64,000 nt of DNA from Corynebacterium confusum (GTDB taxonomy: Bacteria > Actinomycetota > Actinomycetes > Mycobacteriales > Mycobacteriaceae): positions 1,576,294 through 1,640,293 of the forward strand of contig NZ_CP047202.1 in NCBI RefSeq assembly GCF_030408715.1, in the 5' to 3' direction. Below the pieces are notes generated by a model, which had not been told where the DNA came from, searched no databases, and was given only the letters and a program-made list of their open reading frames with translations. Below, one piece after another: positions 1 through 64,000 of the stretch. Every line of letters starts with the position of its first letter. Position 1 is the first letter of the stretch. A program made the translations under genes and the position numbers.

Positions 1-871
1 CCATGGCCGACGGCAGCATGCCGTCGAGCCGGTCCATCAGGCCGCCGTGGCCGGGCAGGATGGCGGACATGTCCTTGATGCCCAGCTCGCGCTTGAACTG
101 AGACTCCACCAGGTCGCCCAGGGTCGCGCAGAAGACCAGGCCCACGCCCATGAGCGCGCCAATCCAGGCGTCGGTGTGGAGCAGGAACTTCACGCTCAGG
201 GCGCCGGCCACGGTACCGAAGAAGATCGAGCCGGCGAAGCCTTCCCAGGATTTCTTGGGGCTCACCGCCGGTGCCATCGGATGCGAGCCAAACATCACGC
301 CCGCAACATAGCCGCCGGTGTCCGAGGCCACCACGCACAGCATGAACGTCAGGATGGAGGCCGAGCCGCTGGCCAGCGGGGTTTCCACCCGCGAGAGCAT
401 GGCGGCAAAGGCGCCGAAGAGGGGGATCCAGGTCAGCACGAAGATGCCGACCGACATGTCCCGCATGTAGTGGATCGGCGGGCGGTGCCGCCCGTTGTGG
501 AACAGACGACCAAACATCAGCGCCAGCACGGCCGTCACGTAGACCGCCACTAGGCCGCCGGCCTCCACGGGCCAGGAAATCCAGACCATGGCCTGCCCGC
601 CGATGATCATCAGCGTGCGCGGCAGGTGGTAGGAATGCTCCCGCAAGCGGGTAAGCACCTCCCACATGGCCACGCCGACGGCGACAGAGACCACCGGGTA
701 CCAGGCGAGCGGGCCAACCCACACCGCGAAGATGACCAATGCCCCGAGGGCGACCCCCACCCCAGTGGCGGCCGAGAGGTTGCGTCCCGCGCCGTTCTTC
801 GGCTTCGGCAGGTGGCGCCGAGCAGGCGCCGCTTGGGCGGGCGCGGGGTCGGGCGAAGCGGGATTGGTCAC
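1..871 (-). CDS. cdsA: Phosphatidate cytidylyltransferase (3' end beyond window)
   Basis: This membrane enzyme makes CDP-diacylglycerol from phosphatidate and CTP, the precursor of phosphatidylinositol, phosphatidylglycerol and cardiolipin. I translated the minus strand directly. The product starts VTNPASPDPAPAQ, has several hydrophobic segments, and near the left edge carries the CdsA signature: SPKKSWEG, then GDLVESQFKRELGIKD, then PGHGGLMDRLDG. The GTG start at 871 follows GAAGGAAC at Shine-Dalgarno distance. The last codons lie off the left edge, so the gene is partial. It is downstream of frr on the same strand, the usual frr-cdsA order. Function is confident; the exact start is slightly less so. 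Confidence 0.93.
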   Translation of the reverse strand, partial: MTNPASPDPAPAQAAPARRHLPKPKNGAGRNLSAATGVGVALGALVIFAVWVGPLAWYPVVSVAVGVAMWEVLTRLREHSYHLPRTLMIIGGQAMVWISWPVEAGGLVAVYVTAVLALMFGRLFHNGRHRPPIHYMRDMSVGIFVLTWIPLFGAFAAMLSRVETPLASGSASILTFMLCVVASDTGGYVAGVMFGSHPMAPAVSPKKSWEGFAGSIFFGTVAGALSVKFLLHTDAWIGALMGVGLVFCATLGDLVESQFKRELGIKDMSAILPGHGGLMDRLDGMLPSAM

Positions 872-982
872 TATCGTTCCTTCAATTGGCAAAGAAGTAT
901 CGAAAGGGCAATAAAACTTGGCCCCCGCGGCAGGCTATTCGCGTGACGCGGCGGCACCCTACTCAGATCGCTGACGGGGAGG

Positions 983-1540
983 CTAGACCTCCATCAGCTC
1001 GTTTTCCTTGTTCTCGACCAGCTTGTCGACCTGCTCGATGTAGCCGGAGGTGGTTTTCTCCATCTCCTTTTCGGCGGCCACGACCTCGTCCTCGCCGGCG
1101 TCGCCGTCCTTCTGCAGCTTCTTCAGCGACTCCATGGCCTTGCGGCGGATGTTGCGGATGGCGATCTTGCCGTCTTCGCCCTTGGACTTGGCCAGCTTGA
1201 CCATTTCCTTACGACGCTCCTCGGTCAGCTGCGGCACGGTAACGCGCAGCACGTGGCCGTCGTTGGTGGGGTTAACGCCCAGATCGGAGTTGCGGATGGC
1301 GTTTTCAATTTCGCCAATCATGGACTGCTCGTAGGGCTTGATGAGCAGCATGCGCGGCTCCGGGACCGACACGGTAGCCATCTGGGTGATGGGCGTCGGG
1401 GCGCCGTAGTATTCCGCGACCAGACCGTTAAACATGGCCGGGTTAGCGCGGCCGGTTCGGATGGTCACCAGCTGCTCGCGGGTGTGCTCCACCGAGGCGG
1501 CCATGTGCTCTTCCGCACTGAGTTGAATATCATCGATCAT
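983..1540 (-). CDS. frr: Ribosome recycling factor
   Basis: RRF works with EF-G to split the post-termination ribosome so it can be reused. The 185-aa product has the normal family length. It shows the typical N-terminal helix, the [20 protein letters not shown] segment and the C-terminal helix ending in KENELMEV. It lies between pyrH and cdsA on the same strand, the conserved bacterial order, and is probably cotranscribed with pyrH across a gap of about 75 bases. Confidence 0.97.
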
Positions 1541-1614
1541 GAGTTAACGTTTCTCCCTTGAAATATCGAAACTAGCTGGGGAAAACCCTAGCAGGTTTAG
1601 CGCTTCTTTTGCTA

Positions 1615-2352
1615 TTAGGACTGCACCAGAGTGCCGATCTGTTCGCCCGCCACGGCGCGGGCGATGTTGCCCTCCTCCAGCAGGTTGAAGACCAGGATCG
1701 GCATGTTGTTGTCCATGCACAGGCTGAAGGCGGTCGCGTCCGCGACCTTGAGACCCTTTTCGATGACTTCCTTCGGAGTGATCTCGCTGTAGAGCTCCGC
1801 GTCGGGGTTGGTGCGCGGGTCGTCGGAGTAGACGCCGTCGACAGCCTTAGCAAGGAAGAGGACCTCCGCGCCGATCTCCAGCGCGCGCTGCGCCGCCGTG
1901 GTGTCCGTGGAGAAGTACGGCATGCCCATGCCGGCGCCGAAGATGACCACGCGGCCCTTTTCCAGGTGGCGCTCGGCGCGCAGCGGCAGGTAGGGCTCCG
2001 CGATCTGCGCCATGTTGATGGAGGTCTGCACGCGGCAGTCGACGCCCAGCTGCTTCAGGAAGTCCTGCAGCGCCAGCGAGTTCATCACGGTGCCCAGCAT
2101 GCCCATGTAGTCGGAGCGGGCGCGGTCCATACCGCGCTGGGACAGCTCGGCGCCGCGGAAGAAGTTGCCGCCGCCGATGACGACGGCGATCTCCGTGCCG
2201 TTGTTCGCCACCTCAGCGATCTGCCGGGCCACGTTTTCGACCACGTCCGGGTCGATGCCCACTTTGCCGCCGCCGAACATCTCGCCGCCGAGCTTGAGCA
2301 TTACGCGCTTGTAGCCGGTCCTGTTTGTGCCTTCTGGGGTGGTCTCAGGCAT
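1615..2352 (-). CDS. pyrH: Uridylate kinase
   Basis: PyrH phosphorylates UMP to UDP in pyrimidine biosynthesis. The reading frame is open further upstream (to 2412), but ATG 2352 is preceded by AAGGAG five bases away and gives a 245-aa protein close to the usual length. Visible motifs include the lysine/glycine-rich [14 protein letters not shown] near the N-terminus, IGGGNFFRG, the [18 protein letters not shown] region and [15 protein letters not shown]. These are typical of the bacterial UMP kinase (amino acid kinase fold). The gene sits between tsf and frr. Confidence 0.95.
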
Positions 2353-2510
2353 GTCGTCTCCTTCATCATGGAACGTAGAACAAGGTTTCTTTCGTTTCGA
2401 CTTATCGTCCAAACGCGGGTCGCATTCATTCTACCCACTCCGGCCGCCTGCCTCCCCATGCCCCGCCCCACCGGCCGCAGCCCGCGCGCAATCGCCCAAG
2501 ACGCAACAAA

Positions 2511-2553
2511 CCCCAGGAAGCATGCCTCCCGGCTAGGAGGTAACTTCCTGGGG
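2511..2553 (-). terminator. Double-stem terminator downstream of tsf
   Basis: A 10-bp perfect stem (CCCCAGGAAG with CTTCCTGGGG) encloses a second short stem (CCTCC/GGAGG). On the minus strand it is followed by TTTGTTG. It lies between the tsf stop and pyrH, so it probably ends or attenuates the rpsB-tsf transcript. Confidence 0.75.
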
Positions 2554-2594
2554 TAAAGTCCGCGCGCGTTCGTGCGCTGGGCTGGGGCCTATAT

Positions 2595-3407
2595 TTAGGC
2601 GCCCACCTCGTAGCGGACGAAGCCGGTGACGGTGGTGCCGGCTTCCTCAGCTACCTGCTTGACGGTCTTCTTGCTGTCGGAGACCGAAGCCTGCTCCAGC
2701 AGGACGACGGACTTGTAGAAGCCGTTCAGGCGGCCTTCCACGATCTTCGGCAGGGCAGCCTCCGGCTTGCCCTCCTCACGAGTGGTGGCCTCGGCGATCT
2801 CGCGCTCCTTCTCCACGATCTCGGACGGCACGTCCTCACGGGTCAGGTACTCAGCGTTCATAGCGGCGATCTGCAGAGCGACGGCGTGAGCGCCCTCGGC
2901 GTTGCCCTCGTAAGCAACCAGCACGCCCACTGCCGGCGGCAGGTCGGCGGAACGCTGGTGCAGGTAAGTAGCGACGTTGTTGCCCTCGATGGTCACAGCG
3001 CGACGAGCCTGCAGCTTCTCACCGATCTTGGCGGACTCTTCGTCGATCAGGGTGGAGACGGCCTTGCCGTCGACCTCCACGGCGTTGAGCTCCTCGGTGG
3101 AGTTGGCCTTAGCGGCAGCGGCGGCCTCGGCAATCTTAGCGGCGAAAGCCTTGAAGTCCTCGTTCTTCGCCACGAAGTCGGTCTCGCAGTTAATCTCGAC
3201 CATGGTGTTGCCGGACACGGCCACTAGGCCCTCGGTAGCTTCGCGGTCTGCGCGCTTGGAGACGGACTTAGCGCCCTTGATGCGCAGCAGCTCGACGGCC
3301 TTGTCGTAGTCGCCGCCAGATTCCTCGAGTGCCTTCTTGCAGTCGAGCATGCCGGAACCGGTTGCCTCGCGCAGTGCCTTGACGTCTGCAGCAGTGTAGT
3401 TCGCCAT
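2595..3407 (-). CDS. tsf: Translation elongation factor Ts
   Basis: EF-Ts is the guanine-nucleotide exchange factor for EF-Tu. The 270-aa protein begins [20 protein letters not shown] and has the [10 protein letters not shown] motif that contacts EF-Tu. Its length is normal for actinobacteria. A strong AGGAGG Shine-Dalgarno precedes the ATG. It lies 286 bases downstream of rpsB, the standard pairing. A weak hairpin in the gap may allow partial readthrough from rpsB. Confidence 0.97.
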
Positions 3408-3633
3408 AATTCGGGCGATCCTCCTTGTGTAAAAAACGATGTTCGATGCACAAGCGTAGCCGATTAGCTCAGGTGCCGCCGGCGTAGGGTGGCCTTTTTA
3501 CACTCCCCAAGCCGGGCTGAGGCCCGCTTGTCCTAAAGCTTCAATGCTCATGCCGCTTGCCTCGACACTCACCGCGCGCACGGCGGGTGGTGTTTAGCCA
3601 AGGTAAGCGTCCACCAGCATACGCTACAGCAAA

Positions 3634-3658
3634 CCCCCGAGCCCACCGTTTACGGGGG
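3634..3658 (-). terminator. Weak hairpin between rpsB and tsf
   Basis: A 6-bp G/C stem (CCCCCG/CGGGGG) with a 13-base loop is followed on the minus strand by TTTGCTG. It is at most a leaky terminator or attenuator. The rest of the 286-base rpsB-tsf gap shows no coding potential. Confidence 0.4.
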
Positions 3659-3693
3659 CGCGGGGGCAACTGTTGGATTAGCCTTTTAGGGGC

Positions 3694-4572
3694 TTAGTTG
3701 CCGGCCGGCTGCTGGCCTTCCGGCTTCTGGACCTCGCCCTCAACCTTGAGTGCGTCCTCCGAGGACTGCTCAGCCTCGGTAGCCGAAGCCGGGTCGGAAG
3801 CGGCGGCGGCCTCAGCGGCGTCGCGCTGCTCCTTGGATGCGGAGTCACCGGCGGCTTCCTTAGCGGCGGCCAGCTGGCGCTCTTCGCGAGCCTTGCGGCC
3901 CTCCTCGACTGCAGTGGCGACGATGCCAGTCAGCAGCTTGGTGGAGCGAATGGCGTCGTCGTTGCCTGGGATCGGGTAGTCGACGTCGTCCGGGTCGCAG
4001 TTGGTATCCAGGATGGCAACCACCGGGATGTTGAGCTTGTGAGCTTCCTTAACTGCGATGTGCTCCTTGTTGGTGTCCACGATCCACAGTGCGGACGGAG
4101 CCTTGGTCATGTCGGAGATGCCGCCCAGGACGCGCTCCAGCTTGGTGCGCTCGCGGTTGAGCATCAGGACTTCCTTCTTGGTGCGGCCCTTGTAGCCGTC
4201 CTCGGCCGCGTCCATGGCCTGAAGTTCCTTCATGCGCTTCAGCCGCTTAGCAACGGTCTGGAAGTTGGTGAGCATGCCGCCCAGCCAGCGGTGGTTGACG
4301 TACGGCATACCAACGCGCTCGGCCTCTTCGGCGACGGCTTCCTGAGCTTGCTTCTTGGTGCCCACGAAAAGGATGGTGCCGCCGTGTGCGACGGTCTCCT
4401 TCACGAACTCGAAGGCCTCATCGATGTAGGTCAGGGTCTGCTGCAGGTCAATGATGTAGATGCCGTTACGGTCGGTGAAGATGTGACGGCGCATTTTCGG
4501 ATTCCAGCGACGGGTCTGGTGGCCAAAGTGCACACCAGCGTCGAGGAGCTCGCGCATGGTTACGACTGCCAT
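3694..4572 (-). CDS. rpsB: 30S ribosomal protein S2
   Basis: S2 joins the small subunit late in assembly and contacts S1 or its substitutes near the platform. The 292-aa product begins [23 protein letters not shown] and contains the conserved [20 protein letters not shown] and [22 protein letters not shown] segments. After about residue 225 there is an alanine/glutamate-rich acidic tail, common in corynebacteria. Its long leader contains two hairpins, and a GGAAAG Shine-Dalgarno precedes the ATG. Confidence 0.97.
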
Positions 4573-4620
4573 GTTTCGCTCGCTTTCCTAGTTCGGTTTT
4601 GGTTTTGGACAAATGTGTTC

Positions 4621-4698
4621 GTGCGGGTTTTTATCCCGCACCCTGGCTACGAAGGCCGTGGCCAACACCCCGCGTTAACCGCGGGGACCGCGTTGGCC
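4621..4698 (-). promoter_or_regulatory. Tandem hairpins in the rpsB mRNA leader
   Basis: Read on the minus strand, the leader folds first into a two-part stem: seven pairs GGCCAAC/GTTGGCC outside (4660-4666 with 4692-4698) and seven pairs CCCCGCG/CGCGGGG inside (4668-4674 with 4680-4686). A second perfect 7-bp stem, GTGCGGG/CCCGCAC (4621-4627 with 4635-4641), has an A/T loop. Neither ends in a U-run, so these look like a leader structure rather than a terminator. Autoregulation by S2 is known in other bacteria; here it is only inferred. Confidence 0.5.
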
Positions 4699-4911
4699 GC
4701 GACTGCTGCGCACCTTCTAGCAGGAGGCAGCGGCTTCGCCGCGCGTAGTCAGCACGCCCGCGCGCGTCGAAATGATGAAAAGCTCAGGCACGCACGCAAG
4801 ACATACTGCTGCGCTCAATAATAGCCCGAAATCCTGGCCGCGCCAAAACATAAGCGCACCTGTGGATAGCCCCGTGTTGACAGGTCAACCAAATTGGCCA
4901 ATTTCGGCGAG

Positions 4912-4920
4912 TTATCCACA
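4912..4920 (+). promoter_or_regulatory. Consensus DnaA-box sequence TTATCCACA
   Basis: A perfect 9/9 match to the DnaA-box consensus lies in the rpsB/M23 intergenic region. An inverted copy with one mismatch (TGTGGATAG) starts at 4861. The surrounding GAGTTATCCACAG recurs near 9707 and 18568. Confidence 0.5.
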
Positions 4921-4973
4921 GGCCGCGCGGCGCCCCCTTCCCCCGCCGTCGGCATCCCCGCCACAGTGAAGGC

Positions 4974-5471
4974 ATGATTTTTTCACGAATTGTTCCCCGT
5001 ATCCTGTCCGCCTGCTGTTCAACCACCGTCTTCCTTCTCTTACTCGCTCCCCCGGCCGCCCTGGCCTACGTCGATCCCGTCTCCGGCTCCCCGAGCCCGG
5101 GCCAGGTATTGCGCGGCTTCGACCCGCCGGCGCAGCGCTGGCTCGCCGGCCACCGCGGCGTCGACCTGGCGCTTGCGGTCGGCTCCCCGGTCCGCGCTGC
5201 CGACGACGGCCGCGTCGCCTTCGCCGGGGTGGTAGCCGGCAAGCCGGTGGTCTCCATCGACCACGCGGACGGCATCCGCACCACCTATGAACCCGTCCAC
5301 GCCCGGGTCCGCCGCGGCGAGGCCGTCACCACCGGCCAGGTTATCGGCACGCTGGGCCACCCGCACGACGGCAAGCCCGGGCTGCACTGGGGCGCTAGGC
5401 GCGGCCCGGAAGACTACCTCGACCCGCTCAGCCTGCTAGGCAGCCCGGTAATTCGCCTCAAGCCACTCTAG
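4974..5471 (+). CDS. Secreted M23 (LytM-like) peptidase-domain protein
   Basis: The 165-aa product starts with a signal peptide (basic N-terminus, hydrophobic core at residues 10-28, likely cleavage after ALA at residue 31). The rest is one compact M23 domain. The zinc-ligand pair is visible as H60 and D64 in GHRGVDLA, and the third ligand as H138 in GLHWG. The family's usual HxH has glycine (G136) in place of the first histidine, normally the catalytic base. It may still bind zinc, but peptidase activity is uncertain. GTGAAGG precedes the ATG. It is divergent from rpsB, as I recall for related genomes. Confidence 0.8.
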   Translation: MIFSRIVPRILSACCSTTVFLLLLAPPAALAYVDPVSGSPSPGQVLRGFDPPAQRWLAGHRGVDLALAVGSPVRAADDGRVAFAGVVAGKPVVSIDHADGIRTTYEPVHARVRRGEAVTTGQVIGTLGHPHDGKPGLHWGARRGPEDYLDPLSLLGSPVIRLKPL

Positions 5472-5497
5472 GGCGCATACCTTTCTCGGCCGGTGCT

Positions 5498-6394
5498 CTA
5501 CGCCCGCGGGTGCGCCTGCCGGTAGACCTCCTGCAGGCGCTGCGCGGAGACGTGCGTATAGACCTGCGTGGTCTGCAGTGAGGAGTGCCCGAGCAGCTCC
5601 TGGACCACGCGCAGGTCCGCCCCGCCCTCAAGCAAGTGCGTCGCCGCCGAGTGCCGCAGCCCGTGCGGGGACAGATCCGGCGTGCCGGTCACGGCCCCGG
5701 CGCGCTCGACGATGCGCCTGACCTGCCGCACATCAATCCGCTTGCCCCGCACGCCGACAAACAAGGCGTCCTCGACGGCGGCCATGCGGGGGCGGACATC
5801 GTCGAGCCAGTGCGCCAGGGCATCGGCAGCCGCGTGTCCAAAGGGCACCACCCGCTGCTTGTTGCCCTTACCCGTGACCCGGGCGGTGCACCGGGCAAGA
5901 TCGACGTCACCGCAGTCCAGCCCGGCCAGCTCCGCGACGCGCATGCCGGTGGCGTACAAAAGCTCCAGGATGGCGCTGTCGCGAGCGAATTCCTCCTCGT
6001 TGTGGGAGACCGCGTTGCCGACCAGCTCGCCGGCCTGGGTAGTGCCCAACACCGTCGGCAGGTGCTTGTCTACCTTGGGGCTGACCAGCCGCGCGGCCAC
6101 GTCGGCGTCCAGGTAGCCCTGGCGCTGCGCCCAGGTGGAAAAGGCGCGCACCGCCGCGGTACGGCGCGCCAGGGTGGAGCGGGCCTTGCCCTGGCTGACC
6201 GCCTCCGCCAGCCACGCGCGCAGCGCGTTGAGGCGGAACTCCGCGAAGGTGCCCACGGTCCGGGACAAGTCAAGCAAGTCGGAGCGGTAGCCGCGCACGG
6301 TCGCCGCCGACTTGCCTTCCACCAGCCGCTGGTGCTCGGCGAAGTCCTCGATCGCCTCGGCTAGCTGGCCGGCGGGGCAGGGCGTGGTAGTCAT
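5498..6394 (-). CDS. xerC: Tyrosine recombinase XerC
   Basis: XerC acts with XerD at dif to resolve chromosome dimers. From ATG 6394 the protein is 298 aa, the usual length; the frame stays open upstream only as non-homologous sequence. It has an N-terminal SAM-like core-binding domain (residues about 10-95) and a catalytic domain with R152, K176, H244, R247, H270 and nucleophile Y279 all present. The start lies seven bases after a TAGACT -10 element with no strong Shine-Dalgarno, so the mRNA is probably leaderless. It is downstream of dprA and convergent with the M23 gene. Confidence 0.95.
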   Translation of the reverse strand: MTTTPCPAGQLAEAIEDFAEHQRLVEGKSAATVRGYRSDLLDLSRTVGTFAEFRLNALRAWLAEAVSQGKARSTLARRTAAVRAFSTWAQRQGYLDADVAARLVSPKVDKHLPTVLGTTQAGELVGNAVSHNEEEFARDSAILELLYATGMRVAELAGLDCGDVDLARCTARVTGKGNKQRVVPFGHAAADALAHWLDDVRPRMAAVEDALFVGVRGKRIDVRQVRRIVERAGAVTGTPDLSPHGLRHSAATHLLEGGADLRVVQELLGHSSLQTTQVYTHVSAQRLQEVYRQAHPRA

Positions 6395-6401
6395 GCCCCA
6401 C

Positions 6402-6407
6402 AGTCTA
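6402..6407 (-). promoter_or_regulatory. -10 element of leaderless xerC promoter
   Basis: TAGACT on the minus strand is separated by seven bases (GTGGGGC) from the xerC ATG, so transcription would start at or next to the A of the start codon. Confidence 0.55.
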
Positions 6408-6422
6408 GTCCGCGGGGCGCCC

Positions 6423-7619
6423 CTAGTACCCTTCTGCCAGCCCGTCGCGGACCCAGAGGTTACCCTGGCGGCGGACCAGCTGCTGCTTTTCCAGCGCGAC
6501 CAGTAGGTGGATGGCCAGCGGCAGGCGCATCCCGGCATCGCGGGCGATGTCCTGGGCGCGCGCTCCCTCGGCGCGGTCGCTGGGCGGGACGGCGTCAAAA
6601 ACGCGCAGCTCGTTGCGCGACAGGCGCTGGGTGGGGCTGGCGGCAAAGTCCAGCTCGAACTGCTCGCCCGCGTCCACCTGCCCCACTGGGCTGATGAGCT
6701 CCCGGATCTGCTCCGCGTTCGCCACCAGCTGGGCGCGGTGCTCCTGGATGCGCAGGTGGCAGCCCACCGACCCGCGGCCGGTGATCGGCCCGGGCACGGC
6801 CATGACCACCTTGCCGAGCGCCTCCGCCCAGTTGGCGGTGTTCAGCGCTCCGGAGCGAAACGACGCCTCCACCACCACGGTCCCCGCCGTCAGCGCGGCC
6901 ACCAGGCGGTTGCGCGTGAGGAAGCGGTGGCGCTGCGGCGTAGTGCCCGGCGGGTATTCGCTGACCATGACGCCGCGCGCGGCGATGGCGTTAAACAGCG
7001 GCTCGTTGCGCGCCGGGTACGGGTAATCGATGCCGCACGCGGCCACCGCCACCGTTAACCCGCCGCTGTCGAGTGCTTGCTGGTGGGCGGTGGTGTCAAT
7101 GCCGAGCGCCCCTCCGGAGACCACCGTGACGTGGTGTTGGCACAGGTCGCGGGTAAGCAGCTGGGTCGCCTCGTAGCCATAGCGGCTCATCGCCCGGGTG
7201 CCAACTAGGGCGACAGACTCTTGCACGGCCTGCCCCAGGTCGCCGCCGCGCACCCACAGCGAGTGCGGGGCCACGGCCTCGGCGTTGAAGCTGGCGGGAG
7301 CCTCCCCCGCCACCTGGCCGAAAAAGCCGAAGGCGCGTGCGAACTCGTCGAGGGGCCATTCCGGGTCCTCGGGCGTGATCAGCCGGGCACCCACGCTACG
7401 GGCGGCCGCTAAGTCCTCGTCCTGGCGCAGCCAATCGCGCCGACTGACGGTCTGGCGCAGCAGCGGGCCTACCCAGTCCCGGGCGTGGTAGACGCCGTGG
7501 GCGACCTCGTCGACCGGGTACTCGGCCAGCAGCGCGGCCAGGTGCCGCGACGGGCCCTCCACGACCCGGTTCAGGTAGACCCAGGCGTCGAGCTCGGTGC
7601 GCAAGTGAAAATCGGACAT
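6423..7619 (-). CDS. dprA: DNA processing protein DprA
   Basis: DprA binds incoming single-stranded DNA and loads RecA during transformation. It is also kept in many bacteria not known to be competent. The 398-aa protein has the Rossmann-like DprA fold: VALVGTR at 136-142, SGGALGID at 168-175, RNR ending at 238, and EASFRSGAL at 251-259. A C-terminal winged-helix-like region starts near residue 325. GAGGAAAG gives a good Shine-Dalgarno. It follows comM on the same strand; the comM-dprA-xerC order is common in actinobacteria. Confidence 0.94.
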   Translation of the reverse strand: MSDFHLRTELDAWVYLNRVVEGPSRHLAALLAEYPVDEVAHGVYHARDWVGPLLRQTVSRRDWLRQDEDLAAARSVGARLITPEDPEWPLDEFARAFGFFGQVAGEAPASFNAEAVAPHSLWVRGGDLGQAVQESVALVGTRAMSRYGYEATQLLTRDLCQHHVTVVSGGALGIDTTAHQQALDSGGLTVAVAACGIDYPYPARNEPLFNAIAARGVMVSEYPPGTTPQRHRFLTRNRLVAALTAGTVVVEASFRSGALNTANWAEALGKVVMAVPGPITGRGSVGCHLRIQEHRAQLVANAEQIRELISPVGQVDAGEQFELDFAASPTQRLSRNELRVFDAVPPSDRAEGARAQDIARDAGMRLPLAIHLLVALEKQQLVRRQGNLWVRDGLAEGY

Positions 7620-7656
7620 AAAGCTTTCCTCCCCCTATTGTTATTCCGCTTACGGA

Positions 7657-9210
7657 TTAGAGCGTGGAGTCCTGCCGCAGCTCCAGCGCCTGCGAGATCA
7701 AATCCAAGTCCGGCTGCTCAAGGCCGGCCAGGTCCGCGAGCGTCCAGGCCACCTTCAGCGCCCTATCGATGCCGCGCTGGGTGATATCCCCCATCAGCAG
7801 CAGGGCCTTGAGCGTTTCCATCGCGTCTTCGGTCGCCGGGTATTCCCGCCGCATCCAAAACGTCGGCACCGCGGCGTTGGTGCGGACATCCAGGCCGGCG
7901 CTCCGCCACCGAGCCGCGGATCGCTCCCGGGCCGCGGCCACCCGCTCGGCGATGACGGCGGAGGGCTCCTCGTCCGCGCTGCCGATGACCGCCCCCTGGG
8001 CGCTCAGGCTCAGGATGATGTCCAGGCGGTCGCGCAGCGGGCCGGAGATGTTGCGCAGGTAGTTCTGCCGGTCGGCGGAGCGGCACCGGCAACGGGAGGC
8101 CTGGTCGGCCCCGCAGCGGCACGGGTTGGCGGCCATGACCAGCTGGAAGCGCGCGGGGAAGCTGACCTCCCGGCGCGCCCGGGCCACGCGCACGATGCCC
8201 TCCTCCAGCGGCGCGCGCAGGCCGTCCAGGAAGGCGGCGGGGATTTCGGAGACCTCGTCGAGGAAGAGCACGCCGTTGTGGGCCAGGCTGACCGCGCCGG
8301 GGCGCACGCGTGCTCCCCCGCCGCCGAGCAGACCCGCCCGCGTCACCGAGGAGTGCGGGGCGATAAACGGCGCGTGCCCGATGACCGTCCCGGCCGATCC
8401 CGCCAGCGAGTGGACGGCGGTCGTCTCGACGGATTCGTCGGTGCTCAGCGCCGGCAGGATGCTGGGCAGGCGCGCCGCGATCATGGACTTGCCGGAGCCG
8501 GGCGGGCCGACCATCATCAAGTGGTGGCCGCCGGCCGCCGCGATCTCCGCGGCCTTCTTCGCCGACGCCTGGCCGGCCACGTCCCGGAAATCCAGCGGCG
8601 TGCGCGACGCCTGTGCGTGCGCGCCCGGCCCGGCCGCCGCGGCGGCCGACTGCAGCGGAGTCGCCCCACAGACCCACGCCAGCGCCCGCTCAAGCGTCGG
8701 TGCAACCAGCACGTTCATGTCAGAGATGAGCGCGGCCTCCGCCGCGTTGTCCGGCGGGATGAGCACCGTGCGGTAGCCGTGCTTGCGCGCCGACAGCAGC
8801 GCCGGGATGACCCCGGGCACCCCGCGCACGGTCCCGTCCAGGCCCAGCTCGCCCAGCACCAGGCAGCTGGCCAGGCGCCCCGCGGGGCTGGCGCCGTCGA
8901 TGCCTGTTTCCAGGTCCGCCTCCGGTCCCATCGCCGCGACCAGGATGGCCAGCGCCATGGGCAGGTCGAAGTGGGAGCCGGACTTCGGCATGGACGCCGG
9001 CGACATGGAGATGATGATCTTCGTCTTGGGCCAGCGCAGCTGCGAGTTGGTCACCGCGGTGCGCATGCGCTCGCGGGATTCCGTGATGGCGGTATCCGCC
9101 AGGCCCACCACGTGGGTACCCGGCAGCCCGGCCCCAATATTGGCCTCGACGGTGACCACGTTGGCCAAGACCCCGTCCAGGGCGGTCGTATAGCATTTAC
9201 CGAGCGCCAT
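7657..9210 (-). CDS. comM: YifB/ComM family AAA+ ATPase (Mg-chelatase-like)
   Basis: ComM is a hexameric helicase that promotes branch migration when transformed DNA is integrated. From ATG 9210 the product is 517 aa. Residues 1-170 form the N-terminal ChlI-like (Lon S5-fold) domain. Walker A GPPGSGKS is at 235-242 and Walker B GVLFLDE near 313. A cysteine cluster (NPCRCG...CRC, about 363-376) and the C-terminal Mg-chelatase domain follow. The start overlaps the end of yraN by 14 bases. An adjacent ATG at 9213 is also possible but lies very close to the GGGGG ribosome-binding stretch. Confidence 0.93.
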   Translation of the reverse strand: MALGKCYTTALDGVLANVVTVEANIGAGLPGTHVVGLADTAITESRERMRTAVTNSQLRWPKTKIIISMSPASMPKSGSHFDLPMALAILVAAMGPEADLETGIDGASPAGRLASCLVLGELGLDGTVRGVPGVIPALLSARKHGYRTVLIPPDNAAEAALISDMNVLVAPTLERALAWVCGATPLQSAAAAAGPGAHAQASRTPLDFRDVAGQASAKKAAEIAAAGGHHLMMVGPPGSGKSMIAARLPSILPALSTDESVETTAVHSLAGSAGTVIGHAPFIAPHSSVTRAGLLGGGGARVRPGAVSLAHNGVLFLDEVSEIPAAFLDGLRAPLEEGIVRVARARREVSFPARFQLVMAANPCRCGADQASRCRCRSADRQNYLRNISGPLRDRLDIILSLSAQGAVIGSADEEPSAVIAERVAAARERSAARWRSAGLDVRTNAAVPTFWMRREYPATEDAMETLKALLLMGDITQRGIDRALKVAWTLADLAGLEQPDLDLISQALELRQDSTL

Positions 9211-9565
9211 CATCGACCCCCGGGTAGTGCTCGAGCTCAAAGCCTTCGCCGCAGGTCACCAGCGCCACGACGTCGAAGCGCACCTGCGTGAAAGGTTTGT
9301 CCTTCAACCACAGCCGCGCCGCCTTGCGCAGGCGCGCCAGCTTGCGCGGGCCCACGGCCTCGGCGACGCCGAAGTCGCGCCGGCTGCGGGTTTTGACCTC
9401 GACGAAAATGACGGTTTCGCCCGCCAGCACGATAAGGTCAATCTCCCCGACCGCGTAGTGGACGTTGTGGGCTAGGACTTGGCCGCCGCGGCGGCGGTAG
9501 AACTGCGCCGCGTAGGCCTCCCCGCGGCGGGCTAAGGCATGGTTGCGTGTATAGGCGGTGTGCAT
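9197..9565 (-). CDS. yraN: UPF0102 (YraN) endonuclease-like protein
   Basis: The 122-aa protein has the restriction-endonuclease-like fold of the YraN family. E41 and D43 (GEIDLIV) and E56-V57-K58 (VEVKTRS) form the D...ExK-type centre. The biochemical role is not established, but the gene is almost always next to comM/dprA or rnhB. It overlaps the comM start, so the two are translationally coupled. A G-rich Shine-Dalgarno (GGGGGGAA) precedes the ATG. Confidence 0.9.
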   Translation of the reverse strand: MHTAYTRNHALARRGEAYAAQFYRRRGGQVLAHNVHYAVGEIDLIVLAGETVIFVEVKTRSRRDFGVAEAVGPRKLARLRKAARLWLKDKPFTQVRFDVVALVTCGEGFELEHYPGVDDGAR

Positions 9566-9682
9566 GTAGAAATTCCCCCCAAAAATTCTGTAGCTTGAAG
9601 CGTGTGCCCGAACGGCACACCCACATCACACCGCCGCAGTCAACACCCGCACAAGGGCAGGCCTCCCCGGAACCGCCAAATC

Positions 9683-9717
9683 TGTGGATAACTGCTTAGC
9701 ACCCCGAGTTATCCACA
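9683..9717. promoter_or_regulatory. Inverted pair of consensus DnaA boxes
   Basis: TGTGGATAA (9683-9691) and TTATCCACA (9709-9717) are both perfect consensus boxes in opposite orientation, 26 bases centre to centre. They lie in the 208-base gap between yraN and the DUF2469 gene. The gap also holds a 7-bp hairpin (GTGTGCC/GGCACAC, 9602-9620) and no plausible gene. Confidence 0.55.
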
Positions 9718-9773
9718 GGCGCCGCGCTCTTAAAGTTGCGCACTGCCCCGCCAGCGCCTATAGTGGCGCGCCC

Positions 9774-10079
9774 TTAATCGGGCAGCACGAAATCGGGCTT
9801 GTCGAGCTCCTCGATGTTGACGTCCTTGTAGGTGATAACGCGGACGTAGCGCACGAAGCGGGCCGCGCGGTACATGTCCCAGACCCAGGCGTCCGACATG
9901 CGCACCTCGTAGTAAACGTCCGCGCCGGAGGTGTGCGGGATGAGCTCTACCGCGTTCGCCAGGTAGAAGCGTCGTTCGGTCTCGACCACGTAGGAAAACT
10001 GGCTGACCACGTCGCGGTATTCGCGGTAGAGCGACAGCTCGACTTCAGCCTCGTAGTTGTCCAGGTCCTCGGCACTCAC
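9774..10079 (-). CDS. DUF2469 family protein
   Basis: This 101-aa protein belongs to an actinobacterial family (DUF2469) that accompanies rnhB in mycobacteria and corynebacteria. It begins MSAEDLDNYEAEVELSLYRE and is rich in acidic and aromatic residues, including the motif ETERRFYLANAVEL. No signal peptide, membrane segment or catalytic motif is visible, and the molecular function is unknown. A strong AAGGAGG precedes the GTG start. Confidence 0.85.
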   Translation of the reverse strand: MSAEDLDNYEAEVELSLYREYRDVVSQFSYVVETERRFYLANAVELIPHTSGADVYYEVRMSDAWVWDMYRAARFVRYVRVITYKDVNIEELDKPDFVLPD

Positions 10080-10148
10080 GTTGGTCTTCCTCCTTAGCGC
10101 GTGGGCAGGTAATAATGCCCAGCATATTCTGCCGGCGGCCCGCTCACG

Positions 10149-10790
10149 TCAAGGCGCGCCCAGGTATTTTCGCTGTGCGGCGGCGACGTTCGCATAGCTC
10201 AAGCGGTGCTGCGGGTTCACCCCCAGCTCTTCGATGGCGCGCGTGTGCGCCGCCGTCCCGTACCCCTTGTGCCCGGCCAGGCCATAGCCCGGGTAGTGCT
10301 CGTCGAGTTCGGCCATCAGCCGGTCCCGGGAGACCTTGGCCAGCACGCTCGCTGCCGCGATGCACCGAGCCGCCGCGTCGCCGCCGGTCATCGGCAGCTG
10401 CGGGCAGGGCATGCCGGGCACCTTCAGGGCATCGGTGAGCACGTAGCCCGGCCGCACGTCGAGCAGCGCGACGGCGCGCCGCATCCCGGAGACGTTGGCG
10501 TGCTGGATGCCGCGGCGATCGATGGCGGCGGGCCCAATGTGCACGACGGCGAAGGCCCGGGCGCAGTCCTGGATGATGGGATAAAGCCGCTCGCGCGCCC
10601 GCAGGGTGAGTTTCTTGGAATCAGTCAGGGTGGACAGCTCCGGGATGATTCGCTCCGGCAGCACGCACGCGGCGATGGTGATCGGCCCGCAGCACGCCCC
10701 GCGGCCGGCCTCGTCCACGCCCGCGACCGGCCCCAGGCCCGCCTTGGAAAGCGCAACCTCGTAGGTCCGTAACTGTTTCAGCGCCCGCAC
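10149..10790 (-). CDS. rnhB: Ribonuclease HII
   Basis: RNase HII cuts RNA in RNA/DNA hybrids and starts removal of misincorporated ribonucleotides. The 213-aa product contains the metal-binding DEAGRG motif (D26, E27) with further acidic residues at D120 and about D156, plus the [10 protein letters not shown] motif. The GTG start lies just after the lepB stop codon with GGAG immediately before it, so it is probably coupled to the tandem lepB genes. Confidence 0.95.
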
Positions 10791-10796
10791 CTCCGG

Positions 10797-11636
10797 CTAC
10801 CCCAGGATGTCCGGGTGCTCGACGATGCCGACGCGCCCCAGCGGCAGGACCACCGCGCGCACCTTGCCGCGGACGTTGTCGACCGGGATGGTCCCCTGCC
10901 GGTTATCGCCCAGGTGGGCGCGAGAGTCAAGCGAATTCGTCCGCGAATCCCCCATCACCCACAGGCTGTCCTCCGGCACGGTCACCGGCCCGAAGTAGTC
11001 CCCGCCGCAGGCCTCCGAGCCGGTCAGCGGGTTGATCTCGTTGACCTGCGGGCTCAGCACGAAGGACTGATCCGTCGGCCGCCCGTCCACCATCACGGCC
11101 GAGTCGCCGGCCTGGCAGGACACGGTCTGCCCGCCGGTGGCGATAACGCGCTTGGTCAGGATGTTGTCCGCGTTGGGTACCAGCCCGACCAGGGAGAACA
11201 GGTTCTGCAGGCCGCGCACCAGCACGTTGTTCGAGCGCTCCACGGTGAACTCGCCGTCCCAGGAGGGCATGGACGCAAAGACGATGACGTCGCCGGGCTG
11301 CGGTTCCTGGAAATAATAGGAGACCCGCTCCACCGCGATGCGGTCGTTCTCACAGCCGGCGCAGCCGTGGAATGTCGGCTCCATCGAGCCGGACGGGACC
11401 ACGTAGAGCCGGCCGATGAAGGCCTGGATCAAGCTCAGCAGCACCACGGTCGCCACGACGGCCAGGGCCATGCCGCGCCACCAACTGGCGCCGTCGTCGC
11501 CGTCGCGGGGCGCGCGCACCGGCCGCTGCCCGGACTCGGCCCCGGCCCGGCGGGTATCCGGGCGGGGATCGCCCGCGCGACGGTAGTCCCGGCGGGGCAA
11601 ACGCGCAGGCTGGTTACTGCTGGATGTCCGGGTCAT
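10797..11636 (-). CDS. lepB: Signal peptidase I, second tandem copy
   Basis: Type I signal peptidase removes signal peptides on the outer face of the membrane. From ATG 11636 the protein is 279 aa: a basic cytoplasmic stretch (1-55), one membrane anchor (about 56-76), catalytic S84 in PSGSMEPTF and catalytic K162 in LTKRVIATGG. The later MGDSRTNSLDSR box is present, so it appears active. It overlaps the 3' end of the upstream lepB by 23 bases. The frame extends further upstream, but that part lies inside the other lepB in a different frame. Confidence 0.9.
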   Translation of the reverse strand: MTRTSSSNQPARLPRRDYRRAGDPRPDTRRAGAESGQRPVRAPRDGDDGASWWRGMALAVVATVVLLSLIQAFIGRLYVVPSGSMEPTFHGCAGCENDRIAVERVSYYFQEPQPGDVIVFASMPSWDGEFTVERSNNVLVRGLQNLFSLVGLVPNADNILTKRVIATGGQTVSCQAGDSAVMVDGRPTDQSFVLSPQVNEINPLTGSEACGGDYFGPVTVPEDSLWVMGDSRTNSLDSRAHLGDNRQGTIPVDNVRGKVRAVVLPLGRVGIVEHPDILG

Positions 11637-12396
11637 CGACACCGCCGAGCCGGTCGAACGGGAAGAAGACAAAGGCCACCTTGCCACGCACGTTCTCGTC
11701 CGGGATGGTGCCGTGGTAGGGGTCGTCGAGGTGATAGCGCGAATCCGCCGAGTTGGTGCGGTTATCACCCATCATGAAGTAGTTGCCCTCCGGCACGGTC
11801 ACCGGGCCAAAATACGGACCTCCGCAGGCCTCGGAGCCGGAGTTCTCGTCGACCGGGTAGGTCTGCGGATCCATCACGTAATCCTGGTTGACGGGCTTGC
11901 CGTCCACCATGACGGACGGGTCGCCGGCCTGGCAGGACACGGTCTGCCCGCCGGTCGCGATGACGCGCTTGACCAGGGTGTTCTCGTCCGGCGGGGCGAG
12001 GGAGACGAAGCTCAGCGCCTCCTGGATGGCCGCGATGACCGAGTTGTCCGAGCGCGGCGACTGGTAGTTGATGTTCCAGGAGTCGGTGCCCTCGAAGACG
12101 ATGACGTCGCCGGGCTCAGGGTGGTTGTCGCCGTAGTAGCTGATCTTCTCGGTGAAAATGCGGTCGTTGGTGCACCCCTCGCAGCCGTGCAGGGTCGGTT
12201 CCATGGACGCCGACGGGATGACGTACTGGCGGCCAATGAAGGTCTGCACGACGCCGACAACCAGCAACACGCCCACGACAATCAGAGCCGTTTCCACCAG
12301 CCATGGCAGCTGCTTCTTTTCCTGCTCCACCGGTTGCGCCGAGGACTGCTCGGGCTCATCCGGGGTCGGGGTTGATGCTGTTTTGTCGTAATTCAC
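11614..12396 (-). CDS. lepB: Signal peptidase I, first tandem copy
   Basis: This 260-aa type I signal peptidase has an anchor at about residues 32-52, catalytic S64 in PSASMEPTL, catalytic K143 in LVKRVIATGG and the GDNRTNSADSR box. It is clearly paralogous to the downstream copy: both share HGC.GC after the serine motif and SCQAGD..VMVDG.P. I chose GTG 12396 because homology begins there and a TAGGAT -10 sits seven bases upstream. The longer open frame upstream overlaps rplS and is a shadow. Confidence 0.9.
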   Translation of the reverse strand: MNYDKTASTPTPDEPEQSSAQPVEQEKKQLPWLVETALIVVGVLLVVGVVQTFIGRQYVIPSASMEPTLHGCEGCTNDRIFTEKISYYGDNHPEPGDVIVFEGTDSWNINYQSPRSDNSVIAAIQEALSFVSLAPPDENTLVKRVIATGGQTVSCQAGDPSVMVDGKPVNQDYVMDPQTYPVDENSGSEACGGPYFGPVTVPEGNYFMMGDNRTNSADSRYHLDDPYHGTIPDENVRGKVAFVFFPFDRLGGVDDPDIQQ

Positions 12397-12403
12397 GCAG
12401 TAG

Positions 12404-12409
12404 ATCCTA
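12404..12409 (-). promoter_or_regulatory. -10 element of leaderless lepB promoter
   Basis: TAGGAT on the minus strand is followed after seven bases (CTACTGC) by the GTG of the first lepB gene. Confidence 0.5.
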
Positions 12410-12478
12410 TCAACAATGCCGACCGCGGCGGCGAGCACCTCGCGGCCGGCGTCCGAAATAGCCCCGACATGACAAAAC

Positions 12479-12517
12479 GCCGCCGGCCCGGACTTAGTGG
12501 TCCGAGGAACCGGCGGC
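12479..12517 (-). terminator. Terminator downstream of rplS
   Basis: A GCCGCCGG/CCGGCGGC outer stem encloses a CGGAC/GTCCG inner stem. On the minus strand it is followed by GTTTTGTC. It separates rplS from the lepB promoter. Confidence 0.8.
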
Positions 12518-12556
12518 ATGGAGCGCACCCACGAGCTTTGGGTGTGCGGGGAGCGA

Positions 12557-12901
12557 CTAGCGGCGCTCCTTGATGCGGGCCTTCTTACCGCGCAGGTCGC
12601 GCAGGTAGTACAGCTTGGCGCGGCGGACGCGGCCACGGCGGGAGACCTTGATGGAGGCCAGATTCGGGGAGTGCACCGGGAAGGTACGCTCGACACCAAT
12701 GCCGAAGGAGACCTTGCGGACGGTGAAGGTCTCGCGGATGCCGGAGCCCTGGCGACGGATGCAGACGCCCTTGAACAGCTGGGTACGCTCGGTGCTACCC
12801 TCGATGACCTTGACGTCAACCTCGAGGGTGTCGCCCGGGCGGAAGGCCGGGATGTCGTCGCGCATCTGCGCGGCATCGATCTTGTCGATGATGTTGCTCA
12901 T
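12557..12901 (-). CDS. rplS: 50S ribosomal protein L19
   Basis: L19 lies at the 30S-50S interface. The 114-aa protein has normal length and the conserved segments [27 protein letters not shown] and [13 protein letters not shown]. It ends in a basic tail. It is followed by a clear factor-independent terminator and is therefore probably monocistronic. Confidence 0.97.
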
Positions 12902-13029
12902 TGTTTGAATCCTTTTCAGTTTAAGACAGAGGACCCTAGCGCCAAGGCGCCGGTTCGTGCCTGTTACATACAGCGGTTATCCATTCTGACACAAGCACAA
13001 AGCCCGCGCCAAATCCCGGGCAGCGGCGC

Positions 13030-15360
13030 TTAGCGCCCGAAGCCGGCCTTGCGCAGCGCGTCGGCCATGGATCCGCCCTGCGGGGCCGCGCCCTGGCCGC
13101 GCTTGCCGCCGCGCGGCTTGTTTGGTTTCTTGCCGCTGCCCTTCGGGCCCTGGCCGCCTTTGGCGTCCTTAGCAGGCTTGCCCGGCTTGCCAGACTTGGC
13201 GGGCTTGCCGTCCTGGCCGGGCTCGTCGTCCAGGCGCAGGCTCAGGCTGATGCGCTGACGCTGCACGTCGACGTCCATGACCTTGACCTTGACGACCTCG
13301 CCGGAGCGGACCACCTCGTGCGGGTCGGAGACGAATTTGTGGCTCATCGCGGACACGTGAACCAGCCCGTCCTGGTGGACCCCCACGTCCACGAAGGCGC
13401 CGAAGGCGGCAACGTTGGTGACCGTACCCTCCAGAATCATGCCCGGGGTCAAGTCGGAGACCTTGTTTACTCCCTCGCGGAAGGTGGCGGTCTTAAACTC
13501 CGGGCGGGGGTCGCGGCCCGGCTTGTCCAGCTCCGCGATGATGTCGGTCACCGTCGGCACGCCAAAGGTCTCGTCGGCGAAGTCCTGCGGGTTCAGCGCG
13601 GCCAGTACCCGGCTGTTACCAATCAGCTCGCCGATGCCCAGCCCCGTCGACTTCGCTATCGCCGCCACGATTGGGTAGGCCTCCGGGTGCACCGCGGAAG
13701 CATCCAGCGGGTCGGTGCCGCCGGTAATGCGCAGGAAGCCGGCGGACTGCTCGAAGGCCTTAGGCCCTAGCCGCGGGACCTTCTTGAGCTCCTTGCGACT
13801 GGCGAAGCTGCCGTGCTCGTTGCGGTAGGCCACGATGTTGCCCGCGATGGTGGAGTTCACCCCGGCCACACGCTCGAGCAGCGGGACCGAGGCGGTGTTG
13901 AGATCCACCCCTACCCCGTTGACGGCGTCCTCGACGACCGCGTCCAGGGTGCGCGCCAGCTGCGTCTGGTTCACGTCGTGCTGGTACTGGCCTACGCCGA
14001 TGGCCTTCGGGTCAATCTTGACCAGCTCGGCCAGCGGATCCTGGAGGCGGCGGGCAATCGAGACCGCCCCGCGCAGGGAGACGTCCATGTCCGGGAATTC
14101 CTCCGCCGCCAGCGGGGAGGCCGAATAGACTGACGCGCCCGACTCGGAGACCACCACGGGTGTGGGCCGCGTACCGCCGGCCTGGGCGACTAGGTCGGCG
14201 ACCTCCCCGGCCAGTTTCTCGGTCTCGCGGGAGGCGGTGCCGTTGCCGATGGCCATCAGGTCGACCGAGTGCTGCGCGCACCAGGTGGCCAGCGCCTTGA
14301 CCGCCTGCGGCCATTGGTTCTGCGGCTGGTGCGGGTAGATGATGGTGGTATCTAACACCTTGCCGGTCGCATCCACGACCGCACATTTCACACCATTGCG
14401 GTAGCCCGGGTCCAGGCCCAGAGTGGCGCGCTGGCCCGCCGGAGCGGCCAGCAGCACGTCGCGCAGGTTCGTGGCGAATACCTGCAACGCGCCCTCCTCA
14501 GCGCGCTCCTTCAGCCGCATGCGCACGTCCAGGCTGGAGGAGACGTAAAGTTTGGTCCGCCAGCCCCAGTGCACCGCGTTGGCCAGCCAGGCCGACGACG
14601 TATCCAGGTCGAAGCGGTCCGCGATGATCCCCTCGTAGGCCGCGTCCTCGCCGGCGTCCAGGTTCAGGTGCAGCACGCCCTCGGACTCGCCGCGCAGCAG
14701 CGCCAGGATGCGGTGCGAGGGCAGGGTATCGAAAGGCTCCGAGAAATCGAAGTAGTCCTTGAACTTCGCCCCCTCGGTCTCCTTGCCCTCGACGACCTGG
14801 GCACCCAGCGCGCCGTCGTCGAAGAACTTCTCGCGCACCTGGCCGACCAGGTCGGCATCGAGGGCGAAGCGGTCCACCAGGATCGACCGCGCGCCCTCCA
14901 GCGCCTTTTTCGGCTCGGCAAAACCCTCGGTCAAGAACTGCTCGGCCAGCTTGTCCGGGTCCGCCGCCGGGTTCTCGATGAGCTGGTCGGTCAGCGGCTC
15001 CAGTCCGGCCTCGCGGGCGATGTCCGCCTTCGTCTTGCGCCGCTTCTTGTACGGCAGGTACAGGTCCTCCAGGCGGGCCTTCGACTCGCAGGCAACGATC
15101 TGGGCGCGCAGCTTATCGGTCAGCTTGCCCTGCTCTTCGATGGCGGCCAGCACCGTTTTCTTGCGCTCTTCCAACTCACGCAGGTAGGTCGCGCGCTCCT
15201 CGATGGTGCGCAGCTGGGCATCGTCCAGCCCGCCGGTCGCCTCCTTGCGGTAGCGGGCGATGAAGGGCACGGTGTTGCCCTCCGCCATGAGCTTGAGCGC
15301 GACCTCGACTTGGTCGACGCGCACGTTCAATTCCGCAGCAATCGTGGCTGCAATATTCAC
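13030..15360 (-). CDS. tex: Tex family RNA-binding transcription accessory protein
   Basis: Tex is a conserved cytoplasmic nucleic-acid-binding protein related to eukaryotic Spt6, linked to transcription and RNA turnover. The 776-aa product has the N-terminal Tex helical region with [15 protein letters not shown], a YqgF/RNase H-like domain ([17 protein letters not shown]), a helix-hairpin-helix region ([15 protein letters not shown]) and a C-terminal S1 domain at about residues 640-708. A lysine/glycine-rich tail follows. GAGG precedes the GTG start. Confidence 0.93.
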
Positions 15361-15388
15361 AAAATACCTCTTCTACTAAAAACCTAAA

Positions 15389-15757
15389 TTACCGGGACGC
15401 CGAGTACGCCAGGGTCGTGCCCAGGCCAAACTCGGTGTGCCCGATTTCGCTCGTGCCGTAGCTTAGCGCCGCGGCGGGCAGCGTCTCCGCTACCGCCTGG
15501 GTCACCTTCGGCAGCGCCAGCGCGGTCTCCGCGTTGACGATGACCCGCCAGACCACCAGCCCCACCGGCTTCTCGCCGTGCTTCCAGACGTACTCGCGGA
15601 CCAGGACGTTATCCGCCACGCACTCGGCGTCGACGACCTCGACCGCGATGTCGCTGACCGTGACGTCGCGCTCGGCCAGGGCGGCGGGCATCGCGGGCAC
15701 GCAGGCGCGCAGCTCCTCTTCGCCCACCAGGACCGACAGATCGGTAGAAACCTCCAT
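15389..15757 (-). CDS. Uncharacterised 122-aa protein between trmD and tex
   Basis: I do not recognise this family. The product begins MEVSTDLSVLVGEEELRAC and contains VREYVWKHGEKPVGLVVWRV and a C-terminal GHTEFGLGTTLAYSASR. It has no signal peptide, membrane segment or cysteine cluster, and reads as a small alpha/beta soluble protein. The ATG lies three bases after the trmD stop with GGGGAGG just upstream inside trmD, so it is translationally coupled to trmD. Codon use matches its neighbours, supporting a genuine gene. Confidence 0.8.
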   Translation of the reverse strand: MEVSTDLSVLVGEEELRACVPAMPAALAERDVTVSDIAVEVVDAECVADNVLVREYVWKHGEKPVGLVVWRVIVNAETALALPKVTQAVAETLPAAALSYGTSEIGHTEFGLGTTLAYSASR

Positions 15758-15759
15758 GG

Positions 15760-16647
15760 CTACCGCACCTCCCCATCCTGATCGAGGCCGTCCAGGAAGG
15801 CACGGTCGGCGTCGCTGAGCTCGGCTTTTTCCAGCAGCTCCGGGCGGCGGGCCCGGGTGCGGCGCAGCGACTCCTCGCGGCGCCAGCGGTCCACCTTCGC
15901 GTGGTCACCGGAGGCCAGCACCTCCGGCACCGACAGGTCCCGCCAAACGCGCGGCTTGGTGTAGCTGGGCCCTTCCAACAGCCCATCGGAGAAGGAGTCC
16001 TCCTCATGCGAGCGCTGGTTGCCCAGCACGCCCGGCACCAGCCGGACCACAGCCTCCGCGATCACCAGCACCGCCACCTCGCCGCCGATGAGCACGTAGT
16101 CGCCGATGGAGACCTCGCGCACCCGGTAGCGGCGCTGCGCGTCGTCGATGACACGCTGGTCGATGCCCTCGTAGCGCCCGCAGGCAAAAACGATGTGGTC
16201 CTCGCGGGAAAACTCCCGCGCGTGCGCCTGCGTGAACGGCTCGCCCGCCGGCGTCGGCACGATGAGCAGCGGGCGCCCGTCTTTATCGCCGGGGGCGCCG
16301 GCGGTCGCATACGGGCGCGCCTCGATGCCCTCCAGCTCGTCGTGGCGCGCCCGGTTCAGGTGCGGCAGCGAGGACTCCAGGCGCGCGGCGGTGGCGGCCG
16401 GGCCGGTGCCAGCGGCGACATCGTCAAGCGCCGGACCCCAGACCGTAGGCTTCATGACCATGCCGGGCCCGCCACCGAACGGGGAATCATCCACCGACTT
16501 GTGCCGGTCCGTGGCCCACTGGCGCAGGTCGTGCACGCCGACCTGCAGCAGGTCCTGCTCGATGGCCTTGCCCAGCAGCGCGTGGCGCACCGGCTCCAAA
16601 TAATCCGGGAAGATCGTGACGACGTCGATCCTCATAGATCCACTCAT
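15760..16647 (-). CDS. trmD: tRNA (guanine-N1)-methyltransferase
   Basis: TrmD methylates G37 of tRNAs that read CCN or CUN, preventing frameshifts. The 295-aa protein has the N-terminal RIDVVTIFPDYL, the SAM-binding trefoil-knot region with GRYEGIDQRVID and SIGDYVLIGGEVAVLVIAEAV, and the C-terminal helical domain. It is longer than typical TrmD because of an insertion after about residue 100. ATG 16647 overlaps the rimM stop (ATGA); a second ATG at 16635 matches the usual N-terminus better, so the start is uncertain by four residues. Confidence 0.95.
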   Translation of the reverse strand: MSGSMRIDVVTIFPDYLEPVRHALLGKAIEQDLLQVGVHDLRQWATDRHKSVDDSPFGGGPGMVMKPTVWGPALDDVAAGTGPAATAARLESSLPHLNRARHDELEGIEARPYATAGAPGDKDGRPLLIVPTPAGEPFTQAHAREFSREDHIVFACGRYEGIDQRVIDDAQRRYRVREVSIGDYVLIGGEVAVLVIAEAVVRLVPGVLGNQRSHEEDSFSDGLLEGPSYTKPRVWRDLSVPEVLASGDHAKVDRWRREESLRRTRARRPELLEKAELSDADRAFLDGLDQDGEVR

Positions 16648-17144
16648 AGATCCAGCAGCCCCTCCGGCGGCGTGACCGTCACGGTCTCGGCCTCCAAGTC
16701 GACCTCCGGCACCATTTCCTCCACGAACGGGATAAGGCTGGTGCGCCCCTCGCCGCCGCGAAACTCCAGCAGCGAGTGTGCGACCCCGGGCTGCAGGGCG
16801 GTGACCTCGCCGATAACCGCGCCGTCGTGGATAACGCGCAGGCCCAACAGTTCGTGTTCGTAGAAGCCGTCGTCGTCGGCATCGTCAAGCGGGGGCGCGA
16901 AGAACTTGGTGCCCCGCAGGGAATCTGCGGCGGTGCGGTCCGGGACCTCCTCGAAGCGCACCAACAGGCGCGCCTGGTGCGGGCGCACCGACGTGATAGT
17001 CAGCGTGTGCTCCTTGTTTCCCTGCTTGCCCTGCAGCACCTCACCCACCGCAAAGCGGGCGTCCGGGTCGTCCGTGGTCACGTCCACCGCGACCTCTCCT
17101 TTTACCCCGTGCGATTTCACCACGCGGCCAATCATCAAATCCAT
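16644..17144 (-). CDS. rimM: 16S rRNA processing protein RimM
   Basis: RimM assists late maturation of the 30S head together with S19. From ATG 17144 the product begins MDLMIGRVVKSHGVKGEVAV, the family N-terminus, and has a C-terminal PRC-barrel (ELLGLRVI through EGLLDL). Upstream ATGs in frame would run into the divergent cupin promoter. The start lies seven bases after TAGTAT, so the mRNA is probably leaderless. It overlaps trmD by four bases. Confidence 0.93.
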   Translation of the reverse strand: MDLMIGRVVKSHGVKGEVAVDVTTDDPDARFAVGEVLQGKQGNKEHTLTITSVRPHQARLLVRFEEVPDRTAADSLRGTKFFAPPLDDADDDGFYEHELLGLRVIHDGAVIGEVTALQPGVAHSLLEFRGGEGRTSLIPFVEEMVPEVDLEAETVTVTPPEGLLDL

Positions 17145-17151
17145 ACGCCCC

Positions 17152-17157
17152 ATACTA
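17152..17157 (-). promoter_or_regulatory. -10 element of leaderless rimM promoter
   Basis: TAGTAT on the minus strand lies seven bases (GGGGCGT) before the rimM ATG. A -35 at normal spacing would fall on the -10 of the divergent cupin promoter. Confidence 0.5.
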
Positions 17158-17171
17158 ATTGGCGCGCACGC

Positions 17172-17177
17172 TAGACT
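17172..17177 (+). promoter_or_regulatory. -10 element of leaderless cupin-gene promoter
   Basis: TAGACT is followed after eight bases by ATG 17186 with no Shine-Dalgarno. It lies only 15 bases from the rimM -10, which points the other way. Confidence 0.5.
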
Positions 17178-17185
17178 GGACACCG

Positions 17186-17599
17186 ATGGACAACCTACCG
17201 ATTAACCGCCCCGAGACCTTCGGCGAAGCCACCCCGACCGAGACCACACTCACCCACCTCAACCTGCTCGAACTCGCCCCTGCCAGCGATGCCTCCCGAC
17301 CCCGCCCCGGCGTCCGCCGCGTGCTCACCGCCGACGGCGTCAACCTCATCCTGTTCAGCTTCCTGCCCGGGCAGTCCCTCCCCGACCACAAGGCGGCCCA
17401 CCCCATCACGGTCCAGTGCTTGGCCGGGGAAGTCACTTTCACCTACCAGGGCCAGGCCGCGGACGTTACCCCCGGCACTGTGATCCACCTCCCCGCCTAC
17501 GCGCCGCACCGGGTCGATTGCCCCGGGGAGAAAAACAAAGGTAATACCCCTGCCGTCATGCTGCTGATGATGCACACCGGCGAAAGCGTCGGAAAATAA
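17186..17599 (+). CDS. Small cupin-fold protein
   Basis: The 137-aa product is a single cupin domain: FLPGQSLPDHKAAHPITVQ followed by GEVTFTYQGQAADVTPGTVI and PAYAPHRVDC. H-x(4)-H and a later H are candidate metal ligands. Such small cupins act as enzymes, metal sensors or sugar-binding proteins, and no substrate can be assigned. ATG 17186 was chosen over an upstream ATG at 17159 because of the TAGACT -10 between them. It is divergent from rimM and 81 bases upstream of a TetR gene on the same strand. Confidence 0.82.
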   Translation: MDNLPINRPETFGEATPTETTLTHLNLLELAPASDASRPRPGVRRVLTADGVNLILFSFLPGQSLPDHKAAHPITVQCLAGEVTFTYQGQAADVTPGTVIHLPAYAPHRVDCPGEKNKGNTPAVMLLMMHTGESVGK

Positions 17600-17667
17600 A
17601 TAAAGACTTTTACCCCACGCGACCGGTTCCCACGAGGCGAGACAGTTCCTGGAGAAATATTCAGTGC

Positions 17668-17673
17668 TACCGT
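17668..17673 (+). promoter_or_regulatory. -10 element of leaderless TetR promoter
   Basis: TACCGT is followed after seven bases (AGCGAGG) by the GTG start of the TetR gene at 17681. Confidence 0.4.
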
Positions 17674-17680
17674 AGCGAGG

Positions 17681-18361
17681 GTGGAACAGCGATCGAAGCC
17701 TTACCATCACGGTGACCTGTACAACGAACTGTTGCGGATAGCAACCAGGTACGGCCAGCGCGGAGGCCCCAACGCCGTCACCATCCGGGCGGTCACCCGC
17801 GAGGCCGACGTCTCCCCGACCTCTGCCTATCGCCACTTCAAAAACCAGGGCGAGCTCCAGCACGCCGTCGCCAAGGCCGCCATCAGCGAGCTAGTCGCGC
17901 GCGTCCATGGCGCGCTCGATGGCTTCAACTCCGGCGCCACCACCGCCAGCCAAGCGCTTCACGATGCCGCCTGGGCCTACTTCAATTTCTCCCGCGAGGA
18001 GCCGAACTTCTTCCGCTGCATGCTCAACATCGGGGACACCACCTTCCCGACCGCCTTCAGCTCCACGCTCACCAGCAATCAGGAGCTTAGCCCCGCCGAA
18101 CTCGCGGCCACGTTCGATCTCCCACCCTCGCACGTCGAGGCGATCCTCTCCTACCGCGCAGCCATGACCGCGTACGCCGCCGAGTCCGGCACCACGCTGA
18201 CCCAGGAGCAGCTGCTCTTCAACACCATCAGCGGGTGGTCGACCCTGCACGGCTTCACCCACCTGTGCTTGGACAGCCACCTGTCGACCCTGGACGAGTC
18301 CACACAACTTCGTCTGGCCGAGCACGTCTTCGCGACGGTGCACAAAGCTTTGTTGGACTAG
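17681..18361 (+). CDS. TetR/AcrR family transcriptional regulator
   Basis: The 226-aa protein has an N-terminal TetR DNA-binding domain: YNELLRIATRYGQRGGPNAV, then TREADVSPTSAYRHFKNQGEL as the helix-turn-helix (about residues 36-60). The C-terminal half resembles the WHG-type ligand domain (DAAWAYFNFSREEPNFFRCM). It likely represses itself and perhaps the neighbouring cupin gene, but I found no clear operator palindrome. The GTG start is leaderless by position. The target and inducer are unknown. Confidence 0.88.
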   Translation: MEQRSKPYHHGDLYNELLRIATRYGQRGGPNAVTIRAVTREADVSPTSAYRHFKNQGELQHAVAKAAISELVARVHGALDGFNSGATTASQALHDAAWAYFNFSREEPNFFRCMLNIGDTTFPTAFSSTLTSNQELSPAELAATFDLPPSHVEAILSYRAAMTAYAAESGTTLTQEQLLFNTISGWSTLHGFTHLCLDSHLSTLDESTQLRLAEHVFATVHKALLD

Positions 18362-18569
18362 TAGACACTACTCACGGCTTCCTCCTGTTCGCACCTCGGC
18401 GCCTCCGCGCCTCGGCGGGAATTGTCCACAGCCGCGCCGCGTGTTGAGACCAGCTTTGCGCCTACTTGGGCACATTGCTCCATTTTTCGCCCTTTGGGCA
18501 GGTGGTGACGCAAAAACGGGCGTTTTCTTCTCTTCCGGTGCTCGCGCAGGATGGTTACTTTGCCCCGAG

Positions 18570-18578
18570 TTATCCACA
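18570..18578 (+). promoter_or_regulatory. Consensus DnaA-box sequence TTATCCACA
   Basis: A perfect DnaA-box match sits in the 270-base gap between the TetR gene and the HNH gene, in the same CCGAGTTATCCACAG context as the box at 9709. Nothing coding is evident in this gap. Confidence 0.45.
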
Positions 18579-18618
18579 GATCGGGTTTCTGGGCCTTGTA
18601 GGGGTTGACGCGTGCTTC

Positions 18619-18624
18619 TAGCGT
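18619..18624 (+). promoter_or_regulatory. -10 element of leaderless HNH-gene promoter
   Basis: TAGCGT lies seven bases (GTGTGGGTC minus the overlap, i.e. 18625-18631) before ATG 18632. The TTG at 18605 upstream is open in frame but is more likely part of the promoter region than a start codon. Confidence 0.45.
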
Positions 18625-18631
18625 GTGGGTC

Positions 18632-19636
18632 ATGACAGCAACGACAGCCATGGACACATTGAAAGCAGCACACTCCATCTTCGCGGACGGGATCCAGTAT
18701 TTGGACCTGTGCCGCCAGCTGAACCTGCCCGCCCTGAAGGCTGTCATGTCGGACATGGCCGCGGCCGCGCACTACCGTGCCTGCCAAACCTTCTTCGGGC
18801 ACACCACGTATACGCGCAAGCAAGCCGCCGCGAGGAAAGCGGCCGCCGCCCAGGGACACCACCTCGATACGCTCATTGCGCTGGACAACGCTTTCCGCCG
18901 GGTGCGCCACAAAGGCCACGCGTGGGCCATGCTCATCGAACTATGCAACACCCCCGGCACCACCGAACAGCTAAGACGCCTAGCCAACCAGAAAGTCCTG
19001 GAACTTAACCGCCCGGCACCACCAGCCGAAGGCGTGCGCGTGACCCGCCGCAAGGATGGACCGAGTACTTTTTCTGTCACCGGGGATCCGGAACTGGTGG
19101 AACACCTCTGGGCCTCAATTAAAACCATCCCGGATGTCGAGGCCTTGTTCAGTGGAGGCCTGGAGAAGCAGCCGAAGGCCACCCACGTGGTCATCCCACT
19201 TCCTGACTGGGTGAGAATCCTTGCCGGTGATGGGGATGAGATCACCCTGCAGCTGACCAACGGAACAACCATGACCGGGGCCGACTACGTCCGCCAATGT
19301 TTGTTGGACGCGGGCCTGGCCACGCTGGTGGACCCTAGGCGCGGCCCGGTCAACCAGTACCGCTACCAGCGCCACGCCTCACCGAAGCAGAAGGACATGG
19401 CCAAGGCGGAGACCACCACCTGTGCCTGGCCGAACTGTAGGAAACCAGCCGACGAGTGCCAAGTCCACCACATCCACCCCTGGGCCGACGGTGGTGAAAC
19501 CAACCAAGAGAACCTGACCTTGTTGTGCGAGTTCCACAATTCATGGAACGACGACGACCCCGCCTACCCCAGGCACGGCAGGATAAACCGCCGCGATGGC
19601 AGGGTGACGTGGGACCCGCCCTGGAGCAGCGGCTGA
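18632..19636 (+). CDS. DUF222/13E12-type protein with C-terminal HNH nuclease domain
   Basis: The 334-aa product has an N-terminal DUF222-like helical region and a C-terminal HNH domain: CAWPNCRKPADECQVHHIHP, WADGG, then NLTLLCEFHNSWND. The CxxxxC and CxxH zinc ligands and the HH catalytic pair are intact, so nuclease activity is plausible. Members of this family are scattered in multiple copies in actinobacterial genomes (13E12 repeat proteins of mycobacteria) and behave like selfish or mobile genes, although no mobility has been shown. No inverted repeats flank it. A short tandem repeat lies just downstream. Confidence 0.85.
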   Translation: MTATTAMDTLKAAHSIFADGIQYLDLCRQLNLPALKAVMSDMAAAAHYRACQTFFGHTTYTRKQAAARKAAAAQGHHLDTLIALDNAFRRVRHKGHAWAMLIELCNTPGTTEQLRRLANQKVLELNRPAPPAEGVRVTRRKDGPSTFSVTGDPELVEHLWASIKTIPDVEALFSGGLEKQPKATHVVIPLPDWVRILAGDGDEITLQLTNGTTMTGADYVRQCLLDAGLATLVDPRRGPVNQYRYQRHASPKQKDMAKAETTTCAWPNCRKPADECQVHHIHPWADGGETNQENLTLLCEFHNSWNDDDPAYPRHGRINRRDGRVTWDPPWSSG

Positions 19637-19645
19637 CACGGGGGT

Positions 19646-19760
19646 CAGCCGCAAACCCCAAGGAATAGGGTCAGCCGAGCTGGAAGGAAAGCCAGCCGAG
19701 GGACAAGGATAGACCAGCCAAGCCCTACGACTGCCGGGCCACAAGGAACACGCCCAGCTG
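19646..19760 (+). repeat. Degenerate CAGCCG...AAGGA repeat downstream of the HNH gene
   Basis: CAGCC recurs at 19646, 19672, 19693 and 19715, each of the first three followed 12-14 bases later by AAGGA (19660, 19684, 19705). A longer fourth spacing has AAGGA at 19743 and CAGCT at about 19755. The unit is 21-26 bases. It starts ten bases after the HNH stop codon. Confidence 0.45.
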
Positions 19761-19824
19761 AAAGACGCGAAAAGGCGCCACGGACCACGTCCGTAGCGCC
19801 TACTCGGCGTGCCGCAAAGAAAAA

Positions 19825-19852
19825 TCCCGCCGACCCTCACGGGGTGGCGGGA
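19825..19852 (-). terminator. Terminator downstream of rpsP
   Basis: A perfect 7-bp TCCCGCC/GGCGGGA stem extends inward through a partial ACCC/GGGT stem. On the minus strand it is followed by TTTTTCTTT, a classical intrinsic terminator. Confidence 0.9.
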
Positions 19853-19868
19853 TGAAAGCTACTGAGGA

Positions 19869-20381
19869 TTACTCAGCGGACTCCTCGCCCTCAGCCTCGG
19901 ACTCGGAGGCAGCCTCGGCGGCTTCGGCAGCCTCAGCGGCGGCCTTCTCTTCTGCTTCCTTCTCGGCAGCAGCCTTAGCCTCGGCCTCTTCCTTGGCCTT
20001 CTTCTTCTTTTCGGTGATGGCCTCGATGGTCGGGCCGTTGTTGGCCTCAGACAGAGCAGCGTTGAACAGGTCCAGCTTGGACGGCTTCTCCTCGGCGACC
20101 TTCAGGGTGCCCTCGGCGCCCGGCAGGCCCTTGTGCTTCTGCCAGTCACCGGTGACCTTCAGCAGAGCCAGAACCGGCTCGGTCGGCTGAGCGCCGACGG
20201 ACAGCCAGTACTGAACGCGCTCGGAGTCGATGTCGATCAGAGACGGCTCCTGCTTCGGCTCGTAGATACCGATGTTCTCGATAACCTTGCCGTTACGACG
20301 GGTACGGGAATCCGCGATGACAACGCGGTAGTGAGCGGTGCGGATCTTGCCCAACCGCTGCAGCTTAATCTTGACAGCCAT
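19869..20381 (-). CDS. rpsP: 30S ribosomal protein S16
   Basis: S16 is needed for small-subunit assembly. The 170-aa product begins [19 protein letters not shown] and contains the conserved [22 protein letters not shown] segment. From about residue 110 it carries a long alanine/glutamate/lysine tail ending in [11 protein letters not shown], as in other corynebacterial S16 proteins and longer than the enterobacterial one (about 82 aa). AAGGAGCC precedes the ATG, and a strong terminator follows. It is separated from the usual trmD-rimM partners by the cupin/TetR/HNH insert. Confidence 0.97.
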
Positions 20382-20420
20382 GTGTGGCTCCTTTACTTAA
20401 GTCACTGGGCAGTTCAGACA

Positions 20421-20439
20421 CCCGCCGCTTGCCGGCGGG
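20421..20439 (-). promoter_or_regulatory. Hairpin in the rpsP mRNA leader
   Basis: A perfect 7-bp CCCGCCG/CGGCGGG stem with a 5-base loop lies about 40 bases upstream of the rpsP ATG on the minus strand. No U-run follows, so it is a leader structure rather than a terminator. Confidence 0.35.
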
Positions 20440-20675
20440 CCGGTTCAACCCTTGGGTTTTTAGCTGCGCGTGACTACCGGCCGACCGTAGACGGGAACGG
20501 GTTTACGCAGCAACCCCAGACACGTTACTGGATAACCCCCGAAAAACGAAATCCCAACGCGCCGTTGGGCAGGTCGTTGTGGACTCTAGGGTGGGACAGA
20601 GTAATCTACTAAGCGGCCATGTCCGCAGACTCGGGCCGAAGTCGCACGTCAAAGAATGAAACGCGAATAGAGTTT

Positions 20676-22847
20676 ATGTCACAAGATTCCCCACGCAGTT
20701 TTCAGTACCGGTATGACCTCGACGGTCTCCGCGGTATTGCCATCGGTTTGGTGGTTATCTACCACGTATTCGTCGGCCGTGTCTCCGGCGGCGTGGACGT
20801 CTTCTTGCTGCTCTCCGGCTACTTCTTCCTCGGCTCCCAGCTTCGCTACGTGACGAAGCCGAACGCCACCTTCAACCCCTGGTGGCCCATCTGGCGCACC
20901 CTGCGGCGCCTGGTGCCGGCCCTGGCTCTGGTCATCGCGGTGACCTACCTGCTGGTGTATTTCTGGACGCCGCAGCTGATGCGCATCGAGCTGACCCAGC
21001 AGATCACCGCCACGATGCTCTACTACCAAAACTGGGAGCTAGCCTCCCAGAACGCTGACTACGCGGCGGCCGCGGCGGACACCTCTCCCCTGCAGCACAT
21101 GTGGTCGATGTCGGTGCAGGGCCAGTTTTACCTGCTGGGCATCGCCTTCGCGCTGATCCTCGGCGCCGTGATGCGCTGGCGCGGCCAGTCCAGCAAGGTC
21201 AACGCCGTGGCGGGCCCGATCCTCATCGTGGTCACCATCGCTTCCTTCGCCTACGCCAGCCGCTTCGGCTTCTTCGGCACCCCGGAAAACTACTACTCCA
21301 CCTTCTCCCGCGCCTGGGAGCTGACCCTGGGTGCGGTGCTGGCCATCTACGGCCACCGCATCCGCATCCCGCAGCGCCTGTCCGACGTCGTCACCGGCCT
21401 GGGTCTGCTACTGCTCATGTTCACTGGCGCGGCCATCGCGGATTCCACCGCCTACCCGGGCCCGCTGTCCCTGATTCCGCTGGGCGGTGCGGTGCTCATC
21501 ATCATCGGTGGCGGCGGCCGCATCTCCCGCGCGATGGCGTCCAAGCCGGCCCGCTGGCTTGGCGATGTCGCCTATTGCCTCTACCTGTGGCATTGGCCGC
21601 TGCTCATCCTGTCCACCTCGGCGCTCGATATGGAGCGCCCGGCCTGGTGGTTGGGCGTCATCATCATCGCTCTGTCCCTCGTGCTTGCCGATGCCACCCA
21701 CCGCTTCATCGAGGCCCCCTTGCGGCAGCATCGCAAGCGCCCCCTAGCCGACGACATGCCCGTCCACAAGGCCATGGCCACCATGCGGGAGAAGGTCGGC
21801 GCGCTGCGCGCCGCCGGCGGCGTGGCGGCGACCGCCTTGGTCGTCGCCCTGCTGTCCGTGCACCCGTGGTTCAAGTCGACCCTCGACAGCGAGGAAGCCG
21901 AATACTTGGACCCGGCCCTCTACCCCGGAGTAATGGCGCTGATGGGCCAGGACGTACCGGCCAACCAGCCGGTCAAGCCCGACCCAGTGCGCGTGGGCAG
22001 CATGGTCCCGCCGGTGGCCTACCAGCACTGCTTCATCCCGGACACCGCGCCCGGGGATTCCTTCTTCGAGATCGACAAGGACGGCAACCCGTGCATCTTC
22101 GGCGATCCGGATTCCGACGTCGAGGTCTACCTGGTGGGCGGCTCCCACGCGGAGCAATACGCCTCCGCCATCGACTCGCTGGGCAAGGAAATGAGCTTCA
22201 AGGTCGTGCCGCTGTTACGCCAGGACTGCCCCGTCGAGCTGGGGGACGAGCTCACCGTCACCCCGGAGTGCGCCCAGTGGTCCGAGCTGGCCACCGAGCG
22301 CATCCTCGATGCCGACCCCGACCTGGTCATCTCGAATACCACCCGCCCTATGGGCGAACACGGCACCGGCCCCGACGTCGTGCCGGCCGGCTACGAGCGC
22401 TTCTGGGAGGTCCTGGCCGACAACGAGATCCCTTTCCTAGGCCTACGCGAGAACCCCTGGGGCTTCGATAAAAACTTCAACCCCATCGAGTTCGATGAAT
22501 GCTATGTGGCCAATGAGGACGCCATCGGCTGCGGCACGACCCGTGAACAGAACTACCAGCCGGTCGACCCGTCGGCGGCCATCCTGGCCCAGTGGCCGAA
22601 CATGATCGCCGTGGATACCTCCGACTGGTACTGCGACGCGGACAAGTGCCCGGTCGTCATCGGCAACGTCATGGTCTACCGCGACATGCACCACATCTCG
22701 AATGCCTACGCGATGTCCATGAAGCCGCTGCTGGAAGACCTCATCGCGCCCTTCCTGGCCGGCCAGCCCCAGCAGCAAGAAGTTCCGGCCCCGCCCGTCC
22801 CGGAGGACGAGGCAGAGCCGGAGCCTGCGGAGGAACTCTACTACTAG
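20676..22847 (+). CDS. Acyltransferase-3 / SGNH membrane protein (OafA/OatA type)
   Basis: The product is 723 aa from ATG 20676 (742 aa from ATG 20619). Residues 1-370 form an acyltransferase-3 domain with about ten membrane segments, starting RYDLDGLRGIAIGLVVIYHVF with the conserved histidine and including the YLWHWPLL motif. A periplasmic C-terminal SGNH hydrolase-like domain has the GGSHAEQY nucleophile block and the DMHHIS Asp/His block. Such fusions O-acetylate or O-acylate cell-wall polymers or mycolyl glycolipids. I cannot tell which substrate. The protein ends in a proline/glutamate tail, and its stop codon directly abuts the ffh stop codon. Confidence 0.85.
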   Translation: MSQDSPRSFQYRYDLDGLRGIAIGLVVIYHVFVGRVSGGVDVFLLLSGYFFLGSQLRYVTKPNATFNPWWPIWRTLRRLVPALALVIAVTYLLVYFWTPQLMRIELTQQITATMLYYQNWELASQNADYAAAAADTSPLQHMWSMSVQGQFYLLGIAFALILGAVMRWRGQSSKVNAVAGPILIVVTIASFAYASRFGFFGTPENYYSTFSRAWELTLGAVLAIYGHRIRIPQRLSDVVTGLGLLLLMFTGAAIADSTAYPGPLSLIPLGGAVLIIIGGGGRISRAMASKPARWLGDVAYCLYLWHWPLLILSTSALDMERPAWWLGVIIIALSLVLADATHRFIEAPLRQHRKRPLADDMPVHKAMATMREKVGALRAAGGVAATALVVALLSVHPWFKSTLDSEEAEYLDPALYPGVMALMGQDVPANQPVKPDPVRVGSMVPPVAYQHCFIPDTAPGDSFFEIDKDGNPCIFGDPDSDVEVYLVGGSHAEQYASAIDSLGKEMSFKVVPLLRQDCPVELGDELTVTPECAQWSELATERILDADPDLVISNTTRPMGEHGTGPDVVPAGYERFWEVLADNEIPFLGLRENPWGFDKNFNPIEFDECYVANEDAIGCGTTREQNYQPVDPSAAILAQWPNMIAVDTSDWYCDADKCPVVIGNVMVYRDMHHISNAYAMSMKPLLEDLIAPFLAGQPQQQEVPAPPVPEDEAEPEPAEELYY

Positions 22848-24470
22848 TTACTTCTTCTTGCCTTGGCCGAAGTCAAGGTTGTTGAGGTCGATGTTTTCCA
22901 TGCCCTTGGGCATGCCCGGCATCCCACCCGGCATTCCTGGCATGCCGCCGCCCATCTGGTTCTGCATCTTCTGCAGCTCCTCCATGGAGGGCATACCGCC
23001 CGGCATTCCCGGCATCCGACCGGGCGCCCCGGAGCGCTGGCGGCCGCCGCCCTTGCCCTTCTTGCGCTTGCCGTTTTTGCCCTTGCGGCCCTTGGGCTTT
23101 TTCTTCGTCGCCGAGCGGGAGCCGCCGCCCATGCCGAACTGGCCGGCCATCTTGGTCATCATCTTCTTTGCCTGCTCGAAGCGTTCAATGAGCTGGTTGA
23201 TGTCAGAGACCTTCACGCCGGAGCCGTTGGCAATGCGCTTGCGGCGCGAGGCGTTCAAAATCTTCGGGTTTTCGCGCTCAGCCGGGGTCATGCCGCGGAT
23301 GATGGCCTGGATGCGGTCGAGCTGCTTCTCGTCGACCATATCGGCCATCTCGTTCATCTGCTTGCCGCCCGGCATCATCTTCAACAGGTTGCCGATGGGG
23401 CCCATCTTGCGGATCATCAGCAGCTGATCCAGGAAGTCGTTCAGGGTCAGCTCGCCGCTGCCCATCTTGGCCGCGGCCTCCTCGGCCTTCTGCTGGTCGA
23501 GGGTGGACTCGGCCTGCTCGATGAGCGAGAGCATATCGCCCATGCCCAGGATGCGGCTGGCCATGCGCTCCGGGTGGAAGACGTCGAAGTCGGCGAGCTT
23601 CTCGCCCGTGGAGGCGTACAGGATGGGCTTGCCGGTGACCTCGCGGATGGACAGGGCGGCACCACCGCGGGCGTCGCCGTCCAGCTTGGTCAGCACGACG
23701 CCGGTGAAGTCGACGCCGTCGCGGAAGGCCTCGGCGGTCTGGACGGCATCCTGGCCGATCATCGAGTCGATGACGAAGAGGACCTCGTCCGGGTTGACGG
23801 CATCGCGGATGTTGCGCGCCTGGGTCATCAGGGTCTCGTCGATGCCCAGTCGGCCGGCGGTATCGATAATCACCACGTCGTGCTGCGCGCGCTGCGCCTC
23901 AGCGATGCCGTCGCGCGCCACCTGCACCGGGTCCCCGTGGGAGGTGCCCATCTCGTGGTCGTGGGAGTCCAGGGATGTGCCCGGATCCGGGGCGAAGGTC
24001 TTCACGCCGGCGCGCTCGCCGACGATCTGCAGCTGCTGGACCGCGCCCGGGCGCTGGAGGTCGCAGGCCACCAGCATGGGAGTGTGACCGTCCTTTTCCA
24101 GGTGCTTGGCCAGCTTGCCGGCCAGGGTGGTCTTACCGGCACCCTGCAGACCGGCGAGCATGATGACCGTCGGCGGGTTCTTCGCCAGGTTCAACCGGCG
24201 AGTCTCGCCGCCCAGGATCTCAACCAGCTCTTCGTTGACGATCTTGATGACCTGCTGGGCCGGGTTGAGTGCCTCGGAGACTTCCGCTCCGGCCGCGCGC
24301 GCCTTGATTCGCTTGATGAACCCGCGGACTACTGTCAGGGAGACGTCCGCCTCCAGCAGCGCGAGGCGAATTTCGCGCGCGGTGGCGTTGATGTCTGCCT
24401 CGGTCAGCTTGCCTTTGCCACGCAGCCCTTTAAGGGCTGATTGCAAGCGATCGGACAATGACTCAAACAC
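22848..24470 (-). CDS. ffh: Signal recognition particle protein Ffh
   Basis: Ffh binds 4.5S/SRP RNA and signal sequences and delivers ribosomes to FtsY. The 540-aa product has the N domain, a G domain with Walker A GLQGAGKT (107-114), DTAGRLGIDE and TKLDGDARGG, and a methionine-rich M domain. The C-terminal tail has a lysine-rich block followed by repeated GMPGMPGG-type units, common in actinobacteria. GGAGAG precedes the GTG start. It lies downstream of glnD, as in C. glutamicum. FtsY, its receptor, is encoded at 33314. Confidence 0.97.
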   Translation of the reverse strand: MFESLSDRLQSALKGLRGKGKLTEADINATAREIRLALLEADVSLTVVRGFIKRIKARAAGAEVSEALNPAQQVIKIVNEELVEILGGETRRLNLAKNPPTVIMLAGLQGAGKTTLAGKLAKHLEKDGHTPMLVACDLQRPGAVQQLQIVGERAGVKTFAPDPGTSLDSHDHEMGTSHGDPVQVARDGIAEAQRAQHDVVIIDTAGRLGIDETLMTQARNIRDAVNPDEVLFVIDSMIGQDAVQTAEAFRDGVDFTGVVLTKLDGDARGGAALSIREVTGKPILYASTGEKLADFDVFHPERMASRILGMGDMLSLIEQAESTLDQQKAEEAAAKMGSGELTLNDFLDQLLMIRKMGPIGNLLKMMPGGKQMNEMADMVDEKQLDRIQAIIRGMTPAERENPKILNASRRKRIANGSGVKVSDINQLIERFEQAKKMMTKMAGQFGMGGGSRSATKKKPKGRKGKNGKRKKGKGGGRQRSGAPGRMPGMPGGMPSMEELQKMQNQMGGGMPGMPGGMPGMPKGMENIDLNNLDFGQGKKK

Positions 24471-24518
24471 GTTTCTTGGCTCTCCATTATCTAGGGGTTA
24501 TCTATTAACTCCCCCAGC

Positions 24519-26606
24519 TTAGTCGCTAGACAGGGCCGCGGTCACATTCGCAACCACCGCGGCGCGGCTCAGACCCGTAGAGGGGTTACCGCGCAGGCAG
24601 ATGGTCACGATCATCGTCGCGCCCAGCGCCGCGTGCTCCACCCACTCGATCTCCGGCAGCTGGGCGATCAGCGTGCCCAGCGCCGCCCGCCGCTCGACGG
24701 TGCGCACCTCCAGCAGCCCTTCGGCGTTGAACATCGCCGTCGTGTGCCCGCCGGCGACCTGGGGCAGGCGCGAGTGCACGCCCGACTTGTAGGCCTGCAG
24801 GAAGCGGTCGACATCGCTGGCGTCCTCCCAGGACTCCTGCACCGTGCGCGCGGAAAACTCCGCCGCCAACGCCCCGCCCGTGTACTCCATGCGCGAGCTC
24901 ACCACGGTCCAGCCGAGCGCCGCCAGCAGGGCCAGAACCTCGACTATGCTTGCCTGGTCCGCGTGCAACGAGACCGTCAGCAGCTGGTTGTCGCTATCGC
25001 GGGTCACCTTCAGCTCGCTGGGCGCCGGTACGCGCGGGCGCACGTGGGGCTGCGGCACCAGGGCCTGCAGAGCGCGGCGGCACAGCTGCCCCGCGGCGGC
25101 CTCCAACCGGTTATTCCAGACCCCGGGGCCGGTGGACTCGGCATCGGCGCGCGTGAGCACGGACAGCAGGGAGACGGTGAGCTGGTCGTAGTGGCAGGCG
25201 GTCAGGAGGCTATCGCGGGCCGCATCCGAAGCCGGGTCCATCGTGCGGGCCAGCCGCGACAAGGTGGTGTGCTCCGCGACCAGGGTCTGCGCCCGCGACC
25301 TATCGGCCAGGTTGAGCCGCAAGCGCGCGGCCATCCGCGTCACCATTTCCGCCCCGACCAGCGCGTGCGGGCGGTCGTAGCCCTTGCCGATGTCGTGGAA
25401 CAGCGCCGCGAGCAGCAGGATGTCCGGGCGGGCCACGCTGGTGCGTTGTTCGGCGCAGCGCGCCACCGTCGCCAGGCTGTGGTAGTCGATGCTGTGCGTG
25501 TGCACCCGCTCGCGCGGCATCAGCCCCCGGATATGCGCCCACTCGGGCACGATCTTCTCCCAGAGCCCGTGGGCATCCATCTCCCGGATGACCCGCGGAG
25601 TATTCGCCGGCGAGGACAGCAGGGCGAAAAAGTCGTCGGTGGTGGCGGCGGTGAAGCGCTCCGGCAGGGCAGGCAGCTCGCGCAGCGTGTGCCACACGCC
25701 GGCGGCGACCGGGCGCCCCGTGCGGGCCGCGGCCGCCCCGACGCGCAAAACTAGGGCGGGGTCCTCCAGGTTGGGGTGGCGCGGCAGCGTGATATAGCCG
25801 CCGTTGTCGATAACATCCAGGTCCAGCGGCCGCCGCGGCGAGAGCGCTCCCCGCTTGCCCACCAACCCCCGGGCCGTAGCGAGGCCGCGTTCCACCGCGC
25901 GGTCAACGCGCGTGGCGGTATCCACCAAGGCCGCGGACAGTTCGTAGCGGTCCGCATACCCCAGCTCCGCGGCTACCGATGCCGCGAACTCCGGATCCAG
26001 CACATCGCGGCGCCGGCGCGCGTGCTCGTGCAGCAGGGTGCGCACGTCGAGCAGCAGGCGGGTCTCGGCGCTAAGGTCGGGCGCGTCGCACAGGTTGCCC
26101 AGCGCGAGCGCGCGCAAGAGCTGGATATCGCGCAGGCCCCCGCGGCCGTTTTTCACGTCCGGCTTCGTCATCGTCGCCACGGAGCCGGAGCGGTGCCAGC
26201 GGCGGATGGCCAGATCCAAGAAGGCGTCGAAGTTGCGCTGGAGCTGGCGCCGCCAGGAGGAATAGAGGCGGGCGCGGGCGGCATCGACAAGCATTTTGGG
26301 GCCGGAAACATGGGTAAGTTCCAGCTGGGACAGGCCGGCGGCGGTATCCCGGGCGGCGATTTCGCCGCACTCGCGCGGGGTGCGCACCGCGAAATCCAGG
26401 TGGTAGCCGGCGTCCCAGACAGGGTTCCAGAGGTCGGTGGTATACGGGATGGGGGCATCGTCCGGGCACAGCAGCATCAGGTCCAGGTCCGAGCGCCGGG
26501 TCATCTCCCGGCGGGCGAAAGAGCCCGTGGCCGCCAGCGCGCAGCCCGGCGGGACGGGCAGGCTGCGCAGGAGCTCGACCGCGCGCTGATAGGCGTTGTC
26601 CCGCAG
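24519..26606 (-). CDS. glnD: PII-modifying nucleotidyltransferase GlnD with apparent CTG start
   Basis: In corynebacteria GlnD adenylylates and deadenylylates GlnK in response to nitrogen. Homology extends upstream of the first ATG (26504) through ALAATGSFARREMTRRSDLDL, which carries the catalytic GS...DxD motif (G28, S29, D40, D42 from the CTG). Back to an in-frame stop near 26750 there is no ATG, GTG or TTG. CTG 26606 lies two bases after the glnK stop and gives 695 aa, close to the roughly 692 aa I recall for C. glutamicum. An HD motif (FHDIGKGYDRPH) and C-terminal ACT-like regions follow. A start at 26504 would remove the GS motif. Confidence 0.85.
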   Translation of the reverse strand: MRDNAYQRAVELLRSLPVPPGCALAATGSFARREMTRRSDLDLMLLCPDDAPIPYTTDLWNPVWDAGYHLDFAVRTPRECGEIAARDTAAGLSQLELTHVSGPKMLVDAARARLYSSWRRQLQRNFDAFLDLAIRRWHRSGSVATMTKPDVKNGRGGLRDIQLLRALALGNLCDAPDLSAETRLLLDVRTLLHEHARRRRDVLDPEFAASVAAELGYADRYELSAALVDTATRVDRAVERGLATARGLVGKRGALSPRRPLDLDVIDNGGYITLPRHPNLEDPALVLRVGAAAARTGRPVAAGVWHTLRELPALPERFTAATTDDFFALLSSPANTPRVIREMDAHGLWEKIVPEWAHIRGLMPRERVHTHSIDYHSLATVARCAEQRTSVARPDILLLAALFHDIGKGYDRPHALVGAEMVTRMAARLRLNLADRSRAQTLVAEHTTLSRLARTMDPASDAARDSLLTACHYDQLTVSLLSVLTRADAESTGPGVWNNRLEAAAGQLCRRALQALVPQPHVRPRVPAPSELKVTRDSDNQLLTVSLHADQASIVEVLALLAALGWTVVSSRMEYTGGALAAEFSARTVQESWEDASDVDRFLQAYKSGVHSRLPQVAGGHTTAMFNAEGLLEVRTVERRAALGTLIAQLPEIEWVEHAALGATMIVTICLRGNPSTGLSRAAVVANVTAALSSD

Positions 26607-26608
26607 TT

Positions 26609-26968
<360 letters not shown>

Positions 26969-27325
26969 CTACTGCTGCTTCTGATGCTTCTGCTGCTGTT
27001 GGATGCGGAGGGAGTGCTTGACGTCGGTGACGGTCACGCCGTAAATCGAGCGACCCATGTAGTAGGAGCCGATGGCGCCGATGATCCACACGCCGAAGCA
27101 CGCGGCGAGCGCCTTGACAAGCGACATGACGTCGAAGCCCTCCGTGGAAAAGTCCACCACCAGTTTAGCCACGAGTAGCAGCGGAACGGCCAGACAGATG
27201 GTCGGGCCCAGCAGGTTCACCCGTGTGAGCGCGTCCGGGGCGCGCCAGACCGCGACGGTGGTGGCCAGAACCAGCACCGTGGCGACGATGATGAGCACGG
27301 AGGCCACAATTTCGTAGATAGCCAT
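26969..27325 (-). CDS. mrpG: Na+/H+ antiporter subunit MrpG
   Basis: MrpG is a small membrane subunit of the multi-subunit Mrp (Mnh) cation/proton antiporter. The 118-aa product has three membrane segments and the family pattern WRAPDALTRVNLLGPTICL. It ends in an unusual glutamine/histidine-rich tail (QQQQKHQKQQ). It is the last mrp gene and starts four bases after the mrpF stop region. Confidence 0.9.
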   Translation of the reverse strand: MAIYEIVASVLIIVATVLVLATTVAVWRAPDALTRVNLLGPTICLAVPLLLVAKLVVDFSTEGFDVMSLVKALAACFGVWIIGAIGSYYMGRSIYGVTVTDVKHSLRIQQQQKHQKQQ

Positions 27326-27329
27326 GGGT

Positions 27330-27620
27330 TTAGCGCCTTCCCTTCGAGATGATGCGGGCCATCGATAGCGTCGGCAGCACGCCGCCGGCGATGGAGGCCA
27401 GCAGCGCGATGTCGTAGGCGATGGACGAGTAGACGATGGTCGAGCGGGCTAGGAAGATAGCGAGCATGCCGTAGAAGATGAGGTCGGCGACCACCGCGCG
27501 GGTGAGCTCGTCGCGCGTGCGCAGGGTCAGCACCAGCGCGGCGAAAACGCACAGGCCCATGATGAACACGCAGGCGGCAACCAACCAGTCGAAAGCGGTA
27601 AAAGCGGATACGTCAAACAT
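27330..27620 (-). CDS. mrpF: Na+/H+ antiporter subunit MrpF
   Basis: The 96-aa protein has three predicted membrane helices and the MrpF-type motif RTRDELTRAVVADLIFYGMLAI. It belongs to the Mrp antiporter complex and starts immediately before the mrpE stop region, so it is translationally coupled within the operon. Confidence 0.9.
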   Translation of the reverse strand: MFDVSAFTAFDWLVAACVFIMGLCVFAALVLTLRTRDELTRAVVADLIFYGMLAIFLARSTIVYSSIAYDIALLASIAGGVLPTLSMARIISKGRR

Positions 27621-28139
27621 TTAAACGTCCTTGCCTTTCTGCTGGCGGCGCCAGCTGCGGGTGGCCAGGGACTCGTCCTCGGAGATGGGCTGGTCCTCCG
27701 TCTCCGCCAGCTCCGGCGCGCGCAGGTAGCGGCCCACGGACTCGAGCGGGTACTCGTAGAACGCCGGGTCGGCCTCGGTGGCGCTCCCCTGCCCGGGCAC
27801 GCCGTAGTCGAGTTCCTTGACGTGCGGGGCCAGACGCTCTTCCATCTCGGCGATACCGGCCAGGACCTCCGCGGGGTCATCGCCAAGGACGGCCTGGACC
27901 ATGACGATGCGCGGCAGGCCCTCCCGCGGGGGTTCGCGCAGGCCGAGCGACAGGGTGCCCGGCGTGGCGGTGATCGAGGAGGTCAGCCAGAACACCTCCC
28001 AGCCGCTGGTTACGCGCAGCGGGTAGCGGACGATGACCGGGTGGTAGCCCGTGTCGGCCTTGAATGAGCAGGCCGCGAGCTGGAAACCGGAAACGAAGAT
28101 CTCCTTAATGAACCAGAGGATATACGTTACGACGTGCAT
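27621..28139 (-). CDS. mrpE: Na+/H+ antiporter subunit MrpE
   Basis: The 172-aa protein matches MrpE: an N-terminal hydrophobic segment (YILWFIKEIFVSGFQLA), then HPVIVRYPLRVTSGWEVFWLTSSITATPGTLSL. A hydrophilic acidic C-terminal extension of about 60 residues (about 105-172) is rich in Glu and Asp. It abuts mrpD (stop at 28140) and mrpF with no gap. Confidence 0.88.
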   Translation of the reverse strand: MHVVTYILWFIKEIFVSGFQLAACSFKADTGYHPVIVRYPLRVTSGWEVFWLTSSITATPGTLSLGLREPPREGLPRIVMVQAVLGDDPAEVLAGIAEMEERLAPHVKELDYGVPGQGSATEADPAFYEYPLESVGRYLRAPELAETEDQPISEDESLATRSWRRQQKGKDV

Positions 28140-29681
28140 TTATGCTCCTCCCTCCAGGACGGACGGGTTAGGCAGCGCGACGGCATCATCGCCCAGCACC
28201 GCGTGGATGTAGCTGCCGGTATCCAGCAGGTCGCCCGCGGCCGCCATGGTGAAGTCGATGACGGGGCCGGCCAGGATGAACATCGTCAGCGAGCCCAGGA
28301 TGAGCGCGGCCGACGGAGCCATGAGCTTCTTGCGGATGACCAGCTCATCAGGGACCTCGTCTTGGGAGAGCTGGCGGCCCCAGAAGACCTTGCGCCACAC
28401 TCGCAGCATGGCCAGGAAGGCCGCGAAGGACGCCACCACGATGGCCGTGATCGCGGCCCAGGCCCAACCGTTGCCATTGCGGGCGATTTCCACGACCAGC
28501 ATGACCTTGCCCCACATGCCCGAAAACGGCGGGAAGCCGACCACGGAGAAGGCGCCGGCGGCAAAGATCCAGGCGATGATGGGGTCTCTGCGGGCCAGGC
28601 CGGAAAGCTTGTTGACCCGGCCGGTGCCGTAGGTCTCCTCGATGGCGCCGGAGGCCAGGATGAGCGAGCCGACCGTAATCATGTGGTGGATGGTGTACAG
28701 GATGCCGGCGGCCAGCGCGCGCTGCCCATCGGCCGCGGTAAACGCCAGCATGATGAGGATAAACGGCATGCCATTGAGCATCTGGTAGCCAAGCACGCGG
28801 CGGATGGTGGCCTCGGCTAGGCCGCCGAAAGAGCCGACGGCCATCGACAGGATCATCACCACGACGATAAGCGCGCCCCAGCGCTCGTCCAGGTCAAAGA
28901 GGTGGACGTAGAGGCGGTAGAGCATGTAGACCGCCACCTTGGTGTGGAGGCTGGAGAACAAGCCCATCACCGCGGCGGAGGTGCCCGGGTAGGTGCGCGG
29001 CAGCCAGGTGTGGACCGGGAAGATACCGGCCTTGGCCGAAATCGCGATGATGATCAGCCCGGCGGCCACCGTGGCGGGACCGTTGCCGGCCGCCACGCCG
29101 TTGAGGGCGGCGATGTTCACGGAACCGGTCACGGAGTACATGTAGCCCACACCCACCACCAACAGCGTGGAGGCGAACAGGTTCACCAGCACGAAGGCGC
29201 GACCCGAGGCCAGGCGGGCCCAGGTGCCGGACATGGTGATGAGCCCGTAGGAGGGCAGCAACATGACCTCGATGAACACGAAGAAGTTGAACAGGTCGGC
29301 GGTGATCAGCGCGCCGGCCACGCCCGTGAGCAGGATGAGCGTCAGCGACGGGTAGTAGCGCGACTTGGTCTCCCCGCCGGCGATGGCGAACCAGTTCGCG
29401 CCGAAGGAGACGATCATTGCGGTGGTCAGCATGATCGCGGAGAAGGAATCCCCCACGAACGGGATGGCCACGTTGCCCGGGTACATGCCCACGTTGTGGG
29501 CCACCGGGCCGTTGTTAACGGTGTAGGCCAGCAGCCCCAGGCCGGCGAAGATACCGACGGCGGGCACCACCAGCATGATGGCGTCGCGGACCGGGCGCCA
29601 GGGCGCCAGCAGCGCGAAGGCCGCCGCGATGAGCGGTACTGCCGGAAACAGCGGCAGCATTTGGCTTACTAGGTCGTACAT
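28140..29681 (-). CDS. mrpD: Na+/H+ antiporter subunit MrpD
   Basis: MrpD is a 513-aa proton-translocating membrane subunit homologous to complex I subunits NuoM/N. About 14 membrane helices are visible. Motifs include FVFIEVMLLPSYGLITMSG (conserved Glu), ISAKAGIFPVHTWLPRTYP (conserved Lys) and SVVGFPPFSGMWGK. It begins just after mrpC and ends directly at the mrpE start. Confidence 0.94.
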   Translation of the reverse strand: MYDLVSQMLPLFPAVPLIAAAFALLAPWRPVRDAIMLVVPAVGIFAGLGLLAYTVNNGPVAHNVGMYPGNVAIPFVGDSFSAIMLTTAMIVSFGANWFAIAGGETKSRYYPSLTLILLTGVAGALITADLFNFFVFIEVMLLPSYGLITMSGTWARLASGRAFVLVNLFASTLLVVGVGYMYSVTGSVNIAALNGVAAGNGPATVAAGLIIIAISAKAGIFPVHTWLPRTYPGTSAAVMGLFSSLHTKVAVYMLYRLYVHLFDLDERWGALIVVVMILSMAVGSFGGLAEATIRRVLGYQMLNGMPFILIMLAFTAADGQRALAAGILYTIHHMITVGSLILASGAIEETYGTGRVNKLSGLARRDPIIAWIFAAGAFSVVGFPPFSGMWGKVMLVVEIARNGNGWAWAAITAIVVASFAAFLAMLRVWRKVFWGRQLSQDEVPDELVIRKKLMAPSAALILGSLTMFILAGPVIDFTMAAAGDLLDTGSYIHAVLGDDAVALPNPSVLEGGA

Positions 29682-29687
29682 AGGTGC

Positions 29688-30173
29688 CTAGCCCTCCTTC
29701 GCGGTGCGGTCGGCGGCAGCTTGCTGGGTCTCGTAGACGTCCTCGTAGGCGTCGCGCGCGTGTTGGATGCGGCGCACCGCCTCGTCGGAGCGCTGCCGGA
29801 TGTCCTGGTTGTGCACGTCGCGCCCCAGGGTCGAGAACGGGTGGTCGACGGTGTTGTCGTCGACGGGGTCGGCGGCATCGGTGTCGTCGTTGGGGCCCAT
29901 GGCGGCCAGGGTGAGCAGGATGGTCGCGGTCGCCATGGAGATGACCACGGCGGTCAGGACGAAGGCCTGCGGCAGCGGGTCGGCCATCTGCTCCGGCGGG
30001 GTCTGAGACGGGAAGGTCTCCCCGCGGAAGGAGTAGACACCGGTGGCCAGCAGCGTCAGGTTAGCGCCGTGGCCGAAGCACATCATACCGAGCACGATCC
30101 GCACAAGGCCGCGCTGCTGGATGAGGTAGACGGCCCCACCGATCAAGATGGCGATGGTCAAAGCCAGAATCAT
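29688..30173 (-). CDS. mrpC: Na+/H+ antiporter subunit MrpC
   Basis: The 161-aa protein has the NuoK-like MrpC core of three helices (RIVLGMMCFGHGANLTLLATG). An extra hydrophilic C-terminal tail of about 55 residues is rich in Asp, Arg and Gln and is absent from shorter MrpC proteins. It begins right after the mrpA stop (one base between). Confidence 0.92.
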   Translation of the reverse strand: MILALTIAILIGGAVYLIQQRGLVRIVLGMMCFGHGANLTLLATGVYSFRGETFPSQTPPEQMADPLPQAFVLTAVVISMATATILLTLAAMGPNDDTDAADPVDDNTVDHPFSTLGRDVHNQDIRQRSDEAVRRIQHARDAYEDVYETQQAAADRTAKEG

Positions 30174-30174
30174 T

Positions 30175-33120
30175 TTACTTCTCCCCCTTCTTGCGGGCGC
30201 CGCGCCGCGAGCGGGTAAGCACCGACTTCGGCGATTGCGCCGGGTTGATTGGGTCGGGGTACGGGTCGTCGATGTCGTCCATCGTGGCCTGCGGGGTGTT
30301 GGTGAGCACCGAGCCGTCGTCGTGGACCCACGGCAGGTACTCGCGCTCGGTACCCGGTCGCAGGTAGCCGCCCAGGGCGTTGATGGCCATCGTCAGCATG
30401 CCCAGCACGGCCAGGTAGATGCCCAGGTCGAAGATCAGCGAGGTGGTCCAGTGCTGGCCCAGGGCCTCGCCGTGGATGGCCACCAGGAAGCCGCTCGGAT
30501 CGGCCAGGTAGCCGATGAAGCCGGCCAGCAGCGCGATGATGATGCCAATACCGGTCAGGCGGATGGGCGCCATCTGGCCGAAGACGATCTCGTCGCGGCC
30601 GCGCGAGAGGTAGGTCAGGCCGATGGCGGCACCCATGATGAGGGCGGCCGGGAAGCCGCCGCCGGAGACGTTGTGGCCGCGGAAGAAGACGATGACGGAC
30701 ATGATGACGAGGATCGGCACCACGATCTGCAGGGCCTTGCGCATCGGCACGGAGTTCAGCTGCGACTGCCCGAACGGAGCCGGGCGGGTACCCGGCGAGA
30801 ACGGGAAGCGCGGCAGCGTGGAGGTCAACGCGGCGATAACCACGGCGGCCATGCCCAGCACGGACAGCTCGCCCAGCGTATCCAGGGCACGGAACTCGAC
30901 GATGATGGTGGCCACGACGTTGTCGCCGCCGGTGATGTCCGGCGCGTTGTTCAGGTACCACTCAGCCAGGTCGGAGCGCTCGCGGCGGCCTATGAGCGTC
31001 CACACGCCGAGGAAGGCGGTGATACCGGCCAGCACGGCTACGATCACGGAGCTGTAGCGGCGGCGCGGGTTGCGCACGGGCTCGAACTTCTCCGGCAGGT
31101 AGCGCAGCACCATCATCATCACGATGACGGACAGGGCCTCCACCGTGAACTGGGTCAGGGCGACGTCCGGGGCACCCAGCAGGAACATCTGCAGGGTGAC
31201 ACCGACGCCGACCGCGCCGACCATGACCGCGCCGGTCAGGCGGTTCTGGGTGCGCACCAGGCCGAACATCGATAGCACGATGATGCCCAGCGGCAGCAGG
31301 TCCCACGGGTTGTCCAGGCCGTCGACGCGCGGCGCCAAGGCTTCGCCGTCGATGCCCTCGCTGCCGAACAGCGTCGCCGCCGCCAGCAGGACTACCAGCA
31401 ATACGATGGGCAGCAGGTGGCGCGACGGGTTGTGGGTGGCGGCCAGGGAAGCAAAGACGCGGCCGATGCCCTCGCTGAGCTTGTGCACTCCGTGCAGGAG
31501 CTGGTTGCCGTTGGTCGGCAGCAGTTCCCGCGACTCCAGGGCAGACCACAGCGGGCGGCGCACGGCTAGGCCGGCGATGCCGAGCACCAGCACCACCACG
31601 GAAATGACCAGCGGCACGTTGATGCCGTGCCACAGCGCCAGGTGGCTGTGGTGTTCCATGCCGACGGCGGCGGCGATGTTGTCCAAGGGGGCATCGAAAA
31701 GCCCGAGGACGAAGACCAGCGGCACGGACATGGTTCCGGGCAGGGCGGCCGGCAGCCAGAGGGAAACTGGGGCTTCGTGGACGCCGGACATGTCCTTGTC
31801 GCCGTCGATGAAGGCACCGAAGACGAGCTTCGCCGAGTAGGTAAACGTCAGCAGCGCGCCGATGCCGGCGGCGATCAGCAGGACCACTACCCCGGCGCCC
31901 CCGATGGGCGCGTCCTGGAACGCGGTCAGCATGCCCTCCTTGGACACGAAGCCCAGAAGCGGCGGGACCGCGGCCATGGAGGCCGCGCCGATGACCACGG
32001 AGACGAAGGTGAACGGCATCTTGTTCCACAGCTTGTCCAGGTCCTTGATGTTGCGGGACCCGGCCTCGTGGTCGATGACGCCGATGAGCATGAACAGCGA
32101 GGACTTAAACAACGCGTGCGCCAGGGTGTGGACGACGGCGGCGGCGATGGCAAACGGGGTGCCCACGCCGATGGTCGCCACGATCCAGCCCAGGTGCGAA
32201 ACTGTCGAATAAGCGGTCAGCTTCTTAAGGTCGGTCTTCTGGACGGCAAAGAGCGCGGACATGACGGCCGTGCCCATGCCGACGACGATCAGCAGCCAGT
32301 TCCAGACCGCGACGTCGTGGAAGACCGTCGAGAAACGGATAAGCAGGTAGATGCCCGCCTTGACCACGGCGGCGGCGTGCAGGAACGCGGAGACCGGCGT
32401 GGCGGCCGCCATAGCCTCGGGCAGCCAGAAGTGGAACGGGAACTGCGCGGCCTTGGTGAAGGCGGACACGGCGATGAGCACCGCGACCCCGACAGTCAGC
32501 GCCTGGTCCTCGGTCCAGACCGAGGAGGTCAGGATGGCGTGCAGGTTGGTCGATCCCACGGCGGTGGCGGCGATGGCCACGGCCGTCAGCAGCGTCAGGC
32601 CGCCGATAAAGGTCAGCACGAGGGTGCGCTGTGAGCCCGGTTCACCGGTGGCGCCGGAGCGCGCGATCAGCATGAACGAGGCCAGCGAGACCAGCTCCCA
32701 GGCCATGAACAGGACGATCACGTCGTCGGCCAGCACGAGCAGGAGCACCGACATAGTAAAGGCAGTCATCAGCGTGTAGAAGCTGACGTTGCCTTGGTGC
32801 TTGGGAAGGTACGCGGCGGAATAGACGAGGACGACAGCCCCGATTACAAGCGCCAGCAGCGCGAAGAACGCGCCGAGCGCATCCGCGCGCAACGAGACCC
32901 CAGCGTCCACCCCGGGCGCGAGGAAGTCCGCGACCCAGGTCAGCTGGTACTCGATGCCATTCCCACTGGAAATCGCGGGAATTTCTCGGAGGATCAGTCC
33001 CGCCGCCACGACGAAGATGGCCGCCAGCGGCCATCCTGCTTTTCGATCAAGTACCTTGACCGCGACGGGCGAGCACACCACTGCCAGCGCCGCGAGAAGG
33101 ACAACATATAAAAGCGTCAC
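30175..33120 (-). CDS. mrpA: Na+/H+ antiporter subunit MrpA with fused MrpB domain
   Basis: The 981-aa product starts with the NuoL-like MrpA part (about 20 helices; FMAWELVSLASFMLIARSG with the conserved Glu, FPFHFWLPEAMAAATPVSAF). A DUF4040-type segment follows, then a C-terminal MrpB domain (VVPILVIMSVIVFFRGHNVSGG). This explains why there is no separate mrpB gene. It is the first gene of mrpA-C-D-E-F-G-glnK-glnD. The GTG start follows AT-rich sequence. A three-fold 10-bp repeat sits just upstream. Confidence 0.95.
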   Translation of the reverse strand: MTLLYVVLLAALAVVCSPVAVKVLDRKAGWPLAAIFVVAAGLILREIPAISSGNGIEYQLTWVADFLAPGVDAGVSLRADALGAFFALLALVIGAVVLVYSAAYLPKHQGNVSFYTLMTAFTMSVLLLVLADDVIVLFMAWELVSLASFMLIARSGATGEPGSQRTLVLTFIGGLTLLTAVAIAATAVGSTNLHAILTSSVWTEDQALTVGVAVLIAVSAFTKAAQFPFHFWLPEAMAAATPVSAFLHAAAVVKAGIYLLIRFSTVFHDVAVWNWLLIVVGMGTAVMSALFAVQKTDLKKLTAYSTVSHLGWIVATIGVGTPFAIAAAVVHTLAHALFKSSLFMLIGVIDHEAGSRNIKDLDKLWNKMPFTFVSVVIGAASMAAVPPLLGFVSKEGMLTAFQDAPIGGAGVVVLLIAAGIGALLTFTYSAKLVFGAFIDGDKDMSGVHEAPVSLWLPAALPGTMSVPLVFVLGLFDAPLDNIAAAVGMEHHSHLALWHGINVPLVISVVVLVLGIAGLAVRRPLWSALESRELLPTNGNQLLHGVHKLSEGIGRVFASLAATHNPSRHLLPIVLLVVLLAAATLFGSEGIDGEALAPRVDGLDNPWDLLPLGIIVLSMFGLVRTQNRLTGAVMVGAVGVGVTLQMFLLGAPDVALTQFTVEALSVIVMMMVLRYLPEKFEPVRNPRRRYSSVIVAVLAGITAFLGVWTLIGRRERSDLAEWYLNNAPDITGGDNVVATIIVEFRALDTLGELSVLGMAAVVIAALTSTLPRFPFSPGTRPAPFGQSQLNSVPMRKALQIVVPILVIMSVIVFFRGHNVSGGGFPAALIMGAAIGLTYLSRGRDEIVFGQMAPIRLTGIGIIIALLAGFIGYLADPSGFLVAIHGEALGQHWTTSLIFDLGIYLAVLGMLTMAINALGGYLRPGTEREYLPWVHDDGSVLTNTPQATMDDIDDPYPDPINPAQSPKSVLTRSRRGARKKGEK

Positions 33121-33140
33121 AGGTTTAAAGCCTTAACACG

Positions 33141-33170
33141 ATGGACGGTAATGGACAGGTATGGAGTTTG
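33141..33170. repeat. Three helically phased 10-bp repeats upstream of mrpA
   Basis: Three consecutive 10-base blocks begin ATGGAC, ATGGAC and ATGGAG (33141, 33151, 33161). They lie 20-50 bases upstream of the mrpA GTG. A repeat of exactly one helical turn is what a multimeric regulator bound to one DNA face would need. Confidence 0.5.
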
Positions 33171-33257
33171 CTGAAAATAGCATCAATACAGCCTCCCCAG
33201 ATTAGCACTGTGGTTAATCCAGATCACGTCACTGCCCGTGCTCATTGCCGATCACTA

Positions 33258-33289
33258 AGGCCCCTAGCTGTCCGTTGCAGCCGGGGCCT
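33258..33289 (-). terminator. Hairpin downstream of ftsY
   Basis: A perfect AGGCCCC/GGGGCCT stem with an 18-base loop lies 24 bases after the ftsY stop on the minus strand. No U-run follows. It probably separates the ftsY transcript from the mrp promoter region (33121-33257). Confidence 0.5.
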
Positions 33290-33313
33290 AAGGTGAATAG
33301 AAAGGCAGGTCGT

Positions 33314-35167
33314 TTAGCTGCCCAACAGGGCGTCGACGAAGCTTTCGACCTCGAAGGGCGCGAGGTCGTCCGCGCCCTCGCCCAGTCCGACGAGCTTGAC
33401 CGGCACGCCGAGTTCTTCCTGCACCTGGAAGACGATGCCGCCCTTGGCGGTGCCGTCCAGCTTGGTCAGCACCACGCCGGTGATGTCCACGACCTCGCGG
33501 AAGATGCGCGCCTGGACCAGGCCGTTCTGGCCGACGGTGGCGTCGATGACCAGCAGAACCTCGTCGACCTGCGACTTCTTTTCCACCACGCGCTTGACCT
33601 TGCCCAGCTGGTCCATCAGGTCGGTGGAGGTGTGCAGGCGGCCGGCGGTGTCGACCAGGACAACGTCGACTTGGTTTTCGACGCCGGCGGCGACGGCATC
33701 GAAAGCCACCGATGCCGGGTCCGCGCCTTCCTTGCCGCGCACGGTCTCCGCACCCACGCGCTTGCCCCAGGTCTCGAGCTGGTCCGCGGCCGCGGCGCGG
33801 AAGGTATCCGCCGCGCCCAGCAGGACCTTCTTGCCCAGGGAGACCAGCACGCGGGCCAGCTTGCCGGTGGTCGTGGTCTTGCCGGTGCCGTTGACGCCGA
33901 CGACCATGACGACGGCCGGCTTGCCGTCGTGCGGCATGGCCTTAATGGAGCGGTCCATCTCCACGTGGCCGGCCTCGATGAGCGCCTCGCGCAGCATGGC
34001 GCGGGCCTCGTCCTCGCTGCTGACACCGCGCTCGGCGATCTTCTCGCGCAGCGATTCCGTGACCTTCAGCGTCGACTTCGTGCCCAGATCCGCCATGATG
34101 AGGGTGTCTTCGATTTCCTCCCAGGCGTCATCATCCAGGTCGCCGGCGGACAGAATGCCCATCAGCCCCTGGCCGATGGCGTTCTGGGAGCGCGACAGGC
34201 GCCCGCGCATCCGGCCCAGGCGGCCGACGGCCGGGGCGATCTCCTCGCGTGGTTCCGCCGCTGCGGGCTCAGTCTCCGTTTCCGGCTGCGGCTGCTCAAC
34301 TTCTTCTGCGGCCGGTGCCGGCTCCGGCACCGGGGTCTCCTCGAGGGCGCGCTCCGCGGAGCTGGTCTGCGCGTCGGCGGCACCTGCGGCTTCCTCGGCC
34401 TCCGCGGTGGAGGTCTCATCCTGGGCGGGCTGGTCCGCGGCCTCCGGCTGGGCCGACTCAGCCTGCTCAGCGGGTTCGACCGGCTCGGCCTGGACCGCAT
34501 CCGCGGTCGGCGTGGCCGGGGCGATCTTCTCCCCTGCCTCGGTCGGCTCGGCCTTCGGAGCCTTCTCGGTCTTTTCAGCCTTCCCGGCCTTCTCAGCCTT
34601 CAGAGCTTGCGGCGCCTTGTCAGCCGGCGCGGCGGCCTCGGCGCGGTCGGCCTCGGAGGTGAGCGGGGCATCGGCGAGCTCGTCGGATTTGGCGCGGGCT
34701 ACGGCCGCGGCGGCGATGTCCTCGATGCTCTCGGTCCGCTCGGTGTCTTCGTTGGCAGCCTTCTCGCTGCCAGACTGGGCGGGCTCGGCCTTAGTGGACT
34801 CGGACTGCGCGGAGTCGGCCGGGGTGGCCGGCGCCGACTGCTCGGCCTTGGCCGGCTCGTCGTGGGCACTGGCGAAGACCCCGGGCATGCCGGCGGCGTT
34901 TGCGTTGCCGGCGGCGTTCGGATTGCCGGCCGGCTGCTTTTCGGGCTCGCTGCCGGCGGCGAAGTTAAAGCCGGACTTGGCCTGGTAGTTTCCGGATTTT
35001 TCCTGCTGGGTCAGTTCCTTCGGCTCGGCGTCTTCCTGGTTGAAGGACACCTTCTTGCTCTCGCCGCGGCGCTTGCCTACTAAGACCACCGCCACTAGGG
35101 CGACGACGATAAGGACGACGACAGCAATGCCAATCCATAGCGCTAAGTTAGATTCCATGCCTTCCAT
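33314..35167 (-). CDS. ftsY: Signal recognition particle receptor FtsY
   Basis: FtsY is the membrane-associated GTPase that receives Ffh-ribosome complexes. The 617-aa protein begins with one transmembrane anchor (about residues 9-31). A linker of about 270 residues rich in Ala, Glu and Pro follows, then the N and G domains: GVNGTGKTTTTGKLA near residue 424, DTAGRLHTSTDLMDQL and TKLDGTAKGG. The actinobacterial acidic linker is long here. An in-frame ATG at 35158 is an alternative start. It lies 41 bases after smc. Confidence 0.95.
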   Translation of the reverse strand: MEGMESNLALWIGIAVVVLIVVALVAVVLVGKRRGESKKVSFNQEDAEPKELTQQEKSGNYQAKSGFNFAAGSEPEKQPAGNPNAAGNANAAGMPGVFASAHDEPAKAEQSAPATPADSAQSESTKAEPAQSGSEKAANEDTERTESIEDIAAAAVARAKSDELADAPLTSEADRAEAAAPADKAPQALKAEKAGKAEKTEKAPKAEPTEAGEKIAPATPTADAVQAEPVEPAEQAESAQPEAADQPAQDETSTAEAEEAAGAADAQTSSAERALEETPVPEPAPAAEEVEQPQPETETEPAAAEPREEIAPAVGRLGRMRGRLSRSQNAIGQGLMGILSAGDLDDDAWEEIEDTLIMADLGTKSTLKVTESLREKIAERGVSSEDEARAMLREALIEAGHVEMDRSIKAMPHDGKPAVVMVVGVNGTGKTTTTGKLARVLVSLGKKVLLGAADTFRAAAADQLETWGKRVGAETVRGKEGADPASVAFDAVAAGVENQVDVVLVDTAGRLHTSTDLMDQLGKVKRVVEKKSQVDEVLLVIDATVGQNGLVQARIFREVVDITGVVLTKLDGTAKGGIVFQVQEELGVPVKLVGLGEGADDLAPFEVESFVDALLGS

Positions 35168-35208
35168 AGTGCCAGCAAACGGCCGCGCTAGTGAGGTGGG
35201 CCCGGGGT

Positions 35209-38200
35209 TTAACGCCGGGAGGAGGCATCGACGCCGAGGCGGGCGGCATCGTCAGCAGCCTGCTCGGTGCCCGGAGCCGTGCCGGCGGGGTTCATGCGCT
35301 GCGAGATGACCCGGGTGATACCGTCGCCACGCATGGTCACGCCGTAGAGCACGTTGGCCACGTCCATCGTCGGCTTCTGGTGGGTGATCACGATGAGCTG
35401 CGAGTCGTTGCGCAGCTCCTCGAACAGGGCGATGAGCCGGCGCAGGTTGACGTCGTCGAGGGCGGCCTCGACCTCGTCCATAACGTAGAAGGGCGAGGGC
35501 CGGGCGCGGAAGATGGCGACCAGCATCGCCAGGGCGGTCAGGGACTTCTCCCCGCCGGAAAGCAAGGACAGGCGCTTGACCTTCTTACCCGGCGGGCGAG
35601 CCTCGACCTCGATGCCGGTGGTCAGCATGGAATCCGGCTCGGTCAACACTAGGCGCCCCTCCCCGCCCGGGAAGAGCGTCGAAAAGACCTTGGGGAATTC
35701 CGCCTCCACGTCGCGCCAGGCGTCGGTGAACAGCTGCAGGATGCGCGCGTCGACGTCCTCGATGACCCCTTCCAGGTCGCGGCGGGCCTGGATGACGTCG
35801 TCGAGCTGCGTGGACAGGTAGCGGTAGCGCTCCTCCAGCGCGCGGTACTCCTCCAGTGCCAGCGGGTTGACCTTACCCAGCGAGTTCAAGTCCTTCTCCG
35901 CCTGCTTGAGGCGTTTCTTCTCCGCGGCCTGGTCGAAATCCGGGCCCGGGGTGTAGTCGCGAAGCAGATCGGCAATCGAGATGCCGAGCTGCTCGGTGAC
36001 CTTCGCCTCGGCCTCGTCGACGCGGACCTGCGCCTGGGTCTGGGCGACCTCCGCGTCGTGGGCCTGCTGGGTGAGCCTTTCGGCCTGCTGCCGGGCCGAG
36101 GAGACGGCCTGCTTGGCCGAGGCCAGCCGGGCGTTGAGCGCGTTGCGCTGATTGACCAGCTCGTCGCGGCGCTCAGTGGCGCGGTCGAGGGCATCGGCGG
36201 CGCGGGCCGACAGGTCTTCGGCGTGGCGTTGCACGGCGGCGGCCAGACGGGCCTGGGCGCGGCGGCGGGCCTGGGCGTTGTCGTGGCGCTGCTTGGCCAG
36301 GCGCTCGTTTTCGGCCTGCCGGCGCAGGTTGTCAGCCTTGCCGGCGGCCTGGGAGACCTTCTCCTGGGCCGAACGGGCCGCGTACTGGGCCTCCACCTGG
36401 CGGTTTTTGGCCTGCTCCAGGGCGGCCGATGCCGCATCGCGCGCCGCGGAGTCCGGCTCCTCGGTGGCCTCGTCGTCGTCGACGCGGCTGAGCCGGTCAC
36501 GGGTCTGCTCCAGTTCCTCCCGGGCCTTATCGAGCTGGACATCCAGCTCGGTCGCGCGGACGGCGGCCTTTTCATGTTCCTTGGTATTGGCCTCGACCTG
36601 CTGGAGCAGGCGCTGGTGATCGCGCTGCCAGGCCGCTATCTGGGCGTCGTGTTCCTGCAGGGCCGCGGTCGCCGAGGCCGCCGCGACGCGCGCCTCCTCG
36701 GCCGCCTGCTTGGCGCCCTCCAGGGTGCCCGAGAGCTCCTCGGCGGCGGTCTGGGCTGCCTCGAGGCGCTGGCGCGCCTGGGCGATCTGGGCGCTGACCT
36801 CCACGGTCGAGGAGGCGCCGGTGCCGGCCTGCAGCCAGCCTTCGCCGCAGAGCACGCCGTCCGGGGTCACGGCCCGCAGGCGCGGGTCGGCGGTGACAAG
36901 CTCCCGGGCGGCATCCACCGTGGGGGCGAGCACGACGTCGGCGAGCAGGCGGTTCAGGCCGGCGCTGACGGCGGGGTCGACCTCGACTTCGTCGAGCAAC
37001 CAGCTGGTCCCGGCGGGCAGCTCGGCTTGCAGGCGCCAGCCGGAACTGGCCGGGGCATCGGTATCTACCACGGCGGTGCGGGCGGCGCCTATGAGCTTGT
37101 CCAGAACGTCGCTGTCGACCTGGCCAGCCTGGGCCTCGGCAAAGGCACCTAGCGCCGCGGCCAGGGCGGAGTCGTATTTCGTGGTGACGTGGTCGGCCAA
37201 CGGGGAAAAGGCCGCGCCGAGCTCGATGGCCGGCGGGGCGGTCTGCGCGAGGGTGTCGATTTGGGCGCGCAGCGTGTAGACCTCGCGGTCGCGGTCGCGC
37301 TGTTCGTCGCGCAGTTGCTCGAGGCGCTTGTCGGCGGCGTCGGACTCGCTGGCGGCGCGCACGTGGGCCTCGTCCAAAGGCTCACGCTCGGCCTGCAGGG
37401 CAGTGAGTTTATCGCCGACGTCGTCGGCCTCGCGGCGGGCCTGGCTCACGCGTTCCCGGGTGGACTCGCACGTGGCTTCCTGGCGGGCGAGCTCGGCTTC
37501 GGCCTGTTCCACGCGGCTGGTCTGGGATTCTTCCTGCGCGACTAGGCGCACCACGCCTTCGCGGCGGTCCGCCAAGGCGCGGACCTGGGCGCGGTGCTCC
37601 TTTTCCTCCGCGGCGTATTCCTCCTGGCAGGCGGCGACTTCCTCCTTGGCCTCTTCGAAGGCCTCGGCGGCGGCCTCGGCGCTGGCCAGCAGCATCTCGT
37701 AGTCTTCGTCCGCCTGGCGGGCGCGCGCCTCCAGCTCTTCGGGGTCTTGGCCCTGGTAGGCGGTGGCCTCGCCGGAGGTGCGGGCGCGTTCGGCAGCAAT
37801 GCGCAGGGTCGCCGCGATGCGCTCGCTCAGGTTGGACAGGTCGAACCAGAGCTGCTGGGCCGCCTCCGCTGCGGGGGCGACCTCTTCCAGCTCGGTCTCG
37901 AGGTCGAGCTGGGCGCCGGTGGTCTCCTCCAGCGCAGCCTGGGACGTGGCCAGGGACTCGGAAACGCGCTGGGTGGCCGCGCGGGCATCGTCGAGCTGGC
38001 CGCGCAGGGAAACGATCCGGGCTCCGGCCAGCCTCAGGCGGGCGTCGCGCAGGTCTGCCTGGACGGTGGCGGCGCGCTGGGCAGCCTCGGCCTGGCGGGC
38101 AAGCGGCTTGAGCTGCTTGCCCAACTCCTCGGTCAGGTCGGTCAGCCGGTCGAGGTTAGCCTGCATGCCGTTGAGCTTGCGCTGGGCTTTCTCGCGGCGG

Positions 38201-38715
38201 CGGCGGTGCTTGAGGACGCCGGCCGCTTCCTCAATATAGGAACGCCGCTCCTCCGGCCGGGACTCGAGGATCTCCGCGAGCTTGCCCTGGCCGACGATGA
38301 TGTGCATTTCGCGGCCGATACCGGAGTCCGAGAGCAACTCCTGGATGTCCATGAGCCGCGCCTTGGAACCATTAATTTCATACTCGCTGGCACCGTCGCG
38401 GAACATGCGGCGGGTCACGGAGACCTCGCGGTAGTCGATGGGCAGCGCCCCGTCGGAGTTGTCGATGGCCAGGGTGACCTCGGCGCGGCCGAGCGGCTTC
38501 TTGTCCCCGGCGCCGGCGAAGATGACGTCCTGCATCTTGCCGCCGCGCAGCGTCTTGGCGCTGCCCTCCCCCATCACCCACGCGAGGGCGTCTACCACGT
38601 TGGATTTACCCGAGCCGTTCGGGCCCACCACGGCGCAGATCCCCGGCTCGAATTTGAGCGTCGTCGCCGAGGCAAAGGACTTAAACCCTTTGAGCGTGAG
38701 TGATTTCAGGTGCAT
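35209..38715 (-). CDS. smc: Chromosome segregation ATPase Smc
   Basis: Smc with ScpA/ScpB organises and separates chromosomes. The 1168-aa protein has the N-terminal head with Walker A GPNGSGKS (31-38), long coiled coils, a hinge at about residues 500-660, and the C-terminal head. The C-terminal head carries the LSGGEKSLTALAMLVAIF signature and Walker B FYVMDEVEAALDD. The ATG lies seven bases after TAGACT, so the mRNA is likely leaderless. The ftsY gene follows closely. Confidence 0.97.
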   Translation of the reverse strand: MHLKSLTLKGFKSFASATTLKFEPGICAVVGPNGSGKSNVVDALAWVMGEGSAKTLRGGKMQDVIFAGAGDKKPLGRAEVTLAIDNSDGALPIDYREVSVTRRMFRDGASEYEINGSKARLMDIQELLSDSGIGREMHIIVGQGKLAEILESRPEERRSYIEEAAGVLKHRRRREKAQRKLNGMQANLDRLTDLTEELGKQLKPLARQAEAAQRAATVQADLRDARLRLAGARIVSLRGQLDDARAATQRVSESLATSQAALEETTGAQLDLETELEEVAPAAEAAQQLWFDLSNLSERIAATLRIAAERARTSGEATAYQGQDPEELEARARQADEDYEMLLASAEAAAEAFEEAKEEVAACQEEYAAEEKEHRAQVRALADRREGVVRLVAQEESQTSRVEQAEAELARQEATCESTRERVSQARREADDVGDKLTALQAEREPLDEAHVRAASESDAADKRLEQLRDEQRDRDREVYTLRAQIDTLAQTAPPAIELGAAFSPLADHVTTKYDSALAAALGAFAEAQAGQVDSDVLDKLIGAARTAVVDTDAPASSGWRLQAELPAGTSWLLDEVEVDPAVSAGLNRLLADVVLAPTVDAARELVTADPRLRAVTPDGVLCGEGWLQAGTGASSTVEVSAQIAQARQRLEAAQTAAEELSGTLEGAKQAAEEARVAAASATAALQEHDAQIAAWQRDHQRLLQQVEANTKEHEKAAVRATELDVQLDKAREELEQTRDRLSRVDDDEATEEPDSAARDAASAALEQAKNRQVEAQYAARSAQEKVSQAAGKADNLRRQAENERLAKQRHDNAQARRRAQARLAAAVQRHAEDLSARAADALDRATERRDELVNQRNALNARLASAKQAVSSARQQAERLTQQAHDAEVAQTQAQVRVDEAEAKVTEQLGISIADLLRDYTPGPDFDQAAEKKRLKQAEKDLNSLGKVNPLALEEYRALEERYRYLSTQLDDVIQARRDLEGVIEDVDARILQLFTDAWRDVEAEFPKVFSTLFPGGEGRLVLTEPDSMLTTGIEVEARPPGKKVKRLSLLSGGEKSLTALAMLVAIFRARPSPFYVMDEVEAALDDVNLRRLIALFEELRNDSQLIVITHQKPTMDVANVLYGVTMRGDGITRVISQRMNPAGTAPGTEQAADDAARLGVDASSRR

Positions 38716-38722
38716 TGGACAA

Positions 38723-38728
38723 AGTCTA
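38723..38728 (-). promoter_or_regulatory. -10 element of leaderless smc promoter
   Basis: TAGACT on the minus strand is followed after seven bases (TTGTCCA) by the smc ATG. Confidence 0.55.
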
Positions 38729-38843
38729 ACAACTTATTCTGCCCTGGCCGCGCACCAGACGCCGCTAACCACGGCGGATGACGGCGTTTGGGTATAAGCG
38801 CAACCCATACCAAACGGCATTAACATACCGGGTAACATTTTGC

Positions 38844-38906
38844 TGAACTAAGTTAAAATTTCCCGTAAACATGCTCTAGGATTAAATCTTGAGCCTTAGT
38901 TCAACT
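38844..38906. promoter_or_regulatory. Inverted-repeat operator candidate upstream of TetR gene
   Basis: TGAACTAAG (38844-38852) and CTTAGTTCA (38895-38903) form a perfect 9-bp inverted repeat 51 bases apart. Each half is itself palindromic when shifted by two or three bases (AACTAAGTT at 38846 and AGTTCAACT at 38898). They flank the likely promoter of the TetR gene starting at 38951, so autoregulation is plausible. Confidence 0.4.
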
Positions 38907-38950
38907 TCCCCGGTCGAACCCCTCCCCAAGAAAGCTGAGTTAAAAACAAG

Positions 38951-39514
38951 GTGACCACTCCTCAGGCCCGGGCCTTGCGCGCTCACAACGAGCGCAGCAA
39001 GCAAGAGACTCGTCGGGCAGTTTTCCAGGCCGTCAAAGTCCTCGCTAAGGACAAGCTCTTTGCCGATATCACGGCCTCCGAGATCATCCGGACCGCGAAG
39101 ATCTCGCGGTCCTCGTTCTACCGTCACTTCCCCACCAAAGACTCAGTAGTGGAACAGTTCATCCACCGCGTCTTCGACGAAATCGGCACCACCCCCTCGG
39201 CGCGCGATTCCCTGCGCAGCTACTGGGCCGCGGTTCTGGACAAGACCTGGCAGTACCGCGAGGAGTTGACCCTGGCCATTTCCGCCGGCGCGCACTACCG
39301 CATCCTGGAAGAGCTCAACAAAAACCTCGCGGAATTCGACGACACCATCGCCGGCGTGACTTGGAACGGGCTGCTGTTCAACATCATCATGTGCTGGGCG
39401 GATAACGATTTCTCCATGCCCAAAGAGGAGCTTTTGGAGCGCGCCGTCGAGGTCACCCGCTCCCTGCCCGAGCCGCCGAACCTGGTCTCCACCACGATCC
39501 GCCCACCGCGCTAA
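38951..39514 (+). CDS. TetR family transcriptional regulator
   Basis: The 187-aa protein has an N-terminal TetR helix-turn-helix (KLFADITASEIIRTAKISRS then SFYRHFPTKDSVVEQF, about residues 35-67). The C-terminal ligand domain contains two tryptophan-rich helices. It starts at GTG 38951 and diverges from smc. The insertion of a regulator between smc and acyP differs from the acyP-smc adjacency I remember in relatives. The target is unknown. Confidence 0.88.
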   Translation: MTTPQARALRAHNERSKQETRRAVFQAVKVLAKDKLFADITASEIIRTAKISRSSFYRHFPTKDSVVEQFIHRVFDEIGTTPSARDSLRSYWAAVLDKTWQYREELTLAISAGAHYRILEELNKNLAEFDDTIAGVTWNGLLFNIIMCWADNDFSMPKEELLERAVEVTRSLPEPPNLVSTTIRPPR

Positions 39515-39566
39515 CAGCCGCTGACTACTGCTCGCCCCCCCTGGCGGGCGCCAAGGCGCTGGGCTT

Positions 39567-39848
39567 TTAGCGCTCGATAAACCCTTCCTCGCCCCGCGAG
39601 TCGGAATACTGTTCCACGACAGTATCCACCCGGCCGGGGCGAGACGTCGTTGAGGGCTCTTCCCGCAGCAGCTCGAGCAGCCGCGCGCAGTCTTCTTCCG
39701 GCCCCTCCGCGACGACCTGCACGCGCCCGTCCCGCAGGTTGGTCGCGTGCCCGGACAGCCCGAGCTCCAGCGCCCGCGAGCGGGTCCACCACCGAAACCC
39801 CACCCCTTGGACGTGGCCGTGGACAAAGGCGGTCATGCGCTTGGTCAT
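39567..39848 (-). CDS. acyP: Acylphosphatase
   Basis: Acylphosphatase hydrolyses carboxyl-phosphate mixed anhydrides. The 93-aa product contains AFVHGHVQGVGFRWW with the phosphate-binding loop and catalytic arginine. The catalytic asparagine is in HATNLRDGRVQVVAEGP. ATG 39848 has AGGTGAC at a suitable distance; the GTG at 39860 and ATG at 39836 are alternatives. The C-terminal part (SRPGRVDTVVEQYSDSRG) is normal. It is convergent with the TetR gene. Confidence 0.9.
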   Translation of the reverse strand: MTKRMTAFVHGHVQGVGFRWWTRSRALELGLSGHATNLRDGRVQVVAEGPEEDCARLLELLREEPSTTSRPGRVDTVVEQYSDSRGEEGFIER

Positions 39849-39884
39849 TCGTGCTGTCACCTATTTTCTGTTGCGTGCGGCGGG

Positions 39885-41384
39885 CTAGGACTTGTCCGGG
39901 GTGGCGTCGTCGCGCAGGATCTGGCGGTCCTCCACGCTGCGGCGGGTGACCGGGTCGGTGCCGTCCCAGCATTCGACGTTGTTGACCTCGGGCAGCATGT
40001 CCCGGTGGAAGACCGGGTCCACGCCCTTGCGGCGCTGCTCGTTGTAGTTCTTGAGCAGCTTGATGGCCACGCCGCTCAGCGGGACGATGGCGATGATGTT
40101 GAGCACGACCATGGTACCGGCGCCGGTATCGGCCAGCGAAAAGACCAGTGGCAGCGTGCCCACCGCACCGAACCAGACGAAGAACAGCACCACCAGGCGG
40201 AAGACCACCAACACGACCTTGGAGCGCGACAGGTACTCGACGTTGGCCTCGGCCAAGTAGTAGTTGCCCAGGATGGAGGAGAACGCCAGGAAGAACAGGA
40301 TGAAGGTCACGAAGTGGATGCCCCAGTCACCCACCTCGGACGACAGTGCGGTCTGCGTCAGGGACACGCCCTCGGCTTCCTCGCCGTAGTTGACCTCGGA
40401 GCCCAGCAGGATGATGAACGCGGTGATGGTACACACGACCAGGGTGTCGAAGTAGACGCCCAGGGTCTGCACCAGGCCCTGCTTGACCGGGTGGGAGACG
40501 GTGGCGGTCGCCGCGGCGTTCGGGGCCGAGCCCTCGCCCGCCTCGTTGGAGAACAGGCCACGCTGGATGCCCTGCATCATCGCGGTACCCAGGGCGGCGC
40601 CGGCGATCTCCTTGAAGCCGAGCGCGTGGCCGATGATGGCCTCGAACATGGCCGGGACGGCATCGAGGTTGGTGACCACAACGAACAGGCCCACGATGAG
40701 GTAGGCACCGGCCATGAACGGCACGATGAGCTGGGTCATGTTGGCGATGCGCTGGACGCCGCCGAAGATGATAAGCCCGGAAATCGCCGCGATGATAACG
40801 CCCACGATGGCCTTGAAGGCGAAGCTGTCGTTGCCCATCGAGGTCGACAGGGAATCCGCGATGGCGTTGGTCTGGAAGGCGTTGTAGACAAAGCCGAAGG
40901 TAAAGGCGATGGCGATGGAGAAGATAACGCCCAGCGGGCCCCAGCCCAGGCCGCGCTTCATGTAGTAGGCCGGGCCGCCGCGGTAGGCGTCGCCGTCGCG
41001 GACCTTCCACAGCTGGGCCAGCGTGGACTCGATGAAGGCGGTCGCGCCGCCCAGAATGGCGATGATCCACATCCAGAACACCGAGCCCGGACCACCCAGG
41101 GAGATGGCGACGGCCACGCCGGCGATATTGCCGGTGCCGACGCGAGAGGCGGCCGAGATGGTAAACGCCTTGAAGGCGGAGATGCCGCCGTAGTCCTCGT
41201 CCTCATCGCGGCCGGTGCCGTTGGGCCGCTCGACGACGGCCTTGAACATGTCGGGCACCATGCGGATCTGGACCAGAACCGTGCGAATGCCGAAGAAGAT
41301 GCCCGCGCCGATCAGCAGCCACGGCACCACCCAGGTCCACAGAAAATCGTTGCCAGTGCCAACGATGTTTTCAAGAAAAGTCAT
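39885..41384 (-). CDS. AGCS-family sodium:alanine/glycine symporter
   Basis: The 499-aa membrane protein belongs to the alanine/glycine:cation symporter family. It shows about ten helices, the signature SAASRVGTGNIAGVAVAISL, GGPAYYMKRGLG, and the N-terminal segment WTWVVPWLLIGAGIFFGIRT. The hydrophilic C-terminus is about 40 residues. Substrate is inferred only from the family. A TATGTT element six bases upstream of the ATG suggests leaderless transcription. Confidence 0.92.
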   Translation of the reverse strand: MTFLENIVGTGNDFLWTWVVPWLLIGAGIFFGIRTVLVQIRMVPDMFKAVVERPNGTGRDEDEDYGGISAFKAFTISAASRVGTGNIAGVAVAISLGGPGSVFWMWIIAILGGATAFIESTLAQLWKVRDGDAYRGGPAYYMKRGLGWGPLGVIFSIAIAFTFGFVYNAFQTNAIADSLSTSMGNDSFAFKAIVGVIIAAISGLIIFGGVQRIANMTQLIVPFMAGAYLIVGLFVVVTNLDAVPAMFEAIIGHALGFKEIAGAALGTAMMQGIQRGLFSNEAGEGSAPNAAATATVSHPVKQGLVQTLGVYFDTLVVCTITAFIILLGSEVNYGEEAEGVSLTQTALSSEVGDWGIHFVTFILFFLAFSSILGNYYLAEANVEYLSRSKVVLVVFRLVVLFFVWFGAVGTLPLVFSLADTGAGTMVVLNIIAIVPLSGVAIKLLKNYNEQRRKGVDPVFHRDMLPEVNNVECWDGTDPVTRRSVEDRQILRDDATPDKS

Positions 41385-41390
41385 GTAAAT

Positions 41391-41396
41391 AACATA
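41391..41396 (-). promoter_or_regulatory. -10 element of probable leaderless symporter promoter
   Basis: TATGTT on the minus strand is six bases (ATTTAC) upstream of the symporter ATG. Confidence 0.4.
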
Positions 41397-41418
41397 GCCT
41401 AGATCACGCTATGGCAGA

Positions 41419-42243
41419 TCACCCGAAGGTCTGACACTGCGGGCAGTAGTGCGTCGAGCGCCCGCCGAGAACGCTCCGCTGCAGGAAGTTCCCACACCGC
41501 CGGCACGGCAATCCCGCCCGCCCGTAGGCATTCAAGTCGCGGGAAAAATACCCGGACTCACCGTTGACATTGACGTAAAGGGAATCAAAGCTCGTCCCGC
41601 CGGCCGCCAGCGCGGTGCGCATGACCGCCGCGGCAGACTCGATGACCTCGCGGGCCCGGTACTGGCGCAGGGCGCTCGCCCGCTTTCGGGGGTCGAGCCC
41701 GGCCAGCCACAGCGCCTCGTCGGCGTAGATATTGCCGATGCCGGACACCACCGTCTGATCCAACAGGACCGTTTTGATGGGGACTTTCTTCGCCGTGATC
41801 CGGCGCGCGGCGGCCGCGATATCGAAGTTCGGGTCGAGCGGATCCCGCGCGATGTGCGCGATGGTATCAAGAGGCCCGAAGTGCCAGCAACCGAAGGTGC
41901 GTTGGTCGATGAAATCCAGCTCCACCCCGCCGGTAAGCCGCGTGCGGATGCGCACGTGGGCGGAGTCGTTATGCCCCACCCGCAGCTGCCCCGACATGCC
42001 CAGGTGGATGAAGACCACGTTGCGGGCGGGATCCGCGGCGGGCTCGCCGGCCAGCTCTAACCACATGTATTTGCCGCGACGGGCCACCGCGCGCACACGC
42101 GCGCCCACGAGCAGGTCGCCTAAGGGTACGTCCTGGCCGCGCGTGGCGCGCGGGTGGAGCACCTCGACGGCTTCGAAGGTGCGCCCGACCACGTAGGGCT
42201 CTAGCCCGCGGCGGACGACCTCAACTTCTGGTAATTCCGGCAC
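41419..42243 (-). CDS. mutM: Formamidopyrimidine-DNA glycosylase
   Basis: MutM (Fpg) excises 8-oxoguanine and formamidopyrimidines. The 274-aa product begins MPELPEVEVVRRGLEPYVVG with catalytic P2 and E3. It contains the lysine loop RGKYMWLEL, the H2TH domain and a C-terminal zinc finger (CRRCGNFLQRSVLGGRSTHYC...C). The start codon is GTG. It follows rnc on the same strand, the conserved rnc-mutM order. Confidence 0.96.
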   Translation of the reverse strand: MPELPEVEVVRRGLEPYVVGRTFEAVEVLHPRATRGQDVPLGDLLVGARVRAVARRGKYMWLELAGEPAADPARNVVFIHLGMSGQLRVGHNDSAHVRIRTRLTGGVELDFIDQRTFGCWHFGPLDTIAHIARDPLDPNFDIAAAARRITAKKVPIKTVLLDQTVVSGIGNIYADEALWLAGLDPRKRASALRQYRAREVIESAAAVMRTALAAGGTSFDSLYVNVNGESGYFSRDLNAYGRAGLPCRRCGNFLQRSVLGGRSTHYCPQCQTFG

Positions 42244-42272
42244 AGTGTTTCAGGGTCTTCGGGTCCGCGGTA

Positions 42273-43052
42273 TTAATCCGACCCCGCGTCCGAGCGCGCG
42301 GTGCCGGCGACCAGCCGCGGGGACTCGCGCAGCTTGTCGCAAGCCAGGTGGGCGGCCTGTTGCTCCGCCAGCTTCTTGTTATGCCCCACCCCGCGGCCAA
42401 ACTCCTGGCCGTTGACTAGGGCGACCGCGGTGAAGGTCTGATCGTGCTCCGGGCCGGTGGAGCTGGCCTCGTAGACGGGCATCGGCGCGTGCAGCTCGGC
42501 GCACAGCTCCTGCAGGGTGGTCTTCCAGTCCAGGTGCCGGCCGGCGACGGTGGCGGTGTCAATCTTGTGCTGGAACAGGCACAGCACTACCCGGCGGGCG
42601 GTCGCGAAGCCGAACTGGCGGTAGACGGCGCCCAGCAACGCCTCGGTGGTATCGGCCAGGATCGACTCCTTGTTGGCCCCGCCGGAGGACTGCTCCCCCT
42701 TGCCCAGCAGGATATAGGAGCCCAACCCGATCTCGCGGGCGATGTCAGCCAGGCCGTAGCGCGAGACGATGGAGGCGCGCATCTTGGAGATGTCGGATTC
42801 CGGACGGGACGGATACTGCTCGTAGAGCTGCGCGGCCACGGACAGGCCCAGCACGGCGTCGCCCAAAAACTCCAGGCGCTCGTTGTTGGGCAGGTGGCCG
42901 TTCTCGTTGGCAAACGAGCGGTGCGTCAGCGCCAAGCGCAGGTGCTCGTCATCCAGGTTGACCTGTAGCTTCTCACGCAGCGGGGTGTGATCGACTGCCT
43001 CGTAGGCGGCAGCCCAGGCGGCCAGCGGATCTAGCTTTGCTTTCTTGCTCAT
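42273..43052 (-). CDS. rnc: Ribonuclease III
   Basis: RNase III cuts double-stranded RNA in rRNA precursors and regulatory duplexes. From ATG 43052 the product is 259 aa: the catalytic NERLEFLGDAVLG motif at 57-69, the second DTTEALLGA acidic motif, and a C-terminal double-stranded-RNA-binding domain ending in KKLAEQQAAHLACDKL. The ATG overlaps the stop of the DUF177 gene (ATGA). Longer upstream reading is shadow sequence. Confidence 0.96.
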   Translation of the reverse strand: MSKKAKLDPLAAWAAAYEAVDHTPLREKLQVNLDDEHLRLALTHRSFANENGHLPNNERLEFLGDAVLGLSVAAQLYEQYPSRPESDISKMRASIVSRYGLADIAREIGLGSYILLGKGEQSSGGANKESILADTTEALLGAVYRQFGFATARRVVLCLFQHKIDTATVAGRHLDWKTTLQELCAELHAPMPVYEASSTGPEHDQTFTAVALVNGQEFGRGVGHNKKLAEQQAAHLACDKLRESPRLVAGTARSDAGSD

Positions 43053-43597
43053 AGGAACTTCTCCAGACCGGCCCACCGCGGATCCACCTTCTCGTCGTCC
43101 GAGTCCTTCTCGCCGGACACCCCGGTGGTCACGCCCTTCGGCGTCTGGATATCGCAGCCGTTCTCGCAGACTGGGGCGAAAGGCAGGCTCAAGCCGACCT
43201 CGTCGATAACCGGCTGCAGCAGATCCACCTCGTCGCCTTCGACCTGGCCGATCTCGTCGCCGGAGCCCTGTTCCTCTTCGGATTCCGGATCGCCGGTGAT
43301 GAAATCGTCGTCGGCGGCGAAGACCTGGCTGACGTGGATGTCCAGCGGCGGGTTCAGGGGGCGTAGGCACCGGGAGCACTCGCCGTGCAGGAGGCCGCGC
43401 ACGTCGGCATCGACAAGCACGCCCCCGCCCAGCGGGGTCAGGGTCGCGTCCACGGTGAGCTCCTCGCCCTCCGGGACGGCAAGCATTTCGCCGCCGATGC
43501 GCGCAGGGGCGGGACCAGTCTGGCTGCGCTGGGCGGGCAGACCGTCGGCGGACGCGCCCAGCAGCGAAGCAACGTTAAATTTCAGTGGTGAAGTCAT
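43049..43597 (-). CDS. DUF177 (YceD) family protein
   Basis: DUF177 proteins are linked to rRNA/ribosome assembly and are usually next to rpmF or rnc. The 182-aa product contains paired cysteines (CSRCLRPL and PVCENGCDI), which could hold zinc, and an acidic stretch between them. No rpmF gene follows here; rnc directly overlaps. The C-terminal DPRWAGLEKFL is typical. The ATG is ten bases after TAGGAT, so the leader is very short or absent. Confidence 0.88.
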   Translation of the reverse strand: MTSPLKFNVASLLGASADGLPAQRSQTGPAPARIGGEMLAVPEGEELTVDATLTPLGGGVLVDADVRGLLHGECSRCLRPLNPPLDIHVSQVFAADDDFITGDPESEEEQGSGDEIGQVEGDEVDLLQPVIDEVGLSLPFAPVCENGCDIQTPKGVTTGVSGEKDSDDEKVDPRWAGLEKFL

Positions 43598-43755
43598 ATC
43601 ACCGGATATCCTACCCCGCCGGTCAACACCGCGGCGCGCAGCCCAGACCCACAGCCGGCTGACGACTTTCCCGGCTAATCTGTCAGCCCCCTGGGCACGC
43701 GGTCATAATGCGTTGGGTAGGCCGATTTTCCCTTTAACAGCGCCGGCAGGCTACC

Positions 43756-43761
43756 TAGACT
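43756..43761 (+). promoter_or_regulatory. -10 element upstream of membrane protein 43770
   Basis: TAGACT is followed by eight bases (GGGAGACC) and ATG 43770. GGGAG could also serve as a Shine-Dalgarno if transcription starts upstream. Confidence 0.4.
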
Positions 43762-43769
43762 GGGAGACC

Positions 43770-44330
43770 ATGAACATATCCATGTTGGCGGGCCTGCGCG
43801 AGGTGGCGTGGTCTTTCCCCCTCGCGGTCGTCGCCCCGACAGTCTGCCTGGGCGTGGTGGGCTGCCTCGTCCGCCGGCTGCGCGGCCCGCACCCGGCCGG
43901 GCTGAACGGTTCCACCGGCTCCCGCCTGCGCCGCGTCTGCCTCAGCGCGCTGCTGACCGGCATGCTCGTCGGCGTCCTGCTGTTTGTACCGGTCCCCTTC
44001 GAAATCACCGTCATGCTGGGCGCGGCCTGCATGGCGGTCTGCGCCGCCCAGCTGACTTGGAGCGCGAAGGAACCCCTCAGTGCCGCGTTTTGTTCGGTCG
44101 GCGCTCTGACCACCGGGATCGGGCTGGTCCACGCCGCCGTCTTTTCCTACGGTCTCTTCACCAGCCACGTGACCAGCGGCGGGGAAGGGGATCTGCTGAC
44201 GTCCTTCCTCTTGCTGTGGCCGCTGTGCGCGCTGCCCGGGCTCATCTTCGCCCTGATCGCGGCCTTCCTCAATATCAAGTCCGCGCCCGTCGAGCCCACC
44301 AGCACCCAGCGCGCACCGGCGTATTTCTAG
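43770..44330 (+). CDS. Uncharacterised four- to five-helix membrane protein
   Basis: The 186-aa product has hydrophobic segments at about residues 15-35, 57-75, 77-95, 103-125 and 145-165. It has no conserved motif that I recognise. The loop between the first two segments is basic (RRLRGPHPAGLNGSTGSRLRR), suggesting a cytoplasmic face. The start is at ATG 43770; a longer in-frame reading from 43125 overlaps the DUF177 gene and is a shadow. It is convergent with the DivIVA-like gene. Confidence 0.7.
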   Translation: MNISMLAGLREVAWSFPLAVVAPTVCLGVVGCLVRRLRGPHPAGLNGSTGSRLRRVCLSALLTGMLVGVLLFVPVPFEITVMLGAACMAVCAAQLTWSAKEPLSAAFCSVGALTTGIGLVHAAVFSYGLFTSHVTSGGEGDLLTSFLLLWPLCALPGLIFALIAAFLNIKSAPVEPTSTQRAPAYF

Positions 44331-44352
44331 CTACCGCGCCCGCCTCTGCCCC

Positions 44353-44380
44353 AGCGCCCGCTGCCCCTCCAGCGGGCGCT
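44353..44380. terminator. Hairpin between convergent genes
   Basis: A perfect 10-bp AGCGCCCGCT/AGCGGGCGCT inverted repeat with an 8-base loop lies between the two stop codons (44330 and 44404) and can act on both strands. It lacks U-runs. Confidence 0.6.
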
Positions 44381-44403
44381 CGCGCTGACGCTAGAGGTTC
44401 GAG

Positions 44404-45144
44404 CTAGCCGCGGTTGTCGTAACCGGCGTCGTAGGAGTCCTGGCCGTAGCCGCTGTAGCCGCGGGAATAATCGCTGCCGCCGGCCCAGCCCGCGGCGCCG
44501 GCGCCGCGACGCAGGGCGGAGCGATCCGAGGAGATGGTGCGCAGCACGGAGTTGAGGGTCTCCTCGAACTCGCCGAGCTTGCCATCCACGAACTCGTCGC
44601 ACTCGGTGCGCAGGCGGTGGGACTCGGAGTGGGCACTGTCCACGATCCGGTGGGCTTCCTCGTTCGCCCGGCGCACCACCTCCGACTCGGAGACCAAGCG
44701 GTCCTGCTCTTCCTGGCCGGCAGCGACTGCGCGTTCGTAGGACTCCTGCCCCTGAACGACGGCGCGCTCGGCGTCGGCGCGGGCCTTTTCCACGGTGGAA
44801 TCGGCCTCGTTCTGCGCGCGCTCGACCAGGCCGGCGGCGTGCGCCTGGGCGTCGGCGACCATGGACTCGGAATCCGCCTGGGCGCGGGCGATGATGTCGT
44901 CGGCCTGCGCGTTGGCGTCCGCCACGGTGTGCTCGGCGCGTTCCTCCGCGCCGCGGATAATCTCGTCCTGCTTGTCCAGGACGTCCTGCGCGTCGTCGAT
45001 CTCGACAGGCAGGGCGTTACGCAGATCGTCGAGCAGGGCGAGCATCTCGTTGCGGGGAACCATGCAATTCAAGGTCATGGGAACGCCCCGGGCTTGCTCC
45101 AGATTCTGTACTAGTTCATCAAGGCTTTCGAATACGCGGTACAT
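44404..45144 (-). CDS. DivIVA-like coiled-coil protein
   Basis: The 246-aa product starts MYRVFESLDELVQNLEQARG and has a short DivIVA-type N-terminal region (about 1-50). A long coiled coil of alternating Ala/Glu/Arg/Gln follows (about 55-200), then a glycine/tyrosine/serine tail (SDYSRGYSGYGQDSYDAGYD). Similar proteins near rnc or coaD in actinobacteria are annotated as cell-division or cell-wall-growth factors. Polar-growth involvement is an inference from family similarity. A TAGGCT -10 lies seven bases upstream of the ATG. Confidence 0.82.
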   Translation of the reverse strand: MYRVFESLDELVQNLEQARGVPMTLNCMVPRNEMLALLDDLRNALPVEIDDAQDVLDKQDEIIRGAEERAEHTVADANAQADDIIARAQADSESMVADAQAHAAGLVERAQNEADSTVEKARADAERAVVQGQESYERAVAAGQEEQDRLVSESEVVRRANEEAHRIVDSAHSESHRLRTECDEFVDGKLGEFEETLNSVLRTISSDRSALRRGAGAAGWAGGSDYSRGYSGYGQDSYDAGYDNRG

Positions 45145-45151
45145 GATGTCC

Positions 45152-45157
45152 AGCCTA
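45152..45157 (-). promoter_or_regulatory. -10 element of leaderless DivIVA-like gene promoter
   Basis: TAGGCT on the minus strand lies seven bases (GGACATC) before ATG 45144. Confidence 0.5.
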
Positions 45158-45269
45158 GCCAGCACAACCAGCTACGGCGGCTTCCCACACTGGAAAAGCC
45201 CGGAAAATCTCAAGTTTCACTTGAGACTATTCCCCTCCCCTGCGGGCACCCGCAGTGCGCACGGAAAAA

Positions 45270-45308
45270 CCCGGGCGCCTCCCCGAAAAAATGCGGGAGA
45301 CGTCCGGG
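45270..45308 (-). terminator. Terminator downstream of gdhA
   Basis: A long imperfect stem (CCCGGACGTCTCCCG pairing with CGGGGAGGCGCCCGGG) has an A/T loop and is followed on the minus strand by TTTTTCC. Confidence 0.85.
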
Positions 45309-45323
45309 CCGGCCGCGCCGGTT

Positions 45324-46733
<1,410 letters not shown>

Positions 46734-46911
46734 TTAGTGACAGTTTCCTTGGACGAGGCCACTTTCGCAACTACTTCTTGGGAGCTGAAAATGGCTCACC
46801 CCTCCTTAGCTGCGGTTTTGCGAGATATATTTTCTGTCATAGTACCGATATTAAGGGGTGGACCACCCCGCTTCCCACCGGCTGGCCGCGGGTGGAAGAA
46901 AAAGCGTGCCC

Positions 46912-46917
46912 TATAAT
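46912..46917 (+). promoter_or_regulatory. Consensus TATAAT -10 of leaderless glycerate kinase promoter
   Basis: TATAAT is seven bases (TGCGCCC) before ATG 46925, and no Shine-Dalgarno is present. The 254-base gdhA/glxK divergent region holds this promoter and otherwise no coding signal. Confidence 0.7.
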
Positions 46918-46924
46918 TGCGCCC

Positions 46925-48049
46925 ATGCATATCGTCGTCGCCCCAGACTCATTCAAAGGTACTGCTAGCTCGAGCCTGGCCGCCGCCGGCCTGGCCTCCG
47001 GCATCCGCCAGGAGCTGCCCGAGGCCACGGTGGTGACCTGCCCCCTAGCCGACGGCGGCGAAGGCACCGCACACACGCTCGCCACGGCGGCCAGCCTGGC
47101 GGGCCGGCAGCTGGATCGCGTGCGCATCCCCTCGGTCGACGCGCTGGGCCGCCTCACGGAGGCCGAGTACTACCTCGACCCGGAAACCGCCACCGCCTAT
47201 ATCGACGTCGCCGCCGCCACCGGCCTGCCCATGGTCGCCGATAGCCCGGATCCCCTCCGCGCGGATTCCTTCGGCACCGGCGCCCTCATCGCCGACGCCG
47301 AGACTCGCGGCGCCAAGTCCATCGTACTGGGCCTGGGCGGCAGCGCGACCGTCGACGGCGGCATCGGCATCCTGTGCGCACTCGGCGCCGCGCCCCACGA
47401 CGCCCGCGGCCTTGCCCTGGCTCAGGGGCCGGCCGAGCTGGTGCGCCTGGACGATATCGACACGGCACAGCTGAACTACAAGGCCGGAATGCTGGACTAC
47501 ACCCTGCTGGCGGATACTCGCTGCACCCCTAGGGAGGCGCCGGCGATGTACGGCCCGCAGAAGGGTGCGGACCGCGAGCAGGTCGCCCTACTGACCGGCG
47601 CGCTGCTGCGCCTGTGCGAGTTCACCGAACAGGGCCCCGCCGCCGAGTATTTCGGCGCGGCCGGGGCGATCCCGGTAGGCCTTAGCTGGATGTCGCGCAT
47701 CCTGTGGGGCAACGACGAGCACGTGCGCGTGCTCAGCGGCGCCGAGTACGTCGCCGACGCGCTCGACCTCGACCGGCACCTGGCCGAGGCGGACGTCGTG
47801 GTCACCGGCGAGGGGCGCTTCGACGCCCAGTCGCTGACCGGCAAGGTCGTGGGCACCGTCGCCGACCGCGCGGCAGCCTCCCCCACCCCGCCGCGCGTGG
47901 CCATCGCGGCCGGCCAGTTCGCTGACGATGCCGAGCTGCCCGCCGGCGGCTTTCACGCCGCGCTGCCGGCGGAAGGCGAGATGCCCGAACGCCTGCGCGC
48001 GGCCGGCCAGGCTCTGGCCCGTCAGATCCAGGAAGAGCTAGGGGCTTAG
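46925..48049 (+). CDS. glxK: Glycerate kinase
   Basis: The 374-aa product begins MHIVVAPDSFKGTASSSLAA and contains CPLADGGEGTAHTLATA, LGLGGSATVDGGIGIL and VVTGEGRFDAQSLTGK, all glycerate kinase (GlxK/GarK) motifs. It phosphorylates D-glycerate for entry to glycolysis. Longer in-frame reading from 46697 precedes the promoter and is excluded. Its stop codon overlaps the stop of the convergent unknown gene. Confidence 0.94.
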   Translation: MHIVVAPDSFKGTASSSLAAAGLASGIRQELPEATVVTCPLADGGEGTAHTLATAASLAGRQLDRVRIPSVDALGRLTEAEYYLDPETATAYIDVAAATGLPMVADSPDPLRADSFGTGALIADAETRGAKSIVLGLGGSATVDGGIGILCALGAAPHDARGLALAQGPAELVRLDDIDTAQLNYKAGMLDYTLLADTRCTPREAPAMYGPQKGADREQVALLTGALLRLCEFTEQGPAAEYFGAAGAIPVGLSWMSRILWGNDEHVRVLSGAEYVADALDLDRHLAEADVVVTGEGRFDAQSLTGKVVGTVADRAAASPTPPRVAIAAGQFADDAELPAGGFHAALPAEGEMPERLRAAGQALARQIQEELGA

Positions 48050-48444
48050 CGCTGGATATCCACGGTCCACGGGAAGATGGCCGGGCGCTCGTGGGCGGTC
48101 TCGTCCTCGAGTAGGACGTGGTCCTTGGGCAGCGCGGCGTGCGGGGTAAGCAGACGCGCGAGCACCATGGCCAGCTGGTTGATAGACCCGGTCGCACCCT
48201 CGACGGACAGGGCGTAGCGGCGGACCTGGGCGTTGTCGAGGTCGCGGTCTTCGTGCTCGTCGCGGTAGGTCTGGCGCAGCTGTTCTTCTACCCCCTCCGC
48301 CAGGCGCGGAGTATCATGACGCTTTACACTCGCCTGGGCCAGCTGCCCCTTGTCAACGAGCCGATCCAGGGCTTCGCGGAAGACCTCTTCCACGCGTTCA
48401 GCTTGGTGGTCAGGGACGAGGACATCGAACTGAATAAGTGGCAT
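48046..48444 (-). CDS. Uncharacterised 132-aa protein
   Basis: The protein begins MPLIQFDVLVPDHQAERVEEVFREAL and has no signal peptide or membrane segment. It is rich in charged residues, with a central QVRRYALSVEGATGSINQL segment. I do not recognise its family. ATG 48444 lies seven bases after TAGGGT, supporting a leaderless start and excluding the longer reading from 48612, which overlaps the divergent M20 gene. Its TAA overlaps the TAG of glxK. Confidence 0.75.
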   Translation of the reverse strand: MPLIQFDVLVPDHQAERVEEVFREALDRLVDKGQLAQASVKRHDTPRLAEGVEEQLRQTYRDEHEDRDLDNAQVRRYALSVEGATGSINQLAMVLARLLTPHAALPKDHVLLEDETAHERPAIFPWTVDIQR

Positions 48445-48451
48445 GCAGGTA

Positions 48452-48457
48452 ACCCTA
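48452..48457 (-). promoter_or_regulatory. -10 element of leaderless 132-aa gene promoter
   Basis: TAGGGT on the minus strand is seven bases (TACCTGC) before ATG 48444. Confidence 0.5.
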
Positions 48458-48480
48458 CCCAAACTATCGCAGTGAGATCT

Positions 48481-49692
48481 ATGGCTTCCCCCACAAAAAA
48501 TCCGGAATTCGTCCGCGACCACGGCGTCGACCTGTCCTGGCAGGAGGATTTTTATCAGGATCTCCACCGCCACCCGGAGCTCTCCCACGAGGAGGAACGC
48601 ACCGCGGCCCAAATCCGCGCCCGGCTAGCCGACCTGGACTGCGAGGTCGTCGACGGCATCGGCGGCTTTGGGATGGTTGCCATCTTCCGCAACGACGCCA
48701 CCGAGACCACTCCCACGGCCCTGATGCGCGCCGACTTCGACGCCCTGCCGGTGCGGGAGGCCACCGGCGCGGACTACGCGTCCACCAACGGCGCCATGCA
48801 CGCCTGCGGCCACGACATGCACGCCACCGCCCTGCTGGGCGTGTGCGAGGTCCTCGACGCCCGGCGCGACGTCTGGGCCGGGACCTTCCTGGCGCTGTTC
48901 CAGCCGGCCGAGGAGTCCTCCATGGGGGCGAAATACATGCTGGCCGACGGGCTGACCGACCGCGTGCCCAAGCCGGACGTCTGCTTCGGCCAGCACATCA
49001 TGCCCGGGCCGGCCGGCACGGTCCAGAGCACGCCCGGGTCCATCATGGCCGGCTGCGACAGCCTGCGCATCCGCGTCTTCGGCCGCTCCGCCCACGCCTC
49101 CATGCCGCACAATTCCATCGACCCGACCTTCCTGGCAGCGATGATCGTGGTGCGGCTGCAGGGCATCGTCGGCCGCGAGGTCGCCCCGCAGGAGTTCTTC
49201 GTCATCTCCGTCGGCGAGCTGCACTCCGGCGACAAGAACAACATCATCCCCGAGTCCGCCGAGCTGGTCCTCAACACCCGCTACTACGACCCACAGGTAG
49301 CCGAGCGGGTCTACGCCAGCCTGGAGCGCATGGTGCGCGCCGAGTGCTGGGCCTCCGGCAGCCCCCAGGATCCGACCTTCGAGTACTACGCCCACGGCGA
49401 GGTCACCGACAACGACGCGGGCGTCGATGCCGCCCTCCGCCCCGCCTTCGATGCCGTCTTCGGCGAGCAGTCCGTCACCTCCCCGGGCAGCACCGCCTCC
49501 GAGGACTTCTGCTATCTCCCGCAGGCCTGGGGCGTGCCCTATTATTTCTGGCACGTCGGCTGCACCCCGGCCGAGCAGCTGGATAGCCCACCGGTCAACC
49601 ACCAGGCCAACTTCCTGCCCGACTACGCCCCCACCGTGGCCGCTACCACCCAGGCGGGTCTTACCGCGGTGCTTGCCTATCTGGGCCGCTAA
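48481..49692 (+). CDS. M20-family amidohydrolase/peptidase
   Basis: The 403-aa product has the M20D amidohydrolase arrangement: DFYQDLHRHPELSHEEERTA, RADFDALPV, then HACGHDMHATALLG (metal ligands) and PAEESSMGAKYMLADGL (catalytic Glu pair). Members hydrolyse N-acyl amino acids, indole-acetyl amides or similar amide bonds; substrate cannot be assigned. Upstream in-frame sequence from 48118 overlaps the divergent gene and is excluded. It is divergent from the 132-aa gene. Confidence 0.92.
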   Translation: MASPTKNPEFVRDHGVDLSWQEDFYQDLHRHPELSHEEERTAAQIRARLADLDCEVVDGIGGFGMVAIFRNDATETTPTALMRADFDALPVREATGADYASTNGAMHACGHDMHATALLGVCEVLDARRDVWAGTFLALFQPAEESSMGAKYMLADGLTDRVPKPDVCFGQHIMPGPAGTVQSTPGSIMAGCDSLRIRVFGRSAHASMPHNSIDPTFLAAMIVVRLQGIVGREVAPQEFFVISVGELHSGDKNNIIPESAELVLNTRYYDPQVAERVYASLERMVRAECWASGSPQDPTFEYYAHGEVTDNDAGVDAALRPAFDAVFGEQSVTSPGSTASEDFCYLPQAWGVPYYFWHVGCTPAEQLDSPPVNHQANFLPDYAPTVAATTQAGLTAVLAYLGR

Positions 49693-49785
49693 GGCGCCCC
49701 GCGCGAAGTCGGGCGGGCCGGGCTACCTTCCGTTACAGTAGGCAGTGTTTTTACACTCTCCCCTCGACGCGAAGGTGTTTAGCCC

Positions 49786-52161
49786 ATGGCCTCTCCCACG
49801 GATTTTTCCTCTGTAATCCCCGGTCACGTCCGCGCCGCCGCCGGCGTGACCCCGCCCGCCGCCTCTAACCGCAAGTACTGGGCCGGCCTCGCCAACGCGG
49901 TCATGGACCACATCGCCGCGGACTGGGAAACCACCCGCCGCACCTACGCGCCGGCCCGCCGCCAGCACTACTTCTCCGCCGAGTTCCTCCAGGGCCGGGC
50001 CCTCCTCAATAACCTCACCAACCTGGGCCTGGTCGATGACGCCCACGCTTACGTTCAGTCCACCGGCCGCGAGCTGGCCGACGTCCTGGAGGCGGAGCAC
50101 GACGCAGCCCTGGGCAACGGCGGCCTGGGGCGTTTGGCCGCTTGCTTCCTGGACTCCGCGGTCACCCAGAACCTGCCGGTGACCGGCTACGGGCTGCTCT
50201 ACCGCTACGGCCTGTTCAAGCAGACCTTCGACAACGGCTACCAGGTCGAGAAACCGGACGCGTGGATGGAAAACGGCTACGATTTCCTGGTCCGCCGCGC
50301 CAGCACGCAGCGCCGCATCCACTTCGACGACATGGACGTGCGCGCCATCCCCTACGATCTGCCGATCACCGGATACGGCACCCGCAACGTCGGGACCCTG
50401 CGCCTGTGGAAGTCGGAGCCCATCGACGATTTCGACTACGACGCCTTCAACTCCCAGCGCTTTACCGACGCCATCGTCGAGCGCGAGCGCGTCATGGACA
50501 TCTGCCGCGTGCTCTACCCCAACGACACGACCTACGAGGGCAAGGTCCTGCGCGTGCGCCAGCAGTACTTCTTCGTCTCCGCCTCCCTGCAGGAGATGGT
50601 GGACAACTACCTCGAGCACCACGGCGAGGACCTGCGCGGCTTCGCCCAGTACAACTGCATCCAGCTCAACGACACCCACCCGGTGCTGGCCATCCCGGAG
50701 CTGCTGCGCATCCTGCTCGACGAGCACCAGATGAGCTGGGACGATGCCTGGAAGGTGGTCACCGAGACCTTCGCCTACACCAACCACACCGTCCTGGCCG
50801 AGGCCATGGAAAAGTGGGAGGTCTCCATCTTCCAGCGCCTGTTCTGGCGCATCTGGGAACTGGTCGAAGAGATCGACCGCCGCTTCCGCGAGGACATGGC
50901 CCAGCGCGGCCTGGACCAGGGCACCATCGACTACCTGGCCCCGGTGGCAGAAGGCCAGGTCCGCATGGCCTGGATCGCCTGCTACGCCTCCTACTCCATC
51001 AACGGCGTGGCGGCCCTGCACACCGAGATCATCAAGGCCGACACCCTGCGCGAGTGGCACGAGATGTACCCGGAGAAGTTCAACAACAAGACCAACGGGG
51101 TTACCCCGCGCCGCTGGCTCAAAATGTGCAACCCACGCCTGGCGGACCTGCTCACCCGGGCCAGCGGCTCGGACAGCTGGGTGACCAACCTGGACGAGCT
51201 CGCCGGCCTCGCCGGGCTCGCCGACGGCCCCGAAGGCGCCGCGCTGCTGGACGAGCTGTGGGAGGTCAAGGCGGCCAACAAGCGCGACTTCGCCGAGTGG
51301 ATTCACCGCCACCAGGGCGCCGAGGTCGACCCGGATTCCCTCTTCGACGTGCAGATCAAGCGCCTGCACGAGTACAAGCGGCAGCTGCTCAACGCGCTCT
51401 ACATCCTGGACCTGTACTTCCGCATCACCCAGGACGGCGAAGAGCCAACCCCGCGCACCTTCATCTTCGGCGCGAAGGCCGCGCCCGGGTACGTGCGCGC
51501 CAAGGAGATCATCAAGCTCATCAACTCCGTGGCCGACCTAGTCAACAACGACCCGGCCACCCAGGACATCATCCGCGTGGTCTTCGTGGAAAACTACAAC
51601 GTCTCCCCCGCCGAGCACATCATCCCGGCTGCCGACGTCTCCGAGCAGATCTCCGTCGCCGGCAAGGAGGCCTCCGGCACCTCCAACATGAAGTTCATGA
51701 TGAACGGCGCGCTGACTCTCGGCACCCTCGACGGCGCGAACGTCGAAATCGTCGACGCCGTGGGCCGCGAGAACGCCTATATCTTCGGCGCCCGCAACGA
51801 CGAGCTGCCAGGCCTGCGCGAGAACTATAACCCGGGCTCGCTCTACCGCGAGGTGCCCGGCCTGGCCCGCGCCCTCGATGCCCTGACCAACGGCACGCTG
51901 GACCGCAACTTCGACGACCTGCGCTTCAGCCTGACCGACGGCTACGGCACCTCCGCCGCCGATACCTACTACGTCCTGGGCGATTTCGCCGACTACCGCG
52001 ACAAGCGCGACCAGGCGGCCGCCGACTACGCCGACGACCCGCGCGGCTGGGCTCACAAGTGCTGGCTCAACATCTGCTACTCGGGCCGCTTCTCCGCCGA
52101 CCGCACCATCCACGACTACGCCACCGAGGTCTGGCACCTCGACTCCCTGCCCATCGACTAG
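49786..52161 (+). CDS. glgP: Glycogen/maltodextrin phosphorylase
   Basis: The enzyme releases glucose-1-phosphate from glycogen or maltodextrins using pyridoxal phosphate. The 791-aa product contains NGGLGRLAACFLDS, GYGLLYRYGLFKQ, HRHQGAEVDPDSLFDVQIKR and the PLP lysine K636 in EASGTSNMKFMMNGALTLG. Length is typical of short bacterial phosphorylases. GAAGG precedes the ATG. A strong hairpin downstream is shared with pyk. Confidence 0.96.
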   Translation: MASPTDFSSVIPGHVRAAAGVTPPAASNRKYWAGLANAVMDHIAADWETTRRTYAPARRQHYFSAEFLQGRALLNNLTNLGLVDDAHAYVQSTGRELADVLEAEHDAALGNGGLGRLAACFLDSAVTQNLPVTGYGLLYRYGLFKQTFDNGYQVEKPDAWMENGYDFLVRRASTQRRIHFDDMDVRAIPYDLPITGYGTRNVGTLRLWKSEPIDDFDYDAFNSQRFTDAIVERERVMDICRVLYPNDTTYEGKVLRVRQQYFFVSASLQEMVDNYLEHHGEDLRGFAQYNCIQLNDTHPVLAIPELLRILLDEHQMSWDDAWKVVTETFAYTNHTVLAEAMEKWEVSIFQRLFWRIWELVEEIDRRFREDMAQRGLDQGTIDYLAPVAEGQVRMAWIACYASYSINGVAALHTEIIKADTLREWHEMYPEKFNNKTNGVTPRRWLKMCNPRLADLLTRASGSDSWVTNLDELAGLAGLADGPEGAALLDELWEVKAANKRDFAEWIHRHQGAEVDPDSLFDVQIKRLHEYKRQLLNALYILDLYFRITQDGEEPTPRTFIFGAKAAPGYVRAKEIIKLINSVADLVNNDPATQDIIRVVFVENYNVSPAEHIIPAADVSEQISVAGKEASGTSNMKFMMNGALTLGTLDGANVEIVDAVGRENAYIFGARNDELPGLRENYNPGSLYREVPGLARALDALTNGTLDRNFDDLRFSLTDGYGTSAADTYYVLGDFADYRDKRDQAAADYADDPRGWAHKCWLNICYSGRFSADRTIHDYATEVWHLDSLPID

Positions 52162-52174
52162 CGGGCTTGGACAC

Positions 52175-52216
52175 GCTCAAGCGCCCGGCACCAGTTCAGG
52201 TGCCGGACGCTTGAGC
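52175..52216. terminator. Bidirectional terminator between glgP and pyk
   Basis: GCTCAAGCG...CCGGCACC pairs with GGTGCCGG...CGCTTGAGC: 17 base pairs with a single opposed mismatch and a 6-base loop. It lies between the two convergent stop codons. Confidence 0.85.
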
Positions 52217-52232
52217 CTTAAATCACAGTGTC

Positions 52233-53651
52233 CTAGGAGCGGGTCTCTCCCAGCAGATGGCACTGGATCATGTTGGTGTTGCCGGAGATTCCCGGAGGGG
52301 TACCGGCGACGACGACCATCAGGTCGTTCTCGTCGTAAGCGTCCATGGACAGCAGGGCCTCGTCCAGGGCCTGCATCATCTCATCGGTCGAGCCGACCTG
52401 CGGGCTCAGGAAGGTCTGCGCGCCCCAGGTCAGCGCCAGCTGGGAGCGCACCGCCTGGTTCGGGGTAAACACCAGCAGGGGCAGCTGCGAGTGCAGGCGG
52501 GCCACGCGGCGGGCGGTGTCACCGGAGGTGGTAAACGCCACGATTGCCTTGGCGTTGAGGCGCTCGGCGATATCGCGGGCGGAATAGGAAATCACGCCGC
52601 GCTTGGTGCGCGGGACGTGCGCCAGCGGCGGCACGCGGCCGTCGGTCTCCGCGCGGGAGACGATCCGGGCCATGGTGCGCACCACGTTGTGCGGGTCGAC
52701 ACCGACGGAGGTCTCGCCGGAGAGCATCACCGCGTCCGCGCCGTCCAGCACGGCGTTGGCCACGTCGGAGGCCTCCGCGCGGGTCGGGCGGGAGTTTTCG
52801 ATCATGGAATCCAGCATCTGGGTGGCCACGATGACCGGCTTCGCGTTCTCGCGGGCGATCTGGACCGCGCGCTTCTGGACCAGCGGGACCTGCTCCAGCG
52901 GCACTTCGACGCCCAGGTCGCCGCGGGCGACCATGATGGCATCGAAGGCCAGGACGATGGACTCGAGCGCGTCTACAGCCTCCGGCTTCTCCAGCTTGGC
53001 GATGACCGGCAGGCGGCGGCCCTCCTCGTCCATCACCTCGTGGACCAGGTCCACGTCCGCGGGCGAACGCACGAAGGACAGGGCGATGAAGTCCACGCCC
53101 AGGCGCAGGGCGAAGCGCAGGTCCTCGATGTCCTTTTCGGACAGCGCCGGCACGGAGATGTCCATGCCCGGCAGGGACACGCCCTTGTTGTTGGAGACCG
53201 GGCCGCCCTCGGTGACCTCGCAGACGACGTCGTTGCCATCGACTTCCTTACAGACCAGGGCTACCTTGCCGTCGTCGACGAGCAGGCGGTCGCCGGGCTG
53301 GGCATCGTTAGCCAGGCCCTTGTAGGTGGTGGACACGCGGTCGTGGGTGCCCTCGACGTCGTCGATGGTAATCCGGACTACCTCGCCGGTCTCCCAGTAG
53401 GTCTCGGTCTCCTTAAAGCGGCCGAGGCGGATCTTCGGGCCCTGGAGATCGGCCAGGATGCCGACGGCGCGGCCGGTCTTATCCGTGGCTTCGCGCACCC
53501 AGCGGTAGTTCTGCTCGTGATCGGCGTGGTCGCCGTGGGACATGTTGAGACGGGCAACGTCCATGCCATCTTCAACCAAGCGGTGAATAGCGTCTTCGCT
53601 CGCGACCGCGGGGCCGAGCGTGCATACGATTTTGGTTCTTCTATCCAACAT
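52233..53651 (-). CDS. pyk: Pyruvate kinase
   Basis: Pyruvate kinase makes ATP and pyruvate from phosphoenolpyruvate. The 472-aa product starts MLDRRTKIVCTLGPAV and has the active-site segment IAKLEKPEAVDALESI, MVARGDLGVEVPLEQVPLVQK and the SGETSVGVDPHNVV region. A regulatory C-terminal domain follows. AGGAG lies 13 bases upstream of the ATG. It is followed by a shared terminator. Confidence 0.97.
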   Translation of the reverse strand: MLDRRTKIVCTLGPAVASEDAIHRLVEDGMDVARLNMSHGDHADHEQNYRWVREATDKTGRAVGILADLQGPKIRLGRFKETETYWETGEVVRITIDDVEGTHDRVSTTYKGLANDAQPGDRLLVDDGKVALVCKEVDGNDVVCEVTEGGPVSNNKGVSLPGMDISVPALSEKDIEDLRFALRLGVDFIALSFVRSPADVDLVHEVMDEEGRRLPVIAKLEKPEAVDALESIVLAFDAIMVARGDLGVEVPLEQVPLVQKRAVQIARENAKPVIVATQMLDSMIENSRPTRAEASDVANAVLDGADAVMLSGETSVGVDPHNVVRTMARIVSRAETDGRVPPLAHVPRTKRGVISYSARDIAERLNAKAIVAFTTSGDTARRVARLHSQLPLLVFTPNQAVRSQLALTWGAQTFLSPQVGSTDEMMQALDEALLSMDAYDENDLMVVVAGTPPGISGNTNMIQCHLLGETRS

Positions 53652-53759
53652 CTATCTGTGCCTACTCCTGTAATGGTGACTGCCTAACCATTCCCAACGT
53701 ACCCCGCCCCCGCAGCGGTTGCCACTGCAAAAACGGAAACACTCCCACAGATTCCCACA

Positions 53760-54644
53760 TTAGGGTTCGGAGCGCTCCCTCGCCGCCGCGGCAAACTTCG
53801 GATCCACCTCGTCCGCGGACTCCTGCCCGCGCGGCAGACGGAAGAACACGATGCAGGCCGCCACGAAGACCACCACGGAAACCAGCACGTTGACGCGCAC
53901 GTCGAAAATCAGCGTGGCCTCGTCCGTGCGCATCTGCTCGATGAAGAAGCGGCCGTAGGTATAGCCCATGACGTAGAGGACGAAGACCCGCCCGTGCCCC
54001 AGCTTCCAGGCGCGATGCGCCCAAAGCAGGAACAGGCACACGGCGACGTTCCACAGCAGCTCGTAGAGGAAGGTCGGGTGGACCGAGGCGATGACCTCAC
54101 CCGTGGAGGTGCCGCTGACCGGCGCTACCCGGCCGGCCTCGTCGACGCGGTAGTAAATGTCCAGGGCCCACGGGAGGTCAGTTTCCGCCCCGTAGAGCTC
54201 CTGGTTGAACCAGTTGCCCAGGCGTCCGATGCCCTGGGCCAGCACCAGCCCCGGCGCCACCGCGTCCGCAAAAGGCCCCAGCGGGATGCCCTTGACCTTG
54301 AACATCACCCACAGCGCCACCGTCGCGAGCGCCACCGCGCCCCAGATCCCCAGGCCGCCGTTGGTGATCTTCAGCGCATCGACCGGGTTGCACTCGGCAC
54401 AAAAGTACTTGTCGTAGTCCGTGATGACGTGGTAGAGGCGCCCGCCGATGATGCCGGCGGGGATGACCACGATGGCGGCGTCCCAGACGGTGTCCGGGTT
54501 CCCGCCCATCGCGCGGTAACGGCGCAGGGTCATCCACATGGCCACCAGGATGCCGGCGACGATGCACAGCGCGTAGGCGCGGATAGGAATCGGGCCCACG
54601 TGCCACACGCCCTGCGGCGGGGACGGGATATTGGCCAAGTTCAT
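53760..54644 (-). CDS. lgt: Prolipoprotein diacylglyceryl transferase
   Basis: Lgt attaches diacylglycerol to the lipobox cysteine of prolipoproteins. From ATG 54644 the product is 294 aa, begins [18 protein letters not shown] and has about seven membrane segments. Conserved motifs include [34 protein letters not shown] and [12 protein letters not shown]. The upstream TTG at 54671 is an unlikely start. It lies between pyk and the TrpC-like gene, an order I recall from corynebacteria. Confidence 0.95.
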
Positions 54645-54690
54645 AATCTGCACGTACACAGTGTGCCCCAAAGCCCACCCGAATGCGAGA

Positions 54691-55521
54691 TCAGGGGGTC
54701 TTGCGCGACGGGCACGCCGGGTGCTTGCCGGCGGCCACCAGGCTGCGGGCCAGGGCGGTGGGCTCCTGGGCGGTCATCACCGACTCGCCCACCAACACGG
54801 CATCGGCGCCCTGCGAGGCATATCCAAGCAAGTTGCGGGGGTTTTCCACCCCGCCGACGGCGATCCGCAGCAGGGATTCGGGTAGGCCGGGCACGATCTC
54901 GGCAAAGGCCCCGCGGTCGATGGCGTCCGAGGACAGCGACCACGCGTTGATGCCCACCACGGTCCCGCCGGCCTGCATGGCCCGGTCCGCGTCCTGGCTG
55001 CTGCGGATTTCCAGCAGAGCGACCATGCCGAGCGACTCGATCCGGTCCAGCAGGGCCTCCAGGCGCGCCTGTTGCAAGAGGGCGACCTGCAGCGGCACGA
55101 CGTCCGCGCCGAAGCAGCGGGCCTCGTGGATCTGGTACGGGTCGACGATGATGTCCCGGCAGATCATCGGCACCTCGGTGGCCGCCCGGATGAGCCGCAT
55201 ATCGTCCAGCGAGCCGTGGAAGCGGCGCCGGTCGGTCTGGCAGGCCATCATCACCACGCCGGCTTCTTCGAAGTCCCGGGCCAGCCGCGCCATCCGCTCC
55301 GGGTTGTCTAGGCGCGCGATTTCGCCCAGGTACGGCACCGCCCGTTTGAATTCGGTGATCACGGAACAGCCGTTGCTCAGAAGCGCCGCCTTGGCGTCCC
55401 GGGGCGGTTCCATCGAGCGGGATTTCGCCTTGATGTCTTGAAAAGAGACCTTCGCTTCGCGCGCGGCTACGTCTTCGAGGACGCCGGTGACTAAACGGTC
55501 AACGGCAATAGGGGTGGGCAC
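54691..55521 (-). CDS. TrpC-like (indole-3-glycerol phosphate synthase fold), probably catalytically impaired
   Basis: The 276-aa protein aligns along its length with mycobacterial TrpC, including the C-terminus [10 protein letters not shown]57, K59 and E171 of the IGPS active site and N192 are kept. However, the essential catalytic lysine (K110 in Sulfolobus IGPS) is R122 (ICRDII), R182 is W194 (GINAWSL), and S211 is G223 (RIAVGGV). The phosphate-binding SPS of KRxSPS is VPY. It is therefore probably not a standard IGPS. GTG start with GAGGAGG upstream. It lies between the Trp-region membrane gene and lgt, so it is the native orthologue position. Confidence 0.85.
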
Positions 55522-55631
55522 CGGGGCACCTCCTCGAAGTAAGCGACAAGGATCACATGCGCAGTCTCACCTAAGGCTATCCCTTCAAGCGTGCCCAGCG
55601 GAAATCCAGAGGTACCCCCGATAGGCAAACT

Positions 55632-56279
55632 TTAGGTTAAACGCCCACGTTGGTTGTCTAAATCGGTGGGGTCAATGTCGGCGTCCAACGCGTCCCATAG
55701 CACCCGGCCGCTGTCCGGGGACTTCTGCAGATCCTGGGCCAGCTTCTCCTGCCGCATGGCGGGGGTTTCGTATTTGTTGGAGCGGGCGGTGTCCTCGCCC
55801 GGGCGGGTGGCCAACAGCACCGCGCCGAAAAGCGCGACGGCCGCGGAGACAAGCGCTAGGACGGGCCCGGCGGTGTGCGCCGAGGCTTCCGTGATGACGG
55901 CCCAGTCCGAAATGGAGGTCACGTCCACCGAGAGATCGTTGTTCTGGCCGGCCTGCAAAATATCTTGGGCGCGCTGGACGTCCGGGCCGGCGGTCAGCAG
56001 CTGTAGTGGCCGCCAGGCCACCGCGGCCGCCGCCACCGCGCAGACGATGGCCACCACCCGGCGGGACAGCCGCCGCAACACCAGCCCGGCCAGCGTGCCG
56101 GCCAGCAGCAACAGCATGACGGCCATGAGCTCGACCGACCAGTGCGAGCCCAGGATGTCCACGACCTGCCCGCCGGACTTGTCGTCCTCAGCGGAGGCCT
56201 GGACCCAATTCATGCGCGACGAGCCCCACAGCCCAATCGCGCCGAGGGCCATGAGCAGCGGGCCAATTCGCTTTCCCAC
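55632..56279 (-). CDS. Trp-region conserved membrane protein (TIGR02234-like)
   Basis: The 215-aa product starts VGKRIGPLLMALGAIGLWG and has four membrane helices (about 6-22, 47-67, 72-92 and 128-150). A conserved WVQASAEDDKSG loop lies between helices one and two, and the tail is hydrophilic. It matches the actinobacterial family found between the anthranilate/IGPS genes (TIGR02234). GTG 56279 has AGGAAGGGAG just upstream. Its function is unknown. In actinobacteria it normally accompanies trpE/trpC, which fits the neighbouring TrpC-like gene. Confidence 0.85.
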   Translation of the reverse strand: MGKRIGPLLMALGAIGLWGSSRMNWVQASAEDDKSGGQVVDILGSHWSVELMAVMLLLLAGTLAGLVLRRLSRRVVAIVCAVAAAAVAWRPLQLLTAGPDVQRAQDILQAGQNNDLSVDVTSISDWAVITEASAHTAGPVLALVSAAVALFGAVLLATRPGEDTARSNKYETPAMRQEKLAQDLQKSPDSGRVLWDALDADIDPTDLDNQRGRLT

Positions 56280-56311
56280 GTCTACTCCCTTCCTGCGGTT
56301 ATTCAGGGATC

Positions 56312-57475
56312 CTAGAGTAGTACATCGGCGTCGAAGCAACTGCGATCGCCGGTGTGGCAGGCCCCGCCTTTTTGCCGGACGGTCACCAGGAGGGTGTCGC
56401 CGTCGCAGTCGAGCTTGACGCCTAAAACCTCCTGGGTATGGCCGGAGGTCTTACCCTTGACCCAGTATTCCTGTCGCGATCGGGAGAAATACGTGCCCTG
56501 GCGGGTGGCCAGGGTGAAAGCCAGCGCGTGGTCGTCCATCCAGGCCAGCATCAACACCTCGCCGTCTTCCGACTGCACGACGGCCGGCACCAGCCCGTCC
56601 GCATTGCGCTTCAGGCGGCCGGCAATCGCCGGGTCCAGTTCGCACTGCGCCGGGTTGGCCAGGGCAGGCTTTGGCTCCGCTTCCGCCACCAGCTCCGGCA
56701 CCGGCCGGATCGGATAACCGGCGTGAGACAGGGCGTCTTTAACCTCGCCGATCGTGGTCTTGGCGAAGTGGAAGATGGAGGCGGCCAAGACCGCGTCCGC
56801 GCCCGCGGCGACCGCCGGCGGGAAGTCTTCCGGCGCGCCCGCCCCGCCCGAGGCAATGACCGGCACGTTCACGGCGGCGCGCACGGCGGCGATGAGCTCG
56901 GTATCGAAACCGCCTTCAGTGCCGTCGCTGTCCATGGAGTTAAGCAGGATCTCGCCTACGCCCAAGTCGGCGGCAGTCCGGGCCCACTCCAGGGCGTCGA
57001 GGCCGGCGGAGCGGGTGCCGCCGTGCGTGGTGACCTCGAAGCCCGACGGGGCCCAGTCCTCCCGCTGCGCGGTCCGGCGCGCGTCCAGCGAGAGCACGAT
57101 GCACTGGGAGCCGAAGATCTCCGCCAGCTCCCGCAGCAGCTCGGGCCGGGCGATGGCCGCGGTGTTGACGGAGACCTTGTCCGCGCCGGCGCGCAGGAGG
57201 GCGCGCACGTCGTCGGCGCTACGTACTCCGCCGCCCACGGTCAGCGGGATAAAAACCTGCTCGGCCGTGCGACGCACGACGTCGATGAGCGTGCCGCGGC
57301 CCTCCTTCGAGGCGCTAACGTCTAGGAAGGTAAGCTCGTCGGCGCCGAGCTGGTCGTAGCGGGCGGCCAGCTCCACCGGGTCGCCGGCGTCGCGAAGGTT
57401 TGCAAAGTTGATGCCCTTGACCACGCGGCCGTTATCGACGTCGAGGCAGGGAATGACCCGCACGGACAAGCTCAC
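56312..57475 (-). CDS. hisF: HisF-HisI fusion: imidazole-glycerol-phosphate synthase cyclase + phosphoribosyl-AMP cyclohydrolase
   Basis: One 387-aa frame joins two histidine enzymes. Residues 1-256 are HisF ([14 protein letters not shown] with D12, and SLDARRT with D131). A 20-residue Pro/Ala/Glu linker (about 257-277) follows. Residues 278-387 are HisI ([30 protein letters not shown], zinc ligands C357, C373 and C380). HisI catalyses step 3 and HisF, with HisH, a later ring-closing step. The GTG start at 57475 follows AAGGAG. In C. glutamicum hisF and hisI are separate as I recall. An internal GTG near residue 259 could still make free HisI. Confidence 0.93.
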
Positions 57476-57540
57476 GGGGAGCACACTCCTTTTTTTAAAA
57501 AATCTGGGCCAGCACAGGAACTGGCCGGATAACTGCTGTT

Positions 57541-58332
57541 TTAGTTGTCGGCCCTGTTTGCGCGGATGGAATCCAGGATGGTCGCGTGCACCTGCGGGGT
57601 GCCGACCACCATGCCGGCCGAGTGCACGGACCACTCCTTTCCGTAAGGATCGGTAACCAGGCCCCCGGCGGAGCGCACGAAGAGCGCCCCCGCGGCGTTG
57701 TCCCAGGCGTGCGGGGAGAAATTCACCGCGCCGTCGAAGACTCCCTGGGCCACGAAGGCGCTGTCCAGCCCCACGGATCCGGTAATTCGCGGGCGCAGGC
57801 CCTTGCGCTTGAGATCGTTGAAGATGGGCGTCTGCAGGTGCGAGGAGCAGCCGACGTGGCCACGGGCCTCGTCGAAGCCCAACGCGTCCTCCCCGCCGCC
57901 GAAGCCGCTCGGCGGTCCCCCGGCCGAGCGCAGCGGCGCGCCGTCAGCTGCCGCCAGCCGGCGCCCCAAAAGCGGGAAATCCGCCACGGCCACAACGGGC
58001 TGGTGATCCTGGACGAGCGCCACCAGGGTGCCGCACAGCGGGCTGCCGGCCGAGTAGTTGGCGGTGCCGTCGATGGGGTCGACCACCCAGACGGTTTCGG
58101 CCAGCTTGCCGCCGGATTCTTCCCCGTAGACCGGGATGCCGGTGAGCTGGGTCAGGCGCCGGCGCAGGTTGGTCTCGATGGCGATGTCGACCTCGGTGGC
58201 GAAATCGCCCTGGCCCTTGAACTGGGCGGGCTTCGCGCCCAGCCCGGTGCGGAAACGGTCGGTGGTCTCATCCACGATGGCCTCGGCGAAGGCCAGCAAT
58301 TCCAGCGGCGATGTCATGGCGTGCTCACTCAT
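57541..58332 (-). CDS. impA: Inositol monophosphatase-family protein in his cluster
   Basis: The 263-aa product has the phosphatase motifs [28 protein letters not shown] and [16 protein letters not shown]. This family removes phosphate from inositol-1-phosphate or, in actinobacteria, from histidinol phosphate or other sugar phosphates. C. glutamicum has impA at the same place between hisA and hisF; the real histidinol-phosphatase there is hisN elsewhere. An ATG at 58317 (MTSPLELL) is an alternative start. The gene belongs to the his transcript. Confidence 0.9.
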
Positions 58333-58376
58333 CCTCGGTCGGTTTTATCCTGCGGTGGGGTGGTCTGTGGGGCGGT

Positions 58377-59186
58377 CTATCCTCTGTCTTCCGAGGAATC
58401 AATAAGGTCGATGGGGGTCTCGGCCGGCAGCGGGTCTACCTGGGCCACGGCCTGGAGGGCCTCGTCCAGGCGGAAGCGCCCCTCGTAGAGGGCCTTGCCG
58501 ATGATCGCGGAGTCGATGCCACGGTTGCGGAAGGTGGCCAGCTCCGTGAGGTCGTCCAAGGTGGAGATGCCGCCGGAGGCCGTCACCGCGGCATCGGTAG
58601 CCATGGTCACGTCCTGGAGTAGCTCCAGGTTGGGGCCGGTCAAGGTGCCGTCCTTGGTGACGTCGGTGACCACGAAGCGCTGGCAGCCGGCGGCATCGAG
58701 GCGCTCGAGGACCTCCCAGAGGTCCCCGCCGTCGGACTCCCAGCCGTTGCCGCGGGTGCGCCACTCGCCGGCTTCTTCCCGGACCGCCAGATCGACGGCG
58801 ATCTTGTCGCCGTATTTATCGATGACGCGGGCGATCCACTCCGGGTCTTCGAGCGCAGCCGTGCCGATGTTCAGCCGGCGCGCGCCGGTGGCCAGGGCGC
58901 GCTCTAACCCGGCGTCGTGGCGGATTCCGCCGGTCAGCTCCACCGGGATGTCGAGCTTACCGACGACCTCGGCCATCATCTCGTGGTTGGAACCGCGGTT
59001 GAAGGCGGCGTCCAAGTCGACGAAGTGGAGCCACTGCGCGCCTTGCTCCTGCCACTGCAGGGCGGCCGCGAGCGGTTCCCCATAAGACTTTTCGGTGCCG
59101 GCCTTGCCCTGCTCGAGGCGCACTGCCTTGCCGCCCACGACGTCGACGGCGGGCAGGAGAACGAAGGAATCTGTGTGCTGAGTCAT
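58377..59186 (-). CDS. hisA: ProFAR isomerase HisA (corynebacterial, non-PriA type)
   Basis: HisA isomerises ProFAR in histidine synthesis. The 269-aa protein has [14 protein letters not shown] with D15 and [13 protein letters not shown] with D179 as the acid/base pair. It aligns closely with mycobacterial PriA, which also does the TrpF reaction. However, the PriA residues I recall as R143 and D130 are N147 (RGNGW) and A134 here, while R19 and W145 are kept (R23, W149). This fits the HisA-only enzymes described in Corynebacterium. A C-terminal hydrophilic extension is present. Confidence 0.93.
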
Positions 59187-59200
59187 CGTCTATATCCTAC

Positions 59201-59836
59201 CTACAGGGTGCCCATCCAGTTGGACAAAAGCTTCAGCCCGGTGGCCCCCGATTTCTCCGGGTGGAATTGCGTGGCCCACAGGGCGCCGTTTTCTACCGCG
59301 GCGACGAAGCGATCGCCGCCGTGGTTGGCCCACGCCACCGACGGCGGGGTGGTGATTTCGGTTTCCAGCTCCCAGGTCCGCGCGCCGTAGGAATGCACGA
59401 AATAAAAGCGCTCCTCCGGGTCGATGCCGGCGAACATGGCGCCGTCGCTGTCCCGCTCCACCGTGTTCCACCCCATGTGCGGCAGCACGTCGGCTTGCAA
59501 GCGCGTGACCAGGCCGGGCCACTCGCCGCAGCCGGCGGTTTCGATGCCGTGCTCGTTGCCGCCGTCGAAGAGCACCTGCATGCCGACGCAGATGCCCAGC
59601 ACCGGCCGGGATCCGGCCAGGCGCTGGCCGATGATCCGCGGGCCCTGGATGGCGCGCAGCCCCTCCATGCAGGCGGCGAAGGCGCCCACGCCGGGCACGA
59701 CAAGGCCGTCGGCCTCCGTGGCCACCTTCGGATCCGCGGTGACCGAGACCCGCGCCCCGGCTACTTCCAGTGCCCGCTGGGCCGACCGGAGGTTTCCAGC
59801 CCCGTAGTCCAGCAGGGCTACTTTCTTCTCCGCCAC
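59201..59836 (-). CDS. hisH: Imidazole-glycerol-phosphate synthase glutaminase subunit HisH
   Basis: HisH supplies ammonia to HisF. The 211-aa product has the class I glutaminase triad C83 (GICVGMQ), H192 and E194 (QFHPEKSG). The N-terminal [11 protein letters not shown] is typical. The GTG start overlaps the MFS stop by one base (TAGTG). hisA starts a few bases after its stop. Confidence 0.96.
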
Positions 59837-61188
59837 TAGTCCAGCTCCTTGTTGACGTTGTTGACGTTATCGAGTTTGTTCTTCTTCAGTTCTTCGGTCC
59901 GGGCCACGGTCCGGCGTTGGTTCTGGGCTGGCCCCCTCCGCAGGCGGCGCAAGCGCGTGCGGATGTTGTCGAATTCGGCCACGCGGTGGCGGCCCAGGAT
60001 GGTATCCAGGCCGGTCATCAGGATGCCGGCCAGGATGATGACGCCGCCGGCCCCGTACGCGCCCGCGTAGCCGTAGCCGGTGACCAGGGCCGCAAGCACG
60101 ACCGAGCCGAGGCCCGTGCCGGCGTCGTAGAAGATGTTCCACACCGCCGAGGCCTGCGAGATCTTCGAGCGCGGCAGGCGGTTGAACATCGACAGCAGCG
60201 CCTCGTTTTGCGCGATACCGAAGGCGATGCCGAAAAAGACCGAGGCCAGCACCATCCACCACACGGACCAGCCGTTAATCATGGCGGCCGCTATCAGCAG
60301 CATGCCCACGCCGCCGATGACCTGGGCGGGGATGTACAGGTGGCCGGGCTCGCCCAGGCGGTCGGCGACCACGCCCGCGAACAGGCGCGAGACCATCACC
60401 GATCCGCCCACGATGGACAGCATCAGCCCGCCCAGCACCGCGCCGGTTTCCGGGTCGATCTCGCGGACCGAGGCCGGTAGGAAGGAAGAGACCACGCCGT
60501 AGCTCATCGACAGGGTGGTCAGCGCCAAGGCCGGCACGATAACCAGCTTCCAGGTGGAGGCCCGAGGCGCCTCGGCGGATTCGGACTCCCCGCCGCTGCG
60601 CGGGTGCACGCTCGGCAGGCGCAGGCACATGACCACCGCCAGGCAGGCGATGGCCGCGGCCGTGTAATAGGTCGAGGCGAAGCTGATGTTTTCGGCCATC
60701 GCCAGGCCCACCGGCAAAAAGATCATCTGCGACAGGCCGATGAACAGGCCCATCGTGCCGGTGGCCTTGCCCAGAAGGCGCAGCGGGACCAGCTCCGCGA
60801 TGAGGGCGGATTCCGCCACCGTCAACGCGCCGAAGCCGACACCGCGCAGCGCGGAAAACAGCAGCACCTGCCAGACCTCCATGCCTAGCAGGTGGCCCAA
60901 GGCGGGGATGCCCAGCATGCCGGCGGACACGGCCATGACCGGGCGGTAGCCGAAGCGGCTGAGCAGCCAAGGCGTAAGCATCTGGGTGATAACGGTCGCG
61001 GCCATGAACGCACCCGTCGAGCCGCCCGCGAGCGTGTTTGACCCGCCGGAGTCGAGCACCGCCATGGGCAGTACGGGCAGCAGCAGCGACCACGCGCCGA
61101 AGGCAGCGGCCACGGCGACCATGGTCTCCGCGAAACCCGGGACCTTCCACAGGCTAACCTTGCCCTGCGATGCGCCTGCTTCTGCCAT
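59836..61188 (-). CDS. MFS transporter within the his cluster
   Basis: The 450-aa protein has 12 predicted membrane helices and the drug:H+ type MFS fold ([35 protein letters not shown], a central loop rich in Ser/Glu). C. glutamicum has an MFS gene in the same position in its his operon, as I recall. Export of histidine or an intermediate is possible but not shown. It begins directly after the stop of the 54-aa gene (TAGATG) and overlaps hisH by one base, so it is fully operonic. Confidence 0.9.
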
Positions 61189-61353
61189 CTATTGCATCTC
61201 CCCGATCATCCAAATCAACGCGGTAATGGTCGTAATCCCGCCGAGTGCGGCGGCGACGATGGTCCAGAAACGCGAGCCGGATTGGTAGGCCGTCCAGGCC
61301 CCGCCTAGAAGGAGTCCACCCAGCAGGAAAAGAATCCAGACCATCATGTACAT
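61189..61353 (-). CDS. 54-aa two-helix membrane protein in the his operon
   Basis: This short gene translates as MYMMVWILFLLGGLLLGGAW, then TAYQSGSRFWTIVAAALGG, then ITTITALIWMIGEMQ. It has two hydrophobic helices (about 3-22 and 30-50) joined by a short polar loop. The ATG at 61353 is four bases after the hisB stop, with GGAGCG upstream inside hisB. The TAG directly precedes the MFS ATG. The tight packing on both sides supports a genuine gene, perhaps a partner of the MFS protein. No family recognised. Confidence 0.8.
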   Translation of the reverse strand: MYMMVWILFLLGGLLLGGAWTAYQSGSRFWTIVAAALGGITTITALIWMIGEMQ

Positions 61354-61357
61354 ACGG

Positions 61358-61969
61358 CTACAGCGCTCCCTTCGTCGATGGTATGCCGTCCACGCGCGGA
61401 TCGGATTCTACCGCTTGGCGCAGTGCCCGGGCGACTGCCTTGTACTCGGCCTCCGTGATGTGGTGGGGGTCGCGGCCGTAGCGGACGTTGACGTGCAGGG
61501 TGGTCTTACTGTGGGCGGCAAAGGTTTCAAAAAAGTGCCTATTGATAACCGTAGCGTAGTGGCCCCCAATAATTTGCCATTGGAGGTGCTCCGGCTCCCC
61601 GTGCATGACGAAGTAGGCGCGGCCGGACAGATCGACGACGGCCTCGACCAGGGTCTCATCCATCGGCAGCAGCTGGGAGCCAAAGCGGCGGATGCCGCGC
61701 TTGTCCCCTACTGCCTCGGCGAAGGCCTGGCCGAAGACGATGGCGGTGTCCTCGACGGTGTGGTGCGCGTCGACGTCGATGTCCCCGCGGGCGCTGACCT
61801 CCAGGTCGAAGCCGCCGTGCGTGGCTACGGCGGTGAGCATGTGGTCGAAAAACGGCAGGCCGGTATCAATACTCGACTGGCCGGTGCCGTCGATGTTCAT
61901 GCTCACCGTGATATCGGATTCCTTGGTGCGGCGGGTGACTTTCCCGCGGCGCGGTTCCGGCTGGTTCAT
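61358..61969 (-). CDS. hisB: Imidazoleglycerol-phosphate dehydratase
   Basis: HisB performs the Mn-dependent dehydration step of histidine synthesis. The 203-aa monofunctional protein has [16 protein letters not shown], the first histidine motif [15 protein letters not shown] and the second motif [16 protein letters not shown], plus the later [12 protein letters not shown]. Its ATG overlaps the hisC stop (TAATG). Confidence 0.96.
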
Positions 61970-63087
61970 TAGGAGCGCCCTTTCTCAGTGTCGGTCTGGT
62001 AGTCGGTCAGCTGCGCGGCCGCGGCGAAGAAGGCGTCGTTTTCGCCCGGCAGGCCCACGGTCGCGCGCAGGAAGCCGGCCTGGCCGACGTCGCGGATGAG
62101 CACCTCGCGGTCGAGGAAGGCCTGCCAGGCGGCGGCCTGATCGCTGAATTCGCCGAAGAAGATGAAGTTCGACTGGCTGTCGACGACCCGGTAGCCCAGC
62201 TCCCGCAGGCCGGCCACGACGCGGTCGCGCTCGGCCGCGAGCTGAGCGACGGTCTCCAGAGTCGCCGCGCGGTGGCGCAGCGCCACCAGGGCCGCGGCCT
62301 GCGACAGGGCGGACAGGTGGTACGGCAGGCGCACCAGCATGACCGCCTCTACGAAGGCGGGATCGGCCACGAAATAGCCCAAGCGGCCACCGGCGAAGTC
62401 GAAGGCCTTGGACATCGTGCGCGAGATGACCAGCTTTTCCGGGTAGTCGGCCAACAGGCGCACGGCCGAAGGCCCCTCGGAGAATTCCGCGTAGGCCTCG
62501 TCCACGATGACGATGCCCGGCGCGGCCTTGACCAGCTCCTCGATGTCGCCGAGTTCCGTCACGTCGCCGGTCGGGTTGTTCGGCGTGGTCACGAACACAA
62601 CGTCGGGCTGTTGCTCGGCGATGGCCTGGCGGGCCGCCGCCATGTCGATGCGAAAGTCCGCGCCCCGCGGGCACTCCAGGAATTCGGTCTGGGTGCCGGC
62701 GGAGAGCACCGGGTGCATGGAATAGGACGGCGTGAACCCTAGCGCGCTGCGCCCGGGGCCGGCGAAGGCCTGTAGCAGCTGCTGGAGGACCTCGTTGGAT
62801 CCGTTGGCCGCCCAGACCTGCGCGGCCGTGACCTCGACGCCGGTGCGCTCGGTGACGTAGTCGGCTAGGGCCTCGCGCAGCTCGACGGCGTCGCGGTCCG
62901 GGTAGCGGTTGAGTTGCGGCGCGATCCGGCGGACCTCGCTGACCAGCTCCTCGACCAGCTCCGCGGAGGGCGGGTACGGGTTTTCGTTGGTGTTGAGTTG
63001 GTTGGCCACCGTCAGCTGCGGGGCGCCGTAGGCGCTGCGCCCGCGCAGCTCGGGGCGCAGGGGAAGGTTTTCCAGGGACAAGGACAC
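61969..63087 (-). CDS. hisC: Histidinol-phosphate aminotransferase
   Basis: HisC transfers an amino group from glutamate to imidazole acetol phosphate. The 372-aa class II aminotransferase has NENPYPPS, the FTPSYSMH and TTPNNPTGD segments, DEAYAEFS and the PLP lysine K227 in [17 protein letters not shown]. It lies 44 bases after hisD and overlaps hisB by one base. Confidence 0.96.
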
Positions 63088-63131
63088 GACAAGCCTTTCT
63101 GACAGGGTCGGTGTGGGCGGCGGGTGGCGGT

Positions 63132-64000
63132 TTAACGTTCGGTGCGGGCGCGGATGGCCTCCCCGTGGGCGGGCAGGTGCTCGGCGTCGGCGAAGGCAAT
63201 GACGTGGCTGGCCACCTCGCTCAGGCCCGTCTCGTCGTAGTCGATGAGGTTGACCGGTCGCAGGAAGGTGTGCGTGGACAGACCGGCGCTGTACCGCGCG
63301 GTGCCGGAGGTGGGCAGCACGTGGTTGGAGCCGGCCGCGTAGTCGCCCAGCGGGACCGGCGAGAACTCGCCGACGAAGATCGCGCCGGCGTGCCGGATGC
63401 GCTCCGCGACGGTGCGGGCGTTGCGGGTGTGGACCTCTAGGTGCTCGGCCGCATAGGCGTCGGCCACGCGGATGCCGGCGTTGATGTCATCGACCAGGAT
63501 GATCCCGGACTGCTTGCCACGCAGGGCCTCGGCGGCGCGCTCGGCGTTGGCGGTGGCGGTGTAGCGCGCCTCGATCTCTTCGTCGACGCGCTGGGCCAGA
63601 AACTCCGAGTCGGTGATCAGCACGCTGGCGGCCATCGGATCGTGCTCAGCCTGGGAAATCAGGTCGTAGGCCACGAAGACGGGATCCGCGCTGTCGTCGG
63701 CCAGCACGGCGATCTCCGTCGGGCCGGCTTCCGAATCCACCCCAACAAACGAGGAGACCTGGCGCTTCGCCGCGGCCACGAAGATATTGCCCGGCCCGGT
63801 AATCATGTCGACCGGCTCCAGGCCCGCCGCGTCGTCGCCGTAGGCCATCAGCGCGACCGCCTGGGCGCCGCCTACGGCCCAGACCTCGTCAACGCCCAGC
63901 AGGGCGCAGGTAGCCAGCACCGTCGGGTGCGGCAGGCCGTCGTGATCGGCCTGCGGCGGGGAGGCCACCACCAAGGATTCCACCCCGGCGGCCTGCGCCG
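63132..64000 (-). CDS. hisD: Histidinol dehydrogenase (N-terminal part beyond window)
   Basis: HisD oxidises histidinol to histidine in two NAD-dependent steps. The visible 289 codons cover the central and C-terminal parts: [38 protein letters not shown] and [14 protein letters not shown]. The frame runs open to the right edge, so the start is outside. It is the first his gene of the leftward operon. Confidence 0.95.

Follow-up and report, generated by a model that had tools for sequence, protein, structure and literature searches.

A displaced TrpC with an altered active site is retained at the ancestral his-trp locus in one clade of Corynebacterium

What becomes of an enzyme after its reaction passes to another gene is the question raised by an altered trpC gene of Corynebacterium confusum, which sits at the ancestral his-trp locus of this organism. 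The gene lies in the 64,000-nucleotide stretch of DNA analyzed here (the window), and its features are collected in Table 1. The locus is a natural experiment: it provides 145 sequences of a single clade, for which the intact sister enzyme of other Corynebacterium loci serves as a control, and in these sequences a well-understood active site is lost by degrees from a protein that is retained. A preliminary description had suggested that the gene could be the old TrpC, freed for another role.

Table 1. Altered trpC, its active-site positions, and its neighbors in the window
Feature	Position in window	Strand	Remarks
Altered TrpC, IGPS-fold pseudoenzyme candidate	54691..55521	(-)	276 aa, GTG start
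Upstream gap with Shine-Dalgarno sequence	55522..55631	(-)	110 bases
R122	55156..55158	(-)	Aligned with catalytic K110 (Sulfolobus) / K119 (Mtb)
V222	54856..54858	(-)	Aligned with E210 (Sulfolobus) / E219 (Mtb)
W194	54940..54942	(-)	Aligned with R182
G223	54853..54855	(-)	Aligned with S211
V62-P63-Y64	55330..55338	(-)	Replaces the SPS loop in the alignment
E57, retained (= E51)	55351..55353	(-)	Kept in 129/145 altered loci
K59, retained (= K53)	55345..55347	(-)	Kept in 123/145 altered loci
E171, retained (= E159)	55009..55011	(-)	Kept in 134/145 altered loci
N192, retained (= N180)	54946..54948	(-)	Kept in 122/145 altered loci
C52, new clade-specific Cys	55366..55368	(-)	Just before strand beta1
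Trp_oprn_chp membrane protein (PF09534)	55632..56339	(-)	Other survivor of the ancestral trp cluster
lgt	53760..54671	(-)	Downstream neighbor of altered trpC

The window protein is a member of the homologous IGPS family, as the Pfam IGPS profile PF00218 matches it at full length, over residues 8–260, above the curated cut-off (1.4e-49; 169 bits vs. 27). The functional equivalog score is not reached: the NCBIfam TrpC model NF001369 gave 288.9 bits against a cut-off of 329, and none of the 15 NCBIfam models listed as matches exceeded its own cut-off. The end-to-end alignment with mycobacterial TrpC described earlier was recovered with M. tuberculosis (Mtb) TrpC over residues 5–272. The C-terminus, described as nearly identical, does share the GxHPxCP tail with Mtb, but the likeness at length falls short of near identity. 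A clear Shine-Dalgarno sequence, GAGGAGGTG, lies just 5' of the GTG start, and the GC3 of the gene, 0.88, falls within that of eight neighboring genes (0.82–0.92), in agreement with the strong Shine-Dalgarno sequence and normal codon use noted before.

The Sulfolobus numbering used here (K110, R182, S211, etc.) is taken over from the preliminary description and presumed to be correct. All the replacements named there were present in the alignment, with K110 found as R122, R182 as W194, S211 as G223, and SPS as VPY, and two that it did not mention were added, E210 to V222 and L131 to P143. Thus, compared with the M. tuberculosis-type TrpC/IGPS (PF00218, EC 4.1.1.48), the window protein lacks the general acid lysine K110 and the glutamate that positions it, E210, as well as the substrate-binding SPS, R182, and S211; in addition, trpE, trpB, and trpA are gone from the locus. 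E51, K53, E159, and N180 are retained as E57, K59, E171, and N192, as had been stated. When the five acid/base residues mutated in Mtb IGPS (E57, K59, K119, E168, and E219; PMC10591298) are taken as the reference, two of five are lost and three are kept, so the claim that most catalytic residues had been lost was overstated, although the binding positions SPS, R182, and S211 have also changed.

In the same study, no activity was detected with alanine at any of these five positions of Mtb IGPS, the kcat of K119R was more than 2700-fold lower, and E219Q was more active than the wild type (PMC10591298). The catalytic triad is given there as E57, E219, and K119, and two of its three members, K119 and E219, are R122 and V222 in the window protein. 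In P. aeruginosa IGPS, R196 of loop 6 contacts the carboxylate and phosphate of a substrate analog (PMC7681013); we infer that this residue occupies the R182 position, which is W194 here. From the Mtb mutant effects and the loss of the R182 equivalent, the window protein should not be a useful IGPS, and IGPS activity has very likely been lost in the altered TrpC.

The preliminary description had proposed a search for a second trpC or trpCF, and a profile search of the same genome (99.94% complete) returned a single further PF00218 match, at C1:2450773-2451510. This match belongs to an open frame with IGPS and PRAI domains, a TrpCF fusion, and its IGPS domain is canonical at all ten positions checked. 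The window TrpC and TrpCF are approximately 27% identical over the best segment. Downstream of trpCF lies trpA, at C1:2453451, and by our reading a trpD-like ORF lies directly upstream. A horizontal origin has been proposed for the second trp operon; Noda-Garcia and co-workers reportedly suggested that corynebacteria gained a whole trp operon. Solved structures of bifunctional TrpCF, 7etx and 7ety, carry a source name beginning with "Cor".

To place the window gene within the genus, 242 Corynebacterium genomes were searched, and 241 gave a match. Of the 242 genomes, 190 were read in detail, at one locus each, and one trpCF fragment (L191) was dropped, giving 189 loci. Fully canonical TrpC was found at 44 of these; sorted by the other nine positions, the loci split completely at E210, which is kept in 44/44 canonical and 0/145 altered loci, and the pattern of the window is therefore not due to chance. 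The genes trpB and trpA were each present at the locus in all 44 canonical and in none of the 145 altered loci, 30 of which had short flanks of approximately 1.5 kb. In the canonical order, trpB-trpA lie between trpC and lgt. Beyond the genus, the 20 loci sampled in 18 further genera of the same family were canonical at all these positions, and lgt lies approximately 3 kb downstream of trpC in 19 of the 20, a spacing that, judged by distance alone, is that seen with trpB-trpA in between. A genus-wide change was thus rejected, as 44/189 Corynebacterium and 20/20 other-genus loci are canonical, and the alteration is not common to all corynebacteria.

The 145 altered loci form one side of a single branch in a tree of lgt, hisF/I, and pyk (support 0.998). 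Since the hisF/I set perhaps mixed hisI and hisF rows, the clade test was repeated with lgt and pyk alone (0.994), and the clade was also recovered in the TrpC gene tree (1.0). After re-rooting, the printed support of the clade is 0.858; read as a bipartition, it is 0.998 and 0.994 in the two concatenated trees. On the most parsimonious view, a single change took place at the root of one section of the genus, in which the old trpE-trpB-trpA were lost and the second operon came into use. That the window gene is the displaced ancestral TrpC of Corynebacterium is near certain; the earlier view of an old, freed TrpC is well supported in this respect by the second canonical IGPS, the absence of trpB-trpA from exactly the altered loci, the single clade, and the low omega values given below. 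The source names of the altered proteins are still IGPS or TrpC, and tryptophan-pathway predictions made from this locus would therefore be wrong.

Within the clade, the active site is lost to different degrees. The K110 position is Arg in 119 altered loci, Lys in nine, and another residue in 17, K110 and E210 are both missing from 136/145, and an intact SPS is left in one (L164). W194 together with G223 occurs in 69 altered loci, the window included. On a single origin of R182W and S211G the trees differ: the largest clade of such loci holds 38 of the 69 in one tree, 68 together with 17 others in the lgt and pyk tree, and all 69 together with three others in the gene tree. In a group of ten, the C. 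callunae/C. glutamicum group, Ala or Gly replaces E57, Asp replaces both K59 and N192, Thr replaces R182, and Gly replaces S211, with E171 kept in 4/10; C. gallinarum (L090) belongs to this group. C. glutamicum itself, with a 261-aa cg2293 product, is presumably a member as well, as this length suggests. A further lineage of four has Gln, Gln, Gln, Val, Pro, and Ala at E51, K53, E159, N180, R182, and S211. For the strongly degraded C. gallinarum form, a complete barrel was predicted (pLDDT 93.3), with Mtb TrpC as the closest structure; the 25-sequence alignment behind the model contained canonical and less degraded relatives, and a barrel was therefore to be expected. Required residues are thus lost and the fold, as predicted, is kept, which is what a pseudoenzyme would display.

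It is very improbable that the protein has kept weak IGPS activity or serves as a back-up to TrpCF. In favor of this, E51, K53, E159, and N180 are all kept together in 117/145 altered loci and nine loci still have K110. However, E210 is missing from 145/145, and the Mtb study attributes severe effects to K119R and E219A (PMC10591298). In C. glutamicum, where cg2293 is taken as the counterpart of the window gene, 46 Trp auxotrophs are listed from a transposon screen, all carrying insertions within cg3359-cg3364, of which ten hit trpCF; the bracketed insertion numbers in the table sum to 43 (PMC1590026). There, cg2293 did not rescue the trpCF-insertion auxotrophs, although an insertion in trpCF takes away TrpF as well and could have polar effects. 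Moreover, in G106, a genome in a single contig that is 99% complete, no match to trpA, PRAI (trpF), or a second IGPS/trpCF was found, and yet an altered TrpC of 70% identity is present; retention there is therefore independent of tryptophan synthesis.

The protein might instead be an enzyme whose reaction has changed, with the E57-K59-E171-N192 remnant acting on another substrate that is probably non-phosphorylated or not an anthranilate, and we regard this as rather unlikely. E57, K59, and E171 are kept together in 123/145 altered loci, while positions 62 and 64 are nearly the most variable of the protein (conservation ranks 246 and 258 of 276 among 129 altered loci). Furthermore, new residues prevail at former active-site or neighboring strand positions, namely R122 (119/145), P143 (120/145), A93 (117/145), and Q95 (107/145). 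In contrast, E57 and K59 are gone from the C. callunae/C. glutamicum group and from further lines that nevertheless keep the gene, E171 too is lost in most lines without E57 and K59 (kept in 6/17), and the biosynthetic neighbors of the gene are limited to his genes, lgt, and pyk.

All 145 altered loci have full-length open frames, defined as at least 234 of the 276 window columns aligned; the shortest is 238 aa, and 143/145 are at least 260 aa. Because the frames were cut at stops, the absence of internal stops is empty and full length is the evidence. A pseudogene was rejected for the altered clade on these grounds, in support of the earlier statement that the gene is not decaying. In the MG codon model of IQ-TREE, omega was 0.048 for canonical TrpC, 0.052 and 0.056 for two altered groups of 14 sequences, and 0.079 in the group of ten; the TrpC trees were saturated, with lengths of 10–53, so the absolute values are rough. 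The neighbors gave 0.035–0.086 (lgt) and 0.057–0.094 (Trp_oprn_chp membrane protein), and hisF/I gave 0.050, 0.021, and 0.032. The dN/dS comparison suggested at the outset thus returned low values, 0.05–0.08, near those of lgt and the membrane-protein gene, and together with the full-length frames these values, under the same saturation, indicate purifying selection rather than decay. In contrast, altered TrpC is looser than hisF/I (0.056 vs. 0.021 and 0.079 vs. 0.032), which counts against the explanation that we favor below. The pairwise medians (dS 0.15–1.5) were 0.198 for canonical TrpC, 0.247 and 0.337 for altered TrpC, and 0.24–0.30 for lgt; small-group pairwise values were 0.124 (7 pairs) and 0.049 (5 pairs). 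Loss of conservation was not preferential at the active site (8/11 vs. 79/111 other formerly invariant positions, p=1, 129 altered loci), and thus the loosening extends across the protein and is not confined to the active site.

These data bear on slow decay, by which an unneeded gene would be held by its position between expressed genes while drifting to loss. In two genomes (G191 and G192), the altered trpC is cleanly deleted and the membrane-protein gene abuts lgt; the count of losses leaves out G123, where the stretch is masked, and the incomplete assemblies G047 and G168. In an evolved, fast-growing C. glutamicum, cg2293 (a 261-aa putative IGPS) is frameshifted, and its product is judged "most likely not functional" (PMC6691914). 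The altered TrpC is therefore dispensable at least in that strain and in the two deletion genomes. Very diverged copies in G141 (26% identity) and G028 (32%), the higher omega of the C. callunae/C. glutamicum group relative to canonical TrpC (0.079 vs. 0.048), and the general loosening of formerly invariant sites would also agree with decay. However, decay appears improbable to us given the full-length frames at all altered loci, an omega near that of lgt and the membrane protein, and a cysteine, C52, fixed across the clade in 144/145. In addition, the two deletion genomes keep lgt beside the membrane-protein gene, so lgt seems not to need trpC. The G028 genome is of 1.9 Mb, with an altered TrpC of 241 aa and no hisA match.

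The residues that unite the altered proteins lie outside the active site. All 145 altered loci and 20/20 other-genus loci keep R21, R160, H267, and P268, as do 42–44 of the 44 canonical Corynebacterium loci; among 18 TrpC from elsewhere, R21 occurs in four, R160 in none listed, and H267-P268 are mostly gaps. Position 52 is Val in 44/44 canonical Corynebacterium and Cys in 144/145 altered loci, and C270 is present in 138/145 altered loci and variable in canonical ones (20/44). By the barrel model, C52 (before strand 1) and the tail (after helix 8) should lie opposite the active site. C52 may form, with C270, H267, and D240, a new metal or disulfide site at the bottom of the barrel, and, judged by sequence conservation, the conserved non-catalytic residues may make up a partner-binding surface.

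Collectively, these observations make it likely that the altered TrpC is retained for some other role; of the earlier reading, displacement is well supported, non-decay is supported for this clade, and the other role is a deduction. We consider it probable that the protein is a displaced TrpC that persists as a pseudoenzyme under purifying selection in a non-catalytic role, in partner binding or as a structural site. A non-catalytic binding role is favored because all altered lineages share length, locus, and non-catalytic residues. The same non-catalytic residues occur in canonical TrpC, both in Corynebacterium and in the other sampled genera, which raises a bolder reading that we offer with considerable doubt: a clade-wide pseudo-IGPS family whose function lies on the non-catalytic side of the TIM barrel and predates the loss of catalysis. 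TrpC of this family may thus always have done a second job unrelated to tryptophan, now exposed by the replacement of its reaction; if the non-catalytic residues do serve a separate function, the relatives' TrpC may be moonlighting. Searches of the literature, with most subscription papers outside their reach, returned no partner, ligand, or phenotype for the cg2293 locus besides the evolved-strain frameshift, and nothing devoted to this gene on TrpC pseudoenzymes or paralogs and the coryneform trp operon transfer.

For a displaced pseudoenzyme of this kind, the following history can be proposed. The vertically inherited TrpC would have been displaced as the lineage came to rely on the second trp operon with TrpCF. 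Once it was freed from indole-glycerol-phosphate synthesis, E210 would have gone by the base of the clade, with K110 and the SPS loop lost too in most lines, while the full-length barrel was retained under purifying selection. Through R21, R160, H267-P268, C270, and the new C52, the protein would contact a partner protein or form a structural site. The E57/K59/E171/N192 pocket would, in most lineages, still bind a small ligand lacking the phosphate and carboxylate of CdRP, and the C. callunae/C. glutamicum group, with most of the pocket gone, would represent the minimal needs of the retained function.

A parallel is provided by SubHisA of Corynebacterium, a PriA that lost its TrpF activity (Noda-Garcia 2013, as cited in PMC4462073), which shares genus, presumed trigger, and gene cluster with the altered TrpC. 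However, SubHisA keeps its histidine step, whereas the altered TrpC has lost its only known reaction. The hisA of the window carries Thr at PriA position 81 (VELTGGIR), the SubHisA signature. The link is not strict, as Ser is found in 6/51 altered named loci with a readable motif (7/58 were unreadable), namely L038, L039, L042, L045, L047, and L051 (C. tuberculostearicum and others), possibly through reversal. Similarly, in catalytically dead paralogs such as the T. brucei prozyme and dead deoxyhypusine synthase, the fold is kept and catalysis is lost, as in the altered TrpC. Such paralogs regulate an active partner; here, in contrast, the active enzyme is a distant replacement at approximately 27% identity, and a dimer with it is not obvious.

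Several further features of the locus were observed. In the upstream gap, a TAGCCTNA...TGTGATC-like element precedes the Shine-Dalgarno sequence and recurs in part of the relatives; TGTGAT was found in this gap in 35/67 loci of the W194/G223 group, 4/71 other altered loci, and 0/32 canonical loci, and the element is possibly a promoter of the altered gene's own. The Trp_oprn_chp gene lies between trpE and trpC in a canonical locus (L130) and is kept beside lgt in G191 and G192 despite the trpC deletion; its function may likewise not be tied to the trp operon. Retention of trpE in altered loci was rejected, as the six tblastn matches are to a different chorismate-binding gene, which lies past pyk on the opposite strand and is 37–41% identical. 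Long gaps in L228, L232, L238, and L239 were also rejected as trpBA, since by our reading a lipoprotein-like gene has been inserted there and separates the altered trpC from lgt. In the window, hisF and hisI share one 440-aa frame (56312-57634, (-); His_biosynth and PRA-CH), an arrangement seen in 10/177 genus loci with both genes visible. Finally, a 925-aa frame at L116:5988-8762 (-) combines HisF, HisI, and TrpE domains and looks like a histidine-tryptophan triple fusion, and a similarly long open stretch lies at about the same place in L117, L119, and L120.
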